Part shown: piece by piece, positions 1 through 59,111 of the stretch
Layout of the letters: each line of letters starts with the position of its first letter
How positions within the stretch are numbered: the stretch's first letter is position 1
Virus record (IMG/VR): IMGVR_UViG_3300034375_011170
Coordinates: 1 to 59,111 of that record
Reading direction: 5' to 3' (one strand)
DNA: 59,111 bases
Source: a virus
Notes under the pieces: generated by a model
What the model was told of the DNA's origin: nothing
The model's input: the letters and a program-made list of their open reading frames with translations, nothing else
Databases searched by the model: none
Position numbers and translations under genes: made by a program

Positions 1-37
1 AATGGCCGAATTGTAGATATGCTGTAGGCAAACAATT

Positions 38-65
38 CTCCTATGGTGTATCATAGCCATAGGAG
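38..65 (+). promoter_or_regulatory. hairpin hiding the endolysin ribosome-binding site
   Basis: CTCCTATGG (38-46) is fully complementary to CCATAGGAG (57-65), a 9-bp stem with a 10-nt loop. The right arm contains the AGGAG Shine-Dalgarno of the endolysin that starts at 72. Folding would block ribosome access. T4 gene e is known to use this logic to silence early read-through transcripts; its use here is inferred. Confidence 0.7.
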
Positions 66-71
66 AAACAC

Positions 72-773
72 ATGCGCAGAAGTATTACAAGGGAACAACA
101 GCAATATTTAAAAGACCTAGGACTATATCACGGTTCCATTGATGGACTTTGGGGAAGATTATCAGAAACAGCGGTAATGGCCTTTCAGGAAATGAATGGT
201 TTAACTGCTGACGGTATTATCGGACCAAATACTCGTCGTGCTATGTCTGAACATTTAGACAATGAATGGCGGGATAAAATAGAAAAACCTGCCAGTAAAA
301 ACCACTGGCCGAAAGAATCTACTGCATCTTTGATTGAATTTTATGGACAACCTGGATCCAGTAGAGTTAAATTAAAACTGCCTTATCAGATGAGATTATC
401 TTGGGATAAGGGTGTCATAATTAATTCAATGTCATGTCACGAAAAAGTAGCCCCATCTTTGAAAAGAATCTTCAATGATATCAAGAAAAACTATAGTATG
501 GACGAGATCAGAAAACATGGTTTTGATCTGTATGGTGGTTGTTATGTTGTCCGAAAGATCCGTGGCGGGAGCCGTTGGTCTACGCATTCTTGGGGATGTG
601 CCATTGACCTTGATCCGGCCAGGAATGGGCTAAGGACAAAATGGAAAGATGCTTATTTTAGCAGACCTGAATGTGCTAAATTTGTGGAAGCCTTCGAGAA
701 AGAAGGATGGTATTCTTTAGGTAAAAATAGAAACTATGATGCAATGCATTGGCAGGCGGCGTATCGTAATTAA
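72..773 (+). CDS. endolysin: peptidoglycan-binding domain plus M15-type peptidase
   Basis: Lysis enzyme of 233 residues predicted to cut peptide crosslinks of peptidoglycan. Residues 5-60 form a PG_binding_1-type repeat (LKDLGLYHGSIDGLWG, then TADGIIGPNTRRAM). The C-terminal half has the zinc-ligand pattern of M15 (VanY-like) peptidases: STHSWGCAIDLDPARN near residue 170 and MHWQ near 226. No signal peptide is seen, so it would need a holin. The start follows AGGAG at a 6-nt distance, and that site lies in a stable hairpin. The PAAR spike-tip gene follows 20 nt downstream. Confidence 0.88.
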   Translation: MRRSITREQQQYLKDLGLYHGSIDGLWGRLSETAVMAFQEMNGLTADGIIGPNTRRAMSEHLDNEWRDKIEKPASKNHWPKESTASLIEFYGQPGSSRVKLKLPYQMRLSWDKGVIINSMSCHEKVAPSLKRIFNDIKKNYSMDEIRKHGFDLYGGCYVVRKIRGGSRWSTHSWGCAIDLDPARNGLRTKWKDAYFSRPECAKFVEAFEKEGWYSLGKNRNYDAMHWQAAYRN

Positions 774-793
774 CTACTTATGAGAGTAATTTT

Positions 794-1090
794 ATGGTAG
801 GAATAGGTGTAAATTCTGGTAAAGATATTCATACAATCGGCAAACCAAATACTGCTGATGCCGTGGTAATATCTACCAAACAATCTACTGTATTTGCAGG
901 TGGGCAATTAGTGGCCACCGATGGCGATCCGGTAGAGCCTCATGGGGTTGGTGAGCATGCTGACCCCGAAACCGATAATGGAAGCTCAACAGTATTTTGT
1001 GTTGGAGTTCCCGTAAATAGAAAGGGTGATCCAGATACTTGTGGTCATCCCAGAGCAACAGGTGTAACAACAGTTACGGTTGGTCCATAG
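794..1090 (+). CDS. PAAR-repeat protein, baseplate spike tip
   Basis: 98-residue PAAR-domain protein, Gly/Val/Pro rich, with DAVVISTKQSTVFAGGQLVATDGD, PEPHG-like and CGHPRATG segments. His and Cys residues near the C-terminus would bind the metal at the cone tip. PAAR proteins cap the central tail spike (T4 gp5.4). It would sit on the beta-helical spike encoded far downstream at 51535-52278. Its position beside the endolysin suggests late expression. Confidence 0.8.
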   Translation: MVGIGVNSGKDIHTIGKPNTADAVVISTKQSTVFAGGQLVATDGDPVEPHGVGEHADPETDNGSSTVFCVGVPVNRKGDPDTCGHPRATGVTTVTVGP

Positions 1091-1109
1091 AAAAATTAGG
1101 AGATAGAAT

Positions 1110-1880
1110 ATGGAATTGAGTAGGCGAACGTTTATTGCAGGATTATTTGGAGGAGCCACGGCCACCTTTGTTAGACCTGTGGTGGCATCAACCCCGATTG
1201 CCGGGATGGACAATATTTTGGATGCATTCCCTGTTATGAAAATGGAGGATTCTACTTCAAAATTAAATTTCTTTATGAGACATTTGGTTCGTGAGGGTGA
1301 TGACGAAGAATCGATTTTAGGTGGAGGCTTTCAGATCGATAAAGTATCAACAGATGATGCGGTTGATAGGGAAACAATTACTTCGTATTTGAAAGAAAAA
1401 ATCCCGTATATTGATGATGTGGGTGAAATTAAATCTATCAATGATGTTTATATGAGTATTCTTAGATGCAAAAACAATATTGTAAAAGCTTGCAGAAGAA
1501 AAATGGGCAATTACTACTTTTATAATGAAGAAGATGAAGAAATGGTCATTTTCTATGCAGGAAATACTATTATGGATTCTCCTATTCTAGCAAATGACAA
1601 AACGGGATATAATGTCAATCCATTTGAAGGTGGATATGAGAAATATTTCTGTCGATTTAAGCTTAAAAAGGAATTGTATGAAGAATGGTTGAATAGTGAA
1701 GACGCTTTGGAAAAGGCTAATTTACGACCGCACAGTCATTTATTTCCAGTAATTGAAAAATATGCCAATGAACAAAGACAAAATCTTGCCAAACATGGAC
1801 ACGTAGGATCTCCGTCGGTAAAGAGTAATATTCCGCCTTTAAGTGATAGTTACAAATCTGCTATTAATACCGGAGTTTAG
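1110..1880 (+). CDS. unknown protein with twin-arginine (Tat) signal
   Basis: 256 residues. The N-terminus has a twin-arginine motif, S-R-R-T-F-I at residues 4-9, then a weakly hydrophobic Gly/Ala-rich stretch and a VVAS-type cleavage region near residue 27. This predicts export in folded form by the host Tat system. The mature part is acidic and Lys-rich with no motif I recognise. AGGAG precedes the start. Tat signals are rare in phage proteins; the position beside lysis and spike genes hints at an envelope role, which is inference. Confidence 0.65.
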   Translation: MELSRRTFIAGLFGGATATFVRPVVASTPIAGMDNILDAFPVMKMEDSTSKLNFFMRHLVREGDDEESILGGGFQIDKVSTDDAVDRETITSYLKEKIPYIDDVGEIKSINDVYMSILRCKNNIVKACRRKMGNYYFYNEEDEEMVIFYAGNTIMDSPILANDKTGYNVNPFEGGYEKYFCRFKLKKELYEEWLNSEDALEKANLRPHSHLFPVIEKYANEQRQNLAKHGHVGSPSVKSNIPPLSDSYKSAINTGV

Positions 1881-1883
1881 ATA

Positions 1884-2441
1884 GTGAAACTAATGGTTGT
1901 GGGTCATGGTCGTCATGGCAAAGATACAGTATCCGAAATTCTTCGAGATCACTTTGGATTAACATTTCAAAGTAGTTCTCAGTTTTGTTGTGATTTATTT
2001 ATTTTTGACGAACTGAAAGATAAGTATGGATACAAAACTTCGAAAGAATGTTATGACGACCGCCACAATCATAGATCTGAATGGTTTGATTTGATTTGCG
2101 ATTATAATAAAAATGATCTGGCCCGTTTGGGTAAGGCTTTATACGAACAATATGATGTATATTGTGGGTTAAGGAACAAACATGAGTTAGGTTCTTTAAA
2201 AAGAACAGGAATTATTGATGCAGTAATTTGGGTTGACCGCTCAAAACGAGAACCGCTTGAATCAAATAAAAGTATGACAATAACTAAAGATATGGCCGAT
2301 TATTGTATTAATAATAACGGAACCCTAGAAGAATTACAAGTTAATGTATATAATTTAATGTTTATGCTTTCTTTAGAAAAAGAGATTAATTATGGTATTT
2401 ACCGAAAAACAACTAAACGAAATAATCGAACTTTTAACTGA
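1884..2441 (+). CDS. deoxynucleoside monophosphate kinase-like P-loop protein
   Basis: 185 residues. The Walker A is GHGRHGKDT at residues 7-15, the GxxxxGKD[ST] pattern of T4 gp1-type dNMP kinases, which phosphorylate dNMPs for phage DNA synthesis. DAVIWVDRS near 114 fits the second nucleotide-binding strand. It is shorter than T4 gp1 (241 residues). The start is GTG at 1884, placed 8 nt after GGAG at the end of the preceding gene; an ATG three codons later is the alternative. Its 3' end overlaps the next gene by 50 nt. Confidence 0.72.
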   Translation: MKLMVVGHGRHGKDTVSEILRDHFGLTFQSSSQFCCDLFIFDELKDKYGYKTSKECYDDRHNHRSEWFDLICDYNKNDLARLGKALYEQYDVYCGLRNKHELGSLKRTGIIDAVIWVDRSKREPLESNKSMTITKDMADYCINNNGTLEELQVNVYNLMFMLSLEKEINYGIYRKTTKRNNRTFN

Positions 2442-2898
2442 GTATGATAATAATACAAAAATTTATCTAGGTTGCGATTCTGTGGTAAACAATACTGAAG
2501 ATAAAAAGAAAATGGGAAAATACGCAACTGTCGCTATTATTCATCTAAATGGTAAAAATGGTTGTAAAATCTTCTCAAGCATTTCGTATGAGCCTGATTA
2601 TGACCTTAAAAAGAATCGTCCAAAAATGCGTATGATGAACGAAGTTATGAAAGTTTGCGAATTGTATAATCAATTGGCACCTTTGGTGGATGAGTATGAT
2701 ATTTCTATTCACTTGGATATTAATGAGGATGAAAAACATGGATCTTCCTGCGCAATAAAAGAAGCGGCAGGATATGTTCTTGGAGTCACTGGCTTAACCG
2801 AAGATAAGATTAAGTTCAAGCCGCATTCTTGGGCAAGTTCATTCGGCGCTGACCGTGTTGCCAACAAGGGTCATACAGTTTATAGAAAGGCTGCTTGA
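2392..2898 (+). CDS. RNase H-fold protein, YkuK/DUF458-like
   Basis: 168 residues. YLGCDSVV (about 25-32), HLDINEDE (about 104-111) and a C-terminal GADRVANKG fit the acidic pattern of the RNase H-like DUF458 (YkuK) family, whose substrate is not well known. The first ATG overlaps the kinase gene by 50 nt; TTATTTAGA-type sequence upstream gives no better start. Assignment rests on motif recognition only. Confidence 0.55.
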   Translation: MVFTEKQLNEIIELLTEYDNNTKIYLGCDSVVNNTEDKKKMGKYATVAIIHLNGKNGCKIFSSISYEPDYDLKKNRPKMRMMNEVMKVCELYNQLAPLVDEYDISIHLDINEDEKHGSSCAIKEAAGYVLGVTGLTEDKIKFKPHSWASSFGADRVANKGHTVYRKAA

Positions 2899-2901
2899 TT
2901 T

Positions 2902-3156
2902 ATGAAAGTTAAAGATTTACTAGAACAACTAAATCATTATAATGATATTAGTCCTGATATGGAAATCATTATTAGTTGTGACGCCGAAGGAAATAAATAT
3001 TCACCGCTTTGTCAAGTAGATGACGCATATTATGTGCCATATTCGTCATGTTCTGGAGATGTTTATTATGAGTATAATCTTCAGGAAGAATATGACGATT
3101 ATGCTGATGAAATTCGCAGCAATCCATTGGCATTGATACTCTATCCTAATAACTAA
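2902..3156 (+). CDS. small conserved phage protein, unknown
   Basis: 84 residues, acidic, with the layout KVKDLLEQL, then DMEIIISCD, then ALILYPNN seen in many small phage proteins of unknown function. It lies 3 nt after the RNase H-like gene, so it is probably in the same operon. No membrane segment or catalytic motif is visible. Confidence 0.7.
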   Translation: MKVKDLLEQLNHYNDISPDMEIIISCDAEGNKYSPLCQVDDAYYVPYSSCSGDVYYEYNLQEEYDDYADEIRSNPLALILYPNN

Positions 3157-3166
3157 AGGAATAAAC

Positions 3167-3319
3167 ATGAACAAAAGCAATGTACTAATGTTAAAGCAGA
3201 TGCTCAAAGAAGCAAACAAACAACTAAAAGAATATACTGCTTTTCATGACGAATCAAATATTCTGAAAACTCAAACTGAAATTGAAACTCTACAAAAAGA
3301 ACTGAAGAAATACGGATGA
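3167..3319 (+). CDS. small coiled-coil protein, unknown
   Basis: 50 residues, starting MNKSNVLMLKQML, rich in Lys, Glu, Leu and Gln and predicted to be fully helical. AAAGGA precedes the ATG by 6 nt. It ends in TGATG, overlapping the next start, which implies translational coupling. Confidence 0.6.
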   Translation: MNKSNVLMLKQMLKEANKQLKEYTAFHDESNILKTQTEIETLQKELKKYG

Positions 3320-3492
3320 TGTGTGTAAATCAAGAATTAATTCAAAACATTTTTAATGTAATGAGTATTACTTCTGAGAAGGCCACTAATTACAAATTAG
3401 TTGAAACTCAAAGTCATATTGGACAGGTCTTTTTTCTAACCTTTGATATGGTAGGATGTACATGCGAAGTTGATGTTACCCCGAAAAATTAA
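3319..3492 (+). CDS. small protein, unknown
   Basis: 57 residues, starting MCVNQELIQNIF. Its ATG shares an A with the preceding TGA stop. It ends 20 nt before the promoter of the tRNA array. The C-terminal half (QVFFLTFDMVGCTCEVDVTP) looks like a short beta hairpin. I recognise no family. Confidence 0.5.
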   Translation: MCVNQELIQNIFNVMSITSEKATNYKLVETQSHIGQVFFLTFDMVGCTCEVDVTPKN

Positions 3493-3511
3493 TGAAATTC
3501 ATAAAAACTTC

Positions 3512-3540
3512 TTTACTTTTTAACCTAAATAAACTACAAT
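3512..3540 (+). promoter_or_regulatory. early-type promoter for the first tRNA block
   Basis: TTTACT at 3512-3517, 17-nt spacer, TACAAT at 3535-3540, directly before tRNA-Tyr. Confidence 0.7.
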
Positions 3541-3556
3541 AATGAAAATTAAATAA

Positions 3557-3642
3557 GGGTGTGCGGTGAAGTTGGAGAGTCGCGGTGGGCTGTAAACCCA
3601 CCCCTTTATGGTGAGTAGGTTCGAATCCTTCCACACCCACCA
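3557..3642 (+). tRNA. tRNA-Tyr (GTA)
   Basis: Acceptor GGGTGTG pairs with CACACCC. The anticodon loop CTGTAAA lies in a GGTGGG/CCCACC stem, followed by a long variable arm as expected for Tyr. The T-loop is canonical and CCA is encoded. Confidence 0.93.
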
Positions 3643-3660
3643 TAATTCTAGGAGGCTAAT

Positions 3661-3843
3661 ATGCATACTATCTATATCCTATTAGGTGGTCATGAATACG
3701 AAAGCACTCATGTAATTGCAGTATTTGATGATAAAGATTTGGCATATAAAGAATTAGAAGTTGCCAATAAGCAAGAAGAATGTTATGGGTATGACTATTG
3801 TTATATCGATAAAAAGGTCTTGAATAAAAGACCGGAAGTATAA
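3661..3843 (+). CDS. small phage protein, unknown
   Basis: 60 residues, starting MHTIYILLGGHEYESTHV, with an AVFDDKDLAYKEL segment. This matches a common type of small phage protein that senses nothing known. AGGAGG precedes the ATG. It is embedded between tRNA-Tyr and tRNA-Ala. Confidence 0.65.
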   Translation: MHTIYILLGGHEYESTHVIAVFDDKDLAYKELEVANKQEECYGYDYCYIDKKVLNKRPEV

Positions 3844-3872
3844 TGCGCCAGTAACGTCGTTAGTCGGAATTT

Positions 3873-3946
3873 GGGGCTGGTCTATGGGTAGCGGTTGATC
3901 CTTGCAAGATCGACGTCAGAGGGTTCGATTCCCTCCAGCTCCACCA
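3873..3946 (+). tRNA. tRNA-Ala (TGC)
   Basis: Acceptor GGGGCTG/CAGCTCC, anticodon loop CTTGCAA in a TGATC/GATCG stem, T-arm GAGGG/CCCTC, CCA encoded. Confidence 0.92.
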
Positions 3947-3992
3947 AACAAAGGGATACCATAATATGGCAACCGGTTGCTGGTATCTAACG

Positions 3993-4050
3993 ACCGAACT
4001 CCCTGGCATGGTCTAGTCACCATGTTATAGTTCGGTCCTCTAATGAGAGG
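3993..4050 (+). other. stacked hairpins between tRNAs
   Basis: ACCGAACT (3993-4000) pairs with AGTTCGGT (4029-4036). Inside it CATGGT (4007-4012) pairs with ACCATG (4019-4024). CCTCTAATGAGAGG at 4037-4050 forms a further hairpin. No ORF is present. This may be processing signals or a small structured RNA. Confidence 0.5.
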
Positions 4051-4146
4051 GTAATATTAGGGCATGGTTAGACGGGGCCTTATGGTCTCGTGAGGTGTTA
4101 TCGCCATCGGGTGAATGTAACGGGGTCTAATCAAATTATACTTGGT

Positions 4147-4224
4147 CTGGGCGTAGTTCAGTCTGGTCAGAATGCTCGCCTTGGAAGCGAGTGGTCGGAG
4201 GTTCGAATCCTCCCGCCCAGACCA
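4147..4224 (+). tRNA. tRNA-Pro (TGG)
   Basis: Acceptor CTGGGCG/CGCCCAG, starting with C as is usual for proline. Anticodon loop CTTGGAA in CTCGC/GCGAG. CCA encoded. Confidence 0.92.
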
Positions 4225-4237
4225 AGTATAATAAATT

Positions 4238-4312
4238 GCAGTTGTAGTATAATGGCTATTATGTCTGGCTTCCAACCAGAGGATGAGGGTTCGATTCCCT
4301 CCAGCTGCTCCA
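4238..4312 (+). tRNA. tRNA-Gly (TCC)
   Basis: Acceptor GCAGTTG/CAGCTGC, anticodon loop CTTCCAA, T-arm GAGGG/CCCTC, discriminator T, CCA encoded. Confidence 0.92.
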
Positions 4313-4318
4313 AGGCAC

Positions 4319-4397
4319 GGGTTAGCACACTTAGCCTCTTAATCGAGGAAGATTGTTCTTTCTAGATAAGTTCAATCAAGGTGGAAAGGGCTAACCC
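4319..4397 (+). ncRNA. tRNA-like element without CCA
   Basis: GGGTTAGC (4319-4326) pairs with GCTAACCC (4390-4397), enclosing about 63 nt between tRNA-Gly and tRNA-Asp. An internal CCTC/GAGG stem carries TTAATC, and GATTG pairs with CAATC. There is no canonical T-loop and no CCA. It could be a degenerate Leu-type tRNA or another structured RNA. Confidence 0.5.
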
Positions 4398-4406
4398 TAA
4401 ATAAAT

Positions 4407-4482
4407 GCTCGTGTAGCTCAATCGGGAGAGCGTCGGTCTGTCGAACCGAAGGCAGTGGGATCGAAACCCATCACGAGCGCCA
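4407..4482 (+). tRNA. tRNA-Asp (GTC)
   Basis: Acceptor GCTCGTG/CACGAGC, anticodon loop CTGTCGA, discriminator G as expected for Asp, CCA encoded. The T-loop reads ATCGAAA, so the usual T54 is A. Confidence 0.9.
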
Positions 4483-4488
4483 TTTTAT

Positions 4489-4565
4489 GTTGGCCGTAGC
4501 TCAGTTGGTAGAGCGCCAGTTTGTGGTACTGGACGTCGCGGGTTCGAGCCCCGTCGGTCACCCCA
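4489..4565 (+). tRNA. tRNA-His (GTG)
   Basis: Anticodon loop TTGTGGT in CCAGT/ACTGG. An extra 5' G pairs with the 3' C before CCA, the His identity feature. The next pair is a T-C mismatch, so the acceptor stem is slightly imperfect. Confidence 0.88.
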
Positions 4566-4580
4566 AATGAAAGTTATGAT

Positions 4581-4949
4581 ATGAACAGTGGTAAATATAA
4601 AATTGGAATTGATTATGACTTCTACAAAGAAAGTATCTACAAAGTAGAATTTAACGATTTTTTATCTGAACATCATCCAGATAGTCTATTGGAAACCGAT
4701 GGTTATCAATTGTTCGAGATTCATACCGGTGAATATGCCGGTCTTATTTTTGGCGTTAAAAACCTAGAAGTTATTGAGGTCGAAGGTCAGGCCGATGATA
4801 TGGTAACTTTTGAGTATGATACAATCATTCCTCATAACCCATATCCTGGTATAGATACTGGACCTATTGTGGAAGAATATTTGAAGCATTTTGTTTTGAA
4901 TACTCTTGAAAATGAAGCGAATAGAATGAAAGATTTAATGCAGGATTAG
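4581..4949 (+). CDS. unknown acidic protein between tRNAs
   Basis: 122 residues, starting MNSGKYKIGIDYDF, strongly acidic, with many Asp/Glu/Tyr. It has no recognised motif. The ATG at 4581 was chosen because upstream codons lie inside tRNA-His. Its last codons overlap the 5' end of tRNA-Val, whose first base is 4940. Confidence 0.65.
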   Translation: MNSGKYKIGIDYDFYKESIYKVEFNDFLSEHHPDSLLETDGYQLFEIHTGEYAGLIFGVKNLEVIEVEGQADDMVTFEYDTIIPHNPYPGIDTGPIVEEYLKHFVLNTLENEANRMKDLMQD

Positions 4950-5014
4950 CTCAGGGGTAGAGCGTCTGTTTTACACGCAGAATGTCAGTGGTTCGATTCC
5001 ACTATCCTGTACCA
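4940..5014 (+). tRNA. tRNA-Val (TAC)
   Basis: Acceptor GCAGGAT/ATCCTGT, anticodon loop TTTACAC in TCTGT/GCAGA, T-arm AGTGG/CCACT, CCA encoded. The 5' end overlaps the preceding ORF by 10 nt. Confidence 0.88.
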
Positions 5015-5018
5015 AATT

Positions 5019-5094
5019 GCTAAGATAGCTCAGTTGGTAGAGCACCTGATTAAAGATCAGGGTGTCGGAGGTTCGATTCCTCCTTTTAGCACCA
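5019..5094 (+). tRNA. tRNA-Phe with AAA anticodon
   Basis: Acceptor GCTAAGA/TTTTAGC. The anticodon stem CCTGA/TCAGG is perfect and the loop TTAAAGA puts AAA at 5052-5054. The body resembles bacterial tRNA-Phe, where GAA is normal. CCA encoded. Confidence 0.85.
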
Positions 5095-5101
5095 TATTAA
5101 A

Positions 5102-5143
5102 GGAGTCGGGGCAGGATGGTAATGCAGCGGATTGAAATTTCAT
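5102..5143 (+). tRNA. 5' half of an interrupted tRNA (Phe GAA-like)
   Basis: Starts with acceptor strand GGAGTCG, then a D-arm GCA-loop-TGC, then GCGGA with a TTGAAAT loop. The matching 3' half with CGGCTCC, which completes all seven acceptor pairs, is at 5871-5905. A homing endonuclease gene and a tRNA-Ser lie between the halves. Confidence 0.6.
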
Positions 5144-5146
5144 TTG

Positions 5147-5154
5147 TATAAATA
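5147..5154 (+). promoter_or_regulatory. T4-type late promoter before homing endonuclease
   Basis: Exact TATAAATA, the T4 late consensus, about 64 nt before the endonuclease start. T4 homing endonuclease genes are often under late promoters. Confidence 0.6.
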
Positions 5155-5159
5155 GTAAT

Positions 5160-5189
5160 GTAGGTCACGATGTTGGCGCATCTACCTAC
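5160..5189 (+). promoter_or_regulatory. leader hairpin of homing endonuclease gene
   Basis: GTAGGT (5160-5165) pairs with ACCTAC (5184-5189), and inside it GATG (5169-5172) pairs with CATC (5179-5182). It lies between the late motif and the coding start. Confidence 0.5.
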
Positions 5190-5217
5190 TCTAGAAATAC
5201 AAAGGGAGATTTCCAGC

Positions 5218-5826
5218 ATGAAACTATTTATTTGTCAATTCTGCGGCAGGGAAACAACTAATCCTGGTGCCAATAAAAAACATGAGATTGGTTGTAGGAA
5301 TAACCCAAATTCAAAAATTTGTGGCGGTAATAAAAAAGGGTATGTTCCTTGGAATACTGGAAAAGTGGGTGTACAAACTGCTTGGAATAAGGGTAAACCT
5401 GGAACATTTAGAGGTAAGAAACACACAGCAGAAACCAAAAGAAAGATGTCTGAGAGCAAAAAAGCATTATACGCTACTGGATGGGAGTGTATCGCTGGAA
5501 GATGTCCAAAATATGATTATGAGTCCCCTATTGCCGGAAAGATAAAGGTAGATGGTAGTTGGGAATTGGCATTTTGTGAATTTGCTGATAAAATGCAATT
5601 AAACTGGGAAAGAAATAAAAAACGTTTTCCGTACACTAAACCAGATGGAACTAAATCTACGTATCAACCAGATTTCTATGTAAAAGAATTAAAGTCTTAT
5701 ATTGAAGTCAAAGGATATGAAACAGATTTAGATAAGGCTAAATGGGAACATTTTCCCGAAAATCTGATAGTGCTTCGAAAGAAAGAAATCGGTGGGTTGG
5801 ATGAGTGGTTTGCTAAACCGTCATAG
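5218..5826 (+). CDS. homing endonuclease, NUMOD3 plus VSR-like nuclease
   Basis: 202 residues. An N-terminal zinc finger has C7, C10 and a distal H/C pair (KHEIGC). Residues about 50-85 hold NUMOD3 DNA-binding motifs (WNTGK, WNKGKPG, GKKHTAETKRKMSESKKA). The C-terminal half resembles VSR/PD-(D/E)XK homing nucleases: YQPDFYV and YIEVKGY supply the acidic and Lys residues. The start at 5218 follows GGGAG; an earlier ATG at 5170 lies inside the leader hairpin. The last 36 nt form the 5' part of tRNA-Ser(GCT). It separates two halves of a tRNA. Confidence 0.82.
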   Translation: MKLFICQFCGRETTNPGANKKHEIGCRNNPNSKICGGNKKGYVPWNTGKVGVQTAWNKGKPGTFRGKKHTAETKRKMSESKKALYATGWECIAGRCPKYDYESPIAGKIKVDGSWELAFCEFADKMQLNWERNKKRFPYTKPDGTKSTYQPDFYVKELKSYIEVKGYETDLDKAKWEHFPENLIVLRKKEIGGLDEWFAKPS

Positions 5827-5870
5827 GATTAAAAGTTCTATCGAGGGTTCGAATCCCTCACTCACCGCCA
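5791..5870 (+). tRNA. tRNA-Ser (GCT) with reduced D-arm
   Basis: Acceptor GGTGGGT/ACTCACC, anticodon loop TTTGCTAA in GTGGT/ACCGT, variable arm ATAG/CTAT, T-arm GAGGG/CCCTC, GCCA end. Only 7 nt separate acceptor and anticodon stems, so no normal D-arm can form in this fold. The 5' half is also the end of the endonuclease ORF. Confidence 0.65.
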
Positions 5871-5905
5871 AGGTTCACTGGGTTCGACTCCCAGCGGCTC
5901 CGCCA
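5871..5905 (+). tRNA. 3' half of an interrupted tRNA
   Basis: T-arm CTGGG/CCCAG with loop TTCGACT, acceptor strand CGGCTCC and GCCA. It abuts the end of tRNA-Ser(GCT) and has no 5' half nearby. Its acceptor strand pairs with GGAGTCG at 5102-5108. Confidence 0.6.
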
Positions 5906-5910
5906 AAATT

Positions 5911-6004
5911 GGATGATTAACCAGAGCGGCCTCTGGACCTGTCTTGAAAACAGTGTGGTCGGGTTAGAAGCCCGATTGGGGATCGACACCTCAATCATCC
6001 GCCA
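5911..6004 (+). tRNA. tRNA-Ser (TGA)
   Basis: Acceptor GGATGAT/ATCATCC, anticodon loop CTTGAAA, long variable arm GGTCGGGTT-AGAA-GCCCGATT, GCCA encoded. The T-loop is ATCGACA. Confidence 0.88.
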
Positions 6005-6028
6005 ACTTCTAAAATAGGAAAATAGATA

Positions 6029-6106
6029 ATGGAAACTGGAGATATAATTCTTGTTTTAATTTTAACATCGGCTATTTTCTATATTATGTTTTGGAGCACA
6101 GGCTGA
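6029..6106 (+). CDS. 25-residue membrane peptide
   Basis: METGDII followed by a hydrophobic stretch to residue 22, so nearly the whole peptide is one membrane segment. AGGAAAA lies 7-12 nt upstream. The end of the ORF overlaps the start of tRNA-Cys. Its size makes it a modest-confidence call; small phage membrane peptides often act as inhibitors or lysis factors, but nothing here shows that. Confidence 0.4.
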   Translation: METGDIILVLILTSAIFYIMFWSTG

Positions 6107-6167
6107 CTGAGTAGGCGGTGGATTGCAAATCCACATTAGGTAGGTTTGATTCCTACGTGTTCCTCCA
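6093..6167 (+). tRNA. tRNA-Cys (GCA)
   Basis: Acceptor GGAGCAC/GTGTTCC, anticodon loop TTGCAAA in GTGGA/TCCAC, discriminator T (expected for Cys is U73), CCA encoded. Confidence 0.92.
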
Positions 6168-6180
6168 ACATAAAAAACGC

Positions 6181-6209
6181 TTGACTTCGCTTTTGATATA
6201 AACTATAAT
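6181..6209 (+). promoter_or_regulatory. early-type promoter
   Basis: TTGACT at 6181-6186, 17-nt spacer, TATAAT at 6204-6209, followed by the shared leader GTATAAATTGATAAGG before the gene at 6238. Confidence 0.85.
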
Positions 6210-6237
6210 ATGAGTATAAATTGATAAGGAGTGATAA

Positions 6238-6432
6238 ATGTTTTTCGGTTCGTATAAAGGAACCAGTATCGAAACGTCTTATTCTGTAAGACGAGTTGGG
6301 GAACTTTATTACGTTGTTATGTGTTACGAAGATGGATCATTTGACGAAGACCAAATTCAAAACGCTCCATCGTTTGATACGTTTGATGATGCATTAAAAG
6401 CGGCTCAAGCTCTAAAGGCATTGGAGAATTAA
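6238..6432 (+). CDS. small acidic protein, unknown
   Basis: 64 residues, starting MFFGSYKGTSIETSYSV, with a C-terminal helix FDDALKAAQALKALEN. Its own promoter and AAGGAG support translation. tRNA-Leu(TAG) follows 5 nt after the stop. No family recognised. Confidence 0.7.
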   Translation: MFFGSYKGTSIETSYSVRRVGELYYVVMCYEDGSFDEDQIQNAPSFDTFDDALKAAQALKALEN

Positions 6433-6437
6433 TAATT

Positions 6438-6514
6438 GCCTGTGTAGTCCAATTGGAAGAGATGCTTGATTTAGATTCAAGAGGTTGTGGGTTCGAATCC
6501 CACCATGGGCACCA
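6438..6514 (+). tRNA. tRNA-Leu (TAG) with short variable region
   Basis: Acceptor GCCTGTG/CATGGGC, anticodon loop TTTAGAT in CTTGA/TCAAG, CCA encoded. The variable region is only about 6 nt, whereas bacterial Leu tRNAs carry a long arm. The D-stem is weak. Confidence 0.8.
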
Positions 6515-6515
6515 T

Positions 6516-6586
6516 GACTGTACAAGTGGTCTTGACAGTGGTTTCATAAGCCACCAGGGATAGTTCGATTCTATCTACAGTCACCA
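6516..6586 (+). tRNA. tRNA-Met (CAT), compact
   Basis: 71 nt. Acceptor GACTGTA/TACAGTC, D-hairpin CAAG-TGGT-CTTG abutting the acceptor stem, anticodon loop TTCATAA, CCA encoded. The D-loop is much shorter than normal. A CAT anticodon modified for Ile cannot be excluded. Confidence 0.82.
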
Positions 6587-6592
6587 AATTAT

Positions 6593-6669
6593 GGACCTGT
6601 AGCTCAGTTGGACAGAGCGTGTGGCTACGAACCACAAGGTCGAGGGTTCGAATCCTTCCAGGTTCACCA
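6593..6669 (+). tRNA. tRNA-Arg (ACG)
   Basis: Acceptor GGACCTG/CAGGTTC, anticodon loop CTACGAA in TGTGG/CCACA, CCA encoded. Confidence 0.93.
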
Positions 6670-6728
6670 AATAAAATCAGATACATAGAGTGTCTGTATA
6701 AGTAAAATACTAAAGGAGTTTTAGTAAG

Positions 6729-7796
6729 ATGAGTAAAAAAGAATTTGACCTGTTGGTCTTTATCGGTCGTTTTCAACCATTTCATAATGGACATCAGGCC
6801 GTTATTGATGAAGCTCTAAAGAGAGCGGACGAAGTATTAGTTATCATTGGTTCATGTGGTGGACCAAGAACAATACGAAATCCATTTACATACGGAGAAC
6901 GACATGCGATGATTCGTGCATCCAATGATGATGCTTACGAAGATGGTCGTTTATGTATTGATGGTGTGGATGATTATCCATATAATGACAGTAAATGGCT
7001 ATCAGAAATTCAATTGATTATTGATGATGATACTAACCTTTCTAATTGTAATCGTAATCTAAATAACCTTGACAATCCTAAATGGATTAAGAAGGTCGGG
7101 TTGATCGGTCATTCAAAAGATAATACTTCATACTATTTGAAAATGTTCCCAGGAATGGATTCGGTTGCAGTTTCTGATTACAAAGGCATCAATGCAACTA
7201 ACATTCGTGAAGACTTGCTATCCTTCCCCAATGAAAAATATTACAAACGTGATATGCCAAATCCTGCACAAAAAGTGATTGAGAATATTATCAATAAAGA
7301 CTATTGGGCACTTTTAAAGCAAGAATATGAAATGATCCAAGAGTATAAGGATTCATGGAAATATGCACCTTATCCTCCTACATTCGTTACCACTGATGCG
7401 GTAGTAATTCAATCTGGACACATTCTACTTGTACGCCGAGGTCATGCACCAGGAATTGGTCAATGGGCTTTGCCTGGCGGATTTTTAAATCAAACAGAAA
7501 CTCTACTTGACGGATGTATTCGAGAACTGCGAGAAGAAACTCGTTTGAAAGTTCCTGCACCAGTATTGAAAGGTTCTATCAAGGGACAACATACGTTTGA
7601 TGACCCAAATCGTTCATCACGTGGACGCACTATCACTAATGCTTTTTACTTTGAATTAACACCTATGGAAGAATTACCAAAGGTCAAGGGTTCAGATGAT
7701 GCAATTGAAGCCAAATGGTTTAAATTGAGTGAACTGGATAGTAAGGTGATGTTTGAGGATCACTACGGAATTATTGACTACTTTGTTGGTCTTTAA
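6729..7796 (+). CDS. nadM: bifunctional NMN adenylyltransferase / Nudix hydrolase
   Basis: 355 residues. The N-terminal half is a nucleotidyl transferase: FIGRFQPFHNGH at residues 11-22 is the HxGH-type signature and GINATNIRE near 155 matches the second motif. It makes NAD+ from NMN and ATP. The C-terminal domain has a Nudix box, GGFLNQTE then RELREETRL (about 256-280), which may cleave ADP-ribose or related compounds. This fusion is known in bacteria and T4-like phages such as KVP40. AAAGGAG precedes the start. NadV follows 50 nt downstream, completing a two-step nicotinamide-to-NAD+ route. Confidence 0.9.
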   Translation: MSKKEFDLLVFIGRFQPFHNGHQAVIDEALKRADEVLVIIGSCGGPRTIRNPFTYGERHAMIRASNDDAYEDGRLCIDGVDDYPYNDSKWLSEIQLIIDDDTNLSNCNRNLNNLDNPKWIKKVGLIGHSKDNTSYYLKMFPGMDSVAVSDYKGINATNIREDLLSFPNEKYYKRDMPNPAQKVIENIINKDYWALLKQEYEMIQEYKDSWKYAPYPPTFVTTDAVVIQSGHILLVRRGHAPGIGQWALPGGFLNQTETLLDGCIRELREETRLKVPAPVLKGSIKGQHTFDDPNRSSRGRTITNAFYFELTPMEELPKVKGSDDAIEAKWFKLSELDSKVMFEDHYGIIDYFVGL

Positions 7797-7846
7797 TAAA
7801 AATCCTAACAAAGAGTTAGGTAACATAAACTTTAGAGGAGTTCTAA

Positions 7847-9163
7847 ATGAAACAATCAATTTTATTGAATACTGATAGCTATAAAGCATCAATGTTTGTA
7901 CAATATCCACCAAAAACCGAGGCGGTATATTCTTATATTGAATCTCGTGATGGAAAATATAATGAGCTAGTATTCTTTGGCCTACAGGCTTTTATTAAAG
8001 AATACTTGTCAGATCCAATTACACAAGAAGATATTGACGAAGCAGAAGCAATTTGGACTGCACATGGAGAACCTTTCAACCGTTCTGGTTGGGAGTATAT
8101 CCTAAATGAACATGATGGATATTTGCCAGTGGAAATCAAGGCTGTTCCCGAAGGAATGCCAGTCGCTATTCATGATGTGATGCTCACTATTGAAAACACA
8201 GACCCAAATTGCTTTTGGTTGACTACTTATCTTGAGACCGCACTTCTTCGTGCTATCTGGTATCCAACTACAGTTGCTACCAACTCGCGAGAAATTAAGA
8301 AGCTGATCGCAAGTTATATGGATAAGACTTCTGATAGCCGTGAAGGATTGGTGTTTAAACTCCATGACTTTGGTGCAAGAGGAGTGTCGTCAAATGAAAG
8401 CGCAATGCTTGGTGGTATGTCACACTTGATTAACTTCATGGGTACAGATACCATTGTTGCCACTCTTGGTGCCAGAAAATACTATGGCGCAGATATGGCT
8501 GGATTTTCTATTCCGGCGGCTGAACACTCTACTATCACTTCGTGGGGTAAAGAGAATGAAGTCGAAGCATATCGCAATATGGTAAAACAGTTTGGTAAAC
8601 CTGGAGCGTTAGTGGCAGTGGTATCGGATAGCTATGATATCTATAATGCCGTGGAAAATCTCTGGGGCGAAAAACTAAGGCAAGAAGTTATTGATTCAGG
8701 TGCGACAGTTGTTGTTCGCCCCGACTCTGGTATTCCTTGGAAAGTTGTCCGTGATACCGTTAAACTTTTAGATAAGAAATATGGGAGTACAAAAAACTCA
8801 AAGGGATATCGTGTGTTAAATAACGTCCGTGTAATTCAGGGTGATGGTGTTGATTATGAGGCTATTGATAAAATTCTACAGACACTATTCGTCAATAGGT
8901 ATTCTGCCGATAATGTGGCATTTGGTATGGGTGCAAACCTTTTAAGTACATCTCAAAGAGATGATCAGAAGTTTGCCATGAAGTGTTCTGCTGCAAAGGT
9001 TGATGGCGTATGGCGAGACGTATTCAAAGACCCTATTACCGATCCTGGTAAGAAGTCTAAAAAAGGTCGATTTGATGATCCAAGACTTAAGCGTGTATTC
9101 TATAATGGAAAACTTGTTCGTGAAACCACTTTTGATGAGGTTCGACAAAATGCCATGCTATAA
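7847..9163 (+). CDS. nadV: nicotinamide phosphoribosyltransferase
   Basis: 438 residues, typical for NAMPT/NadV. It converts nicotinamide and PRPP into NMN. Recognisable segments are LLNTDSYKASMFVQYP at the N-terminus, KLHDFGARGVSS near 172, AEHSTITSWG near 228, VVVRPDSGIPW near 292 and AFGMGANLLS near 363. It is paired with the upstream NMN adenylyltransferase. Phage NAMPT/NMNAT pairs are known to restore NAD+ depleted by defence NADases; that role here is inferred. Confidence 0.93.
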   Translation: MKQSILLNTDSYKASMFVQYPPKTEAVYSYIESRDGKYNELVFFGLQAFIKEYLSDPITQEDIDEAEAIWTAHGEPFNRSGWEYILNEHDGYLPVEIKAVPEGMPVAIHDVMLTIENTDPNCFWLTTYLETALLRAIWYPTTVATNSREIKKLIASYMDKTSDSREGLVFKLHDFGARGVSSNESAMLGGMSHLINFMGTDTIVATLGARKYYGADMAGFSIPAAEHSTITSWGKENEVEAYRNMVKQFGKPGALVAVVSDSYDIYNAVENLWGEKLRQEVIDSGATVVVRPDSGIPWKVVRDTVKLLDKKYGSTKNSKGYRVLNNVRVIQGDGVDYEAIDKILQTLFVNRYSADNVAFGMGANLLSTSQRDDQKFAMKCSAAKVDGVWRDVFKDPITDPGKKSKKGRFDDPRLKRVFYNGKLVRETTFDEVRQNAML

Positions 9164-9241
9164 AAACACAAAATCAAAAAATATGTTGTTTGGATGGTCA
9201 AAGTTTGGAAATTAAATTGGAAAATCAAAGTAAACCAAAAG

Positions 9242-9249
9242 TATAAATA
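9242..9249 (+). promoter_or_regulatory. T4-type late promoter motif
   Basis: Exact TATAAATA, 33 nt before the ATG at 9283. Confidence 0.55.
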
Positions 9250-9282
9250 GAAGTATGACATAAACATCTAGGAAGGAAACGT

Positions 9283-9492
9283 ATGACTCTTCTAGAGACT
9301 ATACTTGCTTGTACTCTACTTTGGGTTTATTACATAGGTGGGGTTGCAATATCTAATTTGTTGCAATTTCCACCTGATTATGAAGGGGAAAGGCCAAATG
9401 GTTTGTATTTCGTATTTTGGCCTTTGGTTTTGACGATTGAGTTGTTTATGTTATTCGTAATCAATCCTGGTCATGGAGATGATGAAGAATAA
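9283..9492 (+). CDS. small membrane protein, two segments
   Basis: 69 residues. Hydrophobic segments run at about 2-26 and 44-61, with an acidic tail GHGDDEE. AAGGAAA precedes the start and a late promoter motif lies upstream, so late expression is plausible. A holin role is possible but not shown. It ends in TAATG, coupling it to the next gene. Confidence 0.65.
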   Translation: MTLLETILACTLLWVYYIGGVAISNLLQFPPDYEGERPNGLYFVFWPLVLTIELFMLFVINPGHGDDEE

Positions 9493-9743
9493 TGTCAGCC
9501 AGATTCAGAAATAAATCGATGTTGACCGAAAGAGTAAGAACTCTGGAGTTTAAGAACTATTCTCAGTTAGATTTTGATATAAAATATCATGCTTTTGAAA
9601 ATGGGGAAATTACACTGGAGGATGCATTTCCTGATATTTCTGTCGAAGCTCAAGAATTTATTCTTTACGGAACAACCCGTCAAGAATGGGAAGATCTTAA
9701 TAAAACTCCTGAAAGATCAGATTTTATCAGTGTGACGACTTAA
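9492..9743 (+). CDS. unknown protein
   Basis: 83 residues, starting MSARFRNKSMLTERV, with an acidic middle (ENGEITLEDAFPDISVEAQEF). The start shares a base with the preceding stop, so the two are translated together. No motif recognised. Confidence 0.65.
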   Translation: MSARFRNKSMLTERVRTLEFKNYSQLDFDIKYHAFENGEITLEDAFPDISVEAQEFILYGTTRQEWEDLNKTPERSDFISVTT

Positions 9744-9746
9744 TAC

Positions 9747-9773
9747 GTCCGCGTGGGTCAATGGTTAGCCCAC
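9747..9773 (+). other. tRNA 5'-half remnant
   Basis: GTCCGCG followed by a D-arm-like hairpin GTGGG/CCCAC with a GGTTAG loop end. Nothing resembling an anticodon arm, T-arm or CCA follows; the next gene begins at 9792. It may be a relic of the missing Glu tRNA, but this is speculative. Confidence 0.35.
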
Positions 9774-9791
9774 AATTCAAGGAGTTCTATA

Positions 9792-9998
9792 ATGAAATTA
9801 ATTTATCTTTTAGTCGCTATTGTGTTGCCCGGAGAAACTAAACCTTTGGAGCAAAATATTCTGACGATACCAGTTCCGAATATGGCACTTTGTAAAGCAT
9901 TACAGTCAGAGACTTTTATAACAGAACCTGACGATAAATTCTTTTATGCAACCAATTGTGTCGATTTATCTGATATATTGGATAAAGAAAGTTTTTGA
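9792..9998 (+). CDS. small secreted protein, paralogue of the next gene
   Basis: 68 residues, with a hydrophobic N-terminus (MKLIYLLVAIVLPG) that looks like a signal peptide, then VPNMALCKALQSE and a second Cys near residue 57. AAGGAG sits 8 nt upstream. The layout (leader, P-x-M-x-x-C motif, later Cys) is repeated in the overlapping next gene. Confidence 0.65.
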   Translation: MKLIYLLVAIVLPGETKPLEQNILTIPVPNMALCKALQSETFITEPDDKFFYATNCVDLSDILDKESF

Positions 9999-10204
9999 TG
10001 TTAATAGAATTAGTATTATCTTTTGCATTAAAATCTAATCCTGATCCAATGGATATTACATTTATGTCTTTTGAAATGCCTTCTATGGAAGAATGCATGG
10101 AAGAAGAATCTAAATTAAAAGAAAGAAGAAAATTTCTTCCGGAATATGATATAATAATTGTTTGTATTGAGACGGAAAAAGTCTTTACTTCTAAGCTTAA
10201 ATAA
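9998..10204 (+). CDS. small secreted protein, paralogue of the preceding gene
   Basis: 68 residues, starting MLIELVLSFALKSNPDPM, with EMPSMEECMEEES and a later Cys in IIVCIETEK. Its ATG shares an A with the preceding TGA. A promoter for the downstream tRNA and kinase lies inside its last codons. Confidence 0.65.
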   Translation: MLIELVLSFALKSNPDPMDITFMSFEMPSMEECMEEESKLKERRKFLPEYDIIIVCIETEKVFTSKLK

Positions 10205-10212
10205 GCTATACT
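10184..10212 (+). promoter_or_regulatory. early-type promoter inside a coding end
   Basis: TTTACT at 10184-10189, 17-nt spacer, TATACT at 10207-10212. The -35 is within the preceding gene. It would drive tRNA-Leu(TAA) and the kinase. Confidence 0.7.
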
Positions 10213-10226
10213 ATGTAAATAATAAA

Positions 10227-10304
10227 GCGAATATAGTCCAACCGGTAGGAGACAACGAACTTAAAATTCGTACAGTGTGGGTTCGAATCCCACTATTCGC
10301 ACCA
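10227..10304 (+). tRNA. tRNA-Leu (TAA) with short variable region
   Basis: Acceptor GCGAATA/TATTCGC, anticodon loop CTTAAAA in ACGAA/TTCGT, CCA encoded. As in the other Leu tRNA, the variable region is short (about 6 nt). Confidence 0.85.
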
Positions 10305-10322
10305 ATTCTTTGGAGATATATT

Positions 10323-10841
10323 ATGAAGCGTGTTTGTACTATTATGGTTGGGATGCCTTATTCAGGTAAGTCTACTTTGGTTGAGAAATTTCGACTTATG
10401 GATCCGAATGCATTTGTGTACAGCACGGACCGGTATATTGAAGATAAAGTGCAAAAACTGGGTTCAACGTATAACGATATCTTTGCCGATACGATTAAAG
10501 AAGCCACGAATTTTTGTGATGACCGTTTGGATGATGCATTTAATTATACGTCAAACAACATTATTTGGGATCAAACCAATCTTTCGCGCAAAAAGCGTGG
10601 GAAAATTACTTCAAAGATTTTATCATCTAGTGATGATGAATGGACGTTTAACGCATGTTTTATCACCATTGATGATTTAGATGTTTGGAACCGTCGAATT
10701 ACAAAACGGGTGTATAAGAAAATTCCCCAAGAAGTCTTGTTTAAGATGGAACGTAGTTTTCAGATGCCAACAATAAACGAAGGATTTGATAAAATTTCGG
10801 TATACAATATTAATGGTGAATTAAAAAGGGTGTATCCATGA
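10323..10841 (+). CDS. polynucleotide kinase-like P-loop kinase
   Basis: 172 residues, matching the kinase half of T4 Pnk. Walker A is GMPYSGKST at residues 9-17, and NIIWDQTNLSRKKR near 82-95 matches the T4 DTNL motif region. It probably phosphorylates 5'-OH RNA or DNA ends, as T4 Pnk does when repairing tRNA cut by host anticodon nucleases. The 3'-phosphatase domain of T4 Pnk is missing. It follows tRNA-Leu; GGAG precedes the ATG. A broader ATP-dependent kinase role cannot be excluded. Confidence 0.72.
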   Translation: MKRVCTIMVGMPYSGKSTLVEKFRLMDPNAFVYSTDRYIEDKVQKLGSTYNDIFADTIKEATNFCDDRLDDAFNYTSNNIIWDQTNLSRKKRGKITSKILSSSDDEWTFNACFITIDDLDVWNRRITKRVYKKIPQEVLFKMERSFQMPTINEGFDKISVYNINGELKRVYP

Positions 10842-11164
10842 GCGTAAAACGATATCGTAAAAAACCAGTTGAAGTAACTGCGGTTCAGTGGAATGGTGAC
10901 AACTATCAAGAAATTATTGATTTCTTTGGGTCCAGTAATTCTTGGCGTGTATCTAAAAATTACTCCCCAAAAAGTTTGAGTATTCAGACCCTTGAAGGGA
11001 CGATGAATGCTAGTCTTGGGGATTATATTATTTGCGGGGTACAAGGCGAATTTTATCCTTGTAAACCCGATATTTTTGATAAGACGTACTATGCCCTTGT
11101 AGAAGATCGCGAAGACCTTACTGTGGGCGAAGTCGTGCAAAATCTAAAAAATATTTCTGTGTAA
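10838..11164 (+). CDS. conserved phage protein, unknown
   Basis: 108 residues, a widespread small phage family: KRYRKKPVEVTAVQWNG at the start and GDYIICGVQGEFYPCKPDIF with ending Tyr-rich segment. Function is not known. It overlaps the kinase by ATGA, so it is co-translated. Confidence 0.8.
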   Translation: MSVKRYRKKPVEVTAVQWNGDNYQEIIDFFGSSNSWRVSKNYSPKSLSIQTLEGTMNASLGDYIICGVQGEFYPCKPDIFDKTYYALVEDREDLTVGEVVQNLKNISV

Positions 11165-11174
11165 AAAGTTTAAT

Positions 11175-11251
11175 GGCCCCTTAGCTCAGCGGATTAGAGC
11201 ATGGAGTTTCTACCTCCAGGGTCGTGGGTTCGAATCCTACAGGGGCCACCA
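11175..11251 (+). tRNA. tRNA-Arg (TCT)
   Basis: Acceptor GGCCCCT/AGGGGCC, anticodon loop TTTCTAC in TGGAG/CTCCA, CCA encoded. Confidence 0.93.
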
Positions 11252-11269
11252 ATTTTATAGGATGATACA

Positions 11270-11608
11270 ATGAAAGTAAATATTGGTAAATATAAAAAAG
11301 ATAACAATTCCCGTAAAAAAGTTAAGGTAGAATTTGATGGAGAAGATTTCTATTCTTTGGATTCAACTTTGGCCATTATCATTCTTCCTGCTTTGAAACA
11401 ATTCAAAGATATCAAATATAAATATGTCCTAGATAAAGAAACCGAGGATGGTATGATGACAGATATTCTGGACAAGATGATTTATTCCTTTGAAATTTAT
11501 GCCAAGCATGAGAATTGTGGTATGTATTGGGAAAAAAGCGAAAAGGCCGATAAATTCTTTGAAGGATTGGAATTGTTTGGTAAATATTATACGAGTTTGT
11601 GGTACTAA
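11270..11608 (+). CDS. unknown protein
   Basis: 112 residues, Lys/Glu rich. DFYSLDSTLAIIILPALKQFKD is the most conserved-looking segment; similar sequences occur in T4-like phages without known function. It ends in TAATG overlapping the next gene. Confidence 0.7.
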   Translation: MKVNIGKYKKDNNSRKKVKVEFDGEDFYSLDSTLAIIILPALKQFKDIKYKYVLDKETEDGMMTDILDKMIYSFEIYAKHENCGMYWEKSEKADKFFEGLELFGKYYTSLWY

Positions 11609-11934
11609 TGATTATACATAAGTTTGAAAACGAAGAAATATTTGAGGCTCTGTATAAAGGCGGACAAGACGACTTTATTAAAGGGGTTGGTTCACAAACA
11701 ACAGCTCCTGGTTATGTGCAATGCCATTTTGTTATAGATAAGTATATTACTGACAAAGAAGAGTATTGGGGAGATTGGATATCTTGTTTTGAATGGAATT
11801 CAGAAACTGGTATGAATTACCGAACATTTCAAGAACTAAGTAGCATTGAGAAACATGAATGCTGGTTTTATTCCAATACGGAATTAGTAGTAGGAAAGAC
11901 AAATGAAAAGATATACAGCAAAGGAACTGATTGA
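11608..11934 (+). CDS. unknown protein
   Basis: 108 residues, starting MIIHKFENEEIFEALY, mixed alpha/beta by eye, Trp-rich in the middle (YWGDWISCFEWN). The start shares a base with the upstream stop. The 3' end overlaps the next gene by 32 nt. Confidence 0.65.
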   Translation: MIIHKFENEEIFEALYKGGQDDFIKGVGSQTTAPGYVQCHFVIDKYITDKEEYWGDWISCFEWNSETGMNYRTFQELSSIEKHECWFYSNTELVVGKTNEKIYSKGTD

Positions 11935-12118
11935 AGAAATTAAGACAGCGGATTTTGTACGAGGAGAAGTTCACCTGAATGCGGCAGAAACGGTCACTGC
12001 CAGAATTAAAAAGAAATCTTTGATTGAGAAATTGGAGAAAAAGGATCAAAACGATAGTGATTATTTTGCATCAGTGTATATTGATGATAAAGGTCGAAAG
12101 CATATTAAATTTGTCTAA
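11903..12118 (+). CDS. small basic protein, unknown
   Basis: 71 residues, starting MKRYTAKELIEEIKTADF. The start follows AGGAAA at an 8-nt distance. The 32-nt overlap with the preceding gene is unusual for coupling but both frames look coding. No family recognised. Confidence 0.6.
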   Translation: MKRYTAKELIEEIKTADFVRGEVHLNAAETVTARIKKKSLIEKLEKKDQNDSDYFASVYIDDKGRKHIKFV

Positions 12119-12132
12119 ATCATAAAAAACTC

Positions 12133-12161
12133 TTTACTTTCAGTTTGAAATAAACTATAAT
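12133..12161 (+). promoter_or_regulatory. early-type promoter
   Basis: TTTACT 12133-12138, 17-nt spacer, TATAAT 12156-12161, then the leader GTATAAATTGAATAGG. Confidence 0.87.
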
Positions 12162-12189
12162 ATATGTATAAATTGAATAGGAAGTTTAA

Positions 12190-12426
12190 ATGGAAATTAA
12201 TTGGAATAAAATTGCAGAGCCTAGTGATAAGGAATTAATTTATTGGGAAATGATTGATAATTTAGCATCGGATATTAAAAAAACTTCAATTATGGCCTTT
12301 GGAGAAATTGAAAATGATGAGGAAATTTCTAAAGAAAGTTATGATCGTTTGATTTCAGTTGTTAACCAACTTAACAGTATTTCGTCAAATTTAATTAAAG
12401 CAAATTTTATTGGTGTTAGCCAATAA
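12190..12426 (+). CDS. small acidic protein, unknown
   Basis: 78 residues, starting MEINWNKIAEPSDKEL and predicted helical. It has its own promoter and AGGAAG site, and is followed after a few bases by the next promoter, so it is probably a single-gene unit. Confidence 0.7.
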   Translation: MEINWNKIAEPSDKELIYWEMIDNLASDIKKTSIMAFGEIENDEEISKESYDRLISVVNQLNSISSNLIKANFIGVSQ

Positions 12427-12433
12427 AAACTTC

Positions 12434-12462
12434 TTTACTTTTTATGCTAGATATACTATAAT
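12434..12462 (+). promoter_or_regulatory. early-type promoter for the second tRNA block
   Basis: TTTACT 12434-12439, 17-nt spacer, TATAAT 12457-12462. About 120 nt of non-coding leader separate it from tRNA-Ile(GAT). Confidence 0.85.
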
Positions 12463-12489
12463 ATATCTATAAGTTGATAAAAAAGGAAA

Positions 12490-12586
12490 TTAGCAAGGTA
12501 AGCTCGCAAGTTAGATACTCGGTTAGAGTGAAGGATGCGGGAGATTGTTAGGGATGAGTGGACGGGATCGCCTAGCAAATTATTAT
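12490..12586 (+). ncRNA. non-coding leader of the second tRNA block
   Basis: No ORF. It contains ACTC-GGTTA-GAGT hairpin and the motif GCTCGCAAG, which recurs at 14141, 14200 and 14333 in the large structured RNA downstream. It might be a small relative of that RNA. Confidence 0.35.
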
Positions 12587-12660
12587 TGCCCTATAGCTTA
12601 ATGGGAAAGCATTCGACTGATAATCGAAAGACCGAGGATCGTTACCTCGTAGGGCAACCA
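12587..12660 (+). tRNA. tRNA-Ile (GAT)
   Basis: Acceptor TGCCCTA/TAGGGCA, anticodon loop CTGATAA in TTCGA/TCGAA, CCA encoded. The T-loop reads ATCGTTA, which is non-canonical. Confidence 0.87.
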
Positions 12661-12665
12661 AGTAT

Positions 12666-12741
12666 GGACCCTTAGCTCAGTTGGAAGAGCATCTGACTTT
12701 TAATCGGAAGGCCGTGAGTTCGAATCTCACAGGGTCTACCA
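12666..12741 (+). tRNA. tRNA-Lys (TTT)
   Basis: Acceptor GGACCCT/AGGGTCT, anticodon loop CTTTTAA in TCTGA/TCGGA, CCA encoded. Confidence 0.93.
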
Positions 12742-12746
12742 ATTTT

Positions 12747-12820
12747 TGATTCGTGGTGAAGTGGTATCATAGCTGACTTTGACTCAGTTGTCGGAGGTTC
12801 GAATCCTCCCGAATCATCCA
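12747..12820 (+). tRNA. tRNA-Gln (TTG)
   Basis: Acceptor TGATTCG/CGAATCA, anticodon loop CTTTGAC in GCTGA/TCAGT, CCA encoded. Confidence 0.92.
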
Positions 12821-12844
12821 AAAATAATGGGCGGAAGGATTGAG

Positions 12845-12949
12845 ATGGGAAAGGCTACGTATAAACATTGCGTATGTGAATTGTGTGGTAAAAAAGTTGT
12901 TTTGGATAAACATAATTTAGATTGGGAAAATATAAAGAAGTTAATTTGA
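12845..12949 (+). CDS. 34-residue Cys-pair protein
   Basis: Starts MGKATYKHCVCELCG. Cys9, Cys11 and Cys14 could be half of a zinc-binding site. GGAAGG precedes the ATG. It sits between tRNA-Gln and tRNA-Ile. Too short to assign. Confidence 0.45.
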   Translation: MGKATYKHCVCELCGKKVVLDKHNLDWENIKKLI

Positions 12950-12958
12950 TTGTTTTGT

Positions 12959-13049
12959 AGTCCCTTAGTTTAATGGTAAAACACCCGTCTTATAAGCGGC
13001 ACCGTCTCCAGATTAGAGAGCGATATGGGTTCGAATCCCATAGGGACTA
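12959..13049 (+). tRNA. tRNA-Ile (TAT), long variable arm, no CCA
   Basis: Acceptor AGTCCCT/AGGGACT, anticodon loop CTTATAA (TAT, reading AUA), T-arm ATGGG/CCCAT. A hairpin TCTC/GAGA lengthens the variable arm, unusual for Ile. The end reads ACAA rather than ACCA. Complementarity continues outward to 12949 and 13058, making a 17-bp acceptor extension. Confidence 0.75.
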
Positions 13050-13063
13050 CAAAACAATTAAAA

Positions 13064-13093
13064 GCGACAGATCGTAACCCAGGTCGCCTACCA
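13064..13093 (+). other. small hairpin ending in ACCA
   Basis: GCGAC (13064-13068) pairs with GTCGC (13083-13087) and is followed by CTACCA. It resembles an isolated acceptor end or a tRNA relic. Confidence 0.35.
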
Positions 13094-13138
13094 AAATACG
13101 AAAGAGAAAAATGCATATAACTTGAAATGATTTGTCAA

Positions 13139-13146
13139 TATAAATA
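13139..13146 (+). promoter_or_regulatory. T4-type late promoter motif in tRNA array
   Basis: Exact TATAAATA, 7 nt before tRNA-Met. It could allow late transcription of the 3' tRNAs and the large structured RNA. Confidence 0.5.
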
Positions 13147-13153
13147 AAGTTGA

Positions 13154-13229
13154 CGCAGCGTGGAGAAGTGGTTATCTCGCCATCCTCATAAGTTGGAGAT
13201 CGTAGGTTCAAATCCTACCGCTGCCCCCA
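13154..13229 (+). tRNA. tRNA-Met (CAT), possible initiator type
   Basis: Anticodon loop CTCATAA. The first acceptor position is an unpaired C-C, and lack of a 1-72 pair is an initiator feature. D-arm GAGA/TCTC, T-arm GTAGG/CCTAC, CCA encoded. The anticodon stem has one T-T mismatch. Ile2 identity is also possible. Confidence 0.8.
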
Positions 13230-13237
13230 AAAAATAT

Positions 13238-13313
13238 GTTGGTGTAGTGTTAATGGCTAGCACGTCAGTCTCCAAAACTGAAAGTTCGGGTTCGAGTCCT
13301 GGCACCTTCGCCA
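13238..13313 (+). tRNA. tRNA-Trp (CCA)
   Basis: Anticodon loop CTCCAAA in CAGT/ACTG, discriminator G (expected for Trp), CCA encoded. The acceptor GTTGGTG/CACCTTC has two T-T mismatches. Confidence 0.87.
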
Positions 13314-13343
13314 TTTTTTTAATAAGAATTTTGTTCGTTTTGC

Positions 13344-13415
13344 TGGATAGTAGCACAATGGCAGTGCAGCTGACTGTTAATCAGCAGGTTGTTGGTTCGA
13401 GTCCAACCTATCCAG
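13344..13415 (+). tRNA. tRNA-Asn (GTT), no encoded CCA
   Basis: Acceptor TGGATAG/CTATCCA, D-stem GCAC/GTGC, anticodon loop CTGTTAA in GCTGA/TCAGC, T-arm GTTGG/CCAAC. The end reads GCAA, not GCCA. Pairing continues outward so 13333-13349 matches 13409-13425. Confidence 0.85.
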
Positions 13416-13430
13416 CAAAACGAATAATTC

Positions 13431-13506
13431 GCTGTTATAGCTCAATTGGAAGAGCAGCTGTTTTGTAATCAGCAGGTTGTGGGTTCGATTCCTACTAACA
13501 GCACCA
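13431..13506 (+). tRNA. tRNA-Thr (TGT)
   Basis: Acceptor GCTGTTA/TAACAGC, anticodon loop TTTGTAA, CCA encoded. One T-T mismatch at the end of the anticodon stem. Confidence 0.9.
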
Positions 13507-14399
13507 TAAATAAATTGCGAGGTATAGCTCGCTTGTCCCATGATCTTCGGGTCATGGGAATAGGGTAAGACTGGTAACAGTCCCAAAGGCAGGTTTCCTA
13601 TAAACTGCCGCCAGCAATGGTCCTTCTATACAAGCTCAGAGTGGAGTTGACTCGGTTGATAGCCGAAAGCAACTCGTTGTCAGTAGAATGGCAATAGTGG
13701 AGCAAGGTAGAATTGTAGTCCGAAAGGATGTGACCGGAGCCAATCGGTGAGGTCTAATTGACTGTGGTGGTGAAGCTACGATTAACCAAACTACCGAATC
13801 TTACACTCAATGAGTAGTTACTGAGTTTGACCATTAGCGTGGAAAGGCAAAGTAGCATTACAAGAGTTGAAAGGGTAGGACCTGGAAACTTGAAGTATCG
13901 TTTAGTATCCCGCAAGGAGAAAGACAGGTGATGTGTTGTATTTTGTATCCCAAAAGGATATGAAGCAACTGGAGTGGCACATCACAGTAGGTTCGCAAAT
14001 TAGCTCATTTGGTAGAGCAAAAGACGCATAATCTTTAGGTAGTGGGTTCAAATCCTGCATTTGTTTAAAAAGCAAAGTCTACTCCGGTACGTCATTAAAG
14101 ACGCTTAATACCATACTCGTAAGGGAATATGGTGCATTGAAGCTCGCAAGGCGGATGTGTTTGTTTGGAAAGAAAACGTAAACTCTTAGCGGAGTTGAAC
14201 TGCTCGCAAGGCAGGCGGAAGATTGAAAGACGAGTAGTGACGTATGACACAGGAAATGCCACCTGTATAAAAAGGCAGCGTTGGAAGATACTGTATTAGT
14301 GTTCCACACAATGCAGTGGATACGTAGAGAACGTGGCTCGCAAGGCTTACGATAATGCTACAAAAGACTTCCATCTTATGCTATAATCTCAGGCTAGGC
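13507..14399 (+). ncRNA. large ornate structured RNA, GOLLD/ROOL-like candidate
   Basis: About 0.9 kb with no credible ORF, rich in stable hairpins. Examples: CCCATGATC-TTCG-GGTCATGGG (13537-13558), GACTG-GTAA-CAGTC (13569-13582), GGCAG/CTGCC (13588/13605), GTGATGTG/CACATCAC (13929/13979) and TATCC-CAAAA-GGATA. GNRA or UUCG loops and the motif GCTCGCAAG recur. A tRNA-like domain is embedded at 13994-14066. Giant RNAs of this kind (GOLLD, ROOL) are known in phages beside tRNA genes; class membership needs a covariance search. Confidence 0.6.
13994..14066 (+). tRNA. tRNA-Met-like domain inside the large RNA
   Basis: D-arm GCTC/GAGC, anticodon stem AAAGA/TCTTT with loop CGCATAA (CAT), T-arm GTGGG/CCTGC with TTCAAAT, acceptor GCAAAT/ATTTGT. 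Position 33 is G rather than the universal T, and no CCA follows, so it is probably not a working tRNA. Confidence 0.5.
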
Positions 14400-14513
14400 A
14401 AAACTATCTTAAAAGATACACTGTGGGCTAACTAGTAACGCCGTTGCAGTAAAATGCGAGACGATAACGATTGTAAGTGCAAATCTTACCAGTGTATCTC
14501 TTAAGATAGTTTT
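14400..14513 (+). ncRNA. tRNA-like element in a long inverted repeat
   Basis: 14400-14412 pairs with 14501-14513 (13 bp) and AGATACACTG (14414-14423) pairs with CAGTGTATCT (14490-14499), with one mismatch between them. Inside are GGC/GCC and a T-arm GTAAG-TGCAAAT-CTTAC. The anticodon arm is irregular (TTGCA/TGCGA). No CCA. Confidence 0.5.
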
Positions 14514-14515
14514 AA

Positions 14516-14590
14516 AGCGGAATGGTGTAGTAGTAACATTTCTGTCTCATAAGCAGAAGATCGTAGGTGCAAATCCTACTTCCGCATCCA
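14516..14590 (+). tRNA. tRNA-Met (CAT)
   Basis: Anticodon loop CTCATAA in TCTGT/GCAGA, D-stem GTGT/ACAT, T-arm GTAGG-TGCAAAT-CCTAC, CCA encoded. The 1-72 pair is A-A. It shares the unusual T-loop with the preceding tRNA-like element. Confidence 0.83.
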
Positions 14591-14605
14591 AAAAATAAAA
14601 CGATA

Positions 14606-14633
14606 AAAAGGGGTTTACTTTCAGCCCCTTTTC
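14606..14633 (+). terminator. terminator overlapping the next promoter
   Basis: AAAAGGGG pairs with CCCCTTTT around an 11-nt loop. The -35 TTTACT of the next promoter lies in the loop, so the end of the tRNA/large-RNA unit and the next start are fused. Confidence 0.65.
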
Positions 14634-14642
14634 ATATATAAT
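14614..14642 (+). promoter_or_regulatory. early-type promoter
   Basis: TTTACT 14614-14619, 17-nt spacer, TATAAT 14637-14642, then the shared leader TTATAAATTGA. Confidence 0.83.
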
Positions 14643-14670
14643 CAACTTATAAATTGAAATAAGGTTTGTT

Positions 14671-14931
14671 ATGAAAGTTGAACACGTTGTTTGGAAATTT
14701 GGTAATAAGATGCCAACCACTGGCTTAATTCGAGCCAAAATTACATTTTACACAATAGATGTAATGGGACAATACGAGTCTATGAATTTGGTCGTTACCG
14801 GTTCTATTAACCATGGCGATTATCCATACGACAGAGCACAAAGGATTACCTTTCCTGGTGGAAAGGTAGAAATCGATACTAATGGAGTAAAATCTATTCA
14901 GATTTTGGCTGTTGGTGAAATTACTGAATAA
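14671..14931 (+). CDS. unknown protein
   Basis: 86 residues, starting MKVEHVVWKFGNKMPTTG and rich in beta-type sequence. First gene of a unit reaching at least 18279. No family recognised. Confidence 0.7.
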   Translation: MKVEHVVWKFGNKMPTTGLIRAKITFYTIDVMGQYESMNLVVTGSINHGDYPYDRAQRITFPGGKVEIDTNGVKSIQILAVGEITE

Positions 14932-14942
14932 GGAAAATATAA

Positions 14943-15215
14943 ATGACTAAAATTGAAAAATGGATGGTGATGCCTCCTTACCATATGATGATAGCTATCG
15001 TTCCACAATCAATCCGTAAAGGTAAAACCAACGAAGAGTTGTGGGTTGAAATGAACATGGAAAATGCTGGCGATACCAAAAAGGAAGCCTGGAAGAAATT
15101 TATGGAATGCGCCGGAGACGGAAACAAATCAAATATTGGTTCGTTTGGTCTGACAGAAAAAGAGCAATTTAAAGCTTTTGGTTTTAATGTGCAACAGGTA
15201 CTGGTAATCGCATAA
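14943..15215 (+). CDS. unknown protein
   Basis: 90 residues, starting MTKIEKWMVMPPYHMMIA. It lies 11 nt after the preceding gene with AAGGAAA upstream. No motif recognised. Confidence 0.7.
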   Translation: MTKIEKWMVMPPYHMMIAIVPQSIRKGKTNEELWVEMNMENAGDTKKEAWKKFMECAGDGNKSNIGSFGLTEKEQFKAFGFNVQQVLVIA

Positions 15216-15232
15216 ACTGAAAGGGTTTAAAA

Positions 15233-15508
15233 ATGTATAAGATTGTTTTTGGTGTCGTTGGTGGTATTGTTGCTGGTGCGTTGATCGGCGCTGCAACTGC
15301 TAGTCAGGCTGGTGTTTGGGGTGCAATCGCTACTTCCGGATGGCCCACGCAAAAGAGCGAAGCTTTTAAAGTAGAAGCATTTGGTTTTGATTTTCGAGTT
15401 TATGAATGGAAATCTAAAACTGATCCTGATACTATTTGTACTGTTGCTATTGGCAACGTTAAACATGCCCCGTATATGGGCCTAAATTGTTTCCGCAAAT
15501 CAAATTAA
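15233..15508 (+). CDS. small secreted or membrane protein
   Basis: 91 residues. The N-terminus (IVFGVVGGIVAGALIGAATASQA, written as residues 4-26) is a Gly/Ala hydrophobic segment that could be a signal peptide or membrane anchor; two Cys follow near residues 72 and 87. Unknown role. Confidence 0.65.
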   Translation: MYKIVFGVVGGIVAGALIGAATASQAGVWGAIATSGWPTQKSEAFKVEAFGFDFRVYEWKSKTDPDTICTVAIGNVKHAPYMGLNCFRKSN

Positions 15509-15585
15509 AGTTGATAATTGTGGTTATTAATGTTGGGTACGATTATAATTGATGTTACTTGGGTAGAATCATTGTCAAAATTATC

Positions 15586-15879
15586 ATGATTGAAATCTTA
15601 AGATATACCTTATTGGCCTGTCAATTGGGCTTACTATGGGTAGCAATGCGTAGGGCTTTTGTTTTTATGAAGTTTTATATCGGAATTAATTCCTTGACAG
15701 AAGCCGAGTGTTACCGCCAGTGGTCCGAGTTACTCGGTTCAAAAAAACTAAAAAATACCAAAATAAATGAAAAACATGCTGGGTTGATTAAATCTTTATA
15801 CCTGATTGATATCAATAAAAAGATTAATACCAATCTAATCTATGCTTTAATCCTAACGGCGATGATTGTGATGTGGTGA
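15586..15879 (+). CDS. membrane protein with soluble loop, unknown
   Basis: 97 residues from ATG 15586, which overlaps the TGA of a possible 19-codon leader ORF at 15530-15589. Hydrophobic segments lie near residues 6-24 and 80-96, with a Lys-rich middle. It ends in TGATG, coupled to the next gene. No clear Shine-Dalgarno supports this start over TTG 15559. Confidence 0.6.
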   Translation: MIEILRYTLLACQLGLLWVAMRRAFVFMKFYIGINSLTEAECYRQWSELLGSKKLKNTKINEKHAGLIKSLYLIDINKKINTNLIYALILTAMIVMW

Positions 15880-16088
15880 TGACTTACAAAGAAATACTAC
15901 GATATGTCAACGAGGCATATTATGATTTAGATTATGGTCGGTCTGATAATGCAAAATTAAAAGACGACACCAGAAAATATCTTAACCAATCTATGTATTG
16001 GTTAGAAGAACTACGTTCAAAACTGAAAAAGGAAATTGATAATGAAAAAGATCCTGCTACCTCTAATTCCCGTGGGAATGATTCTTAG
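15879..16088 (+). CDS. small helical protein
   Basis: 69 residues, starting MTYKEILRYVNEAYYDLDYG, charged and helical. Coupled upstream by TGATG and overlapping the SPFH gene downstream by 47 nt. Confidence 0.6.
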   Translation: MTYKEILRYVNEAYYDLDYGRSDNAKLKDDTRKYLNQSMYWLEELRSKLKKEIDNEKDPATSNSRGNDS

Positions 16089-16941
16089 CCTATCAGGCTG
16101 TGTGGGAGAACGAGTGGAAGTGCCGCCTGCATCGGTAGGTATGATTCTTGGTAAAAATGGATATCAAGGAGATTTAATTCCACCGAGTCGGTTTCGTCTA
16201 CCTTTCTGTTGGGTAAATTGTGATAAACTTGTTGTGGTTGAAGCTTCTGACGTTGGTATGAAAGAAGAAATGACTGTGCTTATGCCGCAAGATAACTTGG
16301 ACTTGGGAATTGATGTTCGTTTCACTCTTGCCTTGACTGAAGATAAAACACAGATTATCTCGGTGTTTGATCGAGTTGTACCTGTCCGTTTGGACAGTGG
16401 AAATTACGGCACAACCCTGGCCAATATCTATACAGTATACGGCCAATCAGTGGTTCGTAATGTTGTTCGTTCAACTCTTTCGGAATATTCAATCGCTGAA
16501 ATCGCTGCTAACCAATCAGCAGTATCTGAACGACTTCGACAAGAAGTATCAGGTGCCCTGAAGAAAACTCCCCTGGAAGTTAAACAATTCGGGCTGGCAA
16601 ATATCAAATTTCCATCAGTAATTACCCAGGCTCGTGAAGCCGCTCAATCCCGTAAGATTGACGTAGAACGTGCTGAAGCTGACGCTCAGGTTAAAATTCG
16701 TGAGGCCCAGGCTCGTCTTGAAGTAACACGAGCGGAACGGGAAGCTGACCTATTGGCAGCACAAACAATTGCCGAACAAAATCAAATTTTGGCCGAAGGT
16801 GTGACACCAGAAGTTCTTCGCTATATGGAGTTAGAAGTTTTGAAAGAAATGGCCAAAAATAAGAATGCGGTATTCTTCCCTGTTGATATGATGGGATCGA
16901 TTGGTCTTCAAAATAAAATCTTTAATGGAGCTAAACAGTAA
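16042..16941 (+). CDS. SPFH/prohibitin-like lipoprotein
   Basis: 299 residues. Starts MKKILLPLIPVG and has a lipobox LSGC with Cys20, so it is probably lipidated. The body is a band-7/SPFH fold: VPPASVGMILGKNGYQG, then DVGMKEEMTVLMPQDN, then a long charged helix (residues about 195-245, rich in A, E, R). Such proteins form membrane rings and scaffolds. AAGGAAA precedes the ATG, chosen over an upstream TTG. It ends in TAATG coupled to a two-segment membrane protein and then PstS. Confidence 0.78.
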   Translation: MKKILLPLIPVGMILSLSGCVGERVEVPPASVGMILGKNGYQGDLIPPSRFRLPFCWVNCDKLVVVEASDVGMKEEMTVLMPQDNLDLGIDVRFTLALTEDKTQIISVFDRVVPVRLDSGNYGTTLANIYTVYGQSVVRNVVRSTLSEYSIAEIAANQSAVSERLRQEVSGALKKTPLEVKQFGLANIKFPSVITQAREAAQSRKIDVERAEADAQVKIREAQARLEVTRAEREADLLAAQTIAEQNQILAEGVTPEVLRYMELEVLKEMAKNKNAVFFPVDMMGSIGLQNKIFNGAKQ

Positions 16942-17315
16942 TGTTTAATCTTGAATTTATGACGGGAGCGGCATCCTTTGCCGCACTTAACTTTTTGATG
17001 TTTTTATTGGTGCTGGTGGTTGGTTTATTTATCGTATATCAATTTTTAACAGTTACTTGGGTTAGCACCATAAATCATTACGAAAAAACTGGAAAGTTTA
17101 AAATTATTGGAAAACGATATATCATTTTTCTTATCTTGTTTGCGGGTTCCTTACTTTTCTTCGGTTCGAACGTTCAACCAAAAGTAGCTATTAAAACACC
17201 AGTTAATCGCGAACTGATGGAATACCAAGAAAAGAACGAACCAGTTGTTATTGTTACCCCCAAACCACGAACACAAAACCTTAACGGATTCTCTCCACTA
17301 AAAGAAGGAAATTAA
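16941..17315 (+). CDS. membrane protein, two segments
   Basis: 124 residues. Hydrophobic segments at about 10-38 and 58-74, then a Pro-rich tail. Translationally coupled to the SPFH gene, so the two may form one complex. No known family. Confidence 0.68.
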   Translation: MFNLEFMTGAASFAALNFLMFLLVLVVGLFIVYQFLTVTWVSTINHYEKTGKFKIIGKRYIIFLILFAGSLLFFGSNVQPKVAIKTPVNRELMEYQEKNEPVVIVTPKPRTQNLNGFSPLKEGN

Positions 17316-17316
17316 A

Positions 17317-18279
17317 ATGAAAACAATCCTAGCAACAATCCTACTAACAACTACTGCATTGACCGCAAGTGCGAATGATATTCGTATTGTTGGATCATCT
17401 ACAGTATTCCCCTTTGCTTCGGCCGTGGTCGAACAGTTTTCTAACAAAACTGGAATGAAAGCAACAATTGAATCTACTGGTTCCGGAGGAGGATTCAAAC
17501 TATTTTGTTCCGGTGTTGATGAAGATACTCCTACCATTACCAATGCTTCTCGACGTATCAAAGATAAAGAGGTAGCACTTTGTCGGGATAATGGCGTGAC
17601 CGAAGTAACTGAATATAAAATTGGTTATGACGGTATTGTTTTGATCGGAAATATCGGCGGTTATGATATGGAGATTACCAACGAAGATTTGTTCTTTGCC
17701 CTGAACTCAACGATCAAATATGCCGGAGAAACCGTACCAAATCCCTATACCAATTGGAGTGATGTTCGACCAGGCCTGCCCGATATTCCAATTGCTGTTA
17801 TGGGCCCACCACCTTCGTCTGGTACACGAGATGCCTTTGAAGAATTGGTGATGGAACCAATTGCCAAGGCTTTTGACCTACATGTTGAACTTCGAGAAGA
17901 TGGTGCCTATATTGAAGCCGGAGAAAACGATAATCTTATTGTCGAGAAAATCTCAAAAGATGACAATCTTTTTGGTATTGCTGGATTTTCATTCTTAGAT
18001 CAAAATTATGAGAAAATTAAAGGTGCGGTTATCAATGGTGTTGAACCAACCTACGATAATATTGCCGACGGCATTTATCCTGTTTCTCGTTCGTTGTGGT
18101 TTTATGTAAAAAATGATCATAATACCGTTATAGATGGTGTTGAAGATTACGTAAATGAATTTACTGATGAATCTACGTGGGGGCCTGATGGATATCTCGC
18201 TGACCTTGGATTGATTAGTCTTCCAGATGCAGAACGTGTTGCTCCTGAATTTGGTGTCACTAACGGTAAATTCCAATAA
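17317..18279 (+). CDS. pstS: PstS-like phosphate-binding protein
   Basis: 320 residues. A signal peptide (MKTILATILLTTTALTASA) leads to a periplasmic protein. IVGSSTVFPFA near residue 24 and TIESTGSGGGFKLFCSG near 51 are the phosphate-loop signatures; GPPPSSGTRDAFEEL near 166 completes the binding site. It captures phosphate for the host Pst transporter. PstS genes are known auxiliary genes of marine T4-like phages. It is the last gene of the unit, followed by a strong terminator. Confidence 0.9.
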   Translation: MKTILATILLTTTALTASANDIRIVGSSTVFPFASAVVEQFSNKTGMKATIESTGSGGGFKLFCSGVDEDTPTITNASRRIKDKEVALCRDNGVTEVTEYKIGYDGIVLIGNIGGYDMEITNEDLFFALNSTIKYAGETVPNPYTNWSDVRPGLPDIPIAVMGPPPSSGTRDAFEELVMEPIAKAFDLHVELREDGAYIEAGENDNLIVEKISKDDNLFGIAGFSFLDQNYEKIKGAVINGVEPTYDNIADGIYPVSRSLWFYVKNDHNTVIDGVEDYVNEFTDESTWGPDGYLADLGLISLPDAERVAPEFGVTNGKFQ

Positions 18280-18283
18280 CTAT

Positions 18284-18307
18284 GATGGGAGCTTCGGCTC
18301 CCATCTT
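18284..18307 (+). terminator. UUCG terminator after pstS
   Basis: GATGGGAGC-TTCG-GCTCCCATC followed by TTTAT. Confidence 0.85.
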
Positions 18308-18327
18308 TATATTCTCCGGTCATGAGC

Positions 18328-18414
18328 GTTGAGTTCACATCAGTTTATAAAAAAACATAAAAAAACCTCTTTACTATCATACCGGCTTAGCTTATAATAC
18401 GTGTATAAATTGAT
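18328..18414 (+). repeat. direct rep of promoter cassette, copy 1
   Basis: Near-identical to 18982-19067 (one length change in an A-run and few substitutions). It includes a non-coding copy of the codons for FTSVYKKT, which are real coding sequence in copy 2. Confidence 0.85.
18370..18398 (+). promoter_or_regulatory. early-type promoter
   Basis: TTTACT 18370-18375, 17-nt spacer containing CTTAGC, TATAAT 18393-18398, then GTATAAATTGATAAGG. Confidence 0.9.
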
Positions 18415-18427
18415 AAGGAGTTATATC

Positions 18428-18817
18428 ATGGGTTTAGATATGCATTTGGTTACTGTTAGTGAAGGGGAGTTTCCTCGCTACGAGAATTCTGGTTGTAACT
18501 ATATTGAAGAAGCGTATTGGCGTAAGGCCAATGCTATCCATAAATATTTTGTGGACCTGGCAGGAGTCGATAATTGTGAACCATTCTTGGTCACCAAAGA
18601 GATTCTGGAAAATCTACAAGATATTTGTCAGAAAATTTTGGCCGACCGACAGCTAGCAGAAGATCTTCTTCCCTCACAAAGTGGTTTCTTTTTTGGTAAT
18701 ACGTCATACGACGATTACTACTACGACCAATTGGAATATACTGTTGAACGAATTGAAAACCTTTTTGGGAACAAAGTTTTTGAGGGCAATGATGTTTACT
18801 ATTGGGCGAGCTGGTGA
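18428..18817 (+). CDS. conserved phage protein, unknown
   Basis: 129 residues, starting MGLDMHLVTV with YWRKANAIHKYFVDL near 36. This MGLDM...WRKANAIH layout is found in many phage and bacterial proteins of unknown function. AAGGAG precedes the ATG. It ends in TGATG coupled to the next gene. Confidence 0.75.
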   Translation: MGLDMHLVTVSEGEFPRYENSGCNYIEEAYWRKANAIHKYFVDLAGVDNCEPFLVTKEILENLQDICQKILADRQLAEDLLPSQSGFFFGNTSYDDYYYDQLEYTVERIENLFGNKVFEGNDVYYWASW

Positions 18818-19014
18818 TGGTTGAAATAACAGAAGAAGAATATAAATTATTTAATCTTTATCGTAAAATATTTAAACATTTAAGGCCAGAAGTATCGGGA
18901 ACATATTTTATTTGCGGAGAAAGCGGCGAAAAAGATGTGAATGGCCTCCCAGAGAAAATAACTGTATGCCCTGCCATGGGAGTTGGGTTCACATCAGTTT
19001 ATAAAAAAACATAA
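18817..19014 (+). CDS. small protein, unknown
   Basis: 65 residues, starting MVEITEEEYKLFNLYRK. The end (VGFTSVYKKT) is encoded inside the direct repeat that also holds the next promoter. Confidence 0.65.
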   Translation: MVEITEEEYKLFNLYRKIFKHLRPEVSGTYFICGESGEKDVNGLPEKITVCPAMGVGFTSVYKKT

Positions 19015-19067
19015 AAAACCTCTTTACTATCATGCCAGCTTAGCTTATAATACGTGTATAAATTGAT
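18982..19067 (+). repeat. direct repeat of promoter cassette, copy 2
   Basis: Second copy of the element at 18328-18414. It covers the 3' end of the preceding gene plus the next promoter and leader. Confidence 0.85.
19023..19051 (+). promoter_or_regulatory. early-type promoter
   Basis: TTTACT 19023-19028, 17-nt spacer, TATAAT 19046-19051. Confidence 0.9.
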
Positions 19068-19081
19068 TAAAGGTTTATAAG

Positions 19082-19867
19082 ATGATTTATGATCTGACCA
19101 AAGTTCCCTCTAAAATCCGGGAGCAAATTGAAACAACTCCGAAATACCGAGAGTTGTTCTCCAAGAAACCTGAACAACTTTTGGCGATTGATGGTAATGC
19201 GAAAACCATCAAAGGTCAGAAAAAAGGTTTCAAGACTGCTATCATGTATCTGACTCCCGGGCGTGGTTCCGGTGAGAATATGTGCCCGACAGCAGCTTTG
19301 GCTCAGTGTGAGGCTCCGTGTTTGAACACCGCTGGCATGGGCGCCATGTCCAACGTTCAAATTGGTCGCCTCCGTAAAACCCTATTCTTCCAACAATATC
19401 GTGACGAATTTCTGGTACTCCTTCGCAAGGAAATTCGTCGTTGTGTCAAGTCTATCACGAAGAGCGGATATGTTCCTTTGATCCGCTTGAACGGCACGAG
19501 CGATATTCGTTGGGAGAATTTTGGTATTCCTCAGGAGTTTCCTGAAGTTCAGTTCTACGATTATACCAAACTCACTAATCGTAAGAATATCCCATCAAAC
19601 TACGATTTGACTTTTTCCTATTCCGGTGTTCCCCTTTATCAACACGTGAACGAGCAAGCTGTCAGCGCTGGCTATCGTATTGCTGTCGTGTTTCGTGAGC
19701 GTGCTATTGTGCAGCGTTTGTTAGAGAACGGGGAAACTTTCATGGGACTTCCTGTGGTGGACGGTGATGATACGGATATCCGTCACCTTGATCCTCATGG
19801 CTCTATCGTGGCTTTGTACGCCAAGGGTAAAGCTCGTAAAGACACTTCTGGTTTTGTGGTTGATTGA
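19082..19867 (+). CDS. GP88-family protein
   Basis: 261 residues, matching the phage GP88 family. LTPGRGSGENMCPTA near 58-72 and QCEAPCLNTAGMG near 76-88 place three Cys (C-x8-C-x3-C) that could bind metal. IRLNGTSDIRWE near 140 and YDLTFSYSGV near 183 are other conserved parts. The family's function is unknown. GC content is higher than in neighbouring genes. A 51-residue ORF follows after one base. Confidence 0.8.
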   Translation: MIYDLTKVPSKIREQIETTPKYRELFSKKPEQLLAIDGNAKTIKGQKKGFKTAIMYLTPGRGSGENMCPTAALAQCEAPCLNTAGMGAMSNVQIGRLRKTLFFQQYRDEFLVLLRKEIRRCVKSITKSGYVPLIRLNGTSDIRWENFGIPQEFPEVQFYDYTKLTNRKNIPSNYDLTFSYSGVPLYQHVNEQAVSAGYRIAVVFRERAIVQRLLENGETFMGLPVVDGDDTDIRHLDPHGSIVALYAKGKARKDTSGFVVD

Positions 19868-19868
19868 T

Positions 19869-20024
19869 ATGGATTATACGTTGTTTAAGGAACGAGTCTG
19901 GTTCCTTCCTGGCCGTGGGAAATACCTTTACTATGTGAGACAAAACGGTCGGTTTGTGGGCGGACCGTTTCGGTCAAAAAAAGCCGCCATCGAAGACCTG
20001 CGAGTCAGGAAAAATAATTTATAA
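19869..20024 (+). CDS. small basic protein, unknown
   Basis: 51 residues, starting MDYTLFKERVWFLPGRGK, with a GRFVGGPFRSKKAAIEDL segment typical of small DNA- or RNA-binding folds, though this is only resemblance. Located one base after GP88. Confidence 0.6.
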   Translation: MDYTLFKERVWFLPGRGKYLYYVRQNGRFVGGPFRSKKAAIEDLRVRKNNL

Positions 20025-20042
20025 AAAACCATAAAAAACCTC

Positions 20043-20071
20043 TTTACTATCATACGATCTTAGCCTATAAT
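20043..20071 (+). promoter_or_regulatory. early-type promoter
   Basis: TTTACT 20043-20048, 17-nt spacer, TATAAT 20066-20071, then GTATAAATTGATAAAGG. Confidence 0.9.
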
Positions 20072-20101
20072 ACGTGTATAAATTGATAAAGGTTTTATAT
20101 C

Positions 20102-20317
20102 ATGTCTAAAAAAATCGATCCTGAAGTTTTGGCCTCCTTTCACGCTTGGGTCAATGACGGCCAAGAAGAGCGTTACGACGAAAACGGTTTTCTGAAACCC
20201 GAGTATGAAGACGAATACGAAAACGAAGAAGACGAGCCTTTCCAGTTTATGGGTTGGTTCGAGAATCAAAATGTTTCTGACGAAGTTTTGGCCCTGGAGG
20301 ATTCTCTGTATGACTGA
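20102..20317 (+). CDS. very acidic small protein
   Basis: 71 residues with an Asp/Glu run in the middle (DEYENEEDEP). It could be a DNA mimic, but that is only suggested by composition. ATGA overlap with the next gene. Confidence 0.68.
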   Translation: MSKKIDPEVLASFHAWVNDGQEERYDENGFLKPEYEDEYENEEDEPFQFMGWFENQNVSDEVLALEDSLYD

Positions 20318-20561
20318 ACGAGATAAAGCTATTTCCCGCCTTCTTAATCATATCTATATGTTAAACGAATATCGCATAGATATTGACGGAAATATGGATT
20401 ATAAGGAATGGATAAAAACAAACCGTGATCCTTCGGCGGTAATGAACAAGTACCGTATCGAAGAATGCGAGGATGAAATCGAGGATTTACTCCTATCAAT
20501 TGAGCTACGTATTCGTAAATGTATGGAATGGTTTAAGGAAGAAAATGATGAATGTGAATGA
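20310..20561 (+). CDS. helical acidic protein
   Basis: 83 residues, starting MTERDKAISRLLNHIYML and predicted helical. Overlaps both neighbours by a few codons, so it belongs to a tight operon. Confidence 0.68.
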   Translation: MTERDKAISRLLNHIYMLNEYRIDIDGNMDYKEWIKTNRDPSAVMNKYRIEECEDEIEDLLLSIELRIRKCMEWFKEENDECE

Positions 20562-20859
20562 AATTTTTGAATCCCTACAAGATCTAGAATATAGTATTCT
20601 GGAGCAAACTGAAAAAGTTTCGGCCAGAGACCTGGGCCTTGATCCTCGTTGTGGAATTTTTCATGTGGATAAAGATGGCGAGTTCGTGATGGTGGATAAA
20701 CATGATCGTCGTAGAGTGGACTACTACGGTGGCCTGGAATATGTCGATGAAGAAAACATCTTAACCCTGAACGAATACGTTTTGTATATGGCAGATCACG
20801 GGCGGATCGCCAGAATGATTAAATTTTATCATGAGAATAAAGAATCCGATAATGTATAA
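20548..20859 (+). CDS. unknown protein
   Basis: 103 residues, starting MNVNEIFESLQDLEYS. A central beta-rich segment reads CGIFHVDKDGEFVMVDKHDRR. The second ATG of an ATGATG pair was chosen because AAGGAAG is better spaced from it. Confidence 0.68.
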   Translation: MNVNEIFESLQDLEYSILEQTEKVSARDLGLDPRCGIFHVDKDGEFVMVDKHDRRRVDYYGGLEYVDEENILTLNEYVLYMADHGRIARMIKFYHENKESDNV

Positions 20860-21010
20860 GCTTCTGAAAGATCATAGCATGGAGGAAATCTACGCTATGA
20901 TGGCCTCCCATAAAAACGGCAAGACCATTGAGATGCTGGTGAACGGCAAATGGCAAACAGCAGTTATGCCTCTTTGGTGGCCGAATTGTACCTATAGAGT
21001 CAAACATTAA
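20852..21010 (+). CDS. small phage protein with YRVK ending
   Basis: 52 residues, starting MYKLLKDHSMEEIYAMM and ending WWPNCTYRVKH. The WP-x-C-x-YRVK tail is common to many small phage proteins of unknown function; a longer relative is at 23041. Overlaps the preceding gene by 8 nt. Confidence 0.65.
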   Translation: MYKLLKDHSMEEIYAMMASHKNGKTIEMLVNGKWQTAVMPLWWPNCTYRVKH

Positions 21011-21087
21011 AACCGATAGTTGACTCATAAGTATTCTTGATTAGAGGAGAATAAATTTATTATGTATATAATGGAAAACAGGAGATT

Positions 21088-21331
21088 ATGTATATGTGTT
21101 TGAAAATGAAAAAAACTTCAGAGACGCCATGGCCATGACCACACAAAATTATTCTGGCTTTTCTTTGACTCTTTACTCCGTATTTGTCCTGAGAAAGAAC
21201 GAAAGGGTAAAACATGGCAGTACACTATCATAAAAGACATTACTGGTTTCTTCGATAAACAAATCAAAATTTATGGAAACCCCAGAAAAAATGTTATCTT
21301 AAAAATGGTTGAGGTGTATTATAAAGCTTGA
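21088..21331 (+). pseudogene. frameshifted remnant of a small gene
   Basis: AGGAG and ATG 21088 start a short reading that stops soon. Coding-like sequence continues in shifted frames: FENEKNFRDAMAMTTQNYSGF from about 21099, then PEKERKGKTWQYTIIKD to IKIYGNPRKNVILKMVEVYYKA ending TGA 21329. At least two frameshifts would rejoin them. The surrounding 21011-21453 has no other gene. Confidence 0.55.
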
Positions 21332-21394
21332 CCACTATAGAATAGTATATAATATTGAACTAAAATGAAACGGCCCCAAGCCAATAAAAAGCTC

Positions 21395-21423
21395 TTTACT
21401 TTCATAAAGGCCTAGGCTATAAT
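21395..21423 (+). promoter_or_regulatory. early-type promoter
   Basis: TTTACT 21395-21400, 17-nt spacer, TATAAT 21418-21423, then GTATAAATTGATAAAGGG. Confidence 0.9.
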
Positions 21424-21453
21424 ACGTGTATAAATTGATAAAGGGAATATACT

Positions 21454-22272
21454 ATGTCAAGAAATAAAACCCGTTTGCCGGTGATGACCGTTTCCTCCAA
21501 GCCCGTTGTTCATGAAGAAACTGACGAGCAAGTAAGTCAGCGTATTTACGACCGTTTCGACGTCCTTGGACTTCTGGCCGAGGCCTGTATTCTAGGTACG
21601 GCTCGCTCACTAATCGTTTCTGGTCCGGCTGGCCTGGGTAAGTCATATACGGTTGAGGAAAAGCTAGCCGGGCATACCAATAGTAGTTTGATTGTGAAGG
21701 GTTACGTTCGAGCAACCGGTCTGATTAAACTTCTATACAACTATCGTAATGAGGGGCAGGTTCTTGTATTCGACGACGCCGATACTATCTTTCATGACGA
21801 TACCTCACTCAATATTCTGAAGGCCGTTTGTGATACAACCGAGCAACGCCGAGTATCCTGGCTCTCCGAAGGCACTTTAATTGATGATGAAACCGGCGAG
21901 GAAGTTCCCAAGAGCTTCGACTTCAACGGCACAATTATCTTTATCACAAACCTTGACTTCGACGCCATGATTAATAAGCGTCATAAACTCACTCCACACC
22001 TGGAAGCACTTGTATCACGTAGTCACTATATTGACTTGTCACTTAAAACACGCCGTGACTACTTGATTCGTATCAAACAAGTGGTAAGCCAGGGTATGCT
22101 AAACAACTTTCTCTCGGACACTAATAAAGAAAAAGAGGTAATGGACTTCATTGAAGAAAACCAAAACAGCCTCCGAGAGCTTTCACTTCGTATGGCAATC
22201 AAAGTAGCCAACCTAAGAGCCGGCAATCCTCAGAACTGGCAACGCATCGCCCGTGTAACTTGTTGTAAGTAA
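21454..22272 (+). CDS. AAA-type ATPase
   Basis: 272 residues. Walker A is SGPAGLGKSYT (about 51-61) and Walker B VLVFDDADTIF (about 105-115); IIFITNLDFD near 165 fits sensor 1, and SRSHYIDLSLKTRRD the arginine-finger region. Similar stand-alone ATPases occur in large phages with unknown targets. It has its own promoter, AAGGG site, and higher GC than average. Confidence 0.78.
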   Translation: MSRNKTRLPVMTVSSKPVVHEETDEQVSQRIYDRFDVLGLLAEACILGTARSLIVSGPAGLGKSYTVEEKLAGHTNSSLIVKGYVRATGLIKLLYNYRNEGQVLVFDDADTIFHDDTSLNILKAVCDTTEQRRVSWLSEGTLIDDETGEEVPKSFDFNGTIIFITNLDFDAMINKRHKLTPHLEALVSRSHYIDLSLKTRRDYLIRIKQVVSQGMLNNFLSDTNKEKEVMDFIEENQNSLRELSLRMAIKVANLRAGNPQNWQRIARVTCCK

Positions 22273-22286
22273 AGGAATATAGACTA

Positions 22287-22451
22287 ATGACTCCCTTCGG
22301 AAAACTCCCCAAAGACGTACAACGTACCATGCAAAAAGAACTGGAAAAAGGCCAGACCTTTGAAATGTTTGAATTAAACTTCCAACAATGGTTTCCGTTG
22401 AATAATATAACAAAATTTGATGATAGTCTAATATACCGTAAGACTAAGTGA
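22287..22451 (+). CDS. small protein, unknown
   Basis: 54 residues, starting MTPFGKLPKDVQRTMQKEL, with a Trp/Phe-rich middle. AAAGGAA lies upstream and it follows the ATPase by 14 nt, so it is probably its operon partner. Confidence 0.62.
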   Translation: MTPFGKLPKDVQRTMQKELEKGQTFEMFELNFQQWFPLNNITKFDDSLIYRKTK

Positions 22452-22460
22452 TAGTGAAAA

Positions 22461-22508
22461 GATCGTATAGTTTTTTATGTAGTTTAAACTGTACGGTCTA
22501 ACCCTAAA
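22461..22508 (+). other. 13-bp RNA hairpin after ATPase operon
   Basis: GATCGTATAGTTT (22461-22473) pairs with AAACTGTACGGTC (22496-22508) using two G-U pairs, which only work as RNA. The loop is 22 nt. It may end the ATPase unit. The rest of 22509-22640 has a perfect palindrome ATAACATATGTTAT (22521-22534) and no gene. Confidence 0.55.
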
Positions 22509-22642
22509 CAATAACATATGTTATATAATAAGTGTTAAAAAAACGAATGATTAAAAATCCCCAAAAATAAACCTCAGCGAATCAACGATTGTATCAGTCG
22601 TGTACGGCGATGTATGGCCTTGAAATGGAGACTAGAAAAACA

Positions 22643-23041
22643 ATGAAATTCCACGAAATTATCCCTGGATTGATTGATGGTAAAAGGTATCGTCGCCGGA
22701 ATTGGAAAGACGCCACCAGATATATCTATGCTGATGTATATACTGATGGTAGCTATGACATATGCGATAACGATTCTTTTGTTGTTGACTCATCAATTGG
22801 TAACTGGCTTACTAGCGGTTATGATGAATGGGAAGAATACAAAGAATATCCCAAAAATCTAAGCTTTATTGAGGCATGTCGTATGGCAAAAGAAGATGGT
22901 GCTGTTGTTAGCACGGGCAGCCGTTCTAATTATGAATGGGATGATGGTGCACTGAGAATGCAACATTCAGTATATGTTATTTTTACAGATGAATGTGTTT
23001 TTGACAAATGGCATGTTGTTTATTATAAAGGAGAAAAGTAA
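22643..23041 (+). CDS. tandem DUF2829/Tad2-like protein, tentative
   Basis: 132 residues with two similar halves. Half one: MKFHEIIPGLIDGKRYRRRNW to DEWEEYKE. Half two: LSFIEACRMAKEDGAVVS to DKWHVVYYKG. The pattern F-x-E-x-x-x-x-L-x-x-GK-x-x-RR-x-W with a terminal D-x-W is typical of DUF2829/YRVK-type phage proteins, a group that includes the anti-Thoeris Tad2. Assignment is by eye. GGAG lies 11 nt before this ATG; the earlier ATG 22625 is possible. It ends in TAATG. Confidence 0.5.
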   Translation: MKFHEIIPGLIDGKRYRRRNWKDATRYIYADVYTDGSYDICDNDSFVVDSSIGNWLTSGYDEWEEYKEYPKNLSFIEACRMAKEDGAVVSTGSRSNYEWDDGALRMQHSVYVIFTDECVFDKWHVVYYKGEK

Positions 23042-23454
23042 TGACTGTACGTAATGAAAGCAAGCTAGCACTAGGTGATATGCATGCAGCTCATGTTCGT
23101 CATCTTATGATGGCTGAACGGGATGGTAAGACAATTCAACGTTATACTAATGGTTGGCATGATGTTCGCGAAAAATGCAATTGGTATCTAGATAATGTTT
23201 ATCGTGTCAAGCCAAATATTGAATTGCGTATTCCATGGGAAGTGATCGACCGGAGATGGCAATGGGCAGCTATGGATCGGAATCTAGAAGTGTTTATGTA
23301 CCCGGAAAAACCAAAAATTAGTGAAAACTACGACGACATGTGGGTTTCTGGTGGGGAAGATTATCGGCGGATTGATCATATCGTATTGTTCGATAATCTA
23401 CCAGACCATAGCGATTGGAAGTTCACACTAACAAAGCGACCAAATGATGTTTGA
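23041..23454 (+). CDS. phage protein with YRVKP motif
   Basis: 137 residues. NWYLDNVYRVKPN near 49-61 and IPWEVIDRRWQWAAMDRN near 64-81 fit a widespread phage family of unknown role. Coupled to the preceding gene by TAATG. Confidence 0.68.
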   Translation: MTVRNESKLALGDMHAAHVRHLMMAERDGKTIQRYTNGWHDVREKCNWYLDNVYRVKPNIELRIPWEVIDRRWQWAAMDRNLEVFMYPEKPKISENYDDMWVSGGEDYRRIDHIVLFDNLPDHSDWKFTLTKRPNDV

Positions 23455-23911
23455 TTTTAATAATTTGAAAATTGGTGATACTGTTTATCGGGTTATCGAA
23501 GAGTGCCGGATGTTTGATGATACCCCTGACAAAGAATTCGCTGAGTTTGATGGTAAGGTGTGGTTTCGGTATACAGCCAAAACGTGGGTTGGAAAGATAA
23601 AAGAACTAACAGTGACTGGCAAAACCGCAACAAACATTGAAGGTGATATTGGTAATTCTGGGGATAAATATGAACTTCTTGATCGGGTTTATCTAGTTGA
23701 CGATAAATGTGATTATCAGTATATCACAATTGAAGATATTAACGAACATGGAACTGTTGAGTATTTCACTGATAGAAAAGAAGCTGAGGAAAAAGTATCA
23801 AAGATTAATCGAATGCATGATCGAAATTTCTCAACATTGAAAGAAGCTGAGGAACATCAGAAAAACGGTAGATTGTTAAAAATGAATATTCTAAAGTCTC
23901 TGGGAGATTGA
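23444..23911 (+). CDS. unknown protein
   Basis: 155 residues. MFDFNNLKIGDTVYRV begins a small beta domain, and KEAEEKVSKINRM a C-terminal helix. ATGATG start; either could be used. Overlaps the preceding gene. Last gene of the rightward early block. Confidence 0.65.
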   Translation: MMFDFNNLKIGDTVYRVIEECRMFDDTPDKEFAEFDGKVWFRYTAKTWVGKIKELTVTGKTATNIEGDIGNSGDKYELLDRVYLVDDKCDYQYITIEDINEHGTVEYFTDRKEAEEKVSKINRMHDRNFSTLKEAEEHQKNGRLLKMNILKSLGD

Positions 23912-23923
23912 TATGTGTAACGT

Positions 23924-24040
23924 ACCAACATGGCTGACCAACTCTCGTGACCAACATGGCTGACCAACTCTCGTGACCAACATGGCTGACCAACTCTCGT
24001 GACCAACTTCCTTGACCAACTTCCTTGACCAACTTCCCTG
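23924..24040 (+). repeat. 13-bp tandem repeat, nine units
   Basis: Units fit ACCAACNNNCNTG. The first six alternate between two versions, forming three exact 26-bp repeats (23924-24001); the last three are ACCAACTTCCTTG-type. No ORF spans it convincingly. Confidence 0.9.
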
Positions 24041-24058
24041 ACAACATGGTGTAAAAAA

Positions 24059-24083
24059 AGGCGGTCAAAAGCCGCCCATACTT
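24059..24083 (+). terminator. terminator of rightward early block
   Basis: GGCGG and CCGCC form a stem around TCAAAAG, followed by ATACTTTTC. Confidence 0.6.
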
Positions 24084-24202
24084 TTCTATTATAACAATGA
24101 TTCCGGAAGTGTAATATACAATCCACTATACGTTTTTAATAATTTCTAAAATTAAGTTTTCATAATTCAATTCAATAGTAATGTATGTTTAATGCATAAT
24201 GG

Positions 24203-24251
24203 GTATAATAAGGTCTAATGATAATTGCCTAACAGCTAGACCTTATTATAC
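24203..24251. repeat. perfect 15-bp inverted repeat
   Basis: GTATAATAAGGTCTA (24203-24217) and its exact complement (24237-24251) flank a 19-nt loop. It sits between two tandem-repeat arrays in a 690-bp gene-free region between convergent blocks. It might be a protein-binding site or cruciform; no T-tract supports a terminator. Confidence 0.8.
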
Positions 24252-24290
24252 ATTGTAATATAGTGTGTTGTATTGTATAATATGTTGGAT

Positions 24291-24412
24291 TCTTGGTTGC
24301 GCATTCTTGGTTCTAGAATCTTGGTTGCGCATTCCTGTTAGATTCCTGGTTGTAGATTCTTGGTTGCGCATTCTTGGTTCGCGAATCCTGGTTCCGGATT
24401 CTTGGTTCTCGA
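24291..24412. repeat. degenerate tandem repeat, unit about 13 bp
   Basis: About nine or ten copies of GATTCTTGGTTGC-like sequence with 12-15 bp spacing. Both strands are open in places, but the repeats are not codon-periodic with any recognisable protein. Confidence 0.8.
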
Positions 24413-24414
24413 TC

Positions 24415-24533
24415 GTTAAACGCTGGGTTAGGAAGGATCCGTTACATCGAAAGGATATTTCGGAAATGAGTTGTTTTCTTTCTTCGAACACGATGGAACC
24501 GATTAGTTCATTTCGAAACTCGTGGCGTTTAAC
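24415..24533 (-). ncRNA. candidate structured leftward RNA
   Basis: GTTAAACGC (24415-24423) pairs with GCGTTTAAC (24525-24533), enclosing nested GAGTT/AACTC pairing. A promoter of the array type lies just upstream on the minus strand (24544-24572). No ORF is seen. Confidence 0.45.
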
Positions 24534-24543
24534 TTAGTTTTAT

Positions 24544-24572
24544 ATCTTAACCGTTTAGGGGCTGAAAGTAAA
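24544..24572 (-). promoter_or_regulatory. leftward promoter for candidate RNA
   Basis: Minus strand TTTACT (24572-24567), 17-nt spacer, TAAGAT (24549-24544). It points away from all genes into the repeat region. Confidence 0.55.
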
Positions 24573-24601
24573 GGGGTAATCCGTTGAATTCATTAATTTT
24601 T

Positions 24602-24850
24602 TTATGGCGATCGCGCGCTTCGGTCATAAAATATGAATATGCCGACGGCGCGCCCAAGCACCTTATGAACTTGACCCATGATATCCGCAGCTAGCAAAGC
24701 GTCTCCGTTTGAAACTTTTAAGGCCACAGACATTAAAGTGCTGTTGGCATTAATCCGTTCAAATAAATCTGAACTGGTTTCCAAAGTTTTTAATGAAGGT
24801 TCAATTTCAGGCTGCCAAGAAAAAGTTTCCATTACATCGCCGAGTTTCAT
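24602..24850 (-). CDS. small protein, unknown (cassette array)
   Basis: 82 residues, starting MKLGDVMETFSWQPE, predicted helical. Last cassette of the leftward array, with its own promoter. No UUCG hairpin follows it. Its C-terminus (FYDRSARSP) is encoded by GC-rich sequence including GCGCGC. Confidence 0.65.
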   Translation of the reverse strand: MKLGDVMETFSWQPEIEPSLKTLETSSDLFERINANSTLMSVALKVSNGDALLAADIMGQVHKVLGRAVGIFIFYDRSARSP

Positions 24851-24876
24851 AAAACTTCTCCATAAGATTAAACCCC

Positions 24877-24905
24877 ATTATACCCTAAGCTGCCATGGAA
24901 GTAAA
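24877..24905 (-). promoter_or_regulatory. array promoter
   Basis: TTTACT, 17 nt, TATAAT on the minus strand. GCGCGC at 24924-24929, 18 nt upstream of the -35. Confidence 0.92.
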
Positions 24906-24930
24906 GAGGTTTTTTATGGCCTGGCGCGCT

Positions 24931-24946
24931 GGGAGCCGAAGCTCCC
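24931..24946 (-). terminator. UUCG hairpin
   Basis: GGGAGC-TTCG-GCTCCC after the gene at 24952-25173; it runs directly into GCGCGC instead of a U-tract. Confidence 0.7.
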
Positions 24947-24951
24947 ATTTC

Positions 24952-25173
24952 TCATTTATTTTTAACCCATGGAATTTTCTCCAAATCTTTTCCAATCGCC
25001 TGCTCAATACGATCAATTGCATCATACTCATTATCAGCTACGCATAAAATGCCATAACCATCACCAATGGCGATAAACGGCCCGAGACGACCAACCAATC
25101 GTTCACAAACCAACGTACCATTCTCATAGGCACGACGTATATTAATATCATTCAAACACATCAGCAAACCCAT
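24952..25173 (-). CDS. small protein, unknown (cassette array)
   Basis: 73 residues, starting MGLLMCLNDINIRRAYENG, with GPFIAIGDGYGILCVADNEYDAID in the middle. A small alpha/beta protein by appearance. Single-gene cassette with AAGGAGTT upstream of the ATG. Confidence 0.7.
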   Translation of the reverse strand: MGLLMCLNDINIRRAYENGTLVCERLVGRLGPFIAIGDGYGILCVADNEYDAIDRIEQAIGKDLEKIPWVKNK

Positions 25174-25202
25174 AGATTTAACTCCTTATTACCTATAGGT
25201 AT

Positions 25203-25231
25203 GTTATACCCTAAGCTGCCATGGAAGTAAA
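25203..25231 (-). promoter_or_regulatory. array promoter
   Basis: TTTACT, 17 nt, TATAAC. GCGCGC at 25250-25255. Confidence 0.9.
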
Positions 25232-25253
25232 GAGGTTTTATATGGCCTGGCGC

Positions 25254-25274
25254 GCTGGAGGAAATCCCTCCAGC
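25254..25274 (-). terminator. terminator hairpin
   Basis: GCTGGAGGGATTTCCTCCAGC, a 7-8 bp stem just after the gene at 25282-25374. Confidence 0.65.
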
Positions 25275-25281
25275 TTTACGT

Positions 25282-25374
25282 TTATTTTTCTCGGTAATTG
25301 ATATCAATCAATAGCATTACGGCGATCCCGATAAACAAAACGGTGAAATAGACAAACACTCCAGCATAAGTCAT
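25282..25374 (-). CDS. 30-residue membrane peptide
   Basis: Starts MTYAGVFVYFTVLFIG; one membrane segment to about residue 23, then a charged tail NYREK. Its ATG overlaps the preceding stop (TAATG), so it is coupled to the other membrane peptide. Confidence 0.55.
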   Translation of the reverse strand: MTYAGVFVYFTVLFIGIAVMLLIDINYREK

Positions 25375-25445
25375 TAATAGTTCTCCAGTACAAACAGATC
25401 ATAAGCTACAAGGCCAATGATAACGAACACGAAAAAAGTAGTCAT
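25374..25445 (-). CDS. 23-residue membrane peptide
   Basis: MTTFFVFVIIGLVAYDLFVLENY: one short membrane segment. First gene of the only two-gene cassette in the array, directly after the promoter at 25472-25500. Confidence 0.5.
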   Translation of the reverse strand: MTTFFVFVIIGLVAYDLFVLENY

Positions 25446-25471
25446 AGCGAACCCCTAAAAGCTATAGGTAC

Positions 25472-25500
25472 ATTATACCCTAAGCTGCCATGGAAGTAAA
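25472..25500 (-). promoter_or_regulatory. array promoter
   Basis: TTTACT, 17 nt, TATAAT. GCGCGC at 25519-25524. Confidence 0.92.
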
Positions 25501-25535
25501 GAGGTTTTCTATGGCCCAGCGCGCGATGGAGAAAA

Positions 25536-25551
25536 GGGGGCCGAAGCCCCC
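25536..25551 (-). terminator. UUCG terminator
   Basis: GGGGGC-TTCG-GCCCCC followed by TTTT on the minus strand. Confidence 0.85.
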
Positions 25552-25556
25552 TTAAA

Positions 25557-25805
25557 TCAGGCTACCTCAATTTCGGGTTCGGAGGCTTTGGCCTTAGTAT
25601 CGGCAAAGCTTTCACCGGTTGCCCGGCCATTACGGACAGCCGAACGATAAGCACGGGTAGCTTCCTTAATACCGAATCCATCCTTTTCCAAGTTTTCGGA
25701 ATGGATAGCTTCCACGATCAGGGGAAGGACATCTTCCATAGCCTTGTCGGTGTTAGCGTTCATTACTCCAGCGACAACCGAACGGCGAGTAGGGCGATTC
25801 CACAT
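25557..25805 (-). CDS. array paralogue family A, copy 1
   Basis: 82 residues, starting MWNRPTRRSVVAGVM. Shares start, AVLPLIVEA-type core (EDVLPLIVEAIHSENLEKDGFG), TRAYRSAVRNGRA and the EPEIEVA end with the genes at 25937 and 29003, and the start with 28090. Helical, unknown function. Confidence 0.75.
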   Translation of the reverse strand: MWNRPTRRSVVAGVMNANTDKAMEDVLPLIVEAIHSENLEKDGFGIKEATRAYRSAVRNGRATGESFADTKAKASEPEIEVA

Positions 25806-25833
25806 AGCTTTAACTCCTTATTAACTATACCCC

Positions 25834-25862
25834 ATTGTACCCTAAGCTGCCATGGAAGTAAA
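25834..25862 (-). promoter_or_regulatory. array promoter
   Basis: TTTACT, 17 nt, TACAAT. GCGCGC at 25895-25900, 32 nt upstream. Confidence 0.88.
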
Positions 25863-25915
25863 GAGGTTTTCTTAGGTTTTTTAAGAATCCTCCGGCGCGC
25901 TCTGGCAAAAGAAAA

Positions 25916-25931
25916 GGGGGCCGAAGCCCCC
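25916..25931 (-). terminator. UUCG terminator
   Basis: GGGGGC-TTCG-GCCCCC followed by TTTTC. Confidence 0.85.
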
Positions 25932-25936
25932 TTAAA

Positions 25937-26185
25937 TCAGGCTACCTCAATTTCGGGTTCGGCAGCCTTAGCTTTAGAATCAGCATAGCTTTCACCAGGA
26001 GCACGACCGTTGCGAACAGCCGAACGATAGGCACGGGTAGCTTCCTTAATGCCAAAGCCATCTTTCTCTAAGTTTTCGGAATGGATAGCTTCCACGATCA
26101 AAGGCAAAACGGCTTCCATAGGCTGGCCTTCGTTAGCAGACATAACAGAGGCAACAACCGAACGGCGAGTAGGACGATTCCACAT
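25937..26185 (-). CDS. array paralogue family A, copy 2
   Basis: 82 residues, starting MWNRPTRRSVVASVM; nearly the same as copy 1 except around residues 15-25 (SANEGQPMEAV). The DNA is diverged at third codon positions, so the duplication is not very recent and the protein is under selection. Confidence 0.75.
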   Translation of the reverse strand: MWNRPTRRSVVASVMSANEGQPMEAVLPLIVEAIHSENLEKDGFGIKEATRAYRSAVRNGRAPGESYADSKAKAAEPEIEVA

Positions 26186-26214
26186 AGCTTTAACTCCTTA
26201 TTAACTATAGGTAT

Positions 26215-26243
26215 GTTATACCCTAAGCTGCCATGGAAGTAAA
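26215..26243 (-). promoter_or_regulatory. array promoter
   Basis: TTTACT, 17 nt, TATAAC. GCGCGC at 26278-26283, 34 nt upstream. Confidence 0.9.
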
Positions 26244-26284
26244 GAGGTTTTCTTAAGTTTTCTTAAAAAATCCGCGAGCGCGCT

Positions 26285-26302
26285 GGGGAGCCGAAGCTCC
26301 CC
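26285..26302 (-). terminator. UUCG hairpin
   Basis: GGGGAGC-TTCG-GCTCCCC, running into GCGCGC without a U-tract. Confidence 0.7.
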
Positions 26303-26308
26303 GTTGGA

Positions 26309-26482
26309 TCATGCTATGCTAGTATGGATTCTACGAAGGGATTCTTCGTCGATACCTTTCAATTCTTGTAGTGTACGTTTACGGATAGTCATCCGGTCCG
26401 AATCCTTGTGCATCGGATTGCTCATAATTTTGTCAGTGATGTGATTTGTAATCTCACGGCGGATGGCGGCAATGGTTTTCAT
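26309..26482 (-). CDS. small basic protein (cassette array)
   Basis: 57 residues, starting MKTIAAIRREITNHITDKIM, helical, with RMTIRKRTLQELKG in the middle. AAGGAGTT precedes the ATG. No family recognised. Confidence 0.65.
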   Translation of the reverse strand: MKTIAAIRREITNHITDKIMSNPMHKDSDRMTIRKRTLQELKGIDEESLRRIHTSIA

Positions 26483-26510
26483 AGCAGAACTCCTTAAAAG
26501 CTATAGGTAC

Positions 26511-26539
26511 ATTATACCCTATGCTGCTATGGAAGTAAA
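26511..26539 (-). promoter_or_regulatory. array promoter
   Basis: TTTACT, 17 nt, TATAAT. GCGCGC at 26557-26562, 17 nt upstream. Confidence 0.9.
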
Positions 26540-26563
26540 GAGGTTTTCTATGGCCAGCGCGCT

Positions 26564-26579
26564 GGGAGCCGAAGCTCCC
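26564..26579 (-). terminator. UUCG hairpin
   Basis: GGGAGC-TTCG-GCTCCC running into GCGCGC. Confidence 0.7.
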
Positions 26580-26585
26580 CTTTCC

Positions 26586-26783
26586 TTATTCTTTCAACAT
26601 ACGTATTAGCATTTTTACTACGGCTGGATTATCCATTTTAAAGATTTTGGTATTTTGGCCTGTATTCTGTGGTGGCACATATTCAAACCACGCACCGCTC
26701 TCATCCCGGCGAAAGCGAAGGCACTCCCCGGCTGGACGGTCGATATCACCTAACACTAGATTGCCGTAATTATTTTTATTCAT
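26586..26783 (-). CDS. small protein, unknown (cassette array)
   Basis: 65 residues, starting MNKNNYGNLVLGDIDRPAG, with a beta-rich first half (FRRDESGAWFEYVPP). Single-gene cassette. Confidence 0.65.
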   Translation of the reverse strand: MNKNNYGNLVLGDIDRPAGECLRFRRDESGAWFEYVPPQNTGQNTKIFKMDNPAVVKMLIRMLKE

Positions 26784-26812
26784 CAGCAGGTCTCCTTAAA
26801 AGCTATAGGTAC

Positions 26813-26841
26813 ATTATACCTTAAACGGGCATGGAAGTAAA
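26813..26841 (-). promoter_or_regulatory. array promoter
   Basis: TTTACT, 17 nt, TATAAT. GCGCGC at 26860-26865, 18 nt upstream. Confidence 0.9.
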
Positions 26842-26878
26842 GAGGTTTTTTATGGCCAAGCGCGCGATCGCGAAAAAA

Positions 26879-26894
26879 GGGAGCCGAAGCTCCC
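26879..26894 (-). terminator. UUCG terminator
   Basis: GGGAGC-TTCG-GCTCCC followed by TTTTTTCG. Confidence 0.85.
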
Positions 26895-26900
26895 CTTTCC

Positions 26901-27074
26901 TTACTCATCAATATTAGCTAGAGCAGCTGGGCGCCAATCATAATCAAACGCAGCGAGTTGACGGGCAAGCTCACACAAAAACGTCCAGTCGTCACCGTAG
27001 ACCCGGCACTCTTTAATATAACGGTCATAAACGGCAGAAGCGGCTTCAAAGGCAACACGAGTGGTAATCATCAT
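26901..27074 (-). CDS. array paralogue family B, copy 1
   Basis: 57 residues from ATGATG, starting MMITTRVAFEAASAVYDRY. Shares TRVAFEAA-x-AVY-x-x-Y, then DD-x-x-FL-x-E and RQLA-x-x-D-Y with the genes at 27538 and 27827. Unknown function. Confidence 0.68.
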   Translation of the reverse strand: MMITTRVAFEAASAVYDRYIKECRVYGDDWTFLCELARQLAAFDYDWRPAALANIDE

Positions 27075-27100
27075 TTAAGGCTCCTTATTAACTATAGGTC

Positions 27101-27129
27101 ATTATACCCTAAGCTGCCGTGGAAGTAAA
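27101..27129 (-). promoter_or_regulatory. array promoter
   Basis: TTTACT, 17 nt, TATAAT. GCGCGC at 27152-27157, 22 nt upstream. Confidence 0.92.
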
Positions 27130-27173
27130 GAGGTTTTCTTAGAATTCTTCGGCGCGCTTCGGGTAAGAAAAAA

Positions 27174-27187
27174 GGGGCCGAAGCCCC
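27174..27187 (-). terminator. UUCG terminator
   Basis: GGGGC-TTCG-GCCCC followed by TTTTTTC. Confidence 0.85.
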
Positions 27188-27192
27188 TTTCC

Positions 27193-27423
27193 TCAAAGTT
27201 CTTTTTCAACTATTTCAATATATTCGTTCAGAATATCACGAACATTTTTTACATCATAAAGATCGGCGAAAGTAAAAGTTGGGGAATTATAAGAATCTCC
27301 AGGGATAACTTCTAACTCAATAGTTAGCTGGGTAGAATTATCAGCAAATTCCTCAATATATATTCCCATTTTTTCGTGGCTAAGGTCGAAGCCTTCAGAA
27401 ATATAAGAATTTTTGATAGACAT
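27193..27423 (-). CDS. small acidic protein (cassette array)
   Basis: 76 residues, starting MSIKNSYISEGFDLSHEKMG, with a beta-rich middle (STQLTIELEVIPGD) and a C-terminal helix. No family recognised. Confidence 0.68.
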   Translation of the reverse strand: MSIKNSYISEGFDLSHEKMGIYIEEFADNSTQLTIELEVIPGDSYNSPTFTFADLYDVKNVRDILNEYIEIVEKEL

Positions 27424-27449
27424 AATTTGCTCCTTTAAGTTATAAGAGT

Positions 27450-27478
27450 ATATTACCCTAAGCTACCGTGGAAGTAAA
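27450..27478 (-). promoter_or_regulatory. array promoter
   Basis: TTTACT, 17 nt, TAATAT (weaker -10). GCGCGC at 27501-27506, 22 nt upstream. Confidence 0.85.
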
Positions 27479-27518
27479 GAGGTTTTCTTAGAATCCGTGA
27501 GCGCGCCATCGCGAAAAA

Positions 27519-27532
27519 GGGGCCGAAGCCCC
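27519..27532 (-). terminator. UUCG terminator
   Basis: GGGGC-TTCG-GCCCC followed by TTTTTCG. Confidence 0.85.
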
Positions 27533-27537
27533 TTTCC

Positions 27538-27717
27538 TTATGTAAAGTCGTATCCTAGTGCTTTTAATAAAGCCTCGGCGCATCTACGGTCATAATCGGC
27601 GAGTTGACGGGATATCTCAGACAAAAACTTCGAGTCGTCATCGGACGTCCGGCCCTCAGCAATATATTTGTCATAAACGGCACAAGCGGCCTCGTAGGCA
27701 AGACGGGTCTTAATCAT
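27538..27717 (-). CDS. array paralogue family B, copy 2
   Basis: 59 residues, starting MIKTRLAYEAACAVYDKY; includes GRTSDDDSKFLSEISRQLADYD. Related to the cassettes on both sides. AAGGAGTT upstream. Confidence 0.68.
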   Translation of the reverse strand: MIKTRLAYEAACAVYDKYIAEGRTSDDDSKFLSEISRQLADYDRRCAEALLKALGYDFT

Positions 27718-27745
27718 AGTAGAACTCCTTAGTAACTATAGGTAT

Positions 27746-27774
27746 GTTATACCCTAAACGGGCATAGAAGTAAA
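27746..27774 (-). promoter_or_regulatory. array promoter
   Basis: TTTACT, 17 nt, TATAAC. GCGCGC at 27797-27802, 22 nt upstream. Confidence 0.9.
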
Positions 27775-27803
27775 GAGGTTTTCTTAGAATTCTTCAGCGC
27801 GCT

Positions 27804-27821
27804 GGGGAGCCGAAGCTCCCC
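27804..27821 (-). terminator. UUCG hairpin
   Basis: GGGGAGC-TTCG-GCTCCCC running into GCGCGC. Confidence 0.7.
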
Positions 27822-27826
27822 GTTGA

Positions 27827-27973
27827 TCATTTCAGATAGGTACGTTCGTATTCACCGATTTGATAAGCAAGCTCAAACAAAAACTTGAAATCGTTACCAG
27901 ACGTCCGGCCCAAATCCTGATAGGACTGATAAACGGCTAGAGCAGCTTCGTAGGCAACACGGGTCTTAATCAT
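27827..27973 (-). CDS. array paralogue family B, copy 3
   Basis: 48 residues, starting MIKTRVAYEAALAVYQSY, with GRTSGNDFKFLFELAYQIGEYE. It is shorter than the other two copies at the C-terminus. Confidence 0.66.
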   Translation of the reverse strand: MIKTRVAYEAALAVYQSYQDLGRTSGNDFKFLFELAYQIGEYERTYLK

Positions 27974-28000
27974 AGCAGAACTCCTTATTAACTATAGGTC

Positions 28001-28029
28001 ATTGTACCCTAAGACGCCATGGAAGTAAA
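28001..28029 (-). promoter_or_regulatory. array promoter
   Basis: TTTACT, 17 nt, TACAAT. GCGCGC at 28052-28057, 22 nt upstream. Confidence 0.9.
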
Positions 28030-28070
28030 GAGGTTTTCTTAGAATTCTTCAGCGCGCTGGCAAAAGAAAA

Positions 28071-28084
28071 GGGGCCGAAGCCCC
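28071..28084 (-). terminator. UUCG terminator
   Basis: GGGGC-TTCG-GCCCC followed by TTTTC. Confidence 0.85.
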
Positions 28085-28089
28085 TTTAA

Positions 28090-28599
28090 TCAGTATCCAG
28101 TAAGGTTAGAAACTTGTTCTACAGAAAGCGAACTAGGGGAAGCATAAGGATCGTCAAACGAAGTATCGTAATCGTCCGAACGTTTTTGTTCTTGGGCTTC
28201 TTTTTTGATTTCTTCGTCTTGTTCCTTAGCTTTTAGCTTTGCTCGGTAATCCATTAGACGCTTCATATTAGCCTGGACAACAGCATCCTTTTCCTGATCG
28301 GTAATAGTTTCTTTTGTCTCAGACTTTTTCTGTTTTGGGCTTGCTGTAGTAGCTACCTCAATTTTAGTTTTCTTTTTACGGGGTTTTGGGCTAGCTACTT
28401 TACGTTCCGGCATTACTCCGGTTGCTCGACCGTTACGGACAGCCGAAGCATAATGACGACGAGCGACTTTAAGGTCACATTCAAAACCGGCTTCCAATTC
28501 AGCTTCTACGATCAGGGGAAGGACGTCTTCCATAGCCTTATCGGTGTTAGCGTTCATTACTTCGGCAACAACCGAGCGACGGGTTGGTTTGTTCCACAT
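28090..28599 (-). CDS. array paralogue family A, long version
   Basis: 169 residues. The first 60 match family A (MWNKPTRRSVVAEVM, EDVLPLIVEA, YASAVRNGRATG). The remaining part is new: basic linkers (PKPRKKKTKIEVATT), a Lys/Glu helix (residues about 95-130) and an acidic end. It looks like a family A domain extended by a charged, partly disordered tail. Confidence 0.72.
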   Translation of the reverse strand: MWNKPTRRSVVAEVMNANTDKAMEDVLPLIVEAELEAGFECDLKVARRHYASAVRNGRATGVMPERKVASPKPRKKKTKIEVATTASPKQKKSETKETITDQEKDAVVQANMKRLMDYRAKLKAKEQDEEIKKEAQEQKRSDDYDTSFDDPYASPSSLSVEQVSNLTGY

Positions 28600-28628
28600 A
28601 GCTTTAACTCCTTAGTAACTATAGGTAT

Positions 28629-28657
28629 GTTATACCTTAAACGGGCATGAAAGTAAA
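28629..28657 (-). promoter_or_regulatory. array promoter
   Basis: TTTACT, 17 nt, TATAAC. GCGCGC at 28681-28686, 23 nt upstream. Confidence 0.9.
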
Positions 28658-28703
28658 GAGGTTTTCTTAGAATTCTTCTGGCGCGCTGGCAAAAAGATCC
28701 TTC

Positions 28704-28886
28704 CTATTGTTTCCAGGCGTGTTTGATATCGTCGTAAAACTCTTCAAGTTGAGCTTTCCAATAAGCACGATATGCCGCAAAAGGACTATTGAACGATAGA
28801 TTATTTTCCGCACACCATACTCTAACGTCAGCCTCAACCATAGCTTCTAGATCAGAATGCATTGAGCAAATTTTAGGATATTCCAT
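28704..28886 (-). CDS. small protein, unknown (cassette array)
   Basis: 60 residues, starting MEYPKICSMHSDLEAMVEA, Trp/Tyr rich and helical. The only cassette besides the last without a UUCG hairpin behind it. Confidence 0.65.
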   Translation of the reverse strand: MEYPKICSMHSDLEAMVEADVRVWCAENNLSFNSPFAAYRAYWKAQLEEFYDDIKHAWKQ

Positions 28887-28911
28887 ATTCTCTCCTTTAA
28901 TATATTTTTAA

Positions 28912-28940
28912 AGTATAGCCTATAAGATCATGATAGTAAA
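28912..28940 (-). promoter_or_regulatory. array promoter
   Basis: TTTACT, 17 nt, TATACT. GCGCGC at 28963-28968, 22 nt upstream. The spacer differs most from the other members. Confidence 0.88.
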
Positions 28941-28981
28941 GAGGTTTTCTTAGAATTCTTCGGCGCGCGAAGCGAAAAAAA

Positions 28982-28997
28982 GGGGGCCGAAGCCCCC
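28982..28997 (-). terminator. UUCG terminator
   Basis: GGGGGC-TTCG-GCCCCC followed by TTTTTTTCG. Confidence 0.85.
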
Positions 28998-29002
28998 TTA
29001 AA

Positions 29003-29251
29003 TCAGGCTACCTCAATTTCGGGTTCGGTAACCTTAGCCTTGGTATCAGCATAGCTTTCACCAGGAGCACGTCCATTACGAACGGCAGAACGGTATGCAC
29101 GGGTAGCTTCCTTCATACCAAAACCGTCTTTCTGGAGATCGTTAGAATAAATAGCTTCAACGATCAGGGGAAGGACAGCTTCCATAGGCTGACCTTCGTT
29201 AGCAGACATAACAGAGGCGACGACAGAGCGACGGGTTGGTTTATTCCACAT
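29003..29251 (-). CDS. array paralogue family A, copy 3
   Basis: 82 residues, starting MWNKPTRRSVVASVM. Closest to the copy at 25937 (SANEGQPMEAV shared) despite lying 3 kb away. First gene of the leftward array. Confidence 0.75.
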   Translation of the reverse strand: MWNKPTRRSVVASVMSANEGQPMEAVLPLIVEAIYSNDLQKDGFGMKEATRAYRSAVRNGRAPGESYADTKAKVTEPEIEVA

Positions 29252-29279
29252 AGCTTTAACTCCTTATTAACTATACCCC

Positions 29280-29308
29280 ATTGTACCCTAAGATGCCCTG
29301 GAAGTAAA
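29280..29308 (-). promoter_or_regulatory. first array promoter
   Basis: TTTACT, 17 nt, TACAAT. GCGCGC at 29330-29335, 21 nt upstream, next to the tandem repeats. Confidence 0.9.
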
Positions 29309-29337
29309 GAGGTTTTCTTAAGAATCTTCGCGCGCTG

Positions 29338-29456
29338 GACCAACCAACTGCCAACCAACTATATACTAACCAACCAACTGCCAACCAACTATATACTAAC
29401 CAACCAACTGCCAACCAACTATATACTAACCAACCAACAACTAACCAACCAACTAA
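29338..29456. repeat. 30-bp tandem repeat, three exact copies plus partials
   Basis: Three identical units at 29341-29370, 29371-29400 and 29401-29430, built from CAACCAACTG, CCAACCAACT and ATATACTAAC, then degenerate CCAAC copies. Leftward it would encode a low-complexity W-L-V-Y-S repeat that is unlikely to be a real protein. Confidence 0.92.
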
Positions 29457-29524
29457 CGATAAAATACTCAAATTGTATGCGAGCGCGGTGCCCGTATAAT
29501 AATTTGAATTTCGTAGAAAAGTTC

Positions 29525-29553
29525 TTTCGGTTCCCCGTAAAATACGGTATAAT
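29525..29553 (+). promoter_or_regulatory. rightward promoter
   Basis: TTTCGG at 29525-29530 (weak -35), 17-nt spacer, TATAAT at 29548-29553, before the small membrane protein at 29588. Confidence 0.55.
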
Positions 29554-29587
29554 GTAAATAATATAAAAGTTTCTTAGGAGATACGTT

Positions 29588-29692
29588 ATGGAATCCCATT
29601 TCTTCGTGGTTCGTTTCTTTATTATGATGGGCTGTATTTTGGGTAGTATTCTTATTCTCGCCCATATAGCTGATACTTTTATTATATATTAG
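29588..29692 (+). CDS. 34-residue membrane protein
   Basis: Starts MESHFFVVRFFIMMGC, with a hydrophobic span over residues 5-34. AGGAG precedes the ATG by 8 nt and a promoter lies upstream. Lone rightward gene at the outer edge of the leftward array. Unknown role. Confidence 0.6.
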   Translation: MESHFFVVRFFIMMGCILGSILILAHIADTFIIY

Positions 29693-30179
29693 TATACACG
29701 AGTAACGCTTGAGCGGTAGCGCTGCGCTAGCGCTATACTTAAAGCTTACGAACGAATCATGCGCTAGGGTCATTTTTATTCTAACCCCCCCCCACCATTA
29801 ATACATATGGTTCGGGGGTTTAGGAGTTTTTGAGTATAAGCATCGCCAACGAGAGTCAACGAGAAGGAAGAGTCTTCAACGAGAGTCAACGAGAAGGAAG
29901 AGTCTTCAACGAGAGTCAACGGGAAGGAAGGGTCGCCAACGAGAGTAAACGAAAAGCAAGGCGATAAACGATTTTCTTTTAACTAAAGCCTTACCTCATC
30001 TTTAAGGGATTTCGCTTTGCCTTATATATAAAAAAACCGCCGGGAAATTTTTTGGTATCAAAAGGTCGATTAATAATAGTTTATTATAAAAACCAAGGGT
30101 CTATACTATACTAAAAGTTTTGTATCAAGCTTTAGCTATTTGTTGAATTATTACCTAAGACAAGATTACCGTACCCTTT
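29693..30179. other. gene-free, repeat-rich region
   Basis: No credible ORF. Contains a GC-rich hairpin TAGCGC-TGCGC-TAGCGCTA region near 29715, a nine-C run at 29785-29793 that can pair with GGGGGTTTAG at 29814, the 30-bp repeats at 29851, and AT-rich sequence to 30179. It separates the cassette array from the leftward lysis and rescue genes. Confidence 0.6.
29851..29970. repeat. 30-bp tandem repeat, four copies
   Basis: Two identical units at 29851-29880 and 29881-29910, one variant (29911-29940) and one degenerate (29941-29970). The unit is built from GAGAGTCAAC, GAGAAGGAAG and AGTCTTCAAC. Confidence 0.9.
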
Positions 30180-30563
30180 TCATTCATCTGCTAAAATTTC
30201 TCCAATAATATCTTCTAGGTCAAAGTTCTTGTAAGCAACCTTCTTGCCAGTTCTATGATCAACAACACGATTATCAGGTTCATTGTAAGTCCTAACAATA
30301 TCCGTGGCATTGAACCGATTTTTTTGATCCTCTCCATAATACCACTGAACAACCTTCTTGGCAAGTATATTAAACGCTTCCTTTAGATTTCGTGATCTTT
30401 CTCTATGGTTCTGTCCGATTACAGTAATACCTGACTCAATATGAGTGATACGAACGCAGTTTTGGTGCTTATTTCGATGTTGACCACCAGCACCAGTTCC
30501 TGAAAACCAGTCTAGCTTAAAATCCTTTTTGGTCCAAGACTTATCTGGAATTTTATTAGTCAT
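30180..30563 (-). CDS. GGQ-motif release-factor-like protein
   Basis: 127 residues. SGTGAGGQHRNKHQNCVRITH near 21-41 is the class I release factor catalytic loop with GGQ, which triggers peptidyl-tRNA hydrolysis. The C-terminus (RTYNEPDNRVVDHRTGKKV) matches the end of RF1/RF2 domain 3. The codon-recognition domains are absent. It resembles ArfB/RF-1-domain rescue factors, though ArfB's basic tail is missing. Last gene of a coupled leftward operon. With the tmRNA it suggests phage-directed ribosome rescue. Confidence 0.82.
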   Translation of the reverse strand: MTNKIPDKSWTKKDFKLDWFSGTGAGGQHRNKHQNCVRITHIESGITVIGQNHRERSRNLKEAFNILAKKVVQWYYGEDQKNRFNATDIVRTYNEPDNRVVDHRTGKKVAYKNFDLEDIIGEILADE

Positions 30564-30874
30564 TATTCACTCATCTTTTTCACATCAAGTGGGATTGCGT
30601 TATGTAAAGCCATAAATCCACAATTCATTCCCATTATATATGCATCTGCATCAAAGCCAAATACGTTATATAAAACGTAACGATATGATCCCTGGTCTTC
30701 TAGTTCACCTTTTACAATACGGCTAACTACCGAGTAGAATGCCTTCATTTGGTCTTCCTTCGAAAGACTTTCCCACCAGGCGTCCATTTCTTGTTTTTCT
30801 TGTTCGATTAATGCTTGAAATTCTTGAGTTTGATCAGACAATTTTTGCATAATATTTTCTTTATCATTAGTCAT
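30563..30874 (-). CDS. unknown protein
   Basis: 103 residues, starting MTNDKENIMQKLSDQTQEF; a helical, Glu/Gln-rich first half, then YRYVLYNVFGFDADAYIMG. It ends in TAATG, sharing a base with the GGQ protein start, and overlaps the upstream gene by ATGA. It may be a partner of the GGQ protein. Confidence 0.65.
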   Translation of the reverse strand: MTNDKENIMQKLSDQTQEFQALIEQEKQEMDAWWESLSKEDQMKAFYSVVSRIVKGELEDQGSYRYVLYNVFGFDADAYIMGMNCGFMALHNAIPLDVKKMSE

Positions 30875-31497
30875 CTAACAAAAGCTCCTATTCTCCCATT
30901 TAACTCTTTTGAATCAATAAACTTATACCCCATCGGTGGAACTTTATTTTGACCTTCCCATACAGGTATAAACTCCTTTATTCCATTATCAAAGTCAACA
31001 TTTCTTCTGAAATGCACTTCAATTAGTTTGCCACCAATAAATTCACAGTTAATAATTTCTTTATTAGAAAACTGATTTAGAATAGACGGGAACGGTATGG
31101 TTTTGTCTGTTTTAATCCAACGATCCCAACGGGTCATTGTATTTTCTTTTTTGATACCTTTGACACACAACGTCTGCTTTCCATAAACATAATCTACACT
31201 TAGATGATCACCTTCGAAGAACTCTGACCAAAAATGTCCCACAGGCATGTTATCCGTTGTGTTTTCTATCCAAACCTTTTTGGCCCCCATACCAAGGCCG
31301 AGTGCATTAACACAAGGTCTGACGATATACCAATCTGGTTTCGGCACCCTTTGTCCCACAGGACCGCAGATGTAATTTAGTTTTCTGGATAGAATAAGTT
31401 TATCCATAACCCACATTTCATCTGGATCGGCATTCATCCAGTAGTATTCTTCTGGACAAGGTTCTGGAAGATCAAATTTCATATCCCTTAACACCAC
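30871..31497 (-). CDS. conserved phage protein, unknown
   Basis: 208 residues. NYICGPVGQRVPKPDWYIVRPCVN near 41-64 is a segment I associate with hypothetical proteins in T4-like phages. GMGAKKVWIENTTDNMPVGHFWSEFFEGDH follows. An ATP-grasp-like fold is possible but I cannot support it. MKFDLPEP (start 31482) is an alternative N-terminus. Confidence 0.65.
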   Translation of the reverse strand: MVLRDMKFDLPEPCPEEYYWMNADPDEMWVMDKLILSRKLNYICGPVGQRVPKPDWYIVRPCVNALGLGMGAKKVWIENTTDNMPVGHFWSEFFEGDHLSVDYVYGKQTLCVKGIKKENTMTRWDRWIKTDKTIPFPSILNQFSNKEIINCEFIGGKLIEVHFRRNVDFDNGIKEFIPVWEGQNKVPPMGYKFIDSKELNGRIGAFVR

Positions 31498-31760
31498 CAG
31501 TTTATTTGGTCAAACTGATTTTCCTCTTTATCAATTTTATTTTCCAGCTCCACCGCCAAATTTCTCATTTTATATTTAAAGTTTTTATAATAATCCATCA
31601 TCATATAATGAATATCTTCAACTAACTTGGGATTGGTCACCAGGATCAGAGTATCGGAAACTGTAAGTATGATATATTCTTCTCCAATTTCAGGTTCAGT
31701 AATCTCTCCGCATATCTTTCCCGGAAAATATGTTAAATCATCTATATATGGATAAATCAC
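31488..31760 (-). CDS. unknown protein
   Basis: 90 residues, starting MIYPYIDDLTYFPGK, beta-rich first half, Lys/Glu helix second half. Overlaps the next gene by 10 nt. No family recognised. Confidence 0.62.
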   Translation of the reverse strand: MIYPYIDDLTYFPGKICGEITEPEIGEEYIILTVSDTLILVTNPKLVEDIHYMMMDYYKNFKYKMRNLAVELENKIDKEENQFDQINWWC

Positions 31761-31870
31761 CGAAGGTGATAATCCGTCGTCATAGTTCGTTCCGTAGGTT
31801 CTTACCTACGCCGAATACTTTCTTGGTTCGTTAGTTACCTTACCCAAAATTTTTAGTTTCTTTATTTCAA

Positions 31871-31981
31871 TCATAAATCAATCATATTTCTTGATACCAT
31901 ATTAAGTATGATGTAACTGAAAATCATTCCCAATATGAATCCCGTGACTAGGCCTAAAAATAATCCAATAAAAAATACCAT
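31871..31981 (-). CDS. 36-residue membrane peptide with glycine zipper
   Basis: Starts MVFFIGLFLGLVTGFILGMIF: one membrane segment with G-x-x-x-G spacing typical of oligomerising helices. AAGGAC upstream; its ATG overlaps the preceding stop (TGATG). Downstream of the spanins, so a holin or antiholin-type role is possible but unproven. Confidence 0.55.
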   Translation of the reverse strand: MVFFIGLFLGLVTGFILGMIFSYIILNMVSRNMIDL

Positions 31982-32070
31982 CAATCGTCCTTAAAAAAAT
32001 CCAGGTAAATTAACGTAAATGCCGCGCCAAATAATATTGTATAGTATATAATAAGGAAAATAATACCCAT
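31981..32070 (-). CDS. 29-residue membrane peptide
   Basis: Starts MGIIFLIIYYTILFGAAF, with an acidic end FFKDD. One base separates it from the o-spanin stop and it is coupled to the next membrane peptide. Function unknown. Confidence 0.5.
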   Translation of the reverse strand: MGIIFLIIYYTILFGAAFTLIYLDFFKDD

Positions 32071-32071
32071 A

Positions 32072-32446
32072 TTATCTCAGGGCTTCTTCATAATATCGAA
32101 TAACATCATTTTGTTGTGATACATAAGCCTTTAATTTGGCCAAATTCACCGAAAGCCTTTCATAGTCCTTGACCGTGATAGCAACATATGAAGCCTTTGG
32201 ATCCTTAACCAAATAGGTTTCAAAAAACTCTTTATAGTTACCACCGTTAATAACTTTGATTCTTGGTGGGGTTAAATTTGGAATCTCTGGCCTAACCGCC
32301 AATGGTACTTGAATTGGTACGGCCTTCTCAATAACTACTGGAGGGCTTGCTAATGCCGTCCCTTGGGGTTTGTTGGTAGCCACTCCACAGCTAGTTAGAA
32401 GGGCCAGTGAAATCAAAGAAATTATTAAAAGTTTCATTCGTTGCAT
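32072..32446 (-). CDS. o-spanin (Rz1-like outer-membrane lipoprotein)
   Basis: 124 residues. Signal sequence with lipobox LTSC (Cys near residue 20), then a Pro-rich stretch (VVIEKAVPIQVPLAVRPEIP) and a C-terminal helix. This fits an outer-membrane spanin lipoprotein. It starts inside the 3' end of the i-spanin gene in another frame (56-nt overlap), a typical spanin arrangement. ATG at codon 4 is an alternative start. Confidence 0.75.
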   Translation of the reverse strand: MQRMKLLIISLISLALLTSCGVATNKPQGTALASPPVVIEKAVPIQVPLAVRPEIPNLTPPRIKVINGGNYKEFFETYLVKDPKASYVAITVKDYERLSVNLAKLKAYVSQQNDVIRYYEEALR

Positions 32447-32804
32447 TTTGCATTCTCTTTTCGATTAGTGTTGGTTTCTTAATGGATAAATCAGTCAAAT
32501 CGTGTTTATTTAATTTTTCTTGTAAAACTCTAACCCTTCCATTGGAAGCCGTCAAATTTTGTTGCAATTTATTGTTTAGCTCTTCATATTTTTCAATTGA
32601 GTCTTTGAGGCTGTTGATAGTCTCTACACTACTCTCAACATTTCTGACCAAAACTCCATTGTCACTTAAGAGTTGAAGATATTGCGACTTTAAGTTTTTG
32701 GTTGTGACCTGATTATAAACATTCCAGCCTGTCATTCCAATTAACAGTGTTATTAATACTTTTGTGAAGACTCCACTGAAAACTTGCTTTAAGAGTAAAA
32801 GCAT
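32391..32804 (-). CDS. i-spanin (Rz-like inner-membrane protein)
   Basis: 137 residues. One N-terminal membrane segment (about 14-30, TKVLITLLIGMTGW) then a long periplasmic coiled coil (residues 40-100). With the overlapping lipoprotein it would bridge both membranes and fuse them at lysis. Upstream on the minus strand is AGGAAAAAG. Confidence 0.75.
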   Translation of the reverse strand: MLLLLKQVFSGVFTKVLITLLIGMTGWNVYNQVTTKNLKSQYLQLLSDNGVLVRNVESSVETINSLKDSIEKYEELNNKLQQNLTASNGRVRVLQEKLNKHDLTDLSIKKPTLIEKRMQNATNETFNNFFDFTGPSN

Positions 32805-32964
32805 TTTCTTTTTCCTTATTTGAAAATTAAGTATATTATAATTTATATAAAGTGAAATGTAAAGATATTTTTATGTACTCTTGATTGTTTTTTTGGGTTC
32901 TGATGCTTTTTGAGTTCTCCTTAAAATTTATTTTAATTTTTTTCTGATTATATCTATTTTTTTC

Positions 32965-32993
32965 TTTACTTTTCTCCAAAGCTTTAGTATAAT
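32965..32993 (+). promoter_or_regulatory. early-type promoter
   Basis: TTTACT 32965-32970, 17-nt spacer with CTTTAG, TATAAT 32988-32993. Confidence 0.85.
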
Positions 32994-33035
32994 CACTTTG
33001 TGGTAAATGAAATAATAGATTAGGAGTTGCTGATA

Positions 33036-33260
33036 ATGATATATGAGACTGATGTTGAAGTTGAGATTGATGACGAGGAAATGATTGAGTATCTTCAGTG
33101 TAACGGATACGTAATCTTGAGAGAAGGGTTTAACCGTCTAAACAAAGATGATATACGTTTCTTGATGGATTTGGTTGATGCCACCATCGAATTACGGAGC
33201 AATGATAAGACTCGAATTTATGACGCATTGCAAGAAATGTATCGAGTCAAAAGATATTAA
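33036..33260 (+). CDS. small acidic protein, unknown
   Basis: 74 residues, starting MIYETDVEVEIDDEEMIEYL. AGGAG is 9 nt upstream; an in-frame TTG at 33027 is too close to it. Single-gene unit with its own promoter. Confidence 0.68.
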   Translation: MIYETDVEVEIDDEEMIEYLQCNGYVILREGFNRLNKDDIRFLMDLVDATIELRSNDKTRIYDALQEMYRVKRY

Positions 33261-33269
33261 AATTAAATC

Positions 33270-33298
33270 TTTACTTTTTTAAAAAGTTTTATTATAAT
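33270..33298 (+). promoter_or_regulatory. early-type promoter
   Basis: TTTACT 33270-33275, 17-nt spacer, TATAAT 33293-33298. Confidence 0.87.
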
Positions 33299-33333
33299 AT
33301 GATTATGGTTGAGTTAACGAAAGGAATTATATT

Positions 33334-34260
33334 ATGGCTCATAATGTTGAAACTATGGCATATGCTGGAGAAGTTCCATGGCATGGTCTGGGTAAAGAAG
33401 TAATTGCTGATTTATCTCCCGAGCAAATGCTCCGCGAAGCGGGGATTGATTGGACAGTTAAAAAATATCCTGCAATGATCGTTCTTAATGATGATGTGAA
33501 AGAAATTGGTCGTAATGCACTGGTTCGTAGTTCGGATAATAGCATCCTTGATGTTGTTACTGATGATTGGAATCCGGTGCAGAATCAAGAAGCCTTTGAG
33601 TTTTTTAATGAGTATGTAAATGCCGGTGACATGGAAATGCATACTGCTGGTTCTCTTCAGGAAGGTCGGATCGTTTGGGGCTTGGCTAAAGTAAAGGAGT
33701 CTTTTGAGTTGTTTAAAAGCGACCGTATTGATTCTTATCTCTTGTTCACTAACTTCCACAAGTATGGTTTTTCTACCGATATTCGATTCACTCCGATTCG
33801 AGTGGTTTGTAACAATACCCTAACCCTTTCGTTGAATGGTAAGGTTGATCGGATGGCAAAGTTCTCTCACCGTCGAGAGTTTGATCCTGAACAGGCCAAG
33901 GAAGTACTGGGTATTGCCACTGATAAGTTACAGAAGTATAAAGAGATGGCTGAATTTTTGGGAAGTAAACGGGCCAAGGGCGAACATGTTGTTGATTACT
34001 TCAAGCGCCTATTTCCTACAAATGGCGCTAAAGATATGTCCAAAAATGCTTCTACTGCTTTGTCGGTAGTTGATAGTCAACCAGGTGCGGAATATGCTCA
34101 AGGTACTTGGTGGCCAGTATTTAATGCTGTTACCTATACCACAGATCACCTTATGGGTCGAACTCAGGAAGGTCGAATTACTTCTTCTTGGTATGGTCCA
34201 AACAAGAAGTTGAAGACCAAAGCCCTGGAGCTAGCAGTTGAAATGGCAGAGGCGTCATAA
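33334..34260 (+). CDS. DUF932 / phage-plasmid primase-associated family protein
   Basis: 308 residues. The start MAHNVETMAYAGEVPWHGLG is diagnostic of DUF932 (TIGR03299). TPIRVVCNNTLTLSL near 153 and YTTDHLMGR near 268 are also typical. The function is unresolved; members are common in phages and plasmids. Own promoter and AAAGGAA site. Confidence 0.88.
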   Translation: MAHNVETMAYAGEVPWHGLGKEVIADLSPEQMLREAGIDWTVKKYPAMIVLNDDVKEIGRNALVRSSDNSILDVVTDDWNPVQNQEAFEFFNEYVNAGDMEMHTAGSLQEGRIVWGLAKVKESFELFKSDRIDSYLLFTNFHKYGFSTDIRFTPIRVVCNNTLTLSLNGKVDRMAKFSHRREFDPEQAKEVLGIATDKLQKYKEMAEFLGSKRAKGEHVVDYFKRLFPTNGAKDMSKNASTALSVVDSQPGAEYAQGTWWPVFNAVTYTTDHLMGRTQEGRITSSWYGPNKKLKTKALELAVEMAEAS

Positions 34261-34268
34261 AAAAAGGC

Positions 34269-34297
34269 TTGACCTCTGGCCTAAAACCTAGTATAAT
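34269..34297 (+). promoter_or_regulatory. early-type promoter
   Basis: TTGACC 34269-34274, 17-nt spacer, TATAAT 34292-34297. Confidence 0.85.
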
Positions 34298-34326
34298 TAC
34301 ACCTGTAACGAATAAAGGAATTAAAC

Positions 34327-35460
34327 ATGGCCAGAGGTCTTACTGTTCGAAAGAAAAAGAAAGTATCGTTGACTAAGACTCAAGCAAGTCTGATTAACGC
34401 AAAATACTTCGGTGAAGAACCAGTCTTGAAAGAAGGTTATTCGCAATCTGATTATATCGGCGCGCTTAACTGGTATACGTATATGTGTTCGGCCGCAGAA
34501 GCTCGTAAATTTATTGAGGAGTTTTTGAAAGAAACTGATCTCAATACTGAATTGCGTAAATTCAGAAAAGTTCCTGATGTATGGGTTCCAAATACTGCAG
34601 CATGGGTAGCTCGCATGCTATCTCGTGGTATGCCCCTTGCGGAATCCTCTTTTGAATATATGATGGAAGAGATTAATAAATCTTTTAATAAAATTCCTTC
34701 CAATGAAAATACTAAAAAAGAAAAGAAACCAGTAGCTCCGGTAATTTCGATTCAAGATCGAATGAGAGAAAAAGCCAACGATATTATCGGAGAGATTGAG
34801 TCTATTGTTGATGATCGTGAAAATCAACCGGAATTCTCTTTGTATAATTGGTTAAAAGAGCAGGATATTCCTGCGGCTTACGCCAAACATATTGTTGACT
34901 TTTATACGCCTGTTATGATTGAATATTTGGAAGTAGAGGAAGGCAAAGACAAAGATCTTAACGAAGCTTATGCATATTTGAAAAAACGTCAGCTAGCCAA
35001 AGAAATTAAGTTCTTTATGATGTTGGTTGATGATGCTACTCGTTATGGGGAAGTAACCAAAAAAGTTCGTAAGCCCCGTAAACCAAAATCTATTCCGGCG
35101 GCCAAAAAGATTAAATCTCTGAAATATCAAAAAGAAGATACGAATTACAAAATTGCTTCTGTTGACCCGGAAAAGATTATTGGAGCCACCGAGTTATGGA
35201 CTTTTAACACTAAGTACAAAGTCATGACGGTATTCAGGGCTTTGAATCGAGAAGGTTTGCAAGTTAAAGGTACTAGCATCATTAATTATGATGAACAAAA
35301 TTCTCATACTAAACGAACTGGTCGCAAACCGGATTATTTTGTTGAACGAGTACTTAAAGGTGGTAAAATCGTCCTCCGTAAGCTGATGGACGAGATGGAC
35401 AAAGAAACAACCTTGGCTCATCGTATTAATGATAACACAATTTTATTGAGGGTGACGTAA
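34327..35460 (+). CDS. large basic protein, unknown
   Basis: 377 residues, starting MARGLTVRKKKKVSLTKTQA. Lys/Arg-rich stretches (about 120-140 and 240-270) and a C-terminal beta-type domain (LWTFNTKYKVMTVFRA) suggest nucleic-acid binding. Homologues, as far as I recall, are unannotated T4-like phage proteins. TAATG couples it to the next gene. Confidence 0.7.
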   Translation: MARGLTVRKKKKVSLTKTQASLINAKYFGEEPVLKEGYSQSDYIGALNWYTYMCSAAEARKFIEEFLKETDLNTELRKFRKVPDVWVPNTAAWVARMLSRGMPLAESSFEYMMEEINKSFNKIPSNENTKKEKKPVAPVISIQDRMREKANDIIGEIESIVDDRENQPEFSLYNWLKEQDIPAAYAKHIVDFYTPVMIEYLEVEEGKDKDLNEAYAYLKKRQLAKEIKFFMMLVDDATRYGEVTKKVRKPRKPKSIPAAKKIKSLKYQKEDTNYKIASVDPEKIIGATELWTFNTKYKVMTVFRALNREGLQVKGTSIINYDEQNSHTKRTGRKPDYFVERVLKGGKIVLRKLMDEMDKETTLAHRINDNTILLRVT

Positions 35461-35687
35461 TGATTGTATATTGTGTATGGGCTGGGGATCAATATTACCC
35501 AACTGGGCCCGGAGATCTTAAAGGTATTTTTGAAACTAGGGAAGAAGCTCAACAATTGATAAATAAACTTAATGAAGAATATGAATATGGTTTTCGTAAA
35601 CGGTGGGATTGGGTTGAAATTACGAAAGAAACAGTTCAATCAGAAAAATATCAAGACGAAGAGAATATAGACGATGAAGATGAATAA
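35460..35687 (+). CDS. small acidic protein, unknown
   Basis: 75 residues, starting MIVYCVWAGDQYYPTGPGD, with FETREEAQQLINKLNEEY. It has the same overall design as the small protein at 3661 (short beta strand, then helix following a DD/ED turn). Coupled to both neighbours. Confidence 0.66.
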   Translation: MIVYCVWAGDQYYPTGPGDLKGIFETREEAQQLINKLNEEYEYGFRKRWDWVEITKETVQSEKYQDEENIDDEDE

Positions 35688-36030
35688 AGCGCAAGAAATA
35701 CGTAAAATTACATTTGAACAATATAAATTAAGTTCTGTGAATGATGTTTATAATATGTTAACTAAACGCATAGAAAATGAAGCCGAAAAAGGCAGTTTTG
35801 GATTAACGCATTTTTTCACGGAACTTGATAAAGAGCATTCAAAAGAATTAGGTAAAGAAAAATATTATACTTATACCAGCAGTTCTTGTTATGATAAAGT
35901 TAATAATAGATGGACAATTTCAAATCATATTGTAACCGGAAAGACGATAAAAGAAGTTATGGATTTATTACGTAAAGATGGCTTTAGTATTAAATCTGAA
36001 CAAAATTGTCAGTACATAATAACTTGGTAA
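35674..36030 (+). CDS. unknown protein
   Basis: 118 residues, starting MKMNKAQEIRKITFEQY. Overlaps the preceding gene by 14 nt; ATG at 35680 is equally possible. Mixed alpha/beta. Last gene before the tmRNA promoter. Confidence 0.66.
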   Translation: MKMNKAQEIRKITFEQYKLSSVNDVYNMLTKRIENEAEKGSFGLTHFFTELDKEHSKELGKEKYYTYTSSSCYDKVNNRWTISNHIVTGKTIKEVMDLLRKDGFSIKSEQNCQYIITW

Positions 36031-36060
36031 AAAAAACAGTTGATAACTTATAAAAATTCC

Positions 36061-36089
36061 TTTACTTCTAAACTAAAATTAAATATACT
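36061..36089 (+). promoter_or_regulatory. early-type promoter of tmRNA
   Basis: TTTACT 36061-36066, 17-nt spacer, TATACT 36084-36089. Confidence 0.82.
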
Positions 36090-36090
36090 A

Positions 36091-36098
36091 TATAAATA
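36091..36098 (+). promoter_or_regulatory. T4-type late motif before tmRNA
   Basis: Exact TATAAATA, immediately after the early -10. Together these could give tmRNA expression throughout infection. Confidence 0.55.
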
Positions 36099-36099
36099 A

Positions 36100-36392
36100 T
36101 AAGCGGATTTGATTATCAGATTCTAAAAGTTATTCAGGACACGGGGGCAGTTCCCGTCGTCTCCACCAGAAGAGTATTGGTTATCAGGGTTGGAATAAAC
36201 CTGGTGTAATAGATTTTCCAAACGTCCAGTACTCTTTTGATGGGGACGATTCAGGTTCGACTGGTAATAAGTAAGTTCTCTGTAGAATACGCTATTTAAA
36301 AATAAATGCTAACGATAACTTCAAAGCATTTGATTACGCCTTAGCTGCGTAATCATTGGGCGGCCACTGCCTCGAAACAGAAGTGTGGCATT
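36100..36392 (+). ncRNA. ssrA: circularly permuted (two-piece) tmRNA
   Basis: The acceptor piece comes first: T-arm ACGGG-GGCAGTT-CCCGT, acceptor strand CGTCTCC and ACCA (to 36168). A spacer folds by a 10-bp stem, AGAGTATTGG (36171-36180) with CCAGTACTCT (36226-36235). The coding piece starts GGGGACG at 36242 and pairs perfectly with the acceptor strand. The tag reading frame at 36308-36352 encodes ANDNFKAFDYALAA and stop, an alphaproteobacterial-type degradation tag. A GCCAC/GTGGC hairpin closes the 3' side. Outer ends are approximate. Confidence 0.93.
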
Positions 36393-36421
36393 ATTTCCTA
36401 AAATTTTATGAAAGGTTTAAC

Positions 36422-36790
36422 ATGAAAACATTTTTGATTGCAACTACTGCATTGGTAGTTTCAACAACAGCAGCCTTGGCTGGTGGAATGCAACCAGGCG
36501 TTTGGTCTGGTGAGGCTTTTGCAGAATATGGGGTAAATGCCCAAGATGTAACACTTGGAGGCGGTGTTGCTTATGATATCAACTCAGTTAGCTTGTGGAC
36601 TGAAACTGAACTTCAAGTAGCTCAAGAAGTTGATTTGACTTTGAGTGATGTTACCTTTGGTGCAGATTATGCAATTCTACCTCAAGTAGATGCGTATATG
36701 GCATTTGAGTTTGCTGGTAATCCAGATGCAGCTAATGGTCTTGGGGTTGAATATAATGAAACTTCAATTGGCCTTCGCTACGAGTGGTAA
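36422..36790 (+). CDS. small secreted, outer-membrane-like protein
   Basis: 122 residues. A clear signal peptide (MKTFLIATTALVVSTTAALA, 20 residues) leads to a mature protein of alternating polar and hydrophobic strands (VTLGGGVAYDI, LWTETELQVAQ, IGLRYEW) ending in an aromatic residue, as in small beta-barrels. It might alter the host surface, for example in superinfection exclusion; that is inference. AAAGG precedes the start, and upstream codons lie in the tmRNA. Confidence 0.65.
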   Translation: MKTFLIATTALVVSTTAALAGGMQPGVWSGEAFAEYGVNAQDVTLGGGVAYDINSVSLWTETELQVAQEVDLTLSDVTFGADYAILPQVDAYMAFEFAGNPDAANGLGVEYNETSIGLRYEW

Positions 36791-36798
36791 ATTATCAC

Positions 36799-36820
36799 AG
36801 GGGAGCTTCGGCTCCCCTTT
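36799..36820 (+). terminator. UUCG terminator
   Basis: GGGGAGC-TTCG-GCTCCCC followed by TTT. Confidence 0.87.
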
Positions 36821-36844
36821 CACCTAAAGATTGTTAATAATATT

Positions 36845-37069
36845 ATGGTACCAACTGACAAAAATAAATTCGTTGATGAAATAGAACTTCTATGTAAAGA
36901 AAAGAAAATGGAATATATTGATGCTGTCATTGAATGGTGTGATAAAAATAATTTAGAAGTTGAAACTGCTGCTTATTGGATTAAACGAGATCGAACAATG
37001 AAATCTAAAATTCAAACTGAAGCAGAAAATCTTAATATCTTGAAACGTGGGGCGCAATTGCCAATTTAA
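36845..37069 (+). CDS. 33: late transcription coactivator gp33-like
   Basis: 74 residues. FVDEIELLCKEKKMEYIDAVIEWCDKNNLEVE and KIQTEAENLNILKRGAQLP fit the small T4-like gp33, which bridges host RNA polymerase and the sliding clamp on late promoters. T4 gp33 is longer (112 residues). Its place before gp59 and gp32 is the T4 order. It agrees with TATAAATA motifs seen elsewhere in the window. Confidence 0.8.
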   Translation: MVPTDKNKFVDEIELLCKEKKMEYIDAVIEWCDKNNLEVETAAYWIKRDRTMKSKIQTEAENLNILKRGAQLPI

Positions 37070-37072
37070 ATT

Positions 37073-37657
37073 ATGAATGGTTATGAAGCTTATAAAGAAT
37101 ATCTTGCTTTAAAGCAACATTTTACTAAACCTACATACGATTATATTAAGTATAACGGCAAAGTAAGATCTAATCAAGATTCGTTTAATAAAAGAAAAGA
37201 TAAAGTCTTTTTTGATAAACTAGCCAAACATGAAAATGTTCACAATTTCTTAATCGCAAATCTAGTTAAAGATCCTAAAGTATGGGTCAAAGAATTGGCG
37301 TATAGTGAAAATGCAGAACAGATTTATTTGGAATGGAAAAAAAGGCAACAATCTTTATCTTATCATTTTAAGACGGAGTTGGGTAAATTAGATGAAGAAT
37401 TTAATTCTAATTTTAAACCCACTAAAAACGAATCTCATCCATTTCTTTTTAGGTTATATTTGGCTGAAGTTATTAGCCTTGAAACATTATGTATTTTATT
37501 GAAAGTAACCAAATCGAAAAAATACTGGGATGATATTATGGAATATGATCCTATTTACGAAACTATAAAATTGACTATCGAAAAATATACGCCATTAATT
37601 AAGTTTGACGAAGATAAATATAAAAAGATAGTCCTTGAATTCTTCACAAATTTATAG
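37073..37657 (+). CDS. 59: helicase loader gp59
   Basis: 194 residues. MNGYEAYKEYLALKQHF and YDYIKYNGKVR at the start are hallmark gp59 segments. gp59 loads the gp41 helicase on gp32-coated DNA at replication forks. Length is close to T4 gp59 (217). Three bases separate it from gp33. Confidence 0.9.
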   Translation: MNGYEAYKEYLALKQHFTKPTYDYIKYNGKVRSNQDSFNKRKDKVFFDKLAKHENVHNFLIANLVKDPKVWVKELAYSENAEQIYLEWKKRQQSLSYHFKTELGKLDEEFNSNFKPTKNESHPFLFRLYLAEVISLETLCILLKVTKSKKYWDDIMEYDPIYETIKLTIEKYTPLIKFDEDKYKKIVLEFFTNL

Positions 37658-37660
37658 TAA

Positions 37661-37668
37661 TATAAATA
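37661..37668 (+). promoter_or_regulatory. T4-type late promoter before gene 32
   Basis: Exact TATAAATA, about 74 nt before the gp32 start. Confidence 0.6.
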
Positions 37669-37672
37669 CACT

Positions 37673-37692
37673 TGCGGATACGGAAGTATCCA
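37673..37692 (+). promoter_or_regulatory. gene 32 leader hairpin, possible operator
   Basis: GGATAC-GGAA-GTATCC, followed by about 45 nt of unstructured A/U-rich leader to the start. T4 gp32 represses its own mRNA by binding a structured site plus unstructured leader; the same design is inferred here. Confidence 0.5.
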
Positions 37693-37741
37693 ATACATAT
37701 ACAACAATATAAAATATACATTATATAAGGAATATACTAAT

Positions 37742-38647
37742 ATGGATTTTTCAAAACTTAAATCTCAGTCATCTAAATCTATGGATGATTTGACCAAAAA
37801 ACTAGCGGCTGTATCTGGCAACGAACGTTCTTCTGATGATCGTTTTTGGTCCCCAACTGTTGATAAAGCAGGTAACGGTTACGCAGTTATCCGATTTCTC
37901 CCAGCACCTAATGATGAAGACGTACCATTTGTACGTTTGTTTGATCATGGCTTTCAAGGCCCAGGCGGTTGGTATATCGAAAACTCTTTGACCACAATTG
38001 GTCAAAATGATCCTGTATCAGAATATAATTCAAAGCTTTGGAACAGTGGTATTGATGACAATAAAGCAATCGCCCGTAAGCAAAAACGTAGACTTCATTT
38101 TATTTCTAACATCTACGTAGTTGAAGACCCGGCTAACCCTGCAAATGAAGGTAAAGTATTTCTTTATAAGTACGGTAAAAAGATTTTTGATAAGCTTAAT
38201 GATGCAATGAATCCTCAATATCAAGACGAAACGCCAATTAACCCGTTTGATTTTTGGAACGGCGCGAACTTTAAACTTAAAATTCGTAATGTAGAAGGAT
38301 ACCGAAACTATGATAAATCTGAGTTTGCTTCTCCTGGTGCTCTTTTGGATGATGACTCTGAATTGGAAGCAATCTGGAAACAAGAAGCTAGTTTGGCTGA
38401 CTTCCTAAAACCAGATAACTTCAAAAGCTATGATGAATTGAAGCGTAAATTGGCCAAAGTTCTGGCCGAAGATTTGGAAACGGATCGTTCTAGTCGAGCA
38501 GAAACTATTGAGGAATTACAACCTAAACCTCAACGAGAAATGGCAGCCCCTTCTATTGAAGAAGATGAAACCCCGCCATTTAGTATGAGTGGCGATGATG
38601 ATGAGGATGATTCGTTAGAGTTTTTTGAAAACTTGGCAAATAAGTAA
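37742..38647 (+). CDS. 32: single-stranded DNA-binding protein gp32
   Basis: 301 residues, the same as T4 gp32. The N-terminal basic cooperative segment (MDFSKLKSQSSKSMDDLTKKL), a core with the nucleic-acid-binding fold (NGYAVIRFLPAPNDEDVPFVRLF) and an acidic tail (DDDEDDSLEFFENLANK) are all visible. The zinc-site Cys of T4 gp32 are not seen in the core, so the zinc finger may be missing, as in some relatives. It coats single-stranded DNA in replication and recombination. Confidence 0.94.
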   Translation: MDFSKLKSQSSKSMDDLTKKLAAVSGNERSSDDRFWSPTVDKAGNGYAVIRFLPAPNDEDVPFVRLFDHGFQGPGGWYIENSLTTIGQNDPVSEYNSKLWNSGIDDNKAIARKQKRRLHFISNIYVVEDPANPANEGKVFLYKYGKKIFDKLNDAMNPQYQDETPINPFDFWNGANFKLKIRNVEGYRNYDKSEFASPGALLDDDSELEAIWKQEASLADFLKPDNFKSYDELKRKLAKVLAEDLETDRSSRAETIEELQPKPQREMAAPSIEEDETPPFSMSGDDDEDDSLEFFENLANK

Positions 38648-38650
38648 AAC

Positions 38651-38679
38651 TAAAGGGAGCTTTCGCTCCCTTTTTTGTT
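38651..38679 (+). terminator. terminator after gene 32
   Basis: GGGAGC-TTTC-GCTCCC followed by TTTTTTG; also lies at the end of the convergent leftward gene. Confidence 0.87.
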
Positions 38680-38694
38680 AATTCTATTAAATAT

Positions 38695-40803
38695 TTACCC
38701 AACTTTCGTACTTACCGAACCTCTATGTGTTGGCGATGGTTCTATATTTCTGGCCGTCTGCGTAAATGATGGCGGTCTTCCTTTACCAGAGATTGAATCC
38801 GAAGGTCCGTTATCAGGGCCAGTATTACGACTATCTTCTGAACTTTGTTGTCTTATAAGTTCCATGTTTTTAGCTGCATCATTTGCGGCGACCTTCTGTC
38901 CAGCAGTAGGATCTACTAGTTCACTTGAATCTGTAACTGGTGGTTGATTAGCCATTTCTGCATTCAATGATAACGGTGTATCTTTAGTTGGAGAATTAAC
39001 TTCAATGGCTTCAGCACTACCCCCAGCGGGCTGTACTGGAGTTGGCATTGTATTTAATTGTTCGGAAGATAAAGGTAAAGTTGTTTCTGATAATGTAGGG
39101 AGTTTTGGTATCGATAATGGAGAACTAGAAGAATTCTCCGTAGCAGACGACCCGACTCCATTAACTTGGGCTCTTGATGGGGTTATTGGAATTTCTCCGG
39201 TTGTGGATTTTGTTGTATTAGAAATTCGCGGCCCGCTATATAAAGTTCTATCAAATATATCATTAAGAATATCAGGAGACTCAGTTCCCGGCGGAGCTGG
39301 ATACAATTTTGAAAAATTAGAAACAGCTGGCCCCAATGGTCCTCCATTATCGGGGGTTGTTTGTTGTGGTGTTTGTTGTCGTTGCGGCGTATTTGTTTGT
39401 TGTGGTGTTTGTTGTGGTTGCGGGGGTTGATTCATAACATTAATTTCTTCGAAGATGGTTTCTCCAAGCTCTTTAACTGGCTTTATCCATGCTCCGCTTA
39501 AATCTTTACTAATACTAAGAGCCCCTTCTCTTATATATGGGTCTTGTAATACAGATCTTAATCTTTCAGCTCGTTCTTGTGGGTCTAAATCTGAACTAAA
39601 TAAGCCAGCATTTTTCATTTCTTCTAGAGCTTTGATTTCTGCTTCTGAAAGGTTTCCAACAAAAGGGCCTTTTCCATCTTTTATAAATCTATTCACTATA
39701 GATTCAAAGGTAGAAATATTTTTCGGATCTGCGGCTTCGAAATAATTTGCTAATTTATCAGGTGTGCTGGGTTCTTGCTCTTGTTGAGTTTGAGTTGCTG
39801 ACGAAGCTTGAGTTGGTGCCGCAGGAGTACTATTTTCAATCCCAGTCGAAGATTCAATAGATTTCTTAACAGCATCTACTCGTTGATTAGTAAGATTAGT
39901 ATCCAAATATTCAGATAAAAAATTATCTTTTTTCGCAAAAGGAAGCGGTGAGGTATAATCATTACTGAAAGTTTCCAAAATATCAGGTTGTTTTGACATA
40001 CTGAAATTACTTATCGGATCATTTTCATCTTTTATTTGTTGATTAATTGCGGCTTTAATCGGGTCAACTGCTGGTCTTGTTTGCGGATTGGATATTGTTG
40101 TACTTGGTGTACTTGGTGTAGATAATGTTTGTGCTGTTGAAGATCCGGTCGCAGCGCCTCTTCCGAGGTTAGAAAAGAGTGAAGATCCTGTCGCAGCGCC
40201 TCCTCCGAGGTTGGGAAGAAGTGAAGAACCTAATGATCTTACTCCGGATACAAAATTACCAAGAGATCCTAATCCGGAATTTCCTCTGAAATTACTACTT
40301 CTACTATTTCCACCAGAATTCCCTCCAAAAAAACTATTTACCGGAAAAGACTTTTGAATTAAATTTGGAACTAATGGAGCCATTAAAGCTGTTCCTGTCG
40401 ATAATCCACTAATCACTCCGCCCATACCAAATGATGATAAAATATTATCAAGTCCGCTTTGAATTGGTGAAGGGGTCGTCGATTGTGATTGTGTTCCAGC
40501 AGAAAAATTACCAAAACTGCTAATTGAACGAGTTATTCCTTCCGCAAATTCTTTTAGATTTTTGGTTAATGAAACTATTTCTTTTAGAATTTGGCCTTGA
40601 GATAATAAAGATTGCTGAGTAGAATTGTTTAAATTTTTAACTTCTTCTGAAATAGAAGAACCTTTATTTGCTATTTTTTCTAAACTAGGTTTTAGTTTTA
40701 AGCTGTTGGATTCTCGAATAGTTTCTATTAAATCTCCAACCCCCAATTCGAAAGGATTTATATTTTCCGAGATTTCTATGTTTTGTGATGTGTTATTTTG
40801 CAT
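38695..40803 (-). CDS. large tail/baseplate structural protein, unknown
   Basis: 702 residues. The N-terminal 110 residues are helical with heptad-like repeats (LEKIANKGSSISEEVKNL, QGQILKEIVSLTKNLKEF). A Gly-rich region (about 130-220) and long Gln/Thr/Pro-rich linkers follow. A similar N-terminal helix is found in the 1197-residue neighbour. It is probably a virion protein of the tail hub or tape-measure type. The 3' end meets the gp32 terminator. Confidence 0.6.
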   Translation of the reverse strand: MQNNTSQNIEISENINPFELGVGDLIETIRESNSLKLKPSLEKIANKGSSISEEVKNLNNSTQQSLLSQGQILKEIVSLTKNLKEFAEGITRSISSFGNFSAGTQSQSTTPSPIQSGLDNILSSFGMGGVISGLSTGTALMAPLVPNLIQKSFPVNSFFGGNSGGNSRSSNFRGNSGLGSLGNFVSGVRSLGSSLLPNLGGGAATGSSLFSNLGRGAATGSSTAQTLSTPSTPSTTISNPQTRPAVDPIKAAINQQIKDENDPISNFSMSKQPDILETFSNDYTSPLPFAKKDNFLSEYLDTNLTNQRVDAVKKSIESSTGIENSTPAAPTQASSATQTQQEQEPSTPDKLANYFEAADPKNISTFESIVNRFIKDGKGPFVGNLSEAEIKALEEMKNAGLFSSDLDPQERAERLRSVLQDPYIREGALSISKDLSGAWIKPVKELGETIFEEINVMNQPPQPQQTPQQTNTPQRQQTPQQTTPDNGGPLGPAVSNFSKLYPAPPGTESPDILNDIFDRTLYSGPRISNTTKSTTGEIPITPSRAQVNGVGSSATENSSSSPLSIPKLPTLSETTLPLSSEQLNTMPTPVQPAGGSAEAIEVNSPTKDTPLSLNAEMANQPPVTDSSELVDPTAGQKVAANDAAKNMELIRQQSSEDSRNTGPDNGPSDSISGKGRPPSFTQTARNIEPSPTHRGSVSTKVG

Positions 40804-40821
40804 ATACGAAGTTACCTTGGT

Positions 40822-43800
40822 TTACCAAAAGTCATTTCCTCTTGGATCGTGTTTATCCGGATCATATGGTTCTTCTTTGTCGACAGGATCGGGATCGTTC
40901 CTTGATGTGGCGGCATCAATGCGCGCATTTGGCCAATCTCTATCATCTGAAGTATCTCCAGGTGTCTGTTCGCTGTTGTCAGTTGATTGTTGTTCTTCAG
41001 GTTGTTTTTCAGGTTCTTCAACCAACCCATCAGTTCCAGATATATCTGGTGGATTAAACAACTCATAATTGATTTGTTCTAATGGTTCTTCTTCGATCTT
41101 TGAAGGCAATTCAAGCGGTTTTCCTAGGGTTACAGAAACAAGTTCTTTATGCGTATTTTCACTAATTTCGCCATTTTCGTATTTTTCATTCAAAATTTTA
41201 ATAATAGCTGAAACGGATGGATTTTCAACTAATCCTTTGGAACCTTTCCCTTCAACAATTTCAAATCCAAGGGCTTTTGCTGCATCTCTAAGTTGACCAG
41301 CAACACTCGCCCCTTGAGCAATTATTTTTTTCGCTCCTTCTGGAATAATTCCTTTATCTATTAATTCTTGAAATACTCTACTTGGTTCTACTACACTACC
41401 TTGCGCATAGCCTTGTCCGCGCAATCCCATATGTGTAGTATCTCTTTGTCCTTTATTGTTTAAGCCTTCGGCCTTAAATGTGACAATATTTTCTTTTTTT
41501 ACGTCATTTGATTCTAGGAATTCCATAAAATCTTTTGACATTTTGTGACCTTCACGGCCCAATACTACAAAATCAACTCCCTTTGCTTTGGCAGCATTAA
41601 TATACATTTTTGCTTCTTTTTCGCTGAAGTGCGGGAGTATAAATACCTTTGTGAAATCTTTTCCACTTTTTTTGATATTTGTTTGTATTAATTCTTCAAT
41701 TTGTTCTTGCGTTTTAGCTCTTTTTCCAGTACCAGGTGCGATTTGGACCACCATTGCAAAATTAGGAGAACCTTTGCCTGTAGTTGCTACAGCAGGTTCT
41801 TGTAGTTTCATATCTACCATATCTTCGGCTTGGAATGCCGAAAAGAGTGTAGATTTAGCTTTAGTGTATCCTCTTTCTAAATCTTTAATAAAATCAAATA
41901 CACTAGCTGGATCTAAGAGTCCTCCTCCGTATTCTTTAGTTTCAAAATGTAAGTGTGGAGCGGTTATTTCTCCCCATCCATTTTCGTCAAGAAATTTAAC
42001 AGTGTCATCTAGCGCCCTTTGATATATTTCTTGTTTTTTTTCGGTAGTTAATTTTTCTTTTCCAAATGATCTTTCAAATGCATCTAAATATTCACCATAC
42101 CTTTTTTGCGCTGCTCTTCCAAAATAAGTTCCACTTCCGGTTACAGTAGAAATTTGATCTCCTTGAGTTACATCATCTCCTACTTTATATGGTTTACCAG
42201 TATTTGGGTTTATTATCGGACCACCGGTGTGTAGGAAACGGTATACGATCCCATCCTTTCCTTTTATCTTAATAACTTTTCCAGCCTTTGGGGAAACACT
42301 ACTTGAAGCTTGAATTATTTTTCCGTTAACTGGTGCAAAAATAGGCGCATTTTGACCAATAAGTAACCTATTAGTTACTGGGTCAATTGCATACATATCA
42401 ACTCCATAGTGTTTGCGGGTTCCGCCGGTCGCTGTTCGCCTAATATCAAAAGCTCCGGAAGTAATACCTTGAACATTTCCTTTTGGTGTTATATATGATA
42501 ATGCTCCAGTTATTGGCGTAATTCTTCCAAATTTATCGACATTAAGTTGAGCCCCTCCGGGCTTTCCATAAGGATAAAACTTTGTACCAACAACCTTTTG
42601 AGAGGTTTCGGTAACTCCTGTTTTTTTGGTTTGTTCAAATAATGATAAAACCGGTTGTGTTTTTTTCGTTGAAGGTATTTGTTGGCTTTGTTGCGTAGGC
42701 GATGTGATTGTAGAGGAAACTTCACCATTTTCCGCAATCCATTTTTGATAAGCAGCATAAGCTTTTTTGGTTTTTTCGAGCCAAGCTTGTTCTTCTCTAA
42801 CTATACCAGCTCCATGTATATTAGAATATTCTGATCTATCTTTTCTACTCCAAGTTTCTTTCGAGTTATACACTTTACCAGTTCCGGTAATAGTTTGGCT
42901 TCTTGCTGCACTTGCTGCAACAGATCCAGAAGAGTTTTGAGTTCCGAAATTACTATAATTTGAACCAGCTAATACTTGTTCTACAATTTTATCCATTTGG
43001 GCTTGTAACGCAGGATCGCCCATTAATTTATTATAATTTTGATTAAACTTTCCACCCGAGTGAAATGGAGCGTAATAGCTACTATTTCCGCTTCCCATTG
43101 CATCCATTAACGAACTATAAGTTCCAGGGTGAGCATTAACCCTATTCATTAAAGTTTCTATTAATCCCATTTGGGTTTCTTTATCTTTATATCCCACTTC
43201 TGATAAAGTCAATGCCTGCAATCTTTTAAGAACTTTGGGATCTTTAAGTTCTTCTCTAAATCTATCTCTTTTGAATGGATCTCGAATCTCGGCCGGCATT
43301 TGATTTGGTTGAATTGTATTTGTTGTTTGTGCGGCTGGTGTTGTTGGGGGAGCTTGAGAAGAAGTTGGTTGATTCGGATGTTCAGTATTGTATCTATTTA
43401 TAAAACTTTTTATAACAGCTTCGCCACTATTCTGTAATACGAACTGTAGCGTAGGGTCGGATGATGCCTCAGTTAACAAACCAGGGGGCCAGTTATAACC
43501 TGTTGGTAGACCTAAATTCTTAGCAAGTTGCTCGATATTTTGTGCGGCTGGTGTTGTTAGAGAAGTTTGAGAAGGAGACTGAGGAGTCTGCGTTATAGGC
43601 ATATCGCCGCTAGATCCAAATCTTTCTTGTATTTCTTTTAACACATTACTGGTAAAATCAGCTGACCCTGAAGATACAGAAGAATCAGAATTTTCTGAAA
43701 CATTACTGGGTGAAAATTGTTGTAAAACATTAACAGCGGCGTCTAAAGCTTGTCCAGCTGGACCAGCCTTTGGAATAAGACCATTAGTAGATGTATGCGC

Positions 43801-44415
43801 GTTTTTTGTATTTGATAAAGTGGCCCTACTAGCCCCCGCAGCGTTTGCAGCAAGAGCGGCGGCTGCTAAACCTGCAAATATAGGCTTTTTTAACATTGAT
43901 CCAAACATACCACCAATATCCCCCCCTGTTGCAGTAGGTTGATGGAAAAGTTGACTTCCTCCATACCCAATTCCAGAAGTTTGGGTATATGTTGGTGAAG
44001 CTGAAGTCATCGACTTCATATATTTATTGATAGCAGACAGACTGGTATTTAATGAAGAAGCAGAATCCGATGCTAATGTTGATGATGATACGTTTGGAGA
44101 GGCACCGGCGCTTGGTCCTTTTGGTGGTGTCGGCCTTCCGTAACTAGACATATTCCCATAGGATTTAAACGATGATCTAGATTGTTCGAGGAATGAATTT
44201 AGGGTTTTTAACGATTGAGATATTTCTTTTTGTAACCGTATATTTTGTTGAGTTAAAGAATTATTGGTTTTAATACCACCCAAGGTTTGTATATTGTTAC
44301 GTTCTATGGCATTGATTTGGGAATCAATATTAAGATCATCGTTTTGTGAATTAGGCATAAATTGACCTAAATCTCCACCAATACCTTTTTCTGAAGCCGC
44401 TTCTCTGAAATTCAA
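40822..44415 (-). CDS. tail protein with LytM/M23 and second hydrolase-like domain
   Basis: 1197 residues. An N-terminal helix is followed by a low-complexity linker. Residues about 380-440 (LQALTLSEVGYKDKETQMGLIETLMNRV) resemble SleB-type cell wall hydrolases. Residues about 680-840 hold an M23 peptidase: RKHYGVDMYA supplies the first His/Asp pair and APHLHFE the HxH. A third domain (about 880-1080) has VVQIAPG and FVVLGREGHK and is unrecognised. The position after gp26/gp51 suggests a tape measure or hub that digests peptidoglycan during entry. Confidence 0.75.
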   Translation of the reverse strand: MNFREAASEKGIGGDLGQFMPNSQNDDLNIDSQINAIERNNIQTLGGIKTNNSLTQQNIRLQKEISQSLKTLNSFLEQSRSSFKSYGNMSSYGRPTPPKGPSAGASPNVSSSTLASDSASSLNTSLSAINKYMKSMTSASPTYTQTSGIGYGGSQLFHQPTATGGDIGGMFGSMLKKPIFAGLAAAALAANAAGASRATLSNTKNAHTSTNGLIPKAGPAGQALDAAVNVLQQFSPSNVSENSDSSVSSGSADFTSNVLKEIQERFGSSGDMPITQTPQSPSQTSLTTPAAQNIEQLAKNLGLPTGYNWPPGLLTEASSDPTLQFVLQNSGEAVIKSFINRYNTEHPNQPTSSQAPPTTPAAQTTNTIQPNQMPAEIRDPFKRDRFREELKDPKVLKRLQALTLSEVGYKDKETQMGLIETLMNRVNAHPGTYSSLMDAMGSGNSSYYAPFHSGGKFNQNYNKLMGDPALQAQMDKIVEQVLAGSNYSNFGTQNSSGSVAASAARSQTITGTGKVYNSKETWSRKDRSEYSNIHGAGIVREEQAWLEKTKKAYAAYQKWIAENGEVSSTITSPTQQSQQIPSTKKTQPVLSLFEQTKKTGVTETSQKVVGTKFYPYGKPGGAQLNVDKFGRITPITGALSYITPKGNVQGITSGAFDIRRTATGGTRKHYGVDMYAIDPVTNRLLIGQNAPIFAPVNGKIIQASSSVSPKAGKVIKIKGKDGIVYRFLHTGGPIINPNTGKPYKVGDDVTQGDQISTVTGSGTYFGRAAQKRYGEYLDAFERSFGKEKLTTEKKQEIYQRALDDTVKFLDENGWGEITAPHLHFETKEYGGGLLDPASVFDFIKDLERGYTKAKSTLFSAFQAEDMVDMKLQEPAVATTGKGSPNFAMVVQIAPGTGKRAKTQEQIEELIQTNIKKSGKDFTKVFILPHFSEKEAKMYINAAKAKGVDFVVLGREGHKMSKDFMEFLESNDVKKENIVTFKAEGLNNKGQRDTTHMGLRGQGYAQGSVVEPSRVFQELIDKGIIPEGAKKIIAQGASVAGQLRDAAKALGFEIVEGKGSKGLVENPSVSAIIKILNEKYENGEISENTHKELVSVTLGKPLELPSKIEEEPLEQINYELFNPPDISGTDGLVEEPEKQPEEQQSTDNSEQTPGDTSDDRDWPNARIDAATSRNDPDPVDKEEPYDPDKHDPRGNDFW

Positions 44416-44430
44416 TGCTATATCTTTCCG

Positions 44431-44598
44431 TTAATTTGATGATTTCTTTTCAATAAATGATTTTAACAATTCTACATAAATATCCCGTTCAAATGGGACC
44501 ATATTCTCTAATTCACTTATTGAATATTTATGATGCTGAGCCATTGCAAAATTTACTTTAAAGTAATTTTCCAAGTTATTATGACTCAGCGCCAAGAG
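44431..44598 (-). CDS. gp51-like chaperone extension made by -1 frameshift
   Basis: 55 codons open in the -1 frame relative to gp26, with no stop between the slip site and TAA 44433. It reads LLALSHNNLENYFKVNFAMAQ then HHKYSISELENMVPFERDIYV. Only an internal ATG at 44544 could start it alone. The HHKYS-x-SELENMVPFER pattern matches the C-terminal part of tail assembly chaperones, which are normally made by frameshifting. Expression from the ATG is the alternative. Confidence 0.65.
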   Translation of the reverse strand, partial: LLALSHNNLENYFKVNFAMAQHHKYSISELENMVPFERDIYVELLKSFIEKKSSN

Positions 44599-45290
44599 AA
44601 AAAATCGTTTAGTGACCTAAGTACGATTTTCTTATCAATACCAGATGAATCTGTGTAAAACAATTCGTGCTTCATAGTGGGCGAATTTGATAGAAATTCC
44701 TGAACCTTTGAGAAAGTTTTTAGATCCAATGCTTCGAGAAAATCTCCAATTTCTTCTGGTGATAAATCTTCAGAATCATAGACCTCATCTCCATTATAAA
44801 TTTGTTTTACACAACGAATAATAAGTTCAAACATATGTTCTTTTTCAATATCCAAAAATGTATCATCACTATAAAGGGCTGCTGATGGGTATTTCATTAT
44901 AAATCCGGAATTATCATCTATTTTAATATTTGGATCGTTTTGTTTCGGGAAAACAACTTTTATCGTATCAAGATCTATTTCAAAATCATATAATTGCCCG
45001 TCATCTACATCTCGGAATGAAATATTAACAATATTATCAACCGAAAACGATCTAATTTTCAAAAATGTATATTCCAAATCAAAGATAGTCAATTCGTCTG
45101 TATCTAATTCATCAAGGCAGCAATTCGTGACAATTTGTTTAATAGCAACTAATATATCAGTTGGCTCTTCACTTTCTTTTGCAATTAACAGAAGTTTTTC
45201 TTCTTTAACTAAGAAAGGTCGAAATTTAAATTCTTTATCCATAGATGGAATTTTTATAGTATGAATAGGGTGTTCAATTTTTGGTAACAT
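44586..45290 (-). CDS. 26: baseplate hub assembly protein gp26-like
   Basis: 234 residues. IKIPSMDKEFKFRPFLVKEEKLLLIAKESEE at residues 13-43 is the signature of T4 gp26/T4_baseplate family, thought to act as a tail assembly chaperone. T4 gp26 is 208 residues. A slippery sequence T-TTT-TTC (44604-44598) at the codons for the final FF allows a -1 shift into the downstream ORF. Confidence 0.85.
   Translation of the reverse strand: MLPKIEHPIHTIKIPSMDKEFKFRPFLVKEEKLLLIAKESEEPTDILVAIKQIVTNCCLDELDTDELTIFDLEYTFLKIRSFSVDNIVNISFRDVDDGQLYDFEIDLDTIKVVFPKQNDPNIKIDDNSGFIMKYPSAALYSDDTFLDIEKEHMFELIIRCVKQIYNGDEVYDSEDLSPEEIGDFLEALDLKTFSKVQEFLSNSPTMKHELFYTDSSGIDKKIVLRSLNDFFSWR
44598..44604 (-). promoter_or_regulatory. 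-1 frameshift slippery heptamer
   Basis: TTTTTTC in register (GAT TTT TTC), five codons before the gp26 stop. Slipping one base puts the ribosome in the open frame that continues 55 codons. Confidence 0.65.
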
Positions 45291-45332
45291 AATTACTCCA
45301 TTAAAAGTTTAGTATAATCAAAATCAATTTAT

Positions 45333-45962
45333 TTAATAAGTCACTAAAGGATCTTTCAATCCACCGCCTTCTATGGTAAACTGAGAATAAGTTATTGAGG
45401 TTGCAAGGCGTATTAAATCGCCTTTATCGTTCCATGCTAATGGCATTTCCAACAAAGAAGAAGGGAATGCTTCGTATAGATTTATCTTTTTAACAATATT
45501 TCCGACCTGGTCATATAAAAATATTTGCATGGTACTTGTGTATTCACTTTTATATTTTGAAACATATTTTGGTATTCTAATTCCGGATTCCGAACCATTA
45601 AATTCAAATATAGTTCTCATCCAATCATACCAAAAATGTAATAGATCGGCCTTTTTATCTAATAAGATAGAAAAAGTTGTATCGTGATAATATGAATTGA
45701 ATGGGATCTTTTGGGTTGGACCAAATCCGAATCTTTGTACTTCAGCGGAAAGTAAAGAAACCCCAGGTATTTTTACTTGATCAATTCTATATCGTAATAT
45801 GTCATTGGTTACATTAAAGAGGGACTTTTCAGTTCCATCATAACTTTCTAGTTTTTTATTTTGTAATATTGGCGGAATTGATAATGCAACCTCAAATGCA
45901 TGAGGTTTTAAATAGCCATATCCGCTTATATTAGATTTAAAATTGTTTAGGTTAAATCCCAT
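45333..45962 (-). CDS. tail-tube fold baseplate protein (gp54/gp19-like)
   Basis: 209 residues. KIPGVSLLSAEVQRFGFGPTQKIPF near 73-97 and KKINLYEAFPSSLLEMPLAWNDKGDLIRLATSITY near 158-192 fit the tube-protein fold shared by T4 gp19, gp48 and gp54. Near gp48 and gp26, a tube initiator such as gp54 is most likely; gp19 is the alternative. Confidence 0.6.
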   Translation of the reverse strand: MGFNLNNFKSNISGYGYLKPHAFEVALSIPPILQNKKLESYDGTEKSLFNVTNDILRYRIDQVKIPGVSLLSAEVQRFGFGPTQKIPFNSYYHDTTFSILLDKKADLLHFWYDWMRTIFEFNGSESGIRIPKYVSKYKSEYTSTMQIFLYDQVGNIVKKINLYEAFPSSLLEMPLAWNDKGDLIRLATSITYSQFTIEGGGLKDPLVTY

Positions 45963-46528
45963 TATCTTTTTCTTTTACTACTGTTATAAATCCAACGTTG
46001 TAATGGTAACACTGCTACTTTAGACCATTCAGAAGGAGCTACTAATTGAAATTTACTTTTTACATGACTATATAAATATCTTTTTATACACCCGTCAATT
46101 CCATCAAATCTAGTTGACATTTGTTTAAGCATTCTATAAGTTACATTTATTTTAGTGGTTTTGTCAAATTTATTATTGTTAGTTATTTTACTTAATTCTT
46201 GAAGAAGTGCAATCCTCATTGTTTCTGGTAAGTAGTGTAAATTTATACCCAAGAAACCATTGGCATAATATTCAATCGGAATAACCAATGGAAATGCATC
46301 ATAATAAGGCAATATATGTTTATATTTTGGATCATATGAATATAAATACATTCTACCTAGTTCCGGAAATCCTACTTTTTGAAATGATTTGGCTTGTGGG
46401 TTTCTTGTAGTTGCGGTTTTTAATTTTAAAATTAAGTCTCGAATCCAATTGATTGCAGATTTTCTTTGTTCTTGTAGTTCGTAAGACGATTTGTTAAGTA
46501 AATCTTGAAAATTCGTATTCTTTGACAT
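45962..46528 (-). CDS. conserved T4-like phage protein, unknown
   Basis: 188 residues. GRMYLYSYDPKYKHILPYYDAFPLV near 70-95 and GFLGINLHYLP near 105-115 are strongly patterned segments I recall from hypothetical proteins of T4-like marine phages. Basic C-terminus (SSKRKR). It overlaps its downstream neighbour by one base (ATGGG/TAATGG type junction), so is co-translated. Confidence 0.65.
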   Translation of the reverse strand: MSKNTNFQDLLNKSSYELQEQRKSAINWIRDLILKLKTATTRNPQAKSFQKVGFPELGRMYLYSYDPKYKHILPYYDAFPLVIPIEYYANGFLGINLHYLPETMRIALLQELSKITNNNKFDKTTKINVTYRMLKQMSTRFDGIDGCIKRYLYSHVKSKFQLVAPSEWSKVAVLPLQRWIYNSSKRKR

Positions 46529-46975
46529 TTATAATATACCTAATTCTTTTTCTGTGAAAATCTTAAAGCTCCAACCACGATCATTACAATACTGTTCGGC
46601 GGCTTCCCATTTTGCTTGATTCACTCCCCAATTTTTAACTTCGGTCAAATAACTTTTTGTTATTTTTGCTTTCTTTTTTGGCTCGGTTGTAAATTTTAAT
46701 GGCTTCACTTCAATCAATATGGTTTCCTTCATTCCTTTACTATTTATTTTAGATACTATGAAGTCTGGAAAATAACGATGTATTTTATTGTCAATTGGAG
46801 AGCGATATGGAATAGATAGTTCTTCCGACGCCCAAGTAATTATTTCCTTTCTATTGTCTAAATACAACATTAATTTAAGCTCATATCCAGAACGATAAAC
46901 AATATTTGTTGGATCTCCTTTGTATTTTTCTGGATATTTCGGTTTAAAAAAACCTTGAGTGTATTTTTTCGACAT
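46529..46975 (-). CDS. 4: head completion protein gp4
   Basis: 148 residues, close to T4 gp4 (150). QGFFKPKYPEKYKGDPTNIVYRSGYELKLMLYLD at residues 7-40 is diagnostic. It has nuclease-like residues (FPDFIV, ILIEVKP). It completes filled heads before tail joining. Confidence 0.9.
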   Translation of the reverse strand: MSKKYTQGFFKPKYPEKYKGDPTNIVYRSGYELKLMLYLDNRKEIITWASEELSIPYRSPIDNKIHRYFPDFIVSKINSKGMKETILIEVKPLKFTTEPKKKAKITKSYLTEVKNWGVNQAKWEAAEQYCNDRGWSFKIFTEKELGIL

Positions 46976-47012
46976 AATTCTACTAGATTACTTAATAAAT
47001 AATAATTTAATA

Positions 47013-47020
47013 TATTTATA
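47013..47020 (-). promoter_or_regulatory. T4-type late promoter for leftward tail genes
   Basis: TATAAATA on the minus strand, 38 nt before the gp4 start. Confidence 0.6.
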
Positions 47021-47033
47021 TAAAGGTAAAGAG

Positions 47034-47855
47034 ATGCCATTAGCGCCGACTTTAAACAAACCTCTTGTAACGAATTTTCCAACCCCTTTGGACACGGATC
47101 GTATCATAAAGAAAAGATTTCTCCCCAATGATCTATTGTTGAATGGTGAAGAAGGGGGTAATAACTTTTATATGCAAATTGGATTTCAGGAATATAGTTT
47201 CGGAGAGCGTAATCAAATTGGATTGACTGGGTCCGATTTGTTATACCTACCAATTCCTCAAAAAGTCAATGATAGTTTACTTGTTGGTTGGTCCGAACAT
47301 AGTACGGTAAGTTTTAATGGCTTTAATACAAATACGGGAGCTGGTAAATCCCCGGTCAAAAATGCCGTAAAAAATGCAGGAACCGCTATTGTTGCTAATC
47401 CAACGGTTCAAAACATTACTGGATTTCAAATAAATCCATATTTGATTTTGTACTTTCAAAGGCCGTTTTTTAGACAATTTTCATTTAGTTGGACATTTGC
47501 ACTGAGAACAGAGCAAGAATCAAAAACTTTGAGATATATGGTAAATACATTGAAAGATAATGCTTCTCCAGTTATAGGTGCGGCAACTATGGGATATCCC
47601 AACGTGGCGTTAATTAATCTATTTCCAAATGACATGTTTAATATGTTACGATTTAAACCATGCGCAATTATGGGAGTTACAGTTGATCATACTCCAGTTG
47701 GCCCGGCATTTGTAGAAAACGGTTCTCCGGTATTAGCTTCCCTTAGACTAGATTTAAAAGAAGTTGGCGTTTGGAGCCAAGGTGAATTTACGGAAAGTCA
47801 ACAACAAGGTGGAATTGACGATGTCGGAATAGAAGATGGCGGATTCGGAGAATAA
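47034..47855 (+). CDS. 48: baseplate tail-tube cap gp48-like
   Basis: 273 residues. LYLPIPQKVNDSLLVGWSEHSTVSF near 65-90, then NPYLILYFQRPFFRQFSFSWTFALRTEQES near 145-175 fit the T4-like gp48 family, which caps the baseplate and starts tube assembly. AAGGTAAAGAG precedes the ATG. Divergent from gp4. Confidence 0.78.
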   Translation: MPLAPTLNKPLVTNFPTPLDTDRIIKKRFLPNDLLLNGEEGGNNFYMQIGFQEYSFGERNQIGLTGSDLLYLPIPQKVNDSLLVGWSEHSTVSFNGFNTNTGAGKSPVKNAVKNAGTAIVANPTVQNITGFQINPYLILYFQRPFFRQFSFSWTFALRTEQESKTLRYMVNTLKDNASPVIGAATMGYPNVALINLFPNDMFNMLRFKPCAIMGVTVDHTPVGPAFVENGSPVLASLRLDLKEVGVWSQGEFTESQQQGGIDDVGIEDGGFGE

Positions 47856-47856
47856 A

Positions 47857-48750
47857 ATGGCAAATAGATTAATTACTGAAAAATATTTCGATAAATTTCC
47901 AATAATACAATATTCTAATACAGAAGTTGTGGATATAACCCGTAGGACAACCCTACTTGATACTATTTCTAAAAATCCTTATAACTTTTATTCTTACGAT
48001 ATATCAAATGCGGAAAGAGCGGATCATCTAAGTTATAGATATTATAAAGATTCATATTTTAGTTGGTTAATATACCTTTCGAATAATATCATTGATCCAT
48101 ATTATGAATGGTTTTTGGATAGCGAAGAATTCGAGAACTTTCTAATAAAAAAATATGGTTCCATTGAAGAATCTTTGAGAAAGGTTCACCATTATCAAAA
48201 TGATTGGGAATTTAAGGAAAAGATATCTATAAGTTCTTATGAAGCGTTAGTGGATTCTCAGAAAAAGTATTGGGAACCAGAATATGCATTCAACAATATA
48301 AAGCAATATAAAAGAAAGGAAATTGACTGGAAGTCTAATACAAATAAAGTTATTTCTTATGAAGTTTCCTCTAATTCGTTCATAGAAGGGGAAGTTTGCA
48401 AAATTGTATTTAACCCAGAAGTAGAAGAATTCGGTAAAGGAGAAGTAACTACTATATCTAATAATATGATTTACATCAATAACGTATCGGGTACATTCTA
48501 TACAGACGATGATGTTTCAGTTCTCCCAACAAGTTATATTTACGGGATAGAAAGTCAAACAAATACAATTTTTACTGATGTATCTTCTGTGTCTAATAAT
48601 ATTTCGGAAGAAGAATTAGTATATTGGAAAGAAGTCACTAACTATGAATATGAATATAATAAGAATCAATTCAACTCAACTATAAGATTGATTGATTCTA
48701 AATTTTCCAGACAAGCCGCAGAAGAACTTAATGAATTAATGGGAAATTGA
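47857..48750 (+). CDS. 53: baseplate wedge gp53
   Basis: 297 residues. YFDKFPIIQYSN, DITRRTTLLDTISKNPYNFYSYDI and LSYRYYKDSYFSWLIYLSNNIIDPYYEW near 60-90 are characteristic of gp53. It is longer than T4 gp53 (196) by a C-terminal part. The start at 47857 follows GGAG; an earlier in-frame ATG overlaps gp48. Confidence 0.87.
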   Translation: MANRLITEKYFDKFPIIQYSNTEVVDITRRTTLLDTISKNPYNFYSYDISNAERADHLSYRYYKDSYFSWLIYLSNNIIDPYYEWFLDSEEFENFLIKKYGSIEESLRKVHHYQNDWEFKEKISISSYEALVDSQKKYWEPEYAFNNIKQYKRKEIDWKSNTNKVISYEVSSNSFIEGEVCKIVFNPEVEEFGKGEVTTISNNMIYINNVSGTFYTDDDVSVLPTSYIYGIESQTNTIFTDVSSVSNNISEEELVYWKEVTNYEYEYNKNQFNSTIRLIDSKFSRQAAEELNELMGN

Positions 48751-48753
48751 TAT

Positions 48754-49938
48754 ATGGCGTTTACAAAAGAAATTGGTATAGGGGATTGTATAGCTGATGT
48801 TACTTATAATGGAGAATATCTGCCAATAATGTCTATAGACATTAAAGAAAATATATTGGATCCATTTGGCCCAAAGGCAAGTATATATTTAAGAGATGTT
48901 TTTAATAACTTTGCGTTTCTTCCTGGGAACGAGAAAGATAAAATCATAATAACATTTACGGATCATTTAAATAATAAAGTTGTATTTGACATGAGGCCGT
49001 TTAAACATGTTAATATGCACGACGCCACCAAAAATAATAAAGGTAGCGGAAAATATCAAGTTTCTGAATTGATAGTAGTTACTCCGGAATATTTGGCAAA
49101 TTTAAAAAATCCAGTACAGGGGAAGAAAGAAGGTCCAAGTACCACAACTGCAAAAAGTATATTACAAGGAAACCTGGGGACTACGAAAAATGTGATAATT
49201 GGGGATTCGTCCACGTCCCCTCAACAAATAAATTTTACTTTAGATAAACCTTCAGATGCAATTGGAAGTAAATTGAACGGTCTTGGATCATCAAGTTCTA
49301 GCGGTTCTGCGTTTTATGTATTTTTTCAATCTGTTGTTAATGGGATTGCTTCTTATACAATTACCACCTTTAATAAATTGATGCAACAAAAACCTCAATT
49401 TGAATACGTTAAAAGATCAGATGCCGGTACGGGAAATATTTCTAAGCAAGATTTAATTTATTCTATAATGGGTTTAAACGTCGATTCTTCCTTTGACCTG
49501 GAAAGAAGAATTGATGGGCAATTGTCAGGTAAGTCATTTAATCTATCAACTGGTCAGACTTATACTATGGGTCCAATTGCACCGGCAACTAAACCCGAAG
49601 ATCCAACTGTAATTGATAGAACTGTTGAAATGCCTAACCCAGTTTATATAAATATTTTGTACGATAAGGTTAATACTAAAAACAAGACAAATGTGGTTAA
49701 AGCGCAATTACAAAAAGCATGGGAATTAGCAAAGTATTCAGAAGTAAACGGTATGATAAGAATTTATGGTAATGGCGGAATACAATTGGGGAGTTTGATA
49801 GATATTGACCCAGGAGATACACCAAATAGACTTCAAGGGAAAGGTTTGGTTACGGCCATTCAACACCAAATAGCAGACGAAGGAATTAGTCCTAGATATG
49901 TGCAAAATGTTGCTGTTGTCCCAATTCCTAAATCATAA
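48754..49938 (+). CDS. 27: baseplate central hub gp27
   Basis: 394 residues, versus 391 in T4. It begins with a beta-rich DCIADVTYNGEYLPIMSIDIKENILDPFG and ends with GSLIDIDPGDTPNRLQGKGLVTAIQHQI, like the tube-domain barrels of gp27. It forms the trimeric cup above gp5. Three bases separate it from gp53. Confidence 0.82.
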   Translation: MAFTKEIGIGDCIADVTYNGEYLPIMSIDIKENILDPFGPKASIYLRDVFNNFAFLPGNEKDKIIITFTDHLNNKVVFDMRPFKHVNMHDATKNNKGSGKYQVSELIVVTPEYLANLKNPVQGKKEGPSTTTAKSILQGNLGTTKNVIIGDSSTSPQQINFTLDKPSDAIGSKLNGLGSSSSSGSAFYVFFQSVVNGIASYTITTFNKLMQQKPQFEYVKRSDAGTGNISKQDLIYSIMGLNVDSSFDLERRIDGQLSGKSFNLSTGQTYTMGPIAPATKPEDPTVIDRTVEMPNPVYINILYDKVNTKNKTNVVKAQLQKAWELAKYSEVNGMIRIYGNGGIQLGSLIDIDPGDTPNRLQGKGLVTAIQHQIADEGISPRYVQNVAVVPIPKS

Positions 49939-49947
49939 GGTGATATA

Positions 49948-51522
49948 ATGAGATTTAAATTTGCTGAAGTAAGGAATATCGAAAATGATCCTTCTCAATC
50001 CGGAAGGGTTTCGGTTAGATCTTATGGCGATCAAGATAACGAGAAACTAACACCTGACAGTGCTTTACCTTGGGCAATTCCACTCCAATCCAGTACTTCT
50101 GCCGCAACCAGTGGATTGGGAGAAACGCCAACTGGATTAGCAGTGGGTTCAAGGGTAATGATAGGTTATATGCCCGAAGATAAAGCCGAACAATTTCCCA
50201 TAATTATGGGATCGTTTAGTAGGGCAGAAACCCCTTCATCCCAAGGGCCACAAGTGGGAGCTGACCCCAATAGTGGCGGTAAAATTGGCGCTCCCGCTCC
50301 AGATTTTCCTGGTGGTATTTTACCTAAGTCCGATGGAACCTTAGTTGAATATAATGATCCTGCGGATGGTTCGCCGAAGCCAAATATTTCCAAAAATCCG
50401 GCCGCAAATTTGATTATGAATAGGGATAATTTGATTAAAGCCTTTGTTGATAATTCATATTGTGCATCTCCGACAGCTGGCGATATTGGAAGAGAAGAAA
50501 ATGGTACTGCTGGTTTGAGGGAAAAATATGCCCCAAATGCGGATGGGCCCAGTACAGCTGCAGCTAAACCAGGTAAGGATATATTGAAGGTTTCGGAAGA
50601 AGTTGGTTTAGTACCAATTTTGCCTAACGTATATCAAGATTTACAAAAGGCGGATATGATGTTAGCGGCATATTCGGAAAAATCTCATCTAGACATGTTA
50701 AGTGAATCTTATTTTAATGTATTGAAATTATTCACCATACAATATTCGTATCAATATACTATTGATGTTTTGACAAAAGCTTTATCTGGACCGAAATCAA
50801 AATTATTGAGTGAGAAATATAAGAAAATAATAAATGATGCTCATGAACAATTTTCGGAGGAATATTTAAAAACCGGAGGTAATCTAAAAACTATTTCGTA
50901 TAACGTAGTGGTAAATTCTGACTTCGATACAATCCCGGAAAGGAATATAGTCACAAAAGTTCCGGATTTGTATATACAAGATTATTATCATTATTCTAGA
51001 TCAAAATTTCCAGGTTATAAAACATGGATTAAACCAGAATCTAATACGATTTTTTACACAAAAAGAAATCTTGGGGAAACATATTATGAGACTTCCGAAG
51101 AAGAAATATTACAACGTAGTATTGATAGATTATATAATGCCTTGAATGAATACTTTTTAAATAAAACTCTCGCGGTGAATATCTTAATAGATATATTCGA
51201 TGCTGAAATTAGTAATATTAAGATTGACTATATTGAAATATCTTTGGGAAAAAACTTCAAGAATTATTCTTCTAGTTCACCAAAAACCTTATTGGGATCA
51301 ATGGCCGATAATATCAATAATCAAATATCAACTCATTTACCTAGATCGGTAATAGATACAGATAAAGCCACAACGATTATTAAGGATTTTTCAGAAAAGA
51401 TTTCTATTGCCAAAAACATGAGAAAAATTACCAAAAACGCAATTAATAAATATTCTACTAAATTAAATAACTCGTCCAATACAAGCCCCTTGACATCAGA
51501 GGGAATACGTTTATTTGAATGA
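49948..51522 (+). CDS. 5: baseplate hub gp5-like, N-terminal OB domain
   Basis: 524 residues. An N-terminal OB-fold (MRFKFAEVRNIENDPSQSGRVSVR, then LPWAIPLQSST and GLAVGSRVMIGYMPED, then FPIIMGSF) as in T4 gp5. The rest is helical and lacks a recognisable T4-lysozyme domain and beta-helix. The beta-helix is encoded separately by the next gene. This separates functions fused in T4 gp5. Confidence 0.8.
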   Translation: MRFKFAEVRNIENDPSQSGRVSVRSYGDQDNEKLTPDSALPWAIPLQSSTSAATSGLGETPTGLAVGSRVMIGYMPEDKAEQFPIIMGSFSRAETPSSQGPQVGADPNSGGKIGAPAPDFPGGILPKSDGTLVEYNDPADGSPKPNISKNPAANLIMNRDNLIKAFVDNSYCASPTAGDIGREENGTAGLREKYAPNADGPSTAAAKPGKDILKVSEEVGLVPILPNVYQDLQKADMMLAAYSEKSHLDMLSESYFNVLKLFTIQYSYQYTIDVLTKALSGPKSKLLSEKYKKIINDAHEQFSEEYLKTGGNLKTISYNVVVNSDFDTIPERNIVTKVPDLYIQDYYHYSRSKFPGYKTWIKPESNTIFYTKRNLGETYYETSEEEILQRSIDRLYNALNEYFLNKTLAVNILIDIFDAEISNIKIDYIEISLGKNFKNYSSSSPKTLLGSMADNINNQISTHLPRSVIDTDKATTIIKDFSEKISIAKNMRKITKNAINKYSTKLNNSSNTSPLTSEGIRLFE

Positions 51523-51534
51523 TAAGGAAGCAAA

Positions 51535-52278
51535 ATGGCAACCGATGATAACAAAACTTTACCTATACCTATGTGGGCGGACCCGGATAGTGGTATAGTT
51601 CCAAAGTATCCTTATTTTTATGGTAAAAGGGATCCTTCTGGTAGATATGAATTTTCATATAGTAACCCAAAGGAACTTGATAAGAGTAGTGTTGAACGGT
51701 ATGAGGCTTCTGGAAGTTTTGAAACTATTCATTCCCATCCGGATAAAAAAGAAATTAGGACTAAATTTAATGCTGGACAAAGCTTTGAATATACTGCCGG
51801 TGGATCGAGTAAACAAGTAGACGGTAATGTATTTGAATCAACTTCTTCCACAAAACATGAAAATATTTCCGGAGATTCTGGTAAAATAACAGGTGGAAAA
51901 TCCATTAATGTGTCCGGCGGTTCTCAAATAAATATGGGTAAGAACGTTCTTATCGCATCGGCCGGAGATAGTAATTCAATTGGGATGGGTACTACTTCCG
52001 GAGAATCAATAACGGACCATGTTGGTAATGTATATCAGAGTTTTGAAGGAAACTTTGTAAAGAGCGTAATTGGCACCGAATTGAAACTTGTGGTAGGAGA
52101 TTACGGAATACAAGTTCAGGATGGAAATTATGATGTTGATGTTTCAGGAAACTTAAGAATATTTTCCGAACAAAATGTAACTATTGAATCCGATACTCAA
52201 ATTGTAATAAAAATAGGAAATACCGAAGTAATTATTGATGAGAGTAATATAGGAACGCTTAAAGCGCTATTGTCATGA
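51535..52278 (+). CDS. beta-helical spike protein (gp5 C-terminal-like)
   Basis: 247 residues. Residues 60-235 are repeating short strands (FNAGQSFEYTAGG, INVSGGSQINMGKNVLI, VQDGNYDVDVSGNLRIFSEQNVTIES) as in the triple-stranded needle of gp5 or gpV. It would form the puncturing spike under the gp5 OB trimer and be tipped by the PAAR protein. AAGGAAG precedes the start. Confidence 0.78.
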   Translation: MATDDNKTLPIPMWADPDSGIVPKYPYFYGKRDPSGRYEFSYSNPKELDKSSVERYEASGSFETIHSHPDKKEIRTKFNAGQSFEYTAGGSSKQVDGNVFESTSSTKHENISGDSGKITGGKSINVSGGSQINMGKNVLIASAGDSNSIGMGTTSGESITDHVGNVYQSFEGNFVKSVIGTELKLVVGDYGIQVQDGNYDVDVSGNLRIFSEQNVTIESDTQIVIKIGNTEVIIDESNIGTLKALLS

Positions 52279-52299
52279 TAAATATAATAACGAGGACAA

Positions 52300-52752
52300 A
52301 TGGCTAGATTAACAAGGGCGGACTTTTTTCGAAAAGATCCTAATAAAAAATTTGAATTTTATTCGGATTTTACTAATAATTTCAAAACCCTTCCTGGTGG
52401 TAAACATCTTGCTAGGGCTTTGGATGAGAGATCAATACAACAATCCCTAAAAAATATAATATTAACTGGAATTGGAGAAAGGCCATTTCAACCATTAGTC
52501 GGTTGTCAAATAGCCAAGATGTTATTTGATCCCAATAACCAAGGCGAAAAATCATCATTAGAATTTTTCATTCAATCTGCAATAGAACTAAATGAACCAA
52601 GGGTCATTTTAGTTGATATCATAGTAGATAACGGCGAGACAATTAATAGATATCATAGAGATTCTAACGAAGTAGTGATCACTATAAAATATAAAACAAT
52701 AAATGATTCCACGACGAAATCATTTACACAAATCCTTAAAAGAGTTCGATAA
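52300..52752 (+). CDS. 25: baseplate wedge gp25
   Basis: 150 residues. DEREIQ-type region ALDERSIQQSLKNIILTGIGERPFQPLVGCQIAKMLFDP at about 36-75 is diagnostic for gp25/W lysozyme-like baseplate proteins. It nucleates the sheath. T4 gp25 is 132 residues. It shares a base with the gp6 start. Confidence 0.92.
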   Translation: MARLTRADFFRKDPNKKFEFYSDFTNNFKTLPGGKHLARALDERSIQQSLKNIILTGIGERPFQPLVGCQIAKMLFDPNNQGEKSSLEFFIQSAIELNEPRVILVDIIVDNGETINRYHRDSNEVVITIKYKTINDSTTKSFTQILKRVR

Positions 52753-54590
52753 TGGCAGCAAATACAAATAGTACATTAACTTTAAGTTCTTTGGATTTTG
52801 ATACACTCAAAGATAATTTTAAAAGTTTTCTTCAATCTCAAGATAAATTTAAAGATTATGATTATAACGGATCTAATATTAGTGTTCTGTTAGATATTTT
52901 GTCATATAATTCATATTTAAATTCATTTTATTTGAATATGGCAGTATCAGAAATGTTTCTAGATTCGGCTCAATTATATGATTCAGTTATTTCTCACTCA
53001 AAGGAACTGAATTATGTTCCTGCCAGTGCAAGGTCTAGTTCCGCCAAAATTAATTTTACCGTTGATGTATTAGGTCAAGATGGTATTTTAACTTTACCCA
53101 AAGGAACCAGATTCAGGGGTTATAACTCTAATAGTTCATATATATTCACCACGAATAATACATTAACAATTCTTTCTTCAAATGATACATTTTCTACTTC
53201 TAATTTGGAAATATTTGAAGGAGAATATTATCAAGATACATATATTGTAAATTATAACGAAGAAAATCAAAAATTTTTACTAACAAACCAAAAATCTGAT
53301 ATTAATAGTGTTGTGGTTAATGTAACTGAAGATTCTTCAAGTAAAGATTATAAGAGAAAAGATCACTTATTTGGTCTAAACGGTAATTCAGAAATATACT
53401 TTATACAACCTTCAAGAGACAATTTATACGAAATTGTATTTGGGGATGGGCTTTTTGGTAAAAAGCCAAAACATGGCGCGACTGTAAAAATAAGTTATAG
53501 AGTTACATTCGGAGAAGAAGCAGATAACATTAATGCATTCGATTTTGTGGAAGATTATTATTTTGATATTCCTAACATAGAAGTTGTGGAAATTTCTTCC
53601 GGGGGGGCTGAACAAGAATCTATTGAAAGTGTTAAATTTGCGGCCCCGAGGTATTTTGCCACTCAACAAAGAGCGGTCAGTTCGGACGATTATTCTTCAT
53701 TGGTATTTTCGCAATTTAGTAACGAAGTTTCTGACGTAAATGTATACGGTGGACAGGAAGTAGTTCCTAAACAATATGGTAAAGTAATGTTAGCGATCAA
53801 ACCTTCGGTTGGGGTGATTGCATCTCAATATTTAAAAGATAGCATCTATAATTATTTGCAAGAATATATCGCATTACCCAACAGAATTGTCATTGAAGAT
53901 CCGGATTATTTCTATTGTTCGGTTATTTCCAAAGTACAATACGACCAGGCAATATCAACTAAATCTCCTTCAGAACTTCAATCAGATTGTATTTCTTCCA
54001 TCGTTACATATAGTAAAAATAATCTAGAATTATTTGGCAAAGATTTGAGATATAGTAAACTCGTTAAACAAATTGATGATAGTGATGCCAGTATTACAAG
54101 TAATGACACAGAAATTAGAATTGTTAAGAAATTAACACCAGCTATTGGCACAGATACATCTTACAATATTCAAACTGGTAACGAAATTTATTACAATTCA
54201 ACAGTATATGTATCAAATACAGTTCATGAATCGTATCATACAAGTAGTTATGACTTGCATTCCGAACATACTTCTATTCTTTCTTCTCGATTTACGTATA
54301 ATTCCAATGATGGAAAAACATACCCATTGAGTTTTATTGAAGAAGATCAAAAAGGTAATTTAGTGGTGTTCGTCACTGTTGCAGATCAATTAGTCAAAAA
54401 TGACATAGTTGGTTCAGTTGATTATGCAACTGGAGAAATTAATATTGAAAATATTAATGTGGCAGATTATACCGGAAGTATTAATTTGTATATTAAAACT
54501 GATACTAAAGATATTCTTTCCAAACAAAATAAAATTCTTATTATTGATCCCGCCGATATCACTGTAGATATTATAGAGCAATTAGTATAA
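52752..54590 (+). CDS. 6: baseplate wedge gp6
   Basis: 612 residues (T4: 660). YNGSNISVLLDILSYNSYLNSFYLNMAVSEMFLDSAQLYDSV at 38-80 and FAAPRYFATQQRAVSSDDY near 300 are gp6/J-family hallmarks. It forms the inner ring of the baseplate that rearranges on contraction. Coupled to both neighbours by TAATG junctions. Confidence 0.93.
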   Translation: MAANTNSTLTLSSLDFDTLKDNFKSFLQSQDKFKDYDYNGSNISVLLDILSYNSYLNSFYLNMAVSEMFLDSAQLYDSVISHSKELNYVPASARSSSAKINFTVDVLGQDGILTLPKGTRFRGYNSNSSYIFTTNNTLTILSSNDTFSTSNLEIFEGEYYQDTYIVNYNEENQKFLLTNQKSDINSVVVNVTEDSSSKDYKRKDHLFGLNGNSEIYFIQPSRDNLYEIVFGDGLFGKKPKHGATVKISYRVTFGEEADNINAFDFVEDYYFDIPNIEVVEISSGGAEQESIESVKFAAPRYFATQQRAVSSDDYSSLVFSQFSNEVSDVNVYGGQEVVPKQYGKVMLAIKPSVGVIASQYLKDSIYNYLQEYIALPNRIVIEDPDYFYCSVISKVQYDQAISTKSPSELQSDCISSIVTYSKNNLELFGKDLRYSKLVKQIDDSDASITSNDTEIRIVKKLTPAIGTDTSYNIQTGNEIYYNSTVYVSNTVHESYHTSSYDLHSEHTSILSSRFTYNSNDGKTYPLSFIEEDQKGNLVVFVTVADQLVKNDIVGSVDYATGEINIENINVADYTGSINLYIKTDTKDILSKQNKILIIDPADITVDIIEQLV

Positions 54591-57001
54591 TGCCATATCA
54601 AATTCCAACTCATATTTCGAATTTAATCGAAAGTCAATTTCCTAATATCTATAAAGAAGATGGGCCCAATTTCGTTCTATTCATGAAAGCATATTATGAA
54701 TGGATGGAATCGGCGTGGGATAACGAGTTCAACGGATATGGTGGTCCAATTCGCGAATCAAGAGAACTTTTGGAATATAGAGATATCGACCAAACTATTG
54801 TTAAGTTTCTTGAATATTTTCAAAAGAAATATCTATACGGTATTCCGTTTGAGGTAATTTCAAATAAAAGATTTCTTCTAAAACATATTCTGGATGTTTA
54901 CAGGTCAAAGGGTAGCATTCAATGTTATCGTTTGTTATTTAAATTACTATATGATGAAGATATTGAAGTTTATATCCCTGGGCGCGACTTATTGCGCCCA
55001 TCAGAAGGTATCTGGAGACAACCAAAATATTTGGAAGTAACCGGAAATAGTTTACTTGAAAGTTATGTTGGTCAGACAATTATCGGAAGTTCTTCTCGAA
55101 TTACAGGTATTGTTGAAAGCTATTCCAAAGAATATTTTAATGATGATATTATTCACATTTTACACTTGTCAAACACCAGCACCAGAGATAAAGATTTTGA
55201 AGTTGGCGAAAAAGTTGTTCTTTACGGCGAACAATCTGATACTTCTAAAATTGAAGCAGCTCCTGCTATTAAAGGTTCTTTACAATCATTAGAAATTACC
55301 AATGGTGGGCAAGGTTTTAGCGTCGGCGATATAATCAAGATTGTTCATAAAGATTTGGATACTAATGATGTAATTTCTTATGGATCTGAAGGGGTTCTTA
55401 GGGTTTCATCTGTTAGTAACGAATTCGGAACAGTTAATTTCTTAATCCTTGATAGTGGTACTGGGTTTACCAATACCGCTCAAACGTTTGTTTATAGATC
55501 TTCAGATCAAGGAGAAGGTGCATCTTTTGAAATAGGAAATTTATCTTCCACACGGATTATTGAATATAATACTGACATTCTTGGGAATTATTTGACGGTT
55601 CCTTTAGATGCAACGGCTTATGGATTACCGAAAGATGTTTCGGCCAATTTATCATCAACTATTGGATCTTCTTTAGAAAAAGAATCTCAAACTTTTGGTT
55701 CTATTTTGACCTTGGATAATATTTTCACGGGTAATAACTATGCAGCAGAACCTTACGTATTTGCAAGACCAGTTCAAACTTCATTACCGATGTATGGTAA
55801 TGTGGCTTATTCAACTACATCAAATACTATCGTTGGAACAAATACTAATTTTGATTATTTCTTTTCCAATGATGATGTAATAGGTTTAAAATATTCTTCA
55901 ACTGTATCGGAAGCTGGATACGAATACGCTGTTATCAAAGAAGTGGTTTCTAATACAGAAATTACATTGTATGGACCACCGTCAACAAACTCAATGGCAA
56001 ACGCTCAATATATGGTAGCGCCAACCATTCTTCCTTCTAACTTTGCTACTTATGATTTATACAGTAATTCTTCTATTTATCCATTGGATGGTGGTATTCC
56101 AGGTGAAGATGAAACTATCAAAGCATTTCCTTCTAGTGGTAACAATGCAGCGGCGACTGCAGTTGCGGTTAACTCGGGAAAATCGTATGTAGAGAATGAA
56201 GAAGTTATTGCTTATTTACATGGCGGTATTGCCAGTAATGTAGAAATCGTTTACGGTGGCACTGGATATGCTAACGGCGAATTGTTATTATTTGCGGGAA
56301 CAGGTGATAATTCCACAACGGCTAATGGTTATATCAGTACAAATAGCACTGGCGGTATTATTTCGGCGTATGTATCTAATGGCGGATCTGGTTATTTCCA
56401 AATTCCGGAAGTAAGGGTAATTACGGCAAATGGTACAGGCGCGACATTAAGAGCTTCTCTTCAAGAATTTAATACATATTCTGGTATTTCGGGTAAAGTC
56501 AGAAACGGTGGACTTGGGCAATCCAGAGGATATTGGGTAAATAATAGAAGCTTTTTGGATTCAAATAAATATATACAAGATAGTTATTACTATCAAGACT
56601 ATTCTTATGAAATTAAAGTGGCTAAACAATTATCTAAATACAAAAAGATAATACAAGACACTTTCCACGTTGCTGGTACTGAATTATTCGGAAGTTTCTT
56701 AAAAAGTTTGACTATTCAAAGTTCAGTTAGTCTTTTGAGAGAAAGCACTTTATTGTATGAAGATAATTGGGGAGCTGATTCGGGTAATACTATTGTATTC
56801 AGGGCTAGTTCTAATGTAGTTTCCGTGGACTCTAATAATATAACATCAGATGTTACTATTAGGGATTATACAAATTATTTGTCAGCCGATAACGTTGAAG
56901 TCAGGGCTGATAATAGAAAATTCGTTAGATATGTTTATGCTTCGGGTACACAATTTAGAGCTAGTGATAGTAGAGTAACAGTCGATAGATATTTTGTTTA
57001 A
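54590..57001 (+). CDS. 7: baseplate wedge gp7-like
   Basis: 803 residues. The start ISNLIESQFPNIYKEDGPNFVLFMKAYYEWME and the IPF-x-V-x-SNKRFLLKHILDVYRSKGSIQCYRLLFKLLYDEDIEVYIPG region (about 85-135) match the wedge proteins found after gp6 in marine T4-like phages. The middle holds repeated beta domains (EITNGGQGFSVGDII, VEIVYGGTGYANGE). T4 gp7 is longer (1032). gp7 identity comes mainly from gene order. Confidence 0.7.
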   Translation: MPYQIPTHISNLIESQFPNIYKEDGPNFVLFMKAYYEWMESAWDNEFNGYGGPIRESRELLEYRDIDQTIVKFLEYFQKKYLYGIPFEVISNKRFLLKHILDVYRSKGSIQCYRLLFKLLYDEDIEVYIPGRDLLRPSEGIWRQPKYLEVTGNSLLESYVGQTIIGSSSRITGIVESYSKEYFNDDIIHILHLSNTSTRDKDFEVGEKVVLYGEQSDTSKIEAAPAIKGSLQSLEITNGGQGFSVGDIIKIVHKDLDTNDVISYGSEGVLRVSSVSNEFGTVNFLILDSGTGFTNTAQTFVYRSSDQGEGASFEIGNLSSTRIIEYNTDILGNYLTVPLDATAYGLPKDVSANLSSTIGSSLEKESQTFGSILTLDNIFTGNNYAAEPYVFARPVQTSLPMYGNVAYSTTSNTIVGTNTNFDYFFSNDDVIGLKYSSTVSEAGYEYAVIKEVVSNTEITLYGPPSTNSMANAQYMVAPTILPSNFATYDLYSNSSIYPLDGGIPGEDETIKAFPSSGNNAAATAVAVNSGKSYVENEEVIAYLHGGIASNVEIVYGGTGYANGELLLFAGTGDNSTTANGYISTNSTGGIISAYVSNGGSGYFQIPEVRVITANGTGATLRASLQEFNTYSGISGKVRNGGLGQSRGYWVNNRSFLDSNKYIQDSYYYQDYSYEIKVAKQLSKYKKIIQDTFHVAGTELFGSFLKSLTIQSSVSLLRESTLLYEDNWGADSGNTIVFRASSNVVSVDSNNITSDVTIRDYTNYLSADNVEVRADNRKFVRYVYASGTQFRASDSRVTVDRYFV

Positions 57002-57011
57002 AGGGAAATAA

Positions 57012-57785
57012 ATGGCACAACAAACTATTAATATTGGTTCAGCAGCAAATGATGGCACTGGTGACCCAATTCGTGATGCTTTTGATAAAGTAAACGATAA
57101 CTTCAATGAGATGTACGGTTCGTTCGTCGCTACTGGATCGGTAACAGTTGGTAACTCCACTGTTAATTCGGTAGTTTCGAATACTGGAGGTCTTGTTACC
57201 GGCAGCAGCACAGTAAATGCTGTGGCCAATTCAACTAATTTTGCAGTTGCTAATTCAACAACAAGCGCAGTATTAGATCCAGGCACATTGACGATTGGTT
57301 CAAATTTGTCAATCAATACATCAAAAGTTACAGTTGGCAATAGTACAGTTAACACAACTTATAATGTTGGGGAACTTACTTTAAAAACTGCGGCTTCGAA
57401 TGCAACTTTGACACCGACTACTATGTATGTTGGTAATTCAACAGTTTATACTTCGGTAAATACCACGCATGTCCATACTGGATCTGCTAACCTAACTTCT
57501 AACACATTGACTTTAGGTACTTCTACTGATTCCGCAAATGGATATACATATCTTCCTAACGGATTTAAGATGATTTGGGGATCTGTAGAAGCAAACTCAA
57601 CAACTGGTACTGCGGTGTTTACTTCTGCGTATTCAACAAATGCTTATGTTGTGACTGCAACAAGTAATACTTCTTCTGACGTCACTTACAGTGCGGCAGT
57701 TGTGGCTCAAAATAACTCGGTTGTTGAAATTAGAACTTCAAACGCAACTTTGACTACGGTATATTTCACTGCTATAGGTAAATAA
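57012..57785 (+). CDS. tail fibre or baseplate appendage protein
   Basis: 257 residues. INIGSAANDGTGDPIRDAFDKVNDNFNEMY at residues 6-35 is a widespread phage fibre attachment motif. Then come degenerate repeats containing VGNSTVN and a C-terminal beta domain. AAGGGAAA precedes the ATG. A gp10-type or short-fibre role is plausible. Confidence 0.7.
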   Translation: MAQQTINIGSAANDGTGDPIRDAFDKVNDNFNEMYGSFVATGSVTVGNSTVNSVVSNTGGLVTGSSTVNAVANSTNFAVANSTTSAVLDPGTLTIGSNLSINTSKVTVGNSTVNTTYNVGELTLKTAASNATLTPTTMYVGNSTVYTSVNTTHVHTGSANLTSNTLTLGTSTDSANGYTYLPNGFKMIWGSVEANSTTGTAVFTSAYSTNAYVVTATSNTSSDVTYSAAVVAQNNSVVEIRTSNATLTTVYFTAIGK

Positions 57786-57787
57786 TA

Positions 57788-59111
57788 ATGGGTAAAATCC
57801 TTCCAGCGTATAAAAAAGCATTATACGAAGAAATCTTTGATAATATTCAAAGTAATACATCGGCGTATTATGCTTATGGGTCGCATCCGATTGAATATCC
57901 TAGTTCTGTTCCTCAGGTTGCAAATAATGCATACGAGACTAATTTTGAACAAAATTGGTATATGCTTTTTGGCAAAAAAGTACAACCTGGTGATATTTCT
58001 CCGGTTGTGAAGAAAAACATATGGACAACAGGAACTGTATACGAAAAATATGACAGCACTTCGAATACGCTGGAAGCGAACAATAACTTTTATGTTATTT
58101 GCGACCCATTAATTGATGGTGGTCAATACCACGTTTATAAATGTATTGACAATTCTAATGGAGCAGTTTCTACTTCCAATCCATCTTTGATCGGGCTACC
58201 AACACAAAAGGCAACCTTCGAGACAAGTGATGGATATAAGTGGAAATACCTCACATCAGTTTCATCTTTGAATTATGATAAATTCGAATCTGATGATTAT
58301 GCTCCAATCAATTCCAATGCCTCTATCGTGGCAACTGCTGCTGAATATTCAGGCGTTGATGTGGTTGTTATTTCTAACAGCGGTAATGGATATACATCGT
58401 CAACTAATGGTATCGTATCATCTGTACAAAATACCACTGTTATTCAGATTCAAAATGATGCTTCGTCCTCTGATAACTTTTATGTCAATAATGCAATTTA
58501 TGTGTACAATACAATTGAAAGCACATCACAACTTCGTTTAATCACGGATTATGTTGTTAATGCCACTGGTAGATTTGTTTACGTAAATACCGCAATGGAT
58601 ATTTCAAAAATCACACCAGGTATTACAGAATATTTGATCAGCCCTGCTGTTGTATTTAATACTGATGGCGACTCTAATCCTTCGGCTTATTGTTTGGTGA
58701 ATGATTACACTACCAAGATTAGCGAAATTGTATTGCTTGATTCGGGTTCAAATATTTCCTGGGCTAATGTTGAAATTCAATCACAATATGGTTCTGGTGC
58801 TAATGTTTATGCCATTGTTCCTCCTCCGGGTGGTCATGGTTATGATCCAGCGATTGAATTAAATATGCAAGGTATAGCATTTAATATTACATTCGCGAAC
58901 ACCGAACTTGACATTATCCCAACAGCAAATACTTTGTATAATAAAATTGGTATTGTTAAAAATCCAAAATATGCAGTATCAAATACTGCCCTGGGAACAG
59001 TCACCCCTGGAGATAGATTTTATGAACGTTCTTTTAATAATTTATTAAAGGCTTCCGTTTCGCCAGCTTATACTTTTACTGCAGGTGATATTGTAACTGG
59101 TGCAACAAGTA
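57788..59111 (+). CDS. 8: baseplate wedge gp8, truncated by window end
   Basis: At least 441 residues; no stop before the right edge. MGKILPAYKKALYEEIFDNIQSN and NNFYVICDPLIDGGQYHVYKCIDN, then SDGYKWKYLTSVSSLN fit T4-like gp8, a dimeric wedge protein. It is longer than T4 gp8 (334). GGTAAATAATA upstream gives only a weak ribosome site; coupling to the preceding gene is likely (2-nt gap). Confidence 0.85.
   Translation, partial: MGKILPAYKKALYEEIFDNIQSNTSAYYAYGSHPIEYPSSVPQVANNAYETNFEQNWYMLFGKKVQPGDISPVVKKNIWTTGTVYEKYDSTSNTLEANNNFYVICDPLIDGGQYHVYKCIDNSNGAVSTSNPSLIGLPTQKATFETSDGYKWKYLTSVSSLNYDKFESDDYAPINSNASIVATAAEYSGVDVVVISNSGNGYTSSTNGIVSSVQNTTVIQIQNDASSSDNFYVNNAIYVYNTIESTSQLRLITDYVVNATGRFVYVNTAMDISKITPGITEYLISPAVVFNTDGDSNPSAYCLVNDYTTKISEIVLLDSGSNISWANVEIQSQYGSGANVYAIVPPPGGHGYDPAIELNMQGIAFNITFANTELDIIPTANTLYNKIGIVKNPKYAVSNTALGTVTPGDRFYERSFNNLLKASVSPAYTFTAGDIVTGATS

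Follow-up and report, generated by a model that had tools for sequence, protein, structure and literature searches.

A viral DNA of 59,111 nucleotides (IMG/VR record IMGVR_UViG_3300034375_011170; hereafter the window) encodes an ordinary full-length phage GOLLD RNA of 879 nt on its plus strand, at positions 13517–14395, and we hold this assignment of identity and anatomy with high confidence. The RNA is a new representative of a known family. Its linker contains a tRNA-like domain (13994–14066) that, judged from its sequence, is most likely non-decoding, and it is followed at 14400–14513 by a second tRNA-like element, which appears to be a variant within an apparently undescribed family of stalked RNAs.

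The Rfam GOLLD model (RF02032) matches 13928–14395 on the plus strand over all 416 model positions, with 224.5 bits (E 2.6e-62), exceeding the gathering cut-off of 150 bits by 74 bits. The sequence-only reading of this region, which proposed a GOLLD- or ROOL-like candidate, therefore named the correct family. Its further suggestion of a divergent member or a new class is unneeded for an RNA that is full-length, strongly covarying and far above the cut-off, and its ROOL alternative finds no Rfam match in the window at gathering cut-offs, nor in 12430–14700 up to E 1. The low DNA identity to isolates (22% of the query was covered by blastn) might by itself suggest a giant RNA class unrelated to GOLLD, yet the full-model match refutes this idea, to which we assign virtually no probability. 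Because the Rfam model spans only the conserved 3′ half of the RNA, represented here by the 3′ domain at 13928–14395 (model positions 1–416), the test of the 5′ half relied on comparison with relatives. The variable 5′ domain (13517–13927, plus strand) is homologous to that of other phage GOLLDs, with blastn identities of 69–75%, and covaries with them, bringing the total length above 800 nt. As had been claimed, the region lacks genes: frames within 13507–14513 are mechanical, 40–76 aa long, mostly antisense, and none is convincing. Relatives likewise show no conserved ORF; in the named phages the GOLLDs are nearly unannotated save for tRNA features in the linker, and small hypothetical proteins touch GOLLD in a few records, none of them common between records.

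The dense pairing noted in this region is beyond chance, as demonstrated by covariation in homologues. In a full-length MAFFT alignment of the window with 12 other phage GOLLDs (13 phages, consensus by RNAalifold), 110 of the 142 consensus pairs show at least one double change that keeps the pair. The first hairpin (13517–13532, plus strand) has the stem GCGAG/CTCGC and the loop GTATAG, which pairs with CTATAC at 13626–13631. This hairpin is misplaced in the first MAFFT alignment, and its pairing was therefore checked by a separate script that demanded full complementarity between loop and partner. Across GOLLDs, loop and partner covary in at least seven combinations: GTATAG/CTATAC, GCATGA/TCATGC, GCTTAG/CTAAGC, GTATGA/TCATAC, GTGTAG/CTATGC, GCTTGA/TCAAGC and GTTTAG/CTAAAC. 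What is informative about this pseudoknot is that the hairpin recurs in most relatives with different letters, yet similarly spaced and again ahead of AAGC. Folding of 886 nt as a single sequence is only mildly better than that of shuffles (z −2.15; 1 of 20 shuffles was equally good), so the proof lies in comparison and not in folding energy. The boundaries were set at 13517–14395 because the covarying first hairpin marks the 5′ end; the 3′ end is that of the Rfam match. Within the interval 13507–14513, initially described as one RNA of about 1 kb, 14400–14513 is an element separate from the GOLLD.

The GOLLD lies in a phage tRNA array, with 23 tRNA calls in the window between 3.5 and 14.6 kb. 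The last real tRNA upstream is tRNA-Thr(tgt) at 13431–13506, and ARAGORN calls a tRNA-Met(cat) downstream at 14516–14590, both on the plus strand. The closing terminator of the sequence-only reading exists as a terminator-like hairpin, AAAAGGGG...CCCCTTTT (14606–14632, plus strand, −12.1 kcal/mol by folding), but it stands beyond this tRNA-Met and outside the interval that it was said to close. The hairpin is not among the calls of a terminator scan, and a promoter scan gave sites no more numerous than in shuffles. Between 37.7 and 57 kb the window encodes proteins matching phage ssDNA-binding, tail tube and baseplate families, and the nearest relatives of its baseplate wedge protein among isolates, at about 35% identity, belong to Caulobacter phage Cr30, Stenotrophomonas phage vB_SmaS-DLP_6 and Sinorhizobium phages phiM12/phiM19. 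On these matches and wedge relatives, the phage looks like a T4-like myovirus, possibly with an alphaproteobacterial host. The phage also encodes an alpha-type tmRNA (36062–36443; both alpha and permuted models match) with the tag ANDNFKAFDYALAA, and a tmRNA match near GOLLD occurs in the GOLLD phages MAL1, MD18, XacN1 and phiCbK. Adjoining the tRNA array at 6729–9163 is an NAD salvage pair, with adjacent genes for NadM-Nudix and nicotinamide phosphoribosyltransferase; host-like genes encode a Band 7 protein (16039–16941) and a protein resembling phosphate-binding proteins of the PBP superfamily (17317–18279). At 5791–5867, Rfam reports a tRNA (36.3 bits) without an ARAGORN call, overlapping the end of a NUMOD3-containing ORF (5170–5826), possibly a homing endonuclease beside a tRNA. 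The ORF-poor stretch at 12470–12586, directly before tRNA-Ile(gat), is possibly structured, and no homologue of it was found among the loci fetched for comparison.

A first survey added 26 further phage contigs or genomes with GOLLD, among them MD18 and DSS3_MAL1, records related to the NadM-Nudix protein of the window, and IMG/VR contigs found by pattern. The sample is therefore biased toward relatives of this protein and toward the motif. GOLLD was later found in Caulobacter phiCbK-like phages, Xanthomonas phage XacN1 and a Pseudomonas plasmid. The last, the 909-kb plasmid CP136011 of Pseudomonas sp. FeN3W, carries two GOLLDs about 450 nt apart, the second with a tRNA-like linker; this record possibly represents a phage-like element. 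The GOLLDs of phiCbK, Swift, BL57 and Karma are annotated only as tRNA-Gly or tRNA-Lys, which corresponds to the linker element. Two scans were discarded: the pattern AAAGGNGTAATCTCAGNCT returned 8 chance matches and no GOLLD, and a pattern for the GOLLD 3′ domain returned 37 chance matches and no GOLLD in the bacterial genomes scanned.

The tRNA-like domain that had been noticed inside the RNA is the element at 13994–14066 (plus strand), located in the unpaired insert, or linker, of the GOLLD model. ARAGORN calls it tRNA-Met(cat), and Rfam also calls it a tRNA with 47.3 bits. It lacks three features of a functional tRNA-Met, namely a 7-bp acceptor stem, CCA (encoded in its neighbours) and U33: its terminal acceptor pair is mismatched (C·U), CCA is absent, and the anticodon loop is CGCATAA, with G33. 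Parsing of 27 GOLLDs yielded eighteen distinct forms of the linker element, for which 74 class I tRNAs located at the same loci but outside GOLLD served as controls. All seven acceptor pairs are present in 0/18 linker elements against 56/74 control tRNAs (P 1.5e-9), and CCA is in place in 0/18 against 61/74 (P 3.5e-11); the controls that fall short are mostly initiator tRNAs or were misfitted by the parser. The 18 forms retain the D-arm, anticodon stem and T-arm, of which the T-arm motif was demanded by the parser and carries no evidential weight. The anticodon stem has a mean of 4.83 of 5 pairs, compared with 3.29 in composition shuffles (0 of 2000 reach it), and its pairing is kept across many different sequences through compensating changes. 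The loops are 7 or 8 nt long, with 16 different sequences among the 18 forms. The idea that G33 marks linker elements in general was rejected, because 15 of the 18 retain U33.

It is already known that tRNAs are sometimes present in the GOLLD linker (PMC12286853), and Kretsch et al. 2025 raise the possibility that the cage holds such phage tRNAs (PMC12286853). This proposal, together with the ARAGORN and Rfam calls, would fit a working tRNA gene that is excised from its transcript, with GOLLD serving as tRNA cargo or storage. We consider this very unlikely, because all 18 forms lack CCA and a complete acceptor stem and their anticodon loops are erratic at 7–8 nt, and because no transcript could be detected from the pseudo-tRNA of a Mycobacterium GOLLD (PMC6582537).

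The phiCbK-like phages illustrate how fast the loop can change, as their linker elements are identical outside it. The loop is CTCTTAA in Karma, Swift, Magneto and RBC57, CGTCCTA in phiCbK, Ccr10, Ccr29, Ccr32 and S2L, and CATCCTA in BL57. Between phiCbK and Swift, 5 of the 7 loop bases differ, compared with none elsewhere in the element and 0.2% of the remaining 3′ domain; the 26 real tRNAs that are orthologous between these two phages differ at a single loop base out of 182 (Fisher test against the GOLLD loop, 6.6e-8). A second case is provided by contig G130 compared with G121, G116 and G122, where the anticodon stem differs by 42% and the loop by 25% in an otherwise identical element. Such turnover is strong evidence for a loss of decoding constraint. 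As evidence for diversifying selection it is weaker, since a single replacement event may have produced all five changes.

A serious alternative, which we place a little short of even probability, is a decayed tRNA that persists only as a spacer and whose loop drifts neutrally. It would account for the GOLLDs that have no such element (those of CM1, V10, DSS3P8, G014, G118 and XacN1) and agrees with the disordered linker of GOLLD env-38 (PMC12286853). It does not explain why the anticodon stem is maintained by compensating changes, nor does drift predict loop changes that outpace the local background between phiCbK and Karma (1.8% over 3.3 kb), although a single replacement is compatible with it. 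In the functional scheme that we propose instead, GOLLD would be transcribed within the tRNA array and, by analogy with env-38, would probably form a hollow cage of RNA in the infected cell. The linker domain, which keeps the tRNA elbow and anticodon stem, would stay in the cage RNA without being matured into tRNA, because a substrate with a shortened acceptor and no CCA should be poorly processed by the tRNA maturation machinery. The cage would then present many copies of a tRNA mimic whose fast-changing anticodon loop may bind or distract host proteins acting on tRNA, such as anticodon nucleases activated by infection. This idea derives from the finding that anticodon nucleases are countered by phage tRNAs evolved to have altered anticodon loops (PMC10264068), a contest that changing-loop mimics would suit. 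We regard the decoy role as possible but rather doubtful; the neutral spacer is about equally likely, or likelier. A non-decoding linker domain with a changing loop narrows the GOLLD question to which tRNA-acting protein is concerned, and the presence of GOLLD in phiCbK-like phages makes that question testable in Caulobacter crescentus, a host in standard laboratory use.

The tRNA-like hairpin that had been placed at the end of the RNA is indeed present at 14400–14513 (plus strand), as an element separate from the GOLLD. It folds into a 23-bp stalk with one A·C mismatch and a tip bearing a D-like arm, an arm with a GTAAAA loop and a T-arm (TGCAAAT). Its folding is far better than that of shuffles (z −5.15; 0 of 200 as good), and Rfam reports no tRNA there up to E 1. 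Contig G103 carries a 79% identical copy 7 nt behind its GOLLD, and homologous tips occur at two further loci (L343 and L345), away from GOLLD within the fetched stretch; the L345 tip scores as a tRNA in Rfam with 37.6 bits. Among these four homologues, double changes occur in 6 of 29 pairs. Blastn against isolate phages gave no match. The best explanation of the element is a second non-decoding tRNA mimic.

A pattern search of IMG/VR revealed related elements with a common stalk. The canonical form, 5′-CAUUACUUUGAUGAUACACU / AGUGUAUCUUCUAAGUAAUG-3′, has about 20 bp with two U·U mismatches around a GA/UC doublet. The outer stalk pairs vary with compensation. Identity of the inner stalk follows from the search pattern, which prescribed that sequence; the first scan did not constrain the 5′ U of the outer mismatch, yet every match listed from it has U there. 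Stalk strands with 58–88 free bases between them gave 25 stretches, and a longer gap gave 5 more. The total is 31 distinct elements, with inserts in 23 unrelated clusters; stalked elements occur in the window, at L345 and L343 and at L347–L374. In the element of the window, the inner 9 bp are kept, and A-U pairs and one A·C occupy the positions where others have U·U. Owing to this deviation, its membership rests mainly on the inner stalk and on the insert, which is homologous to inserts of canonical members.

All 31 elements have the same orientation as the tRNAs around them; 21 begin at most 15 nt from a tRNA 3′ end and 18 end at most 30 nt before the next tRNA. Inserts ending in a T-arm number 6 of 27, compared with 0.09 expected in shuffles. 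At L345 (362–990), four stalk copies follow one another with different inserts, and an imperfect inverted repeat with a variable centre could also be a DNA recombination site resembling an integron attC rather than an RNA. The uniform strand, the positions directly after (21) and directly before (18) a tRNA, and the double changes seen in both the stalk and the tRNA-like insert make this unlikely. It is probable, we believe, that an undescribed stalked RNA family exists in phage tRNA arrays. Rfam at gathering cut-offs found only tRNAs at 11 stalk loci, the family having no Rfam entry, and a limited literature search found no description of it. Some stalk-bearing contigs contain GOLLD and most do not, these contigs being fragments. 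Short blastn in phage isolates gave weak matches of 17–25 bases, none on both stalk strands, and the stalk pattern was not found in ten GOLLD-bearing or reference records, phiCbK and T4 included. More tentatively, these RNAs may be modular, with a strongly conserved stalk that exchanges unrelated structured inserts, several of them tRNA-like, and is freed at its ends by tRNA processing; together with the GOLLD linker and its fast-changing anticodon loop they may form a battery of tRNA mimics directed at host defences that act on tRNA, a reading we favor only to a limited degree.

Among known systems, GOLLD env-38 is the closest reference, an 833-nt RNA whose cryo-EM structure is a closed cage of 14 chains with the linker inside (PMC12286853); expression of other GOLLD members rises in lytic growth (PMC12286853). 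The RNA of the window shares with env-38 the two domains, the variable linker, all 416 model positions, a length of about 830–880 nt and a location beside phage tRNAs. It differs in that its linker holds a tRNA-like domain, whereas that of env-38 is 42 nt long and disordered (PMC12286853). Compared with the GOLLDs of isolates, its primary-sequence identity is low. The Caulobacter phages phiCbK, Karma, Swift and BL57 have a corresponding tRNA-like domain in the same position, but with other anticodon loops, and no stalked element was found in phiCbK. The pseudo-tRNA of Mycobacterium aubagnense (PMC6582537) is likewise a degenerate tRNA within a GOLLD, a single case there, whereas the loss pattern and loop turnover were measured here over many phages. 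ROOL is also a giant phage RNA near tRNAs and forms cages (PMC12286853), and it is distinguished by the lack of an Rfam ROOL match in the window. The stalked element would be a second, apparently unreported small-RNA family in phage tRNA arrays, in a setting shared with T4 rnaC (species 1) and rnaD (species 2), small stable RNAs of the phage tRNA cluster (PMC3014915, PMC9697503). T4 has no GATACACT/AGTGTATC stalk and no sequence similarity was established, but rnaC, too, ends in a T-arm (CCGGGTTCGAATCCCGG).
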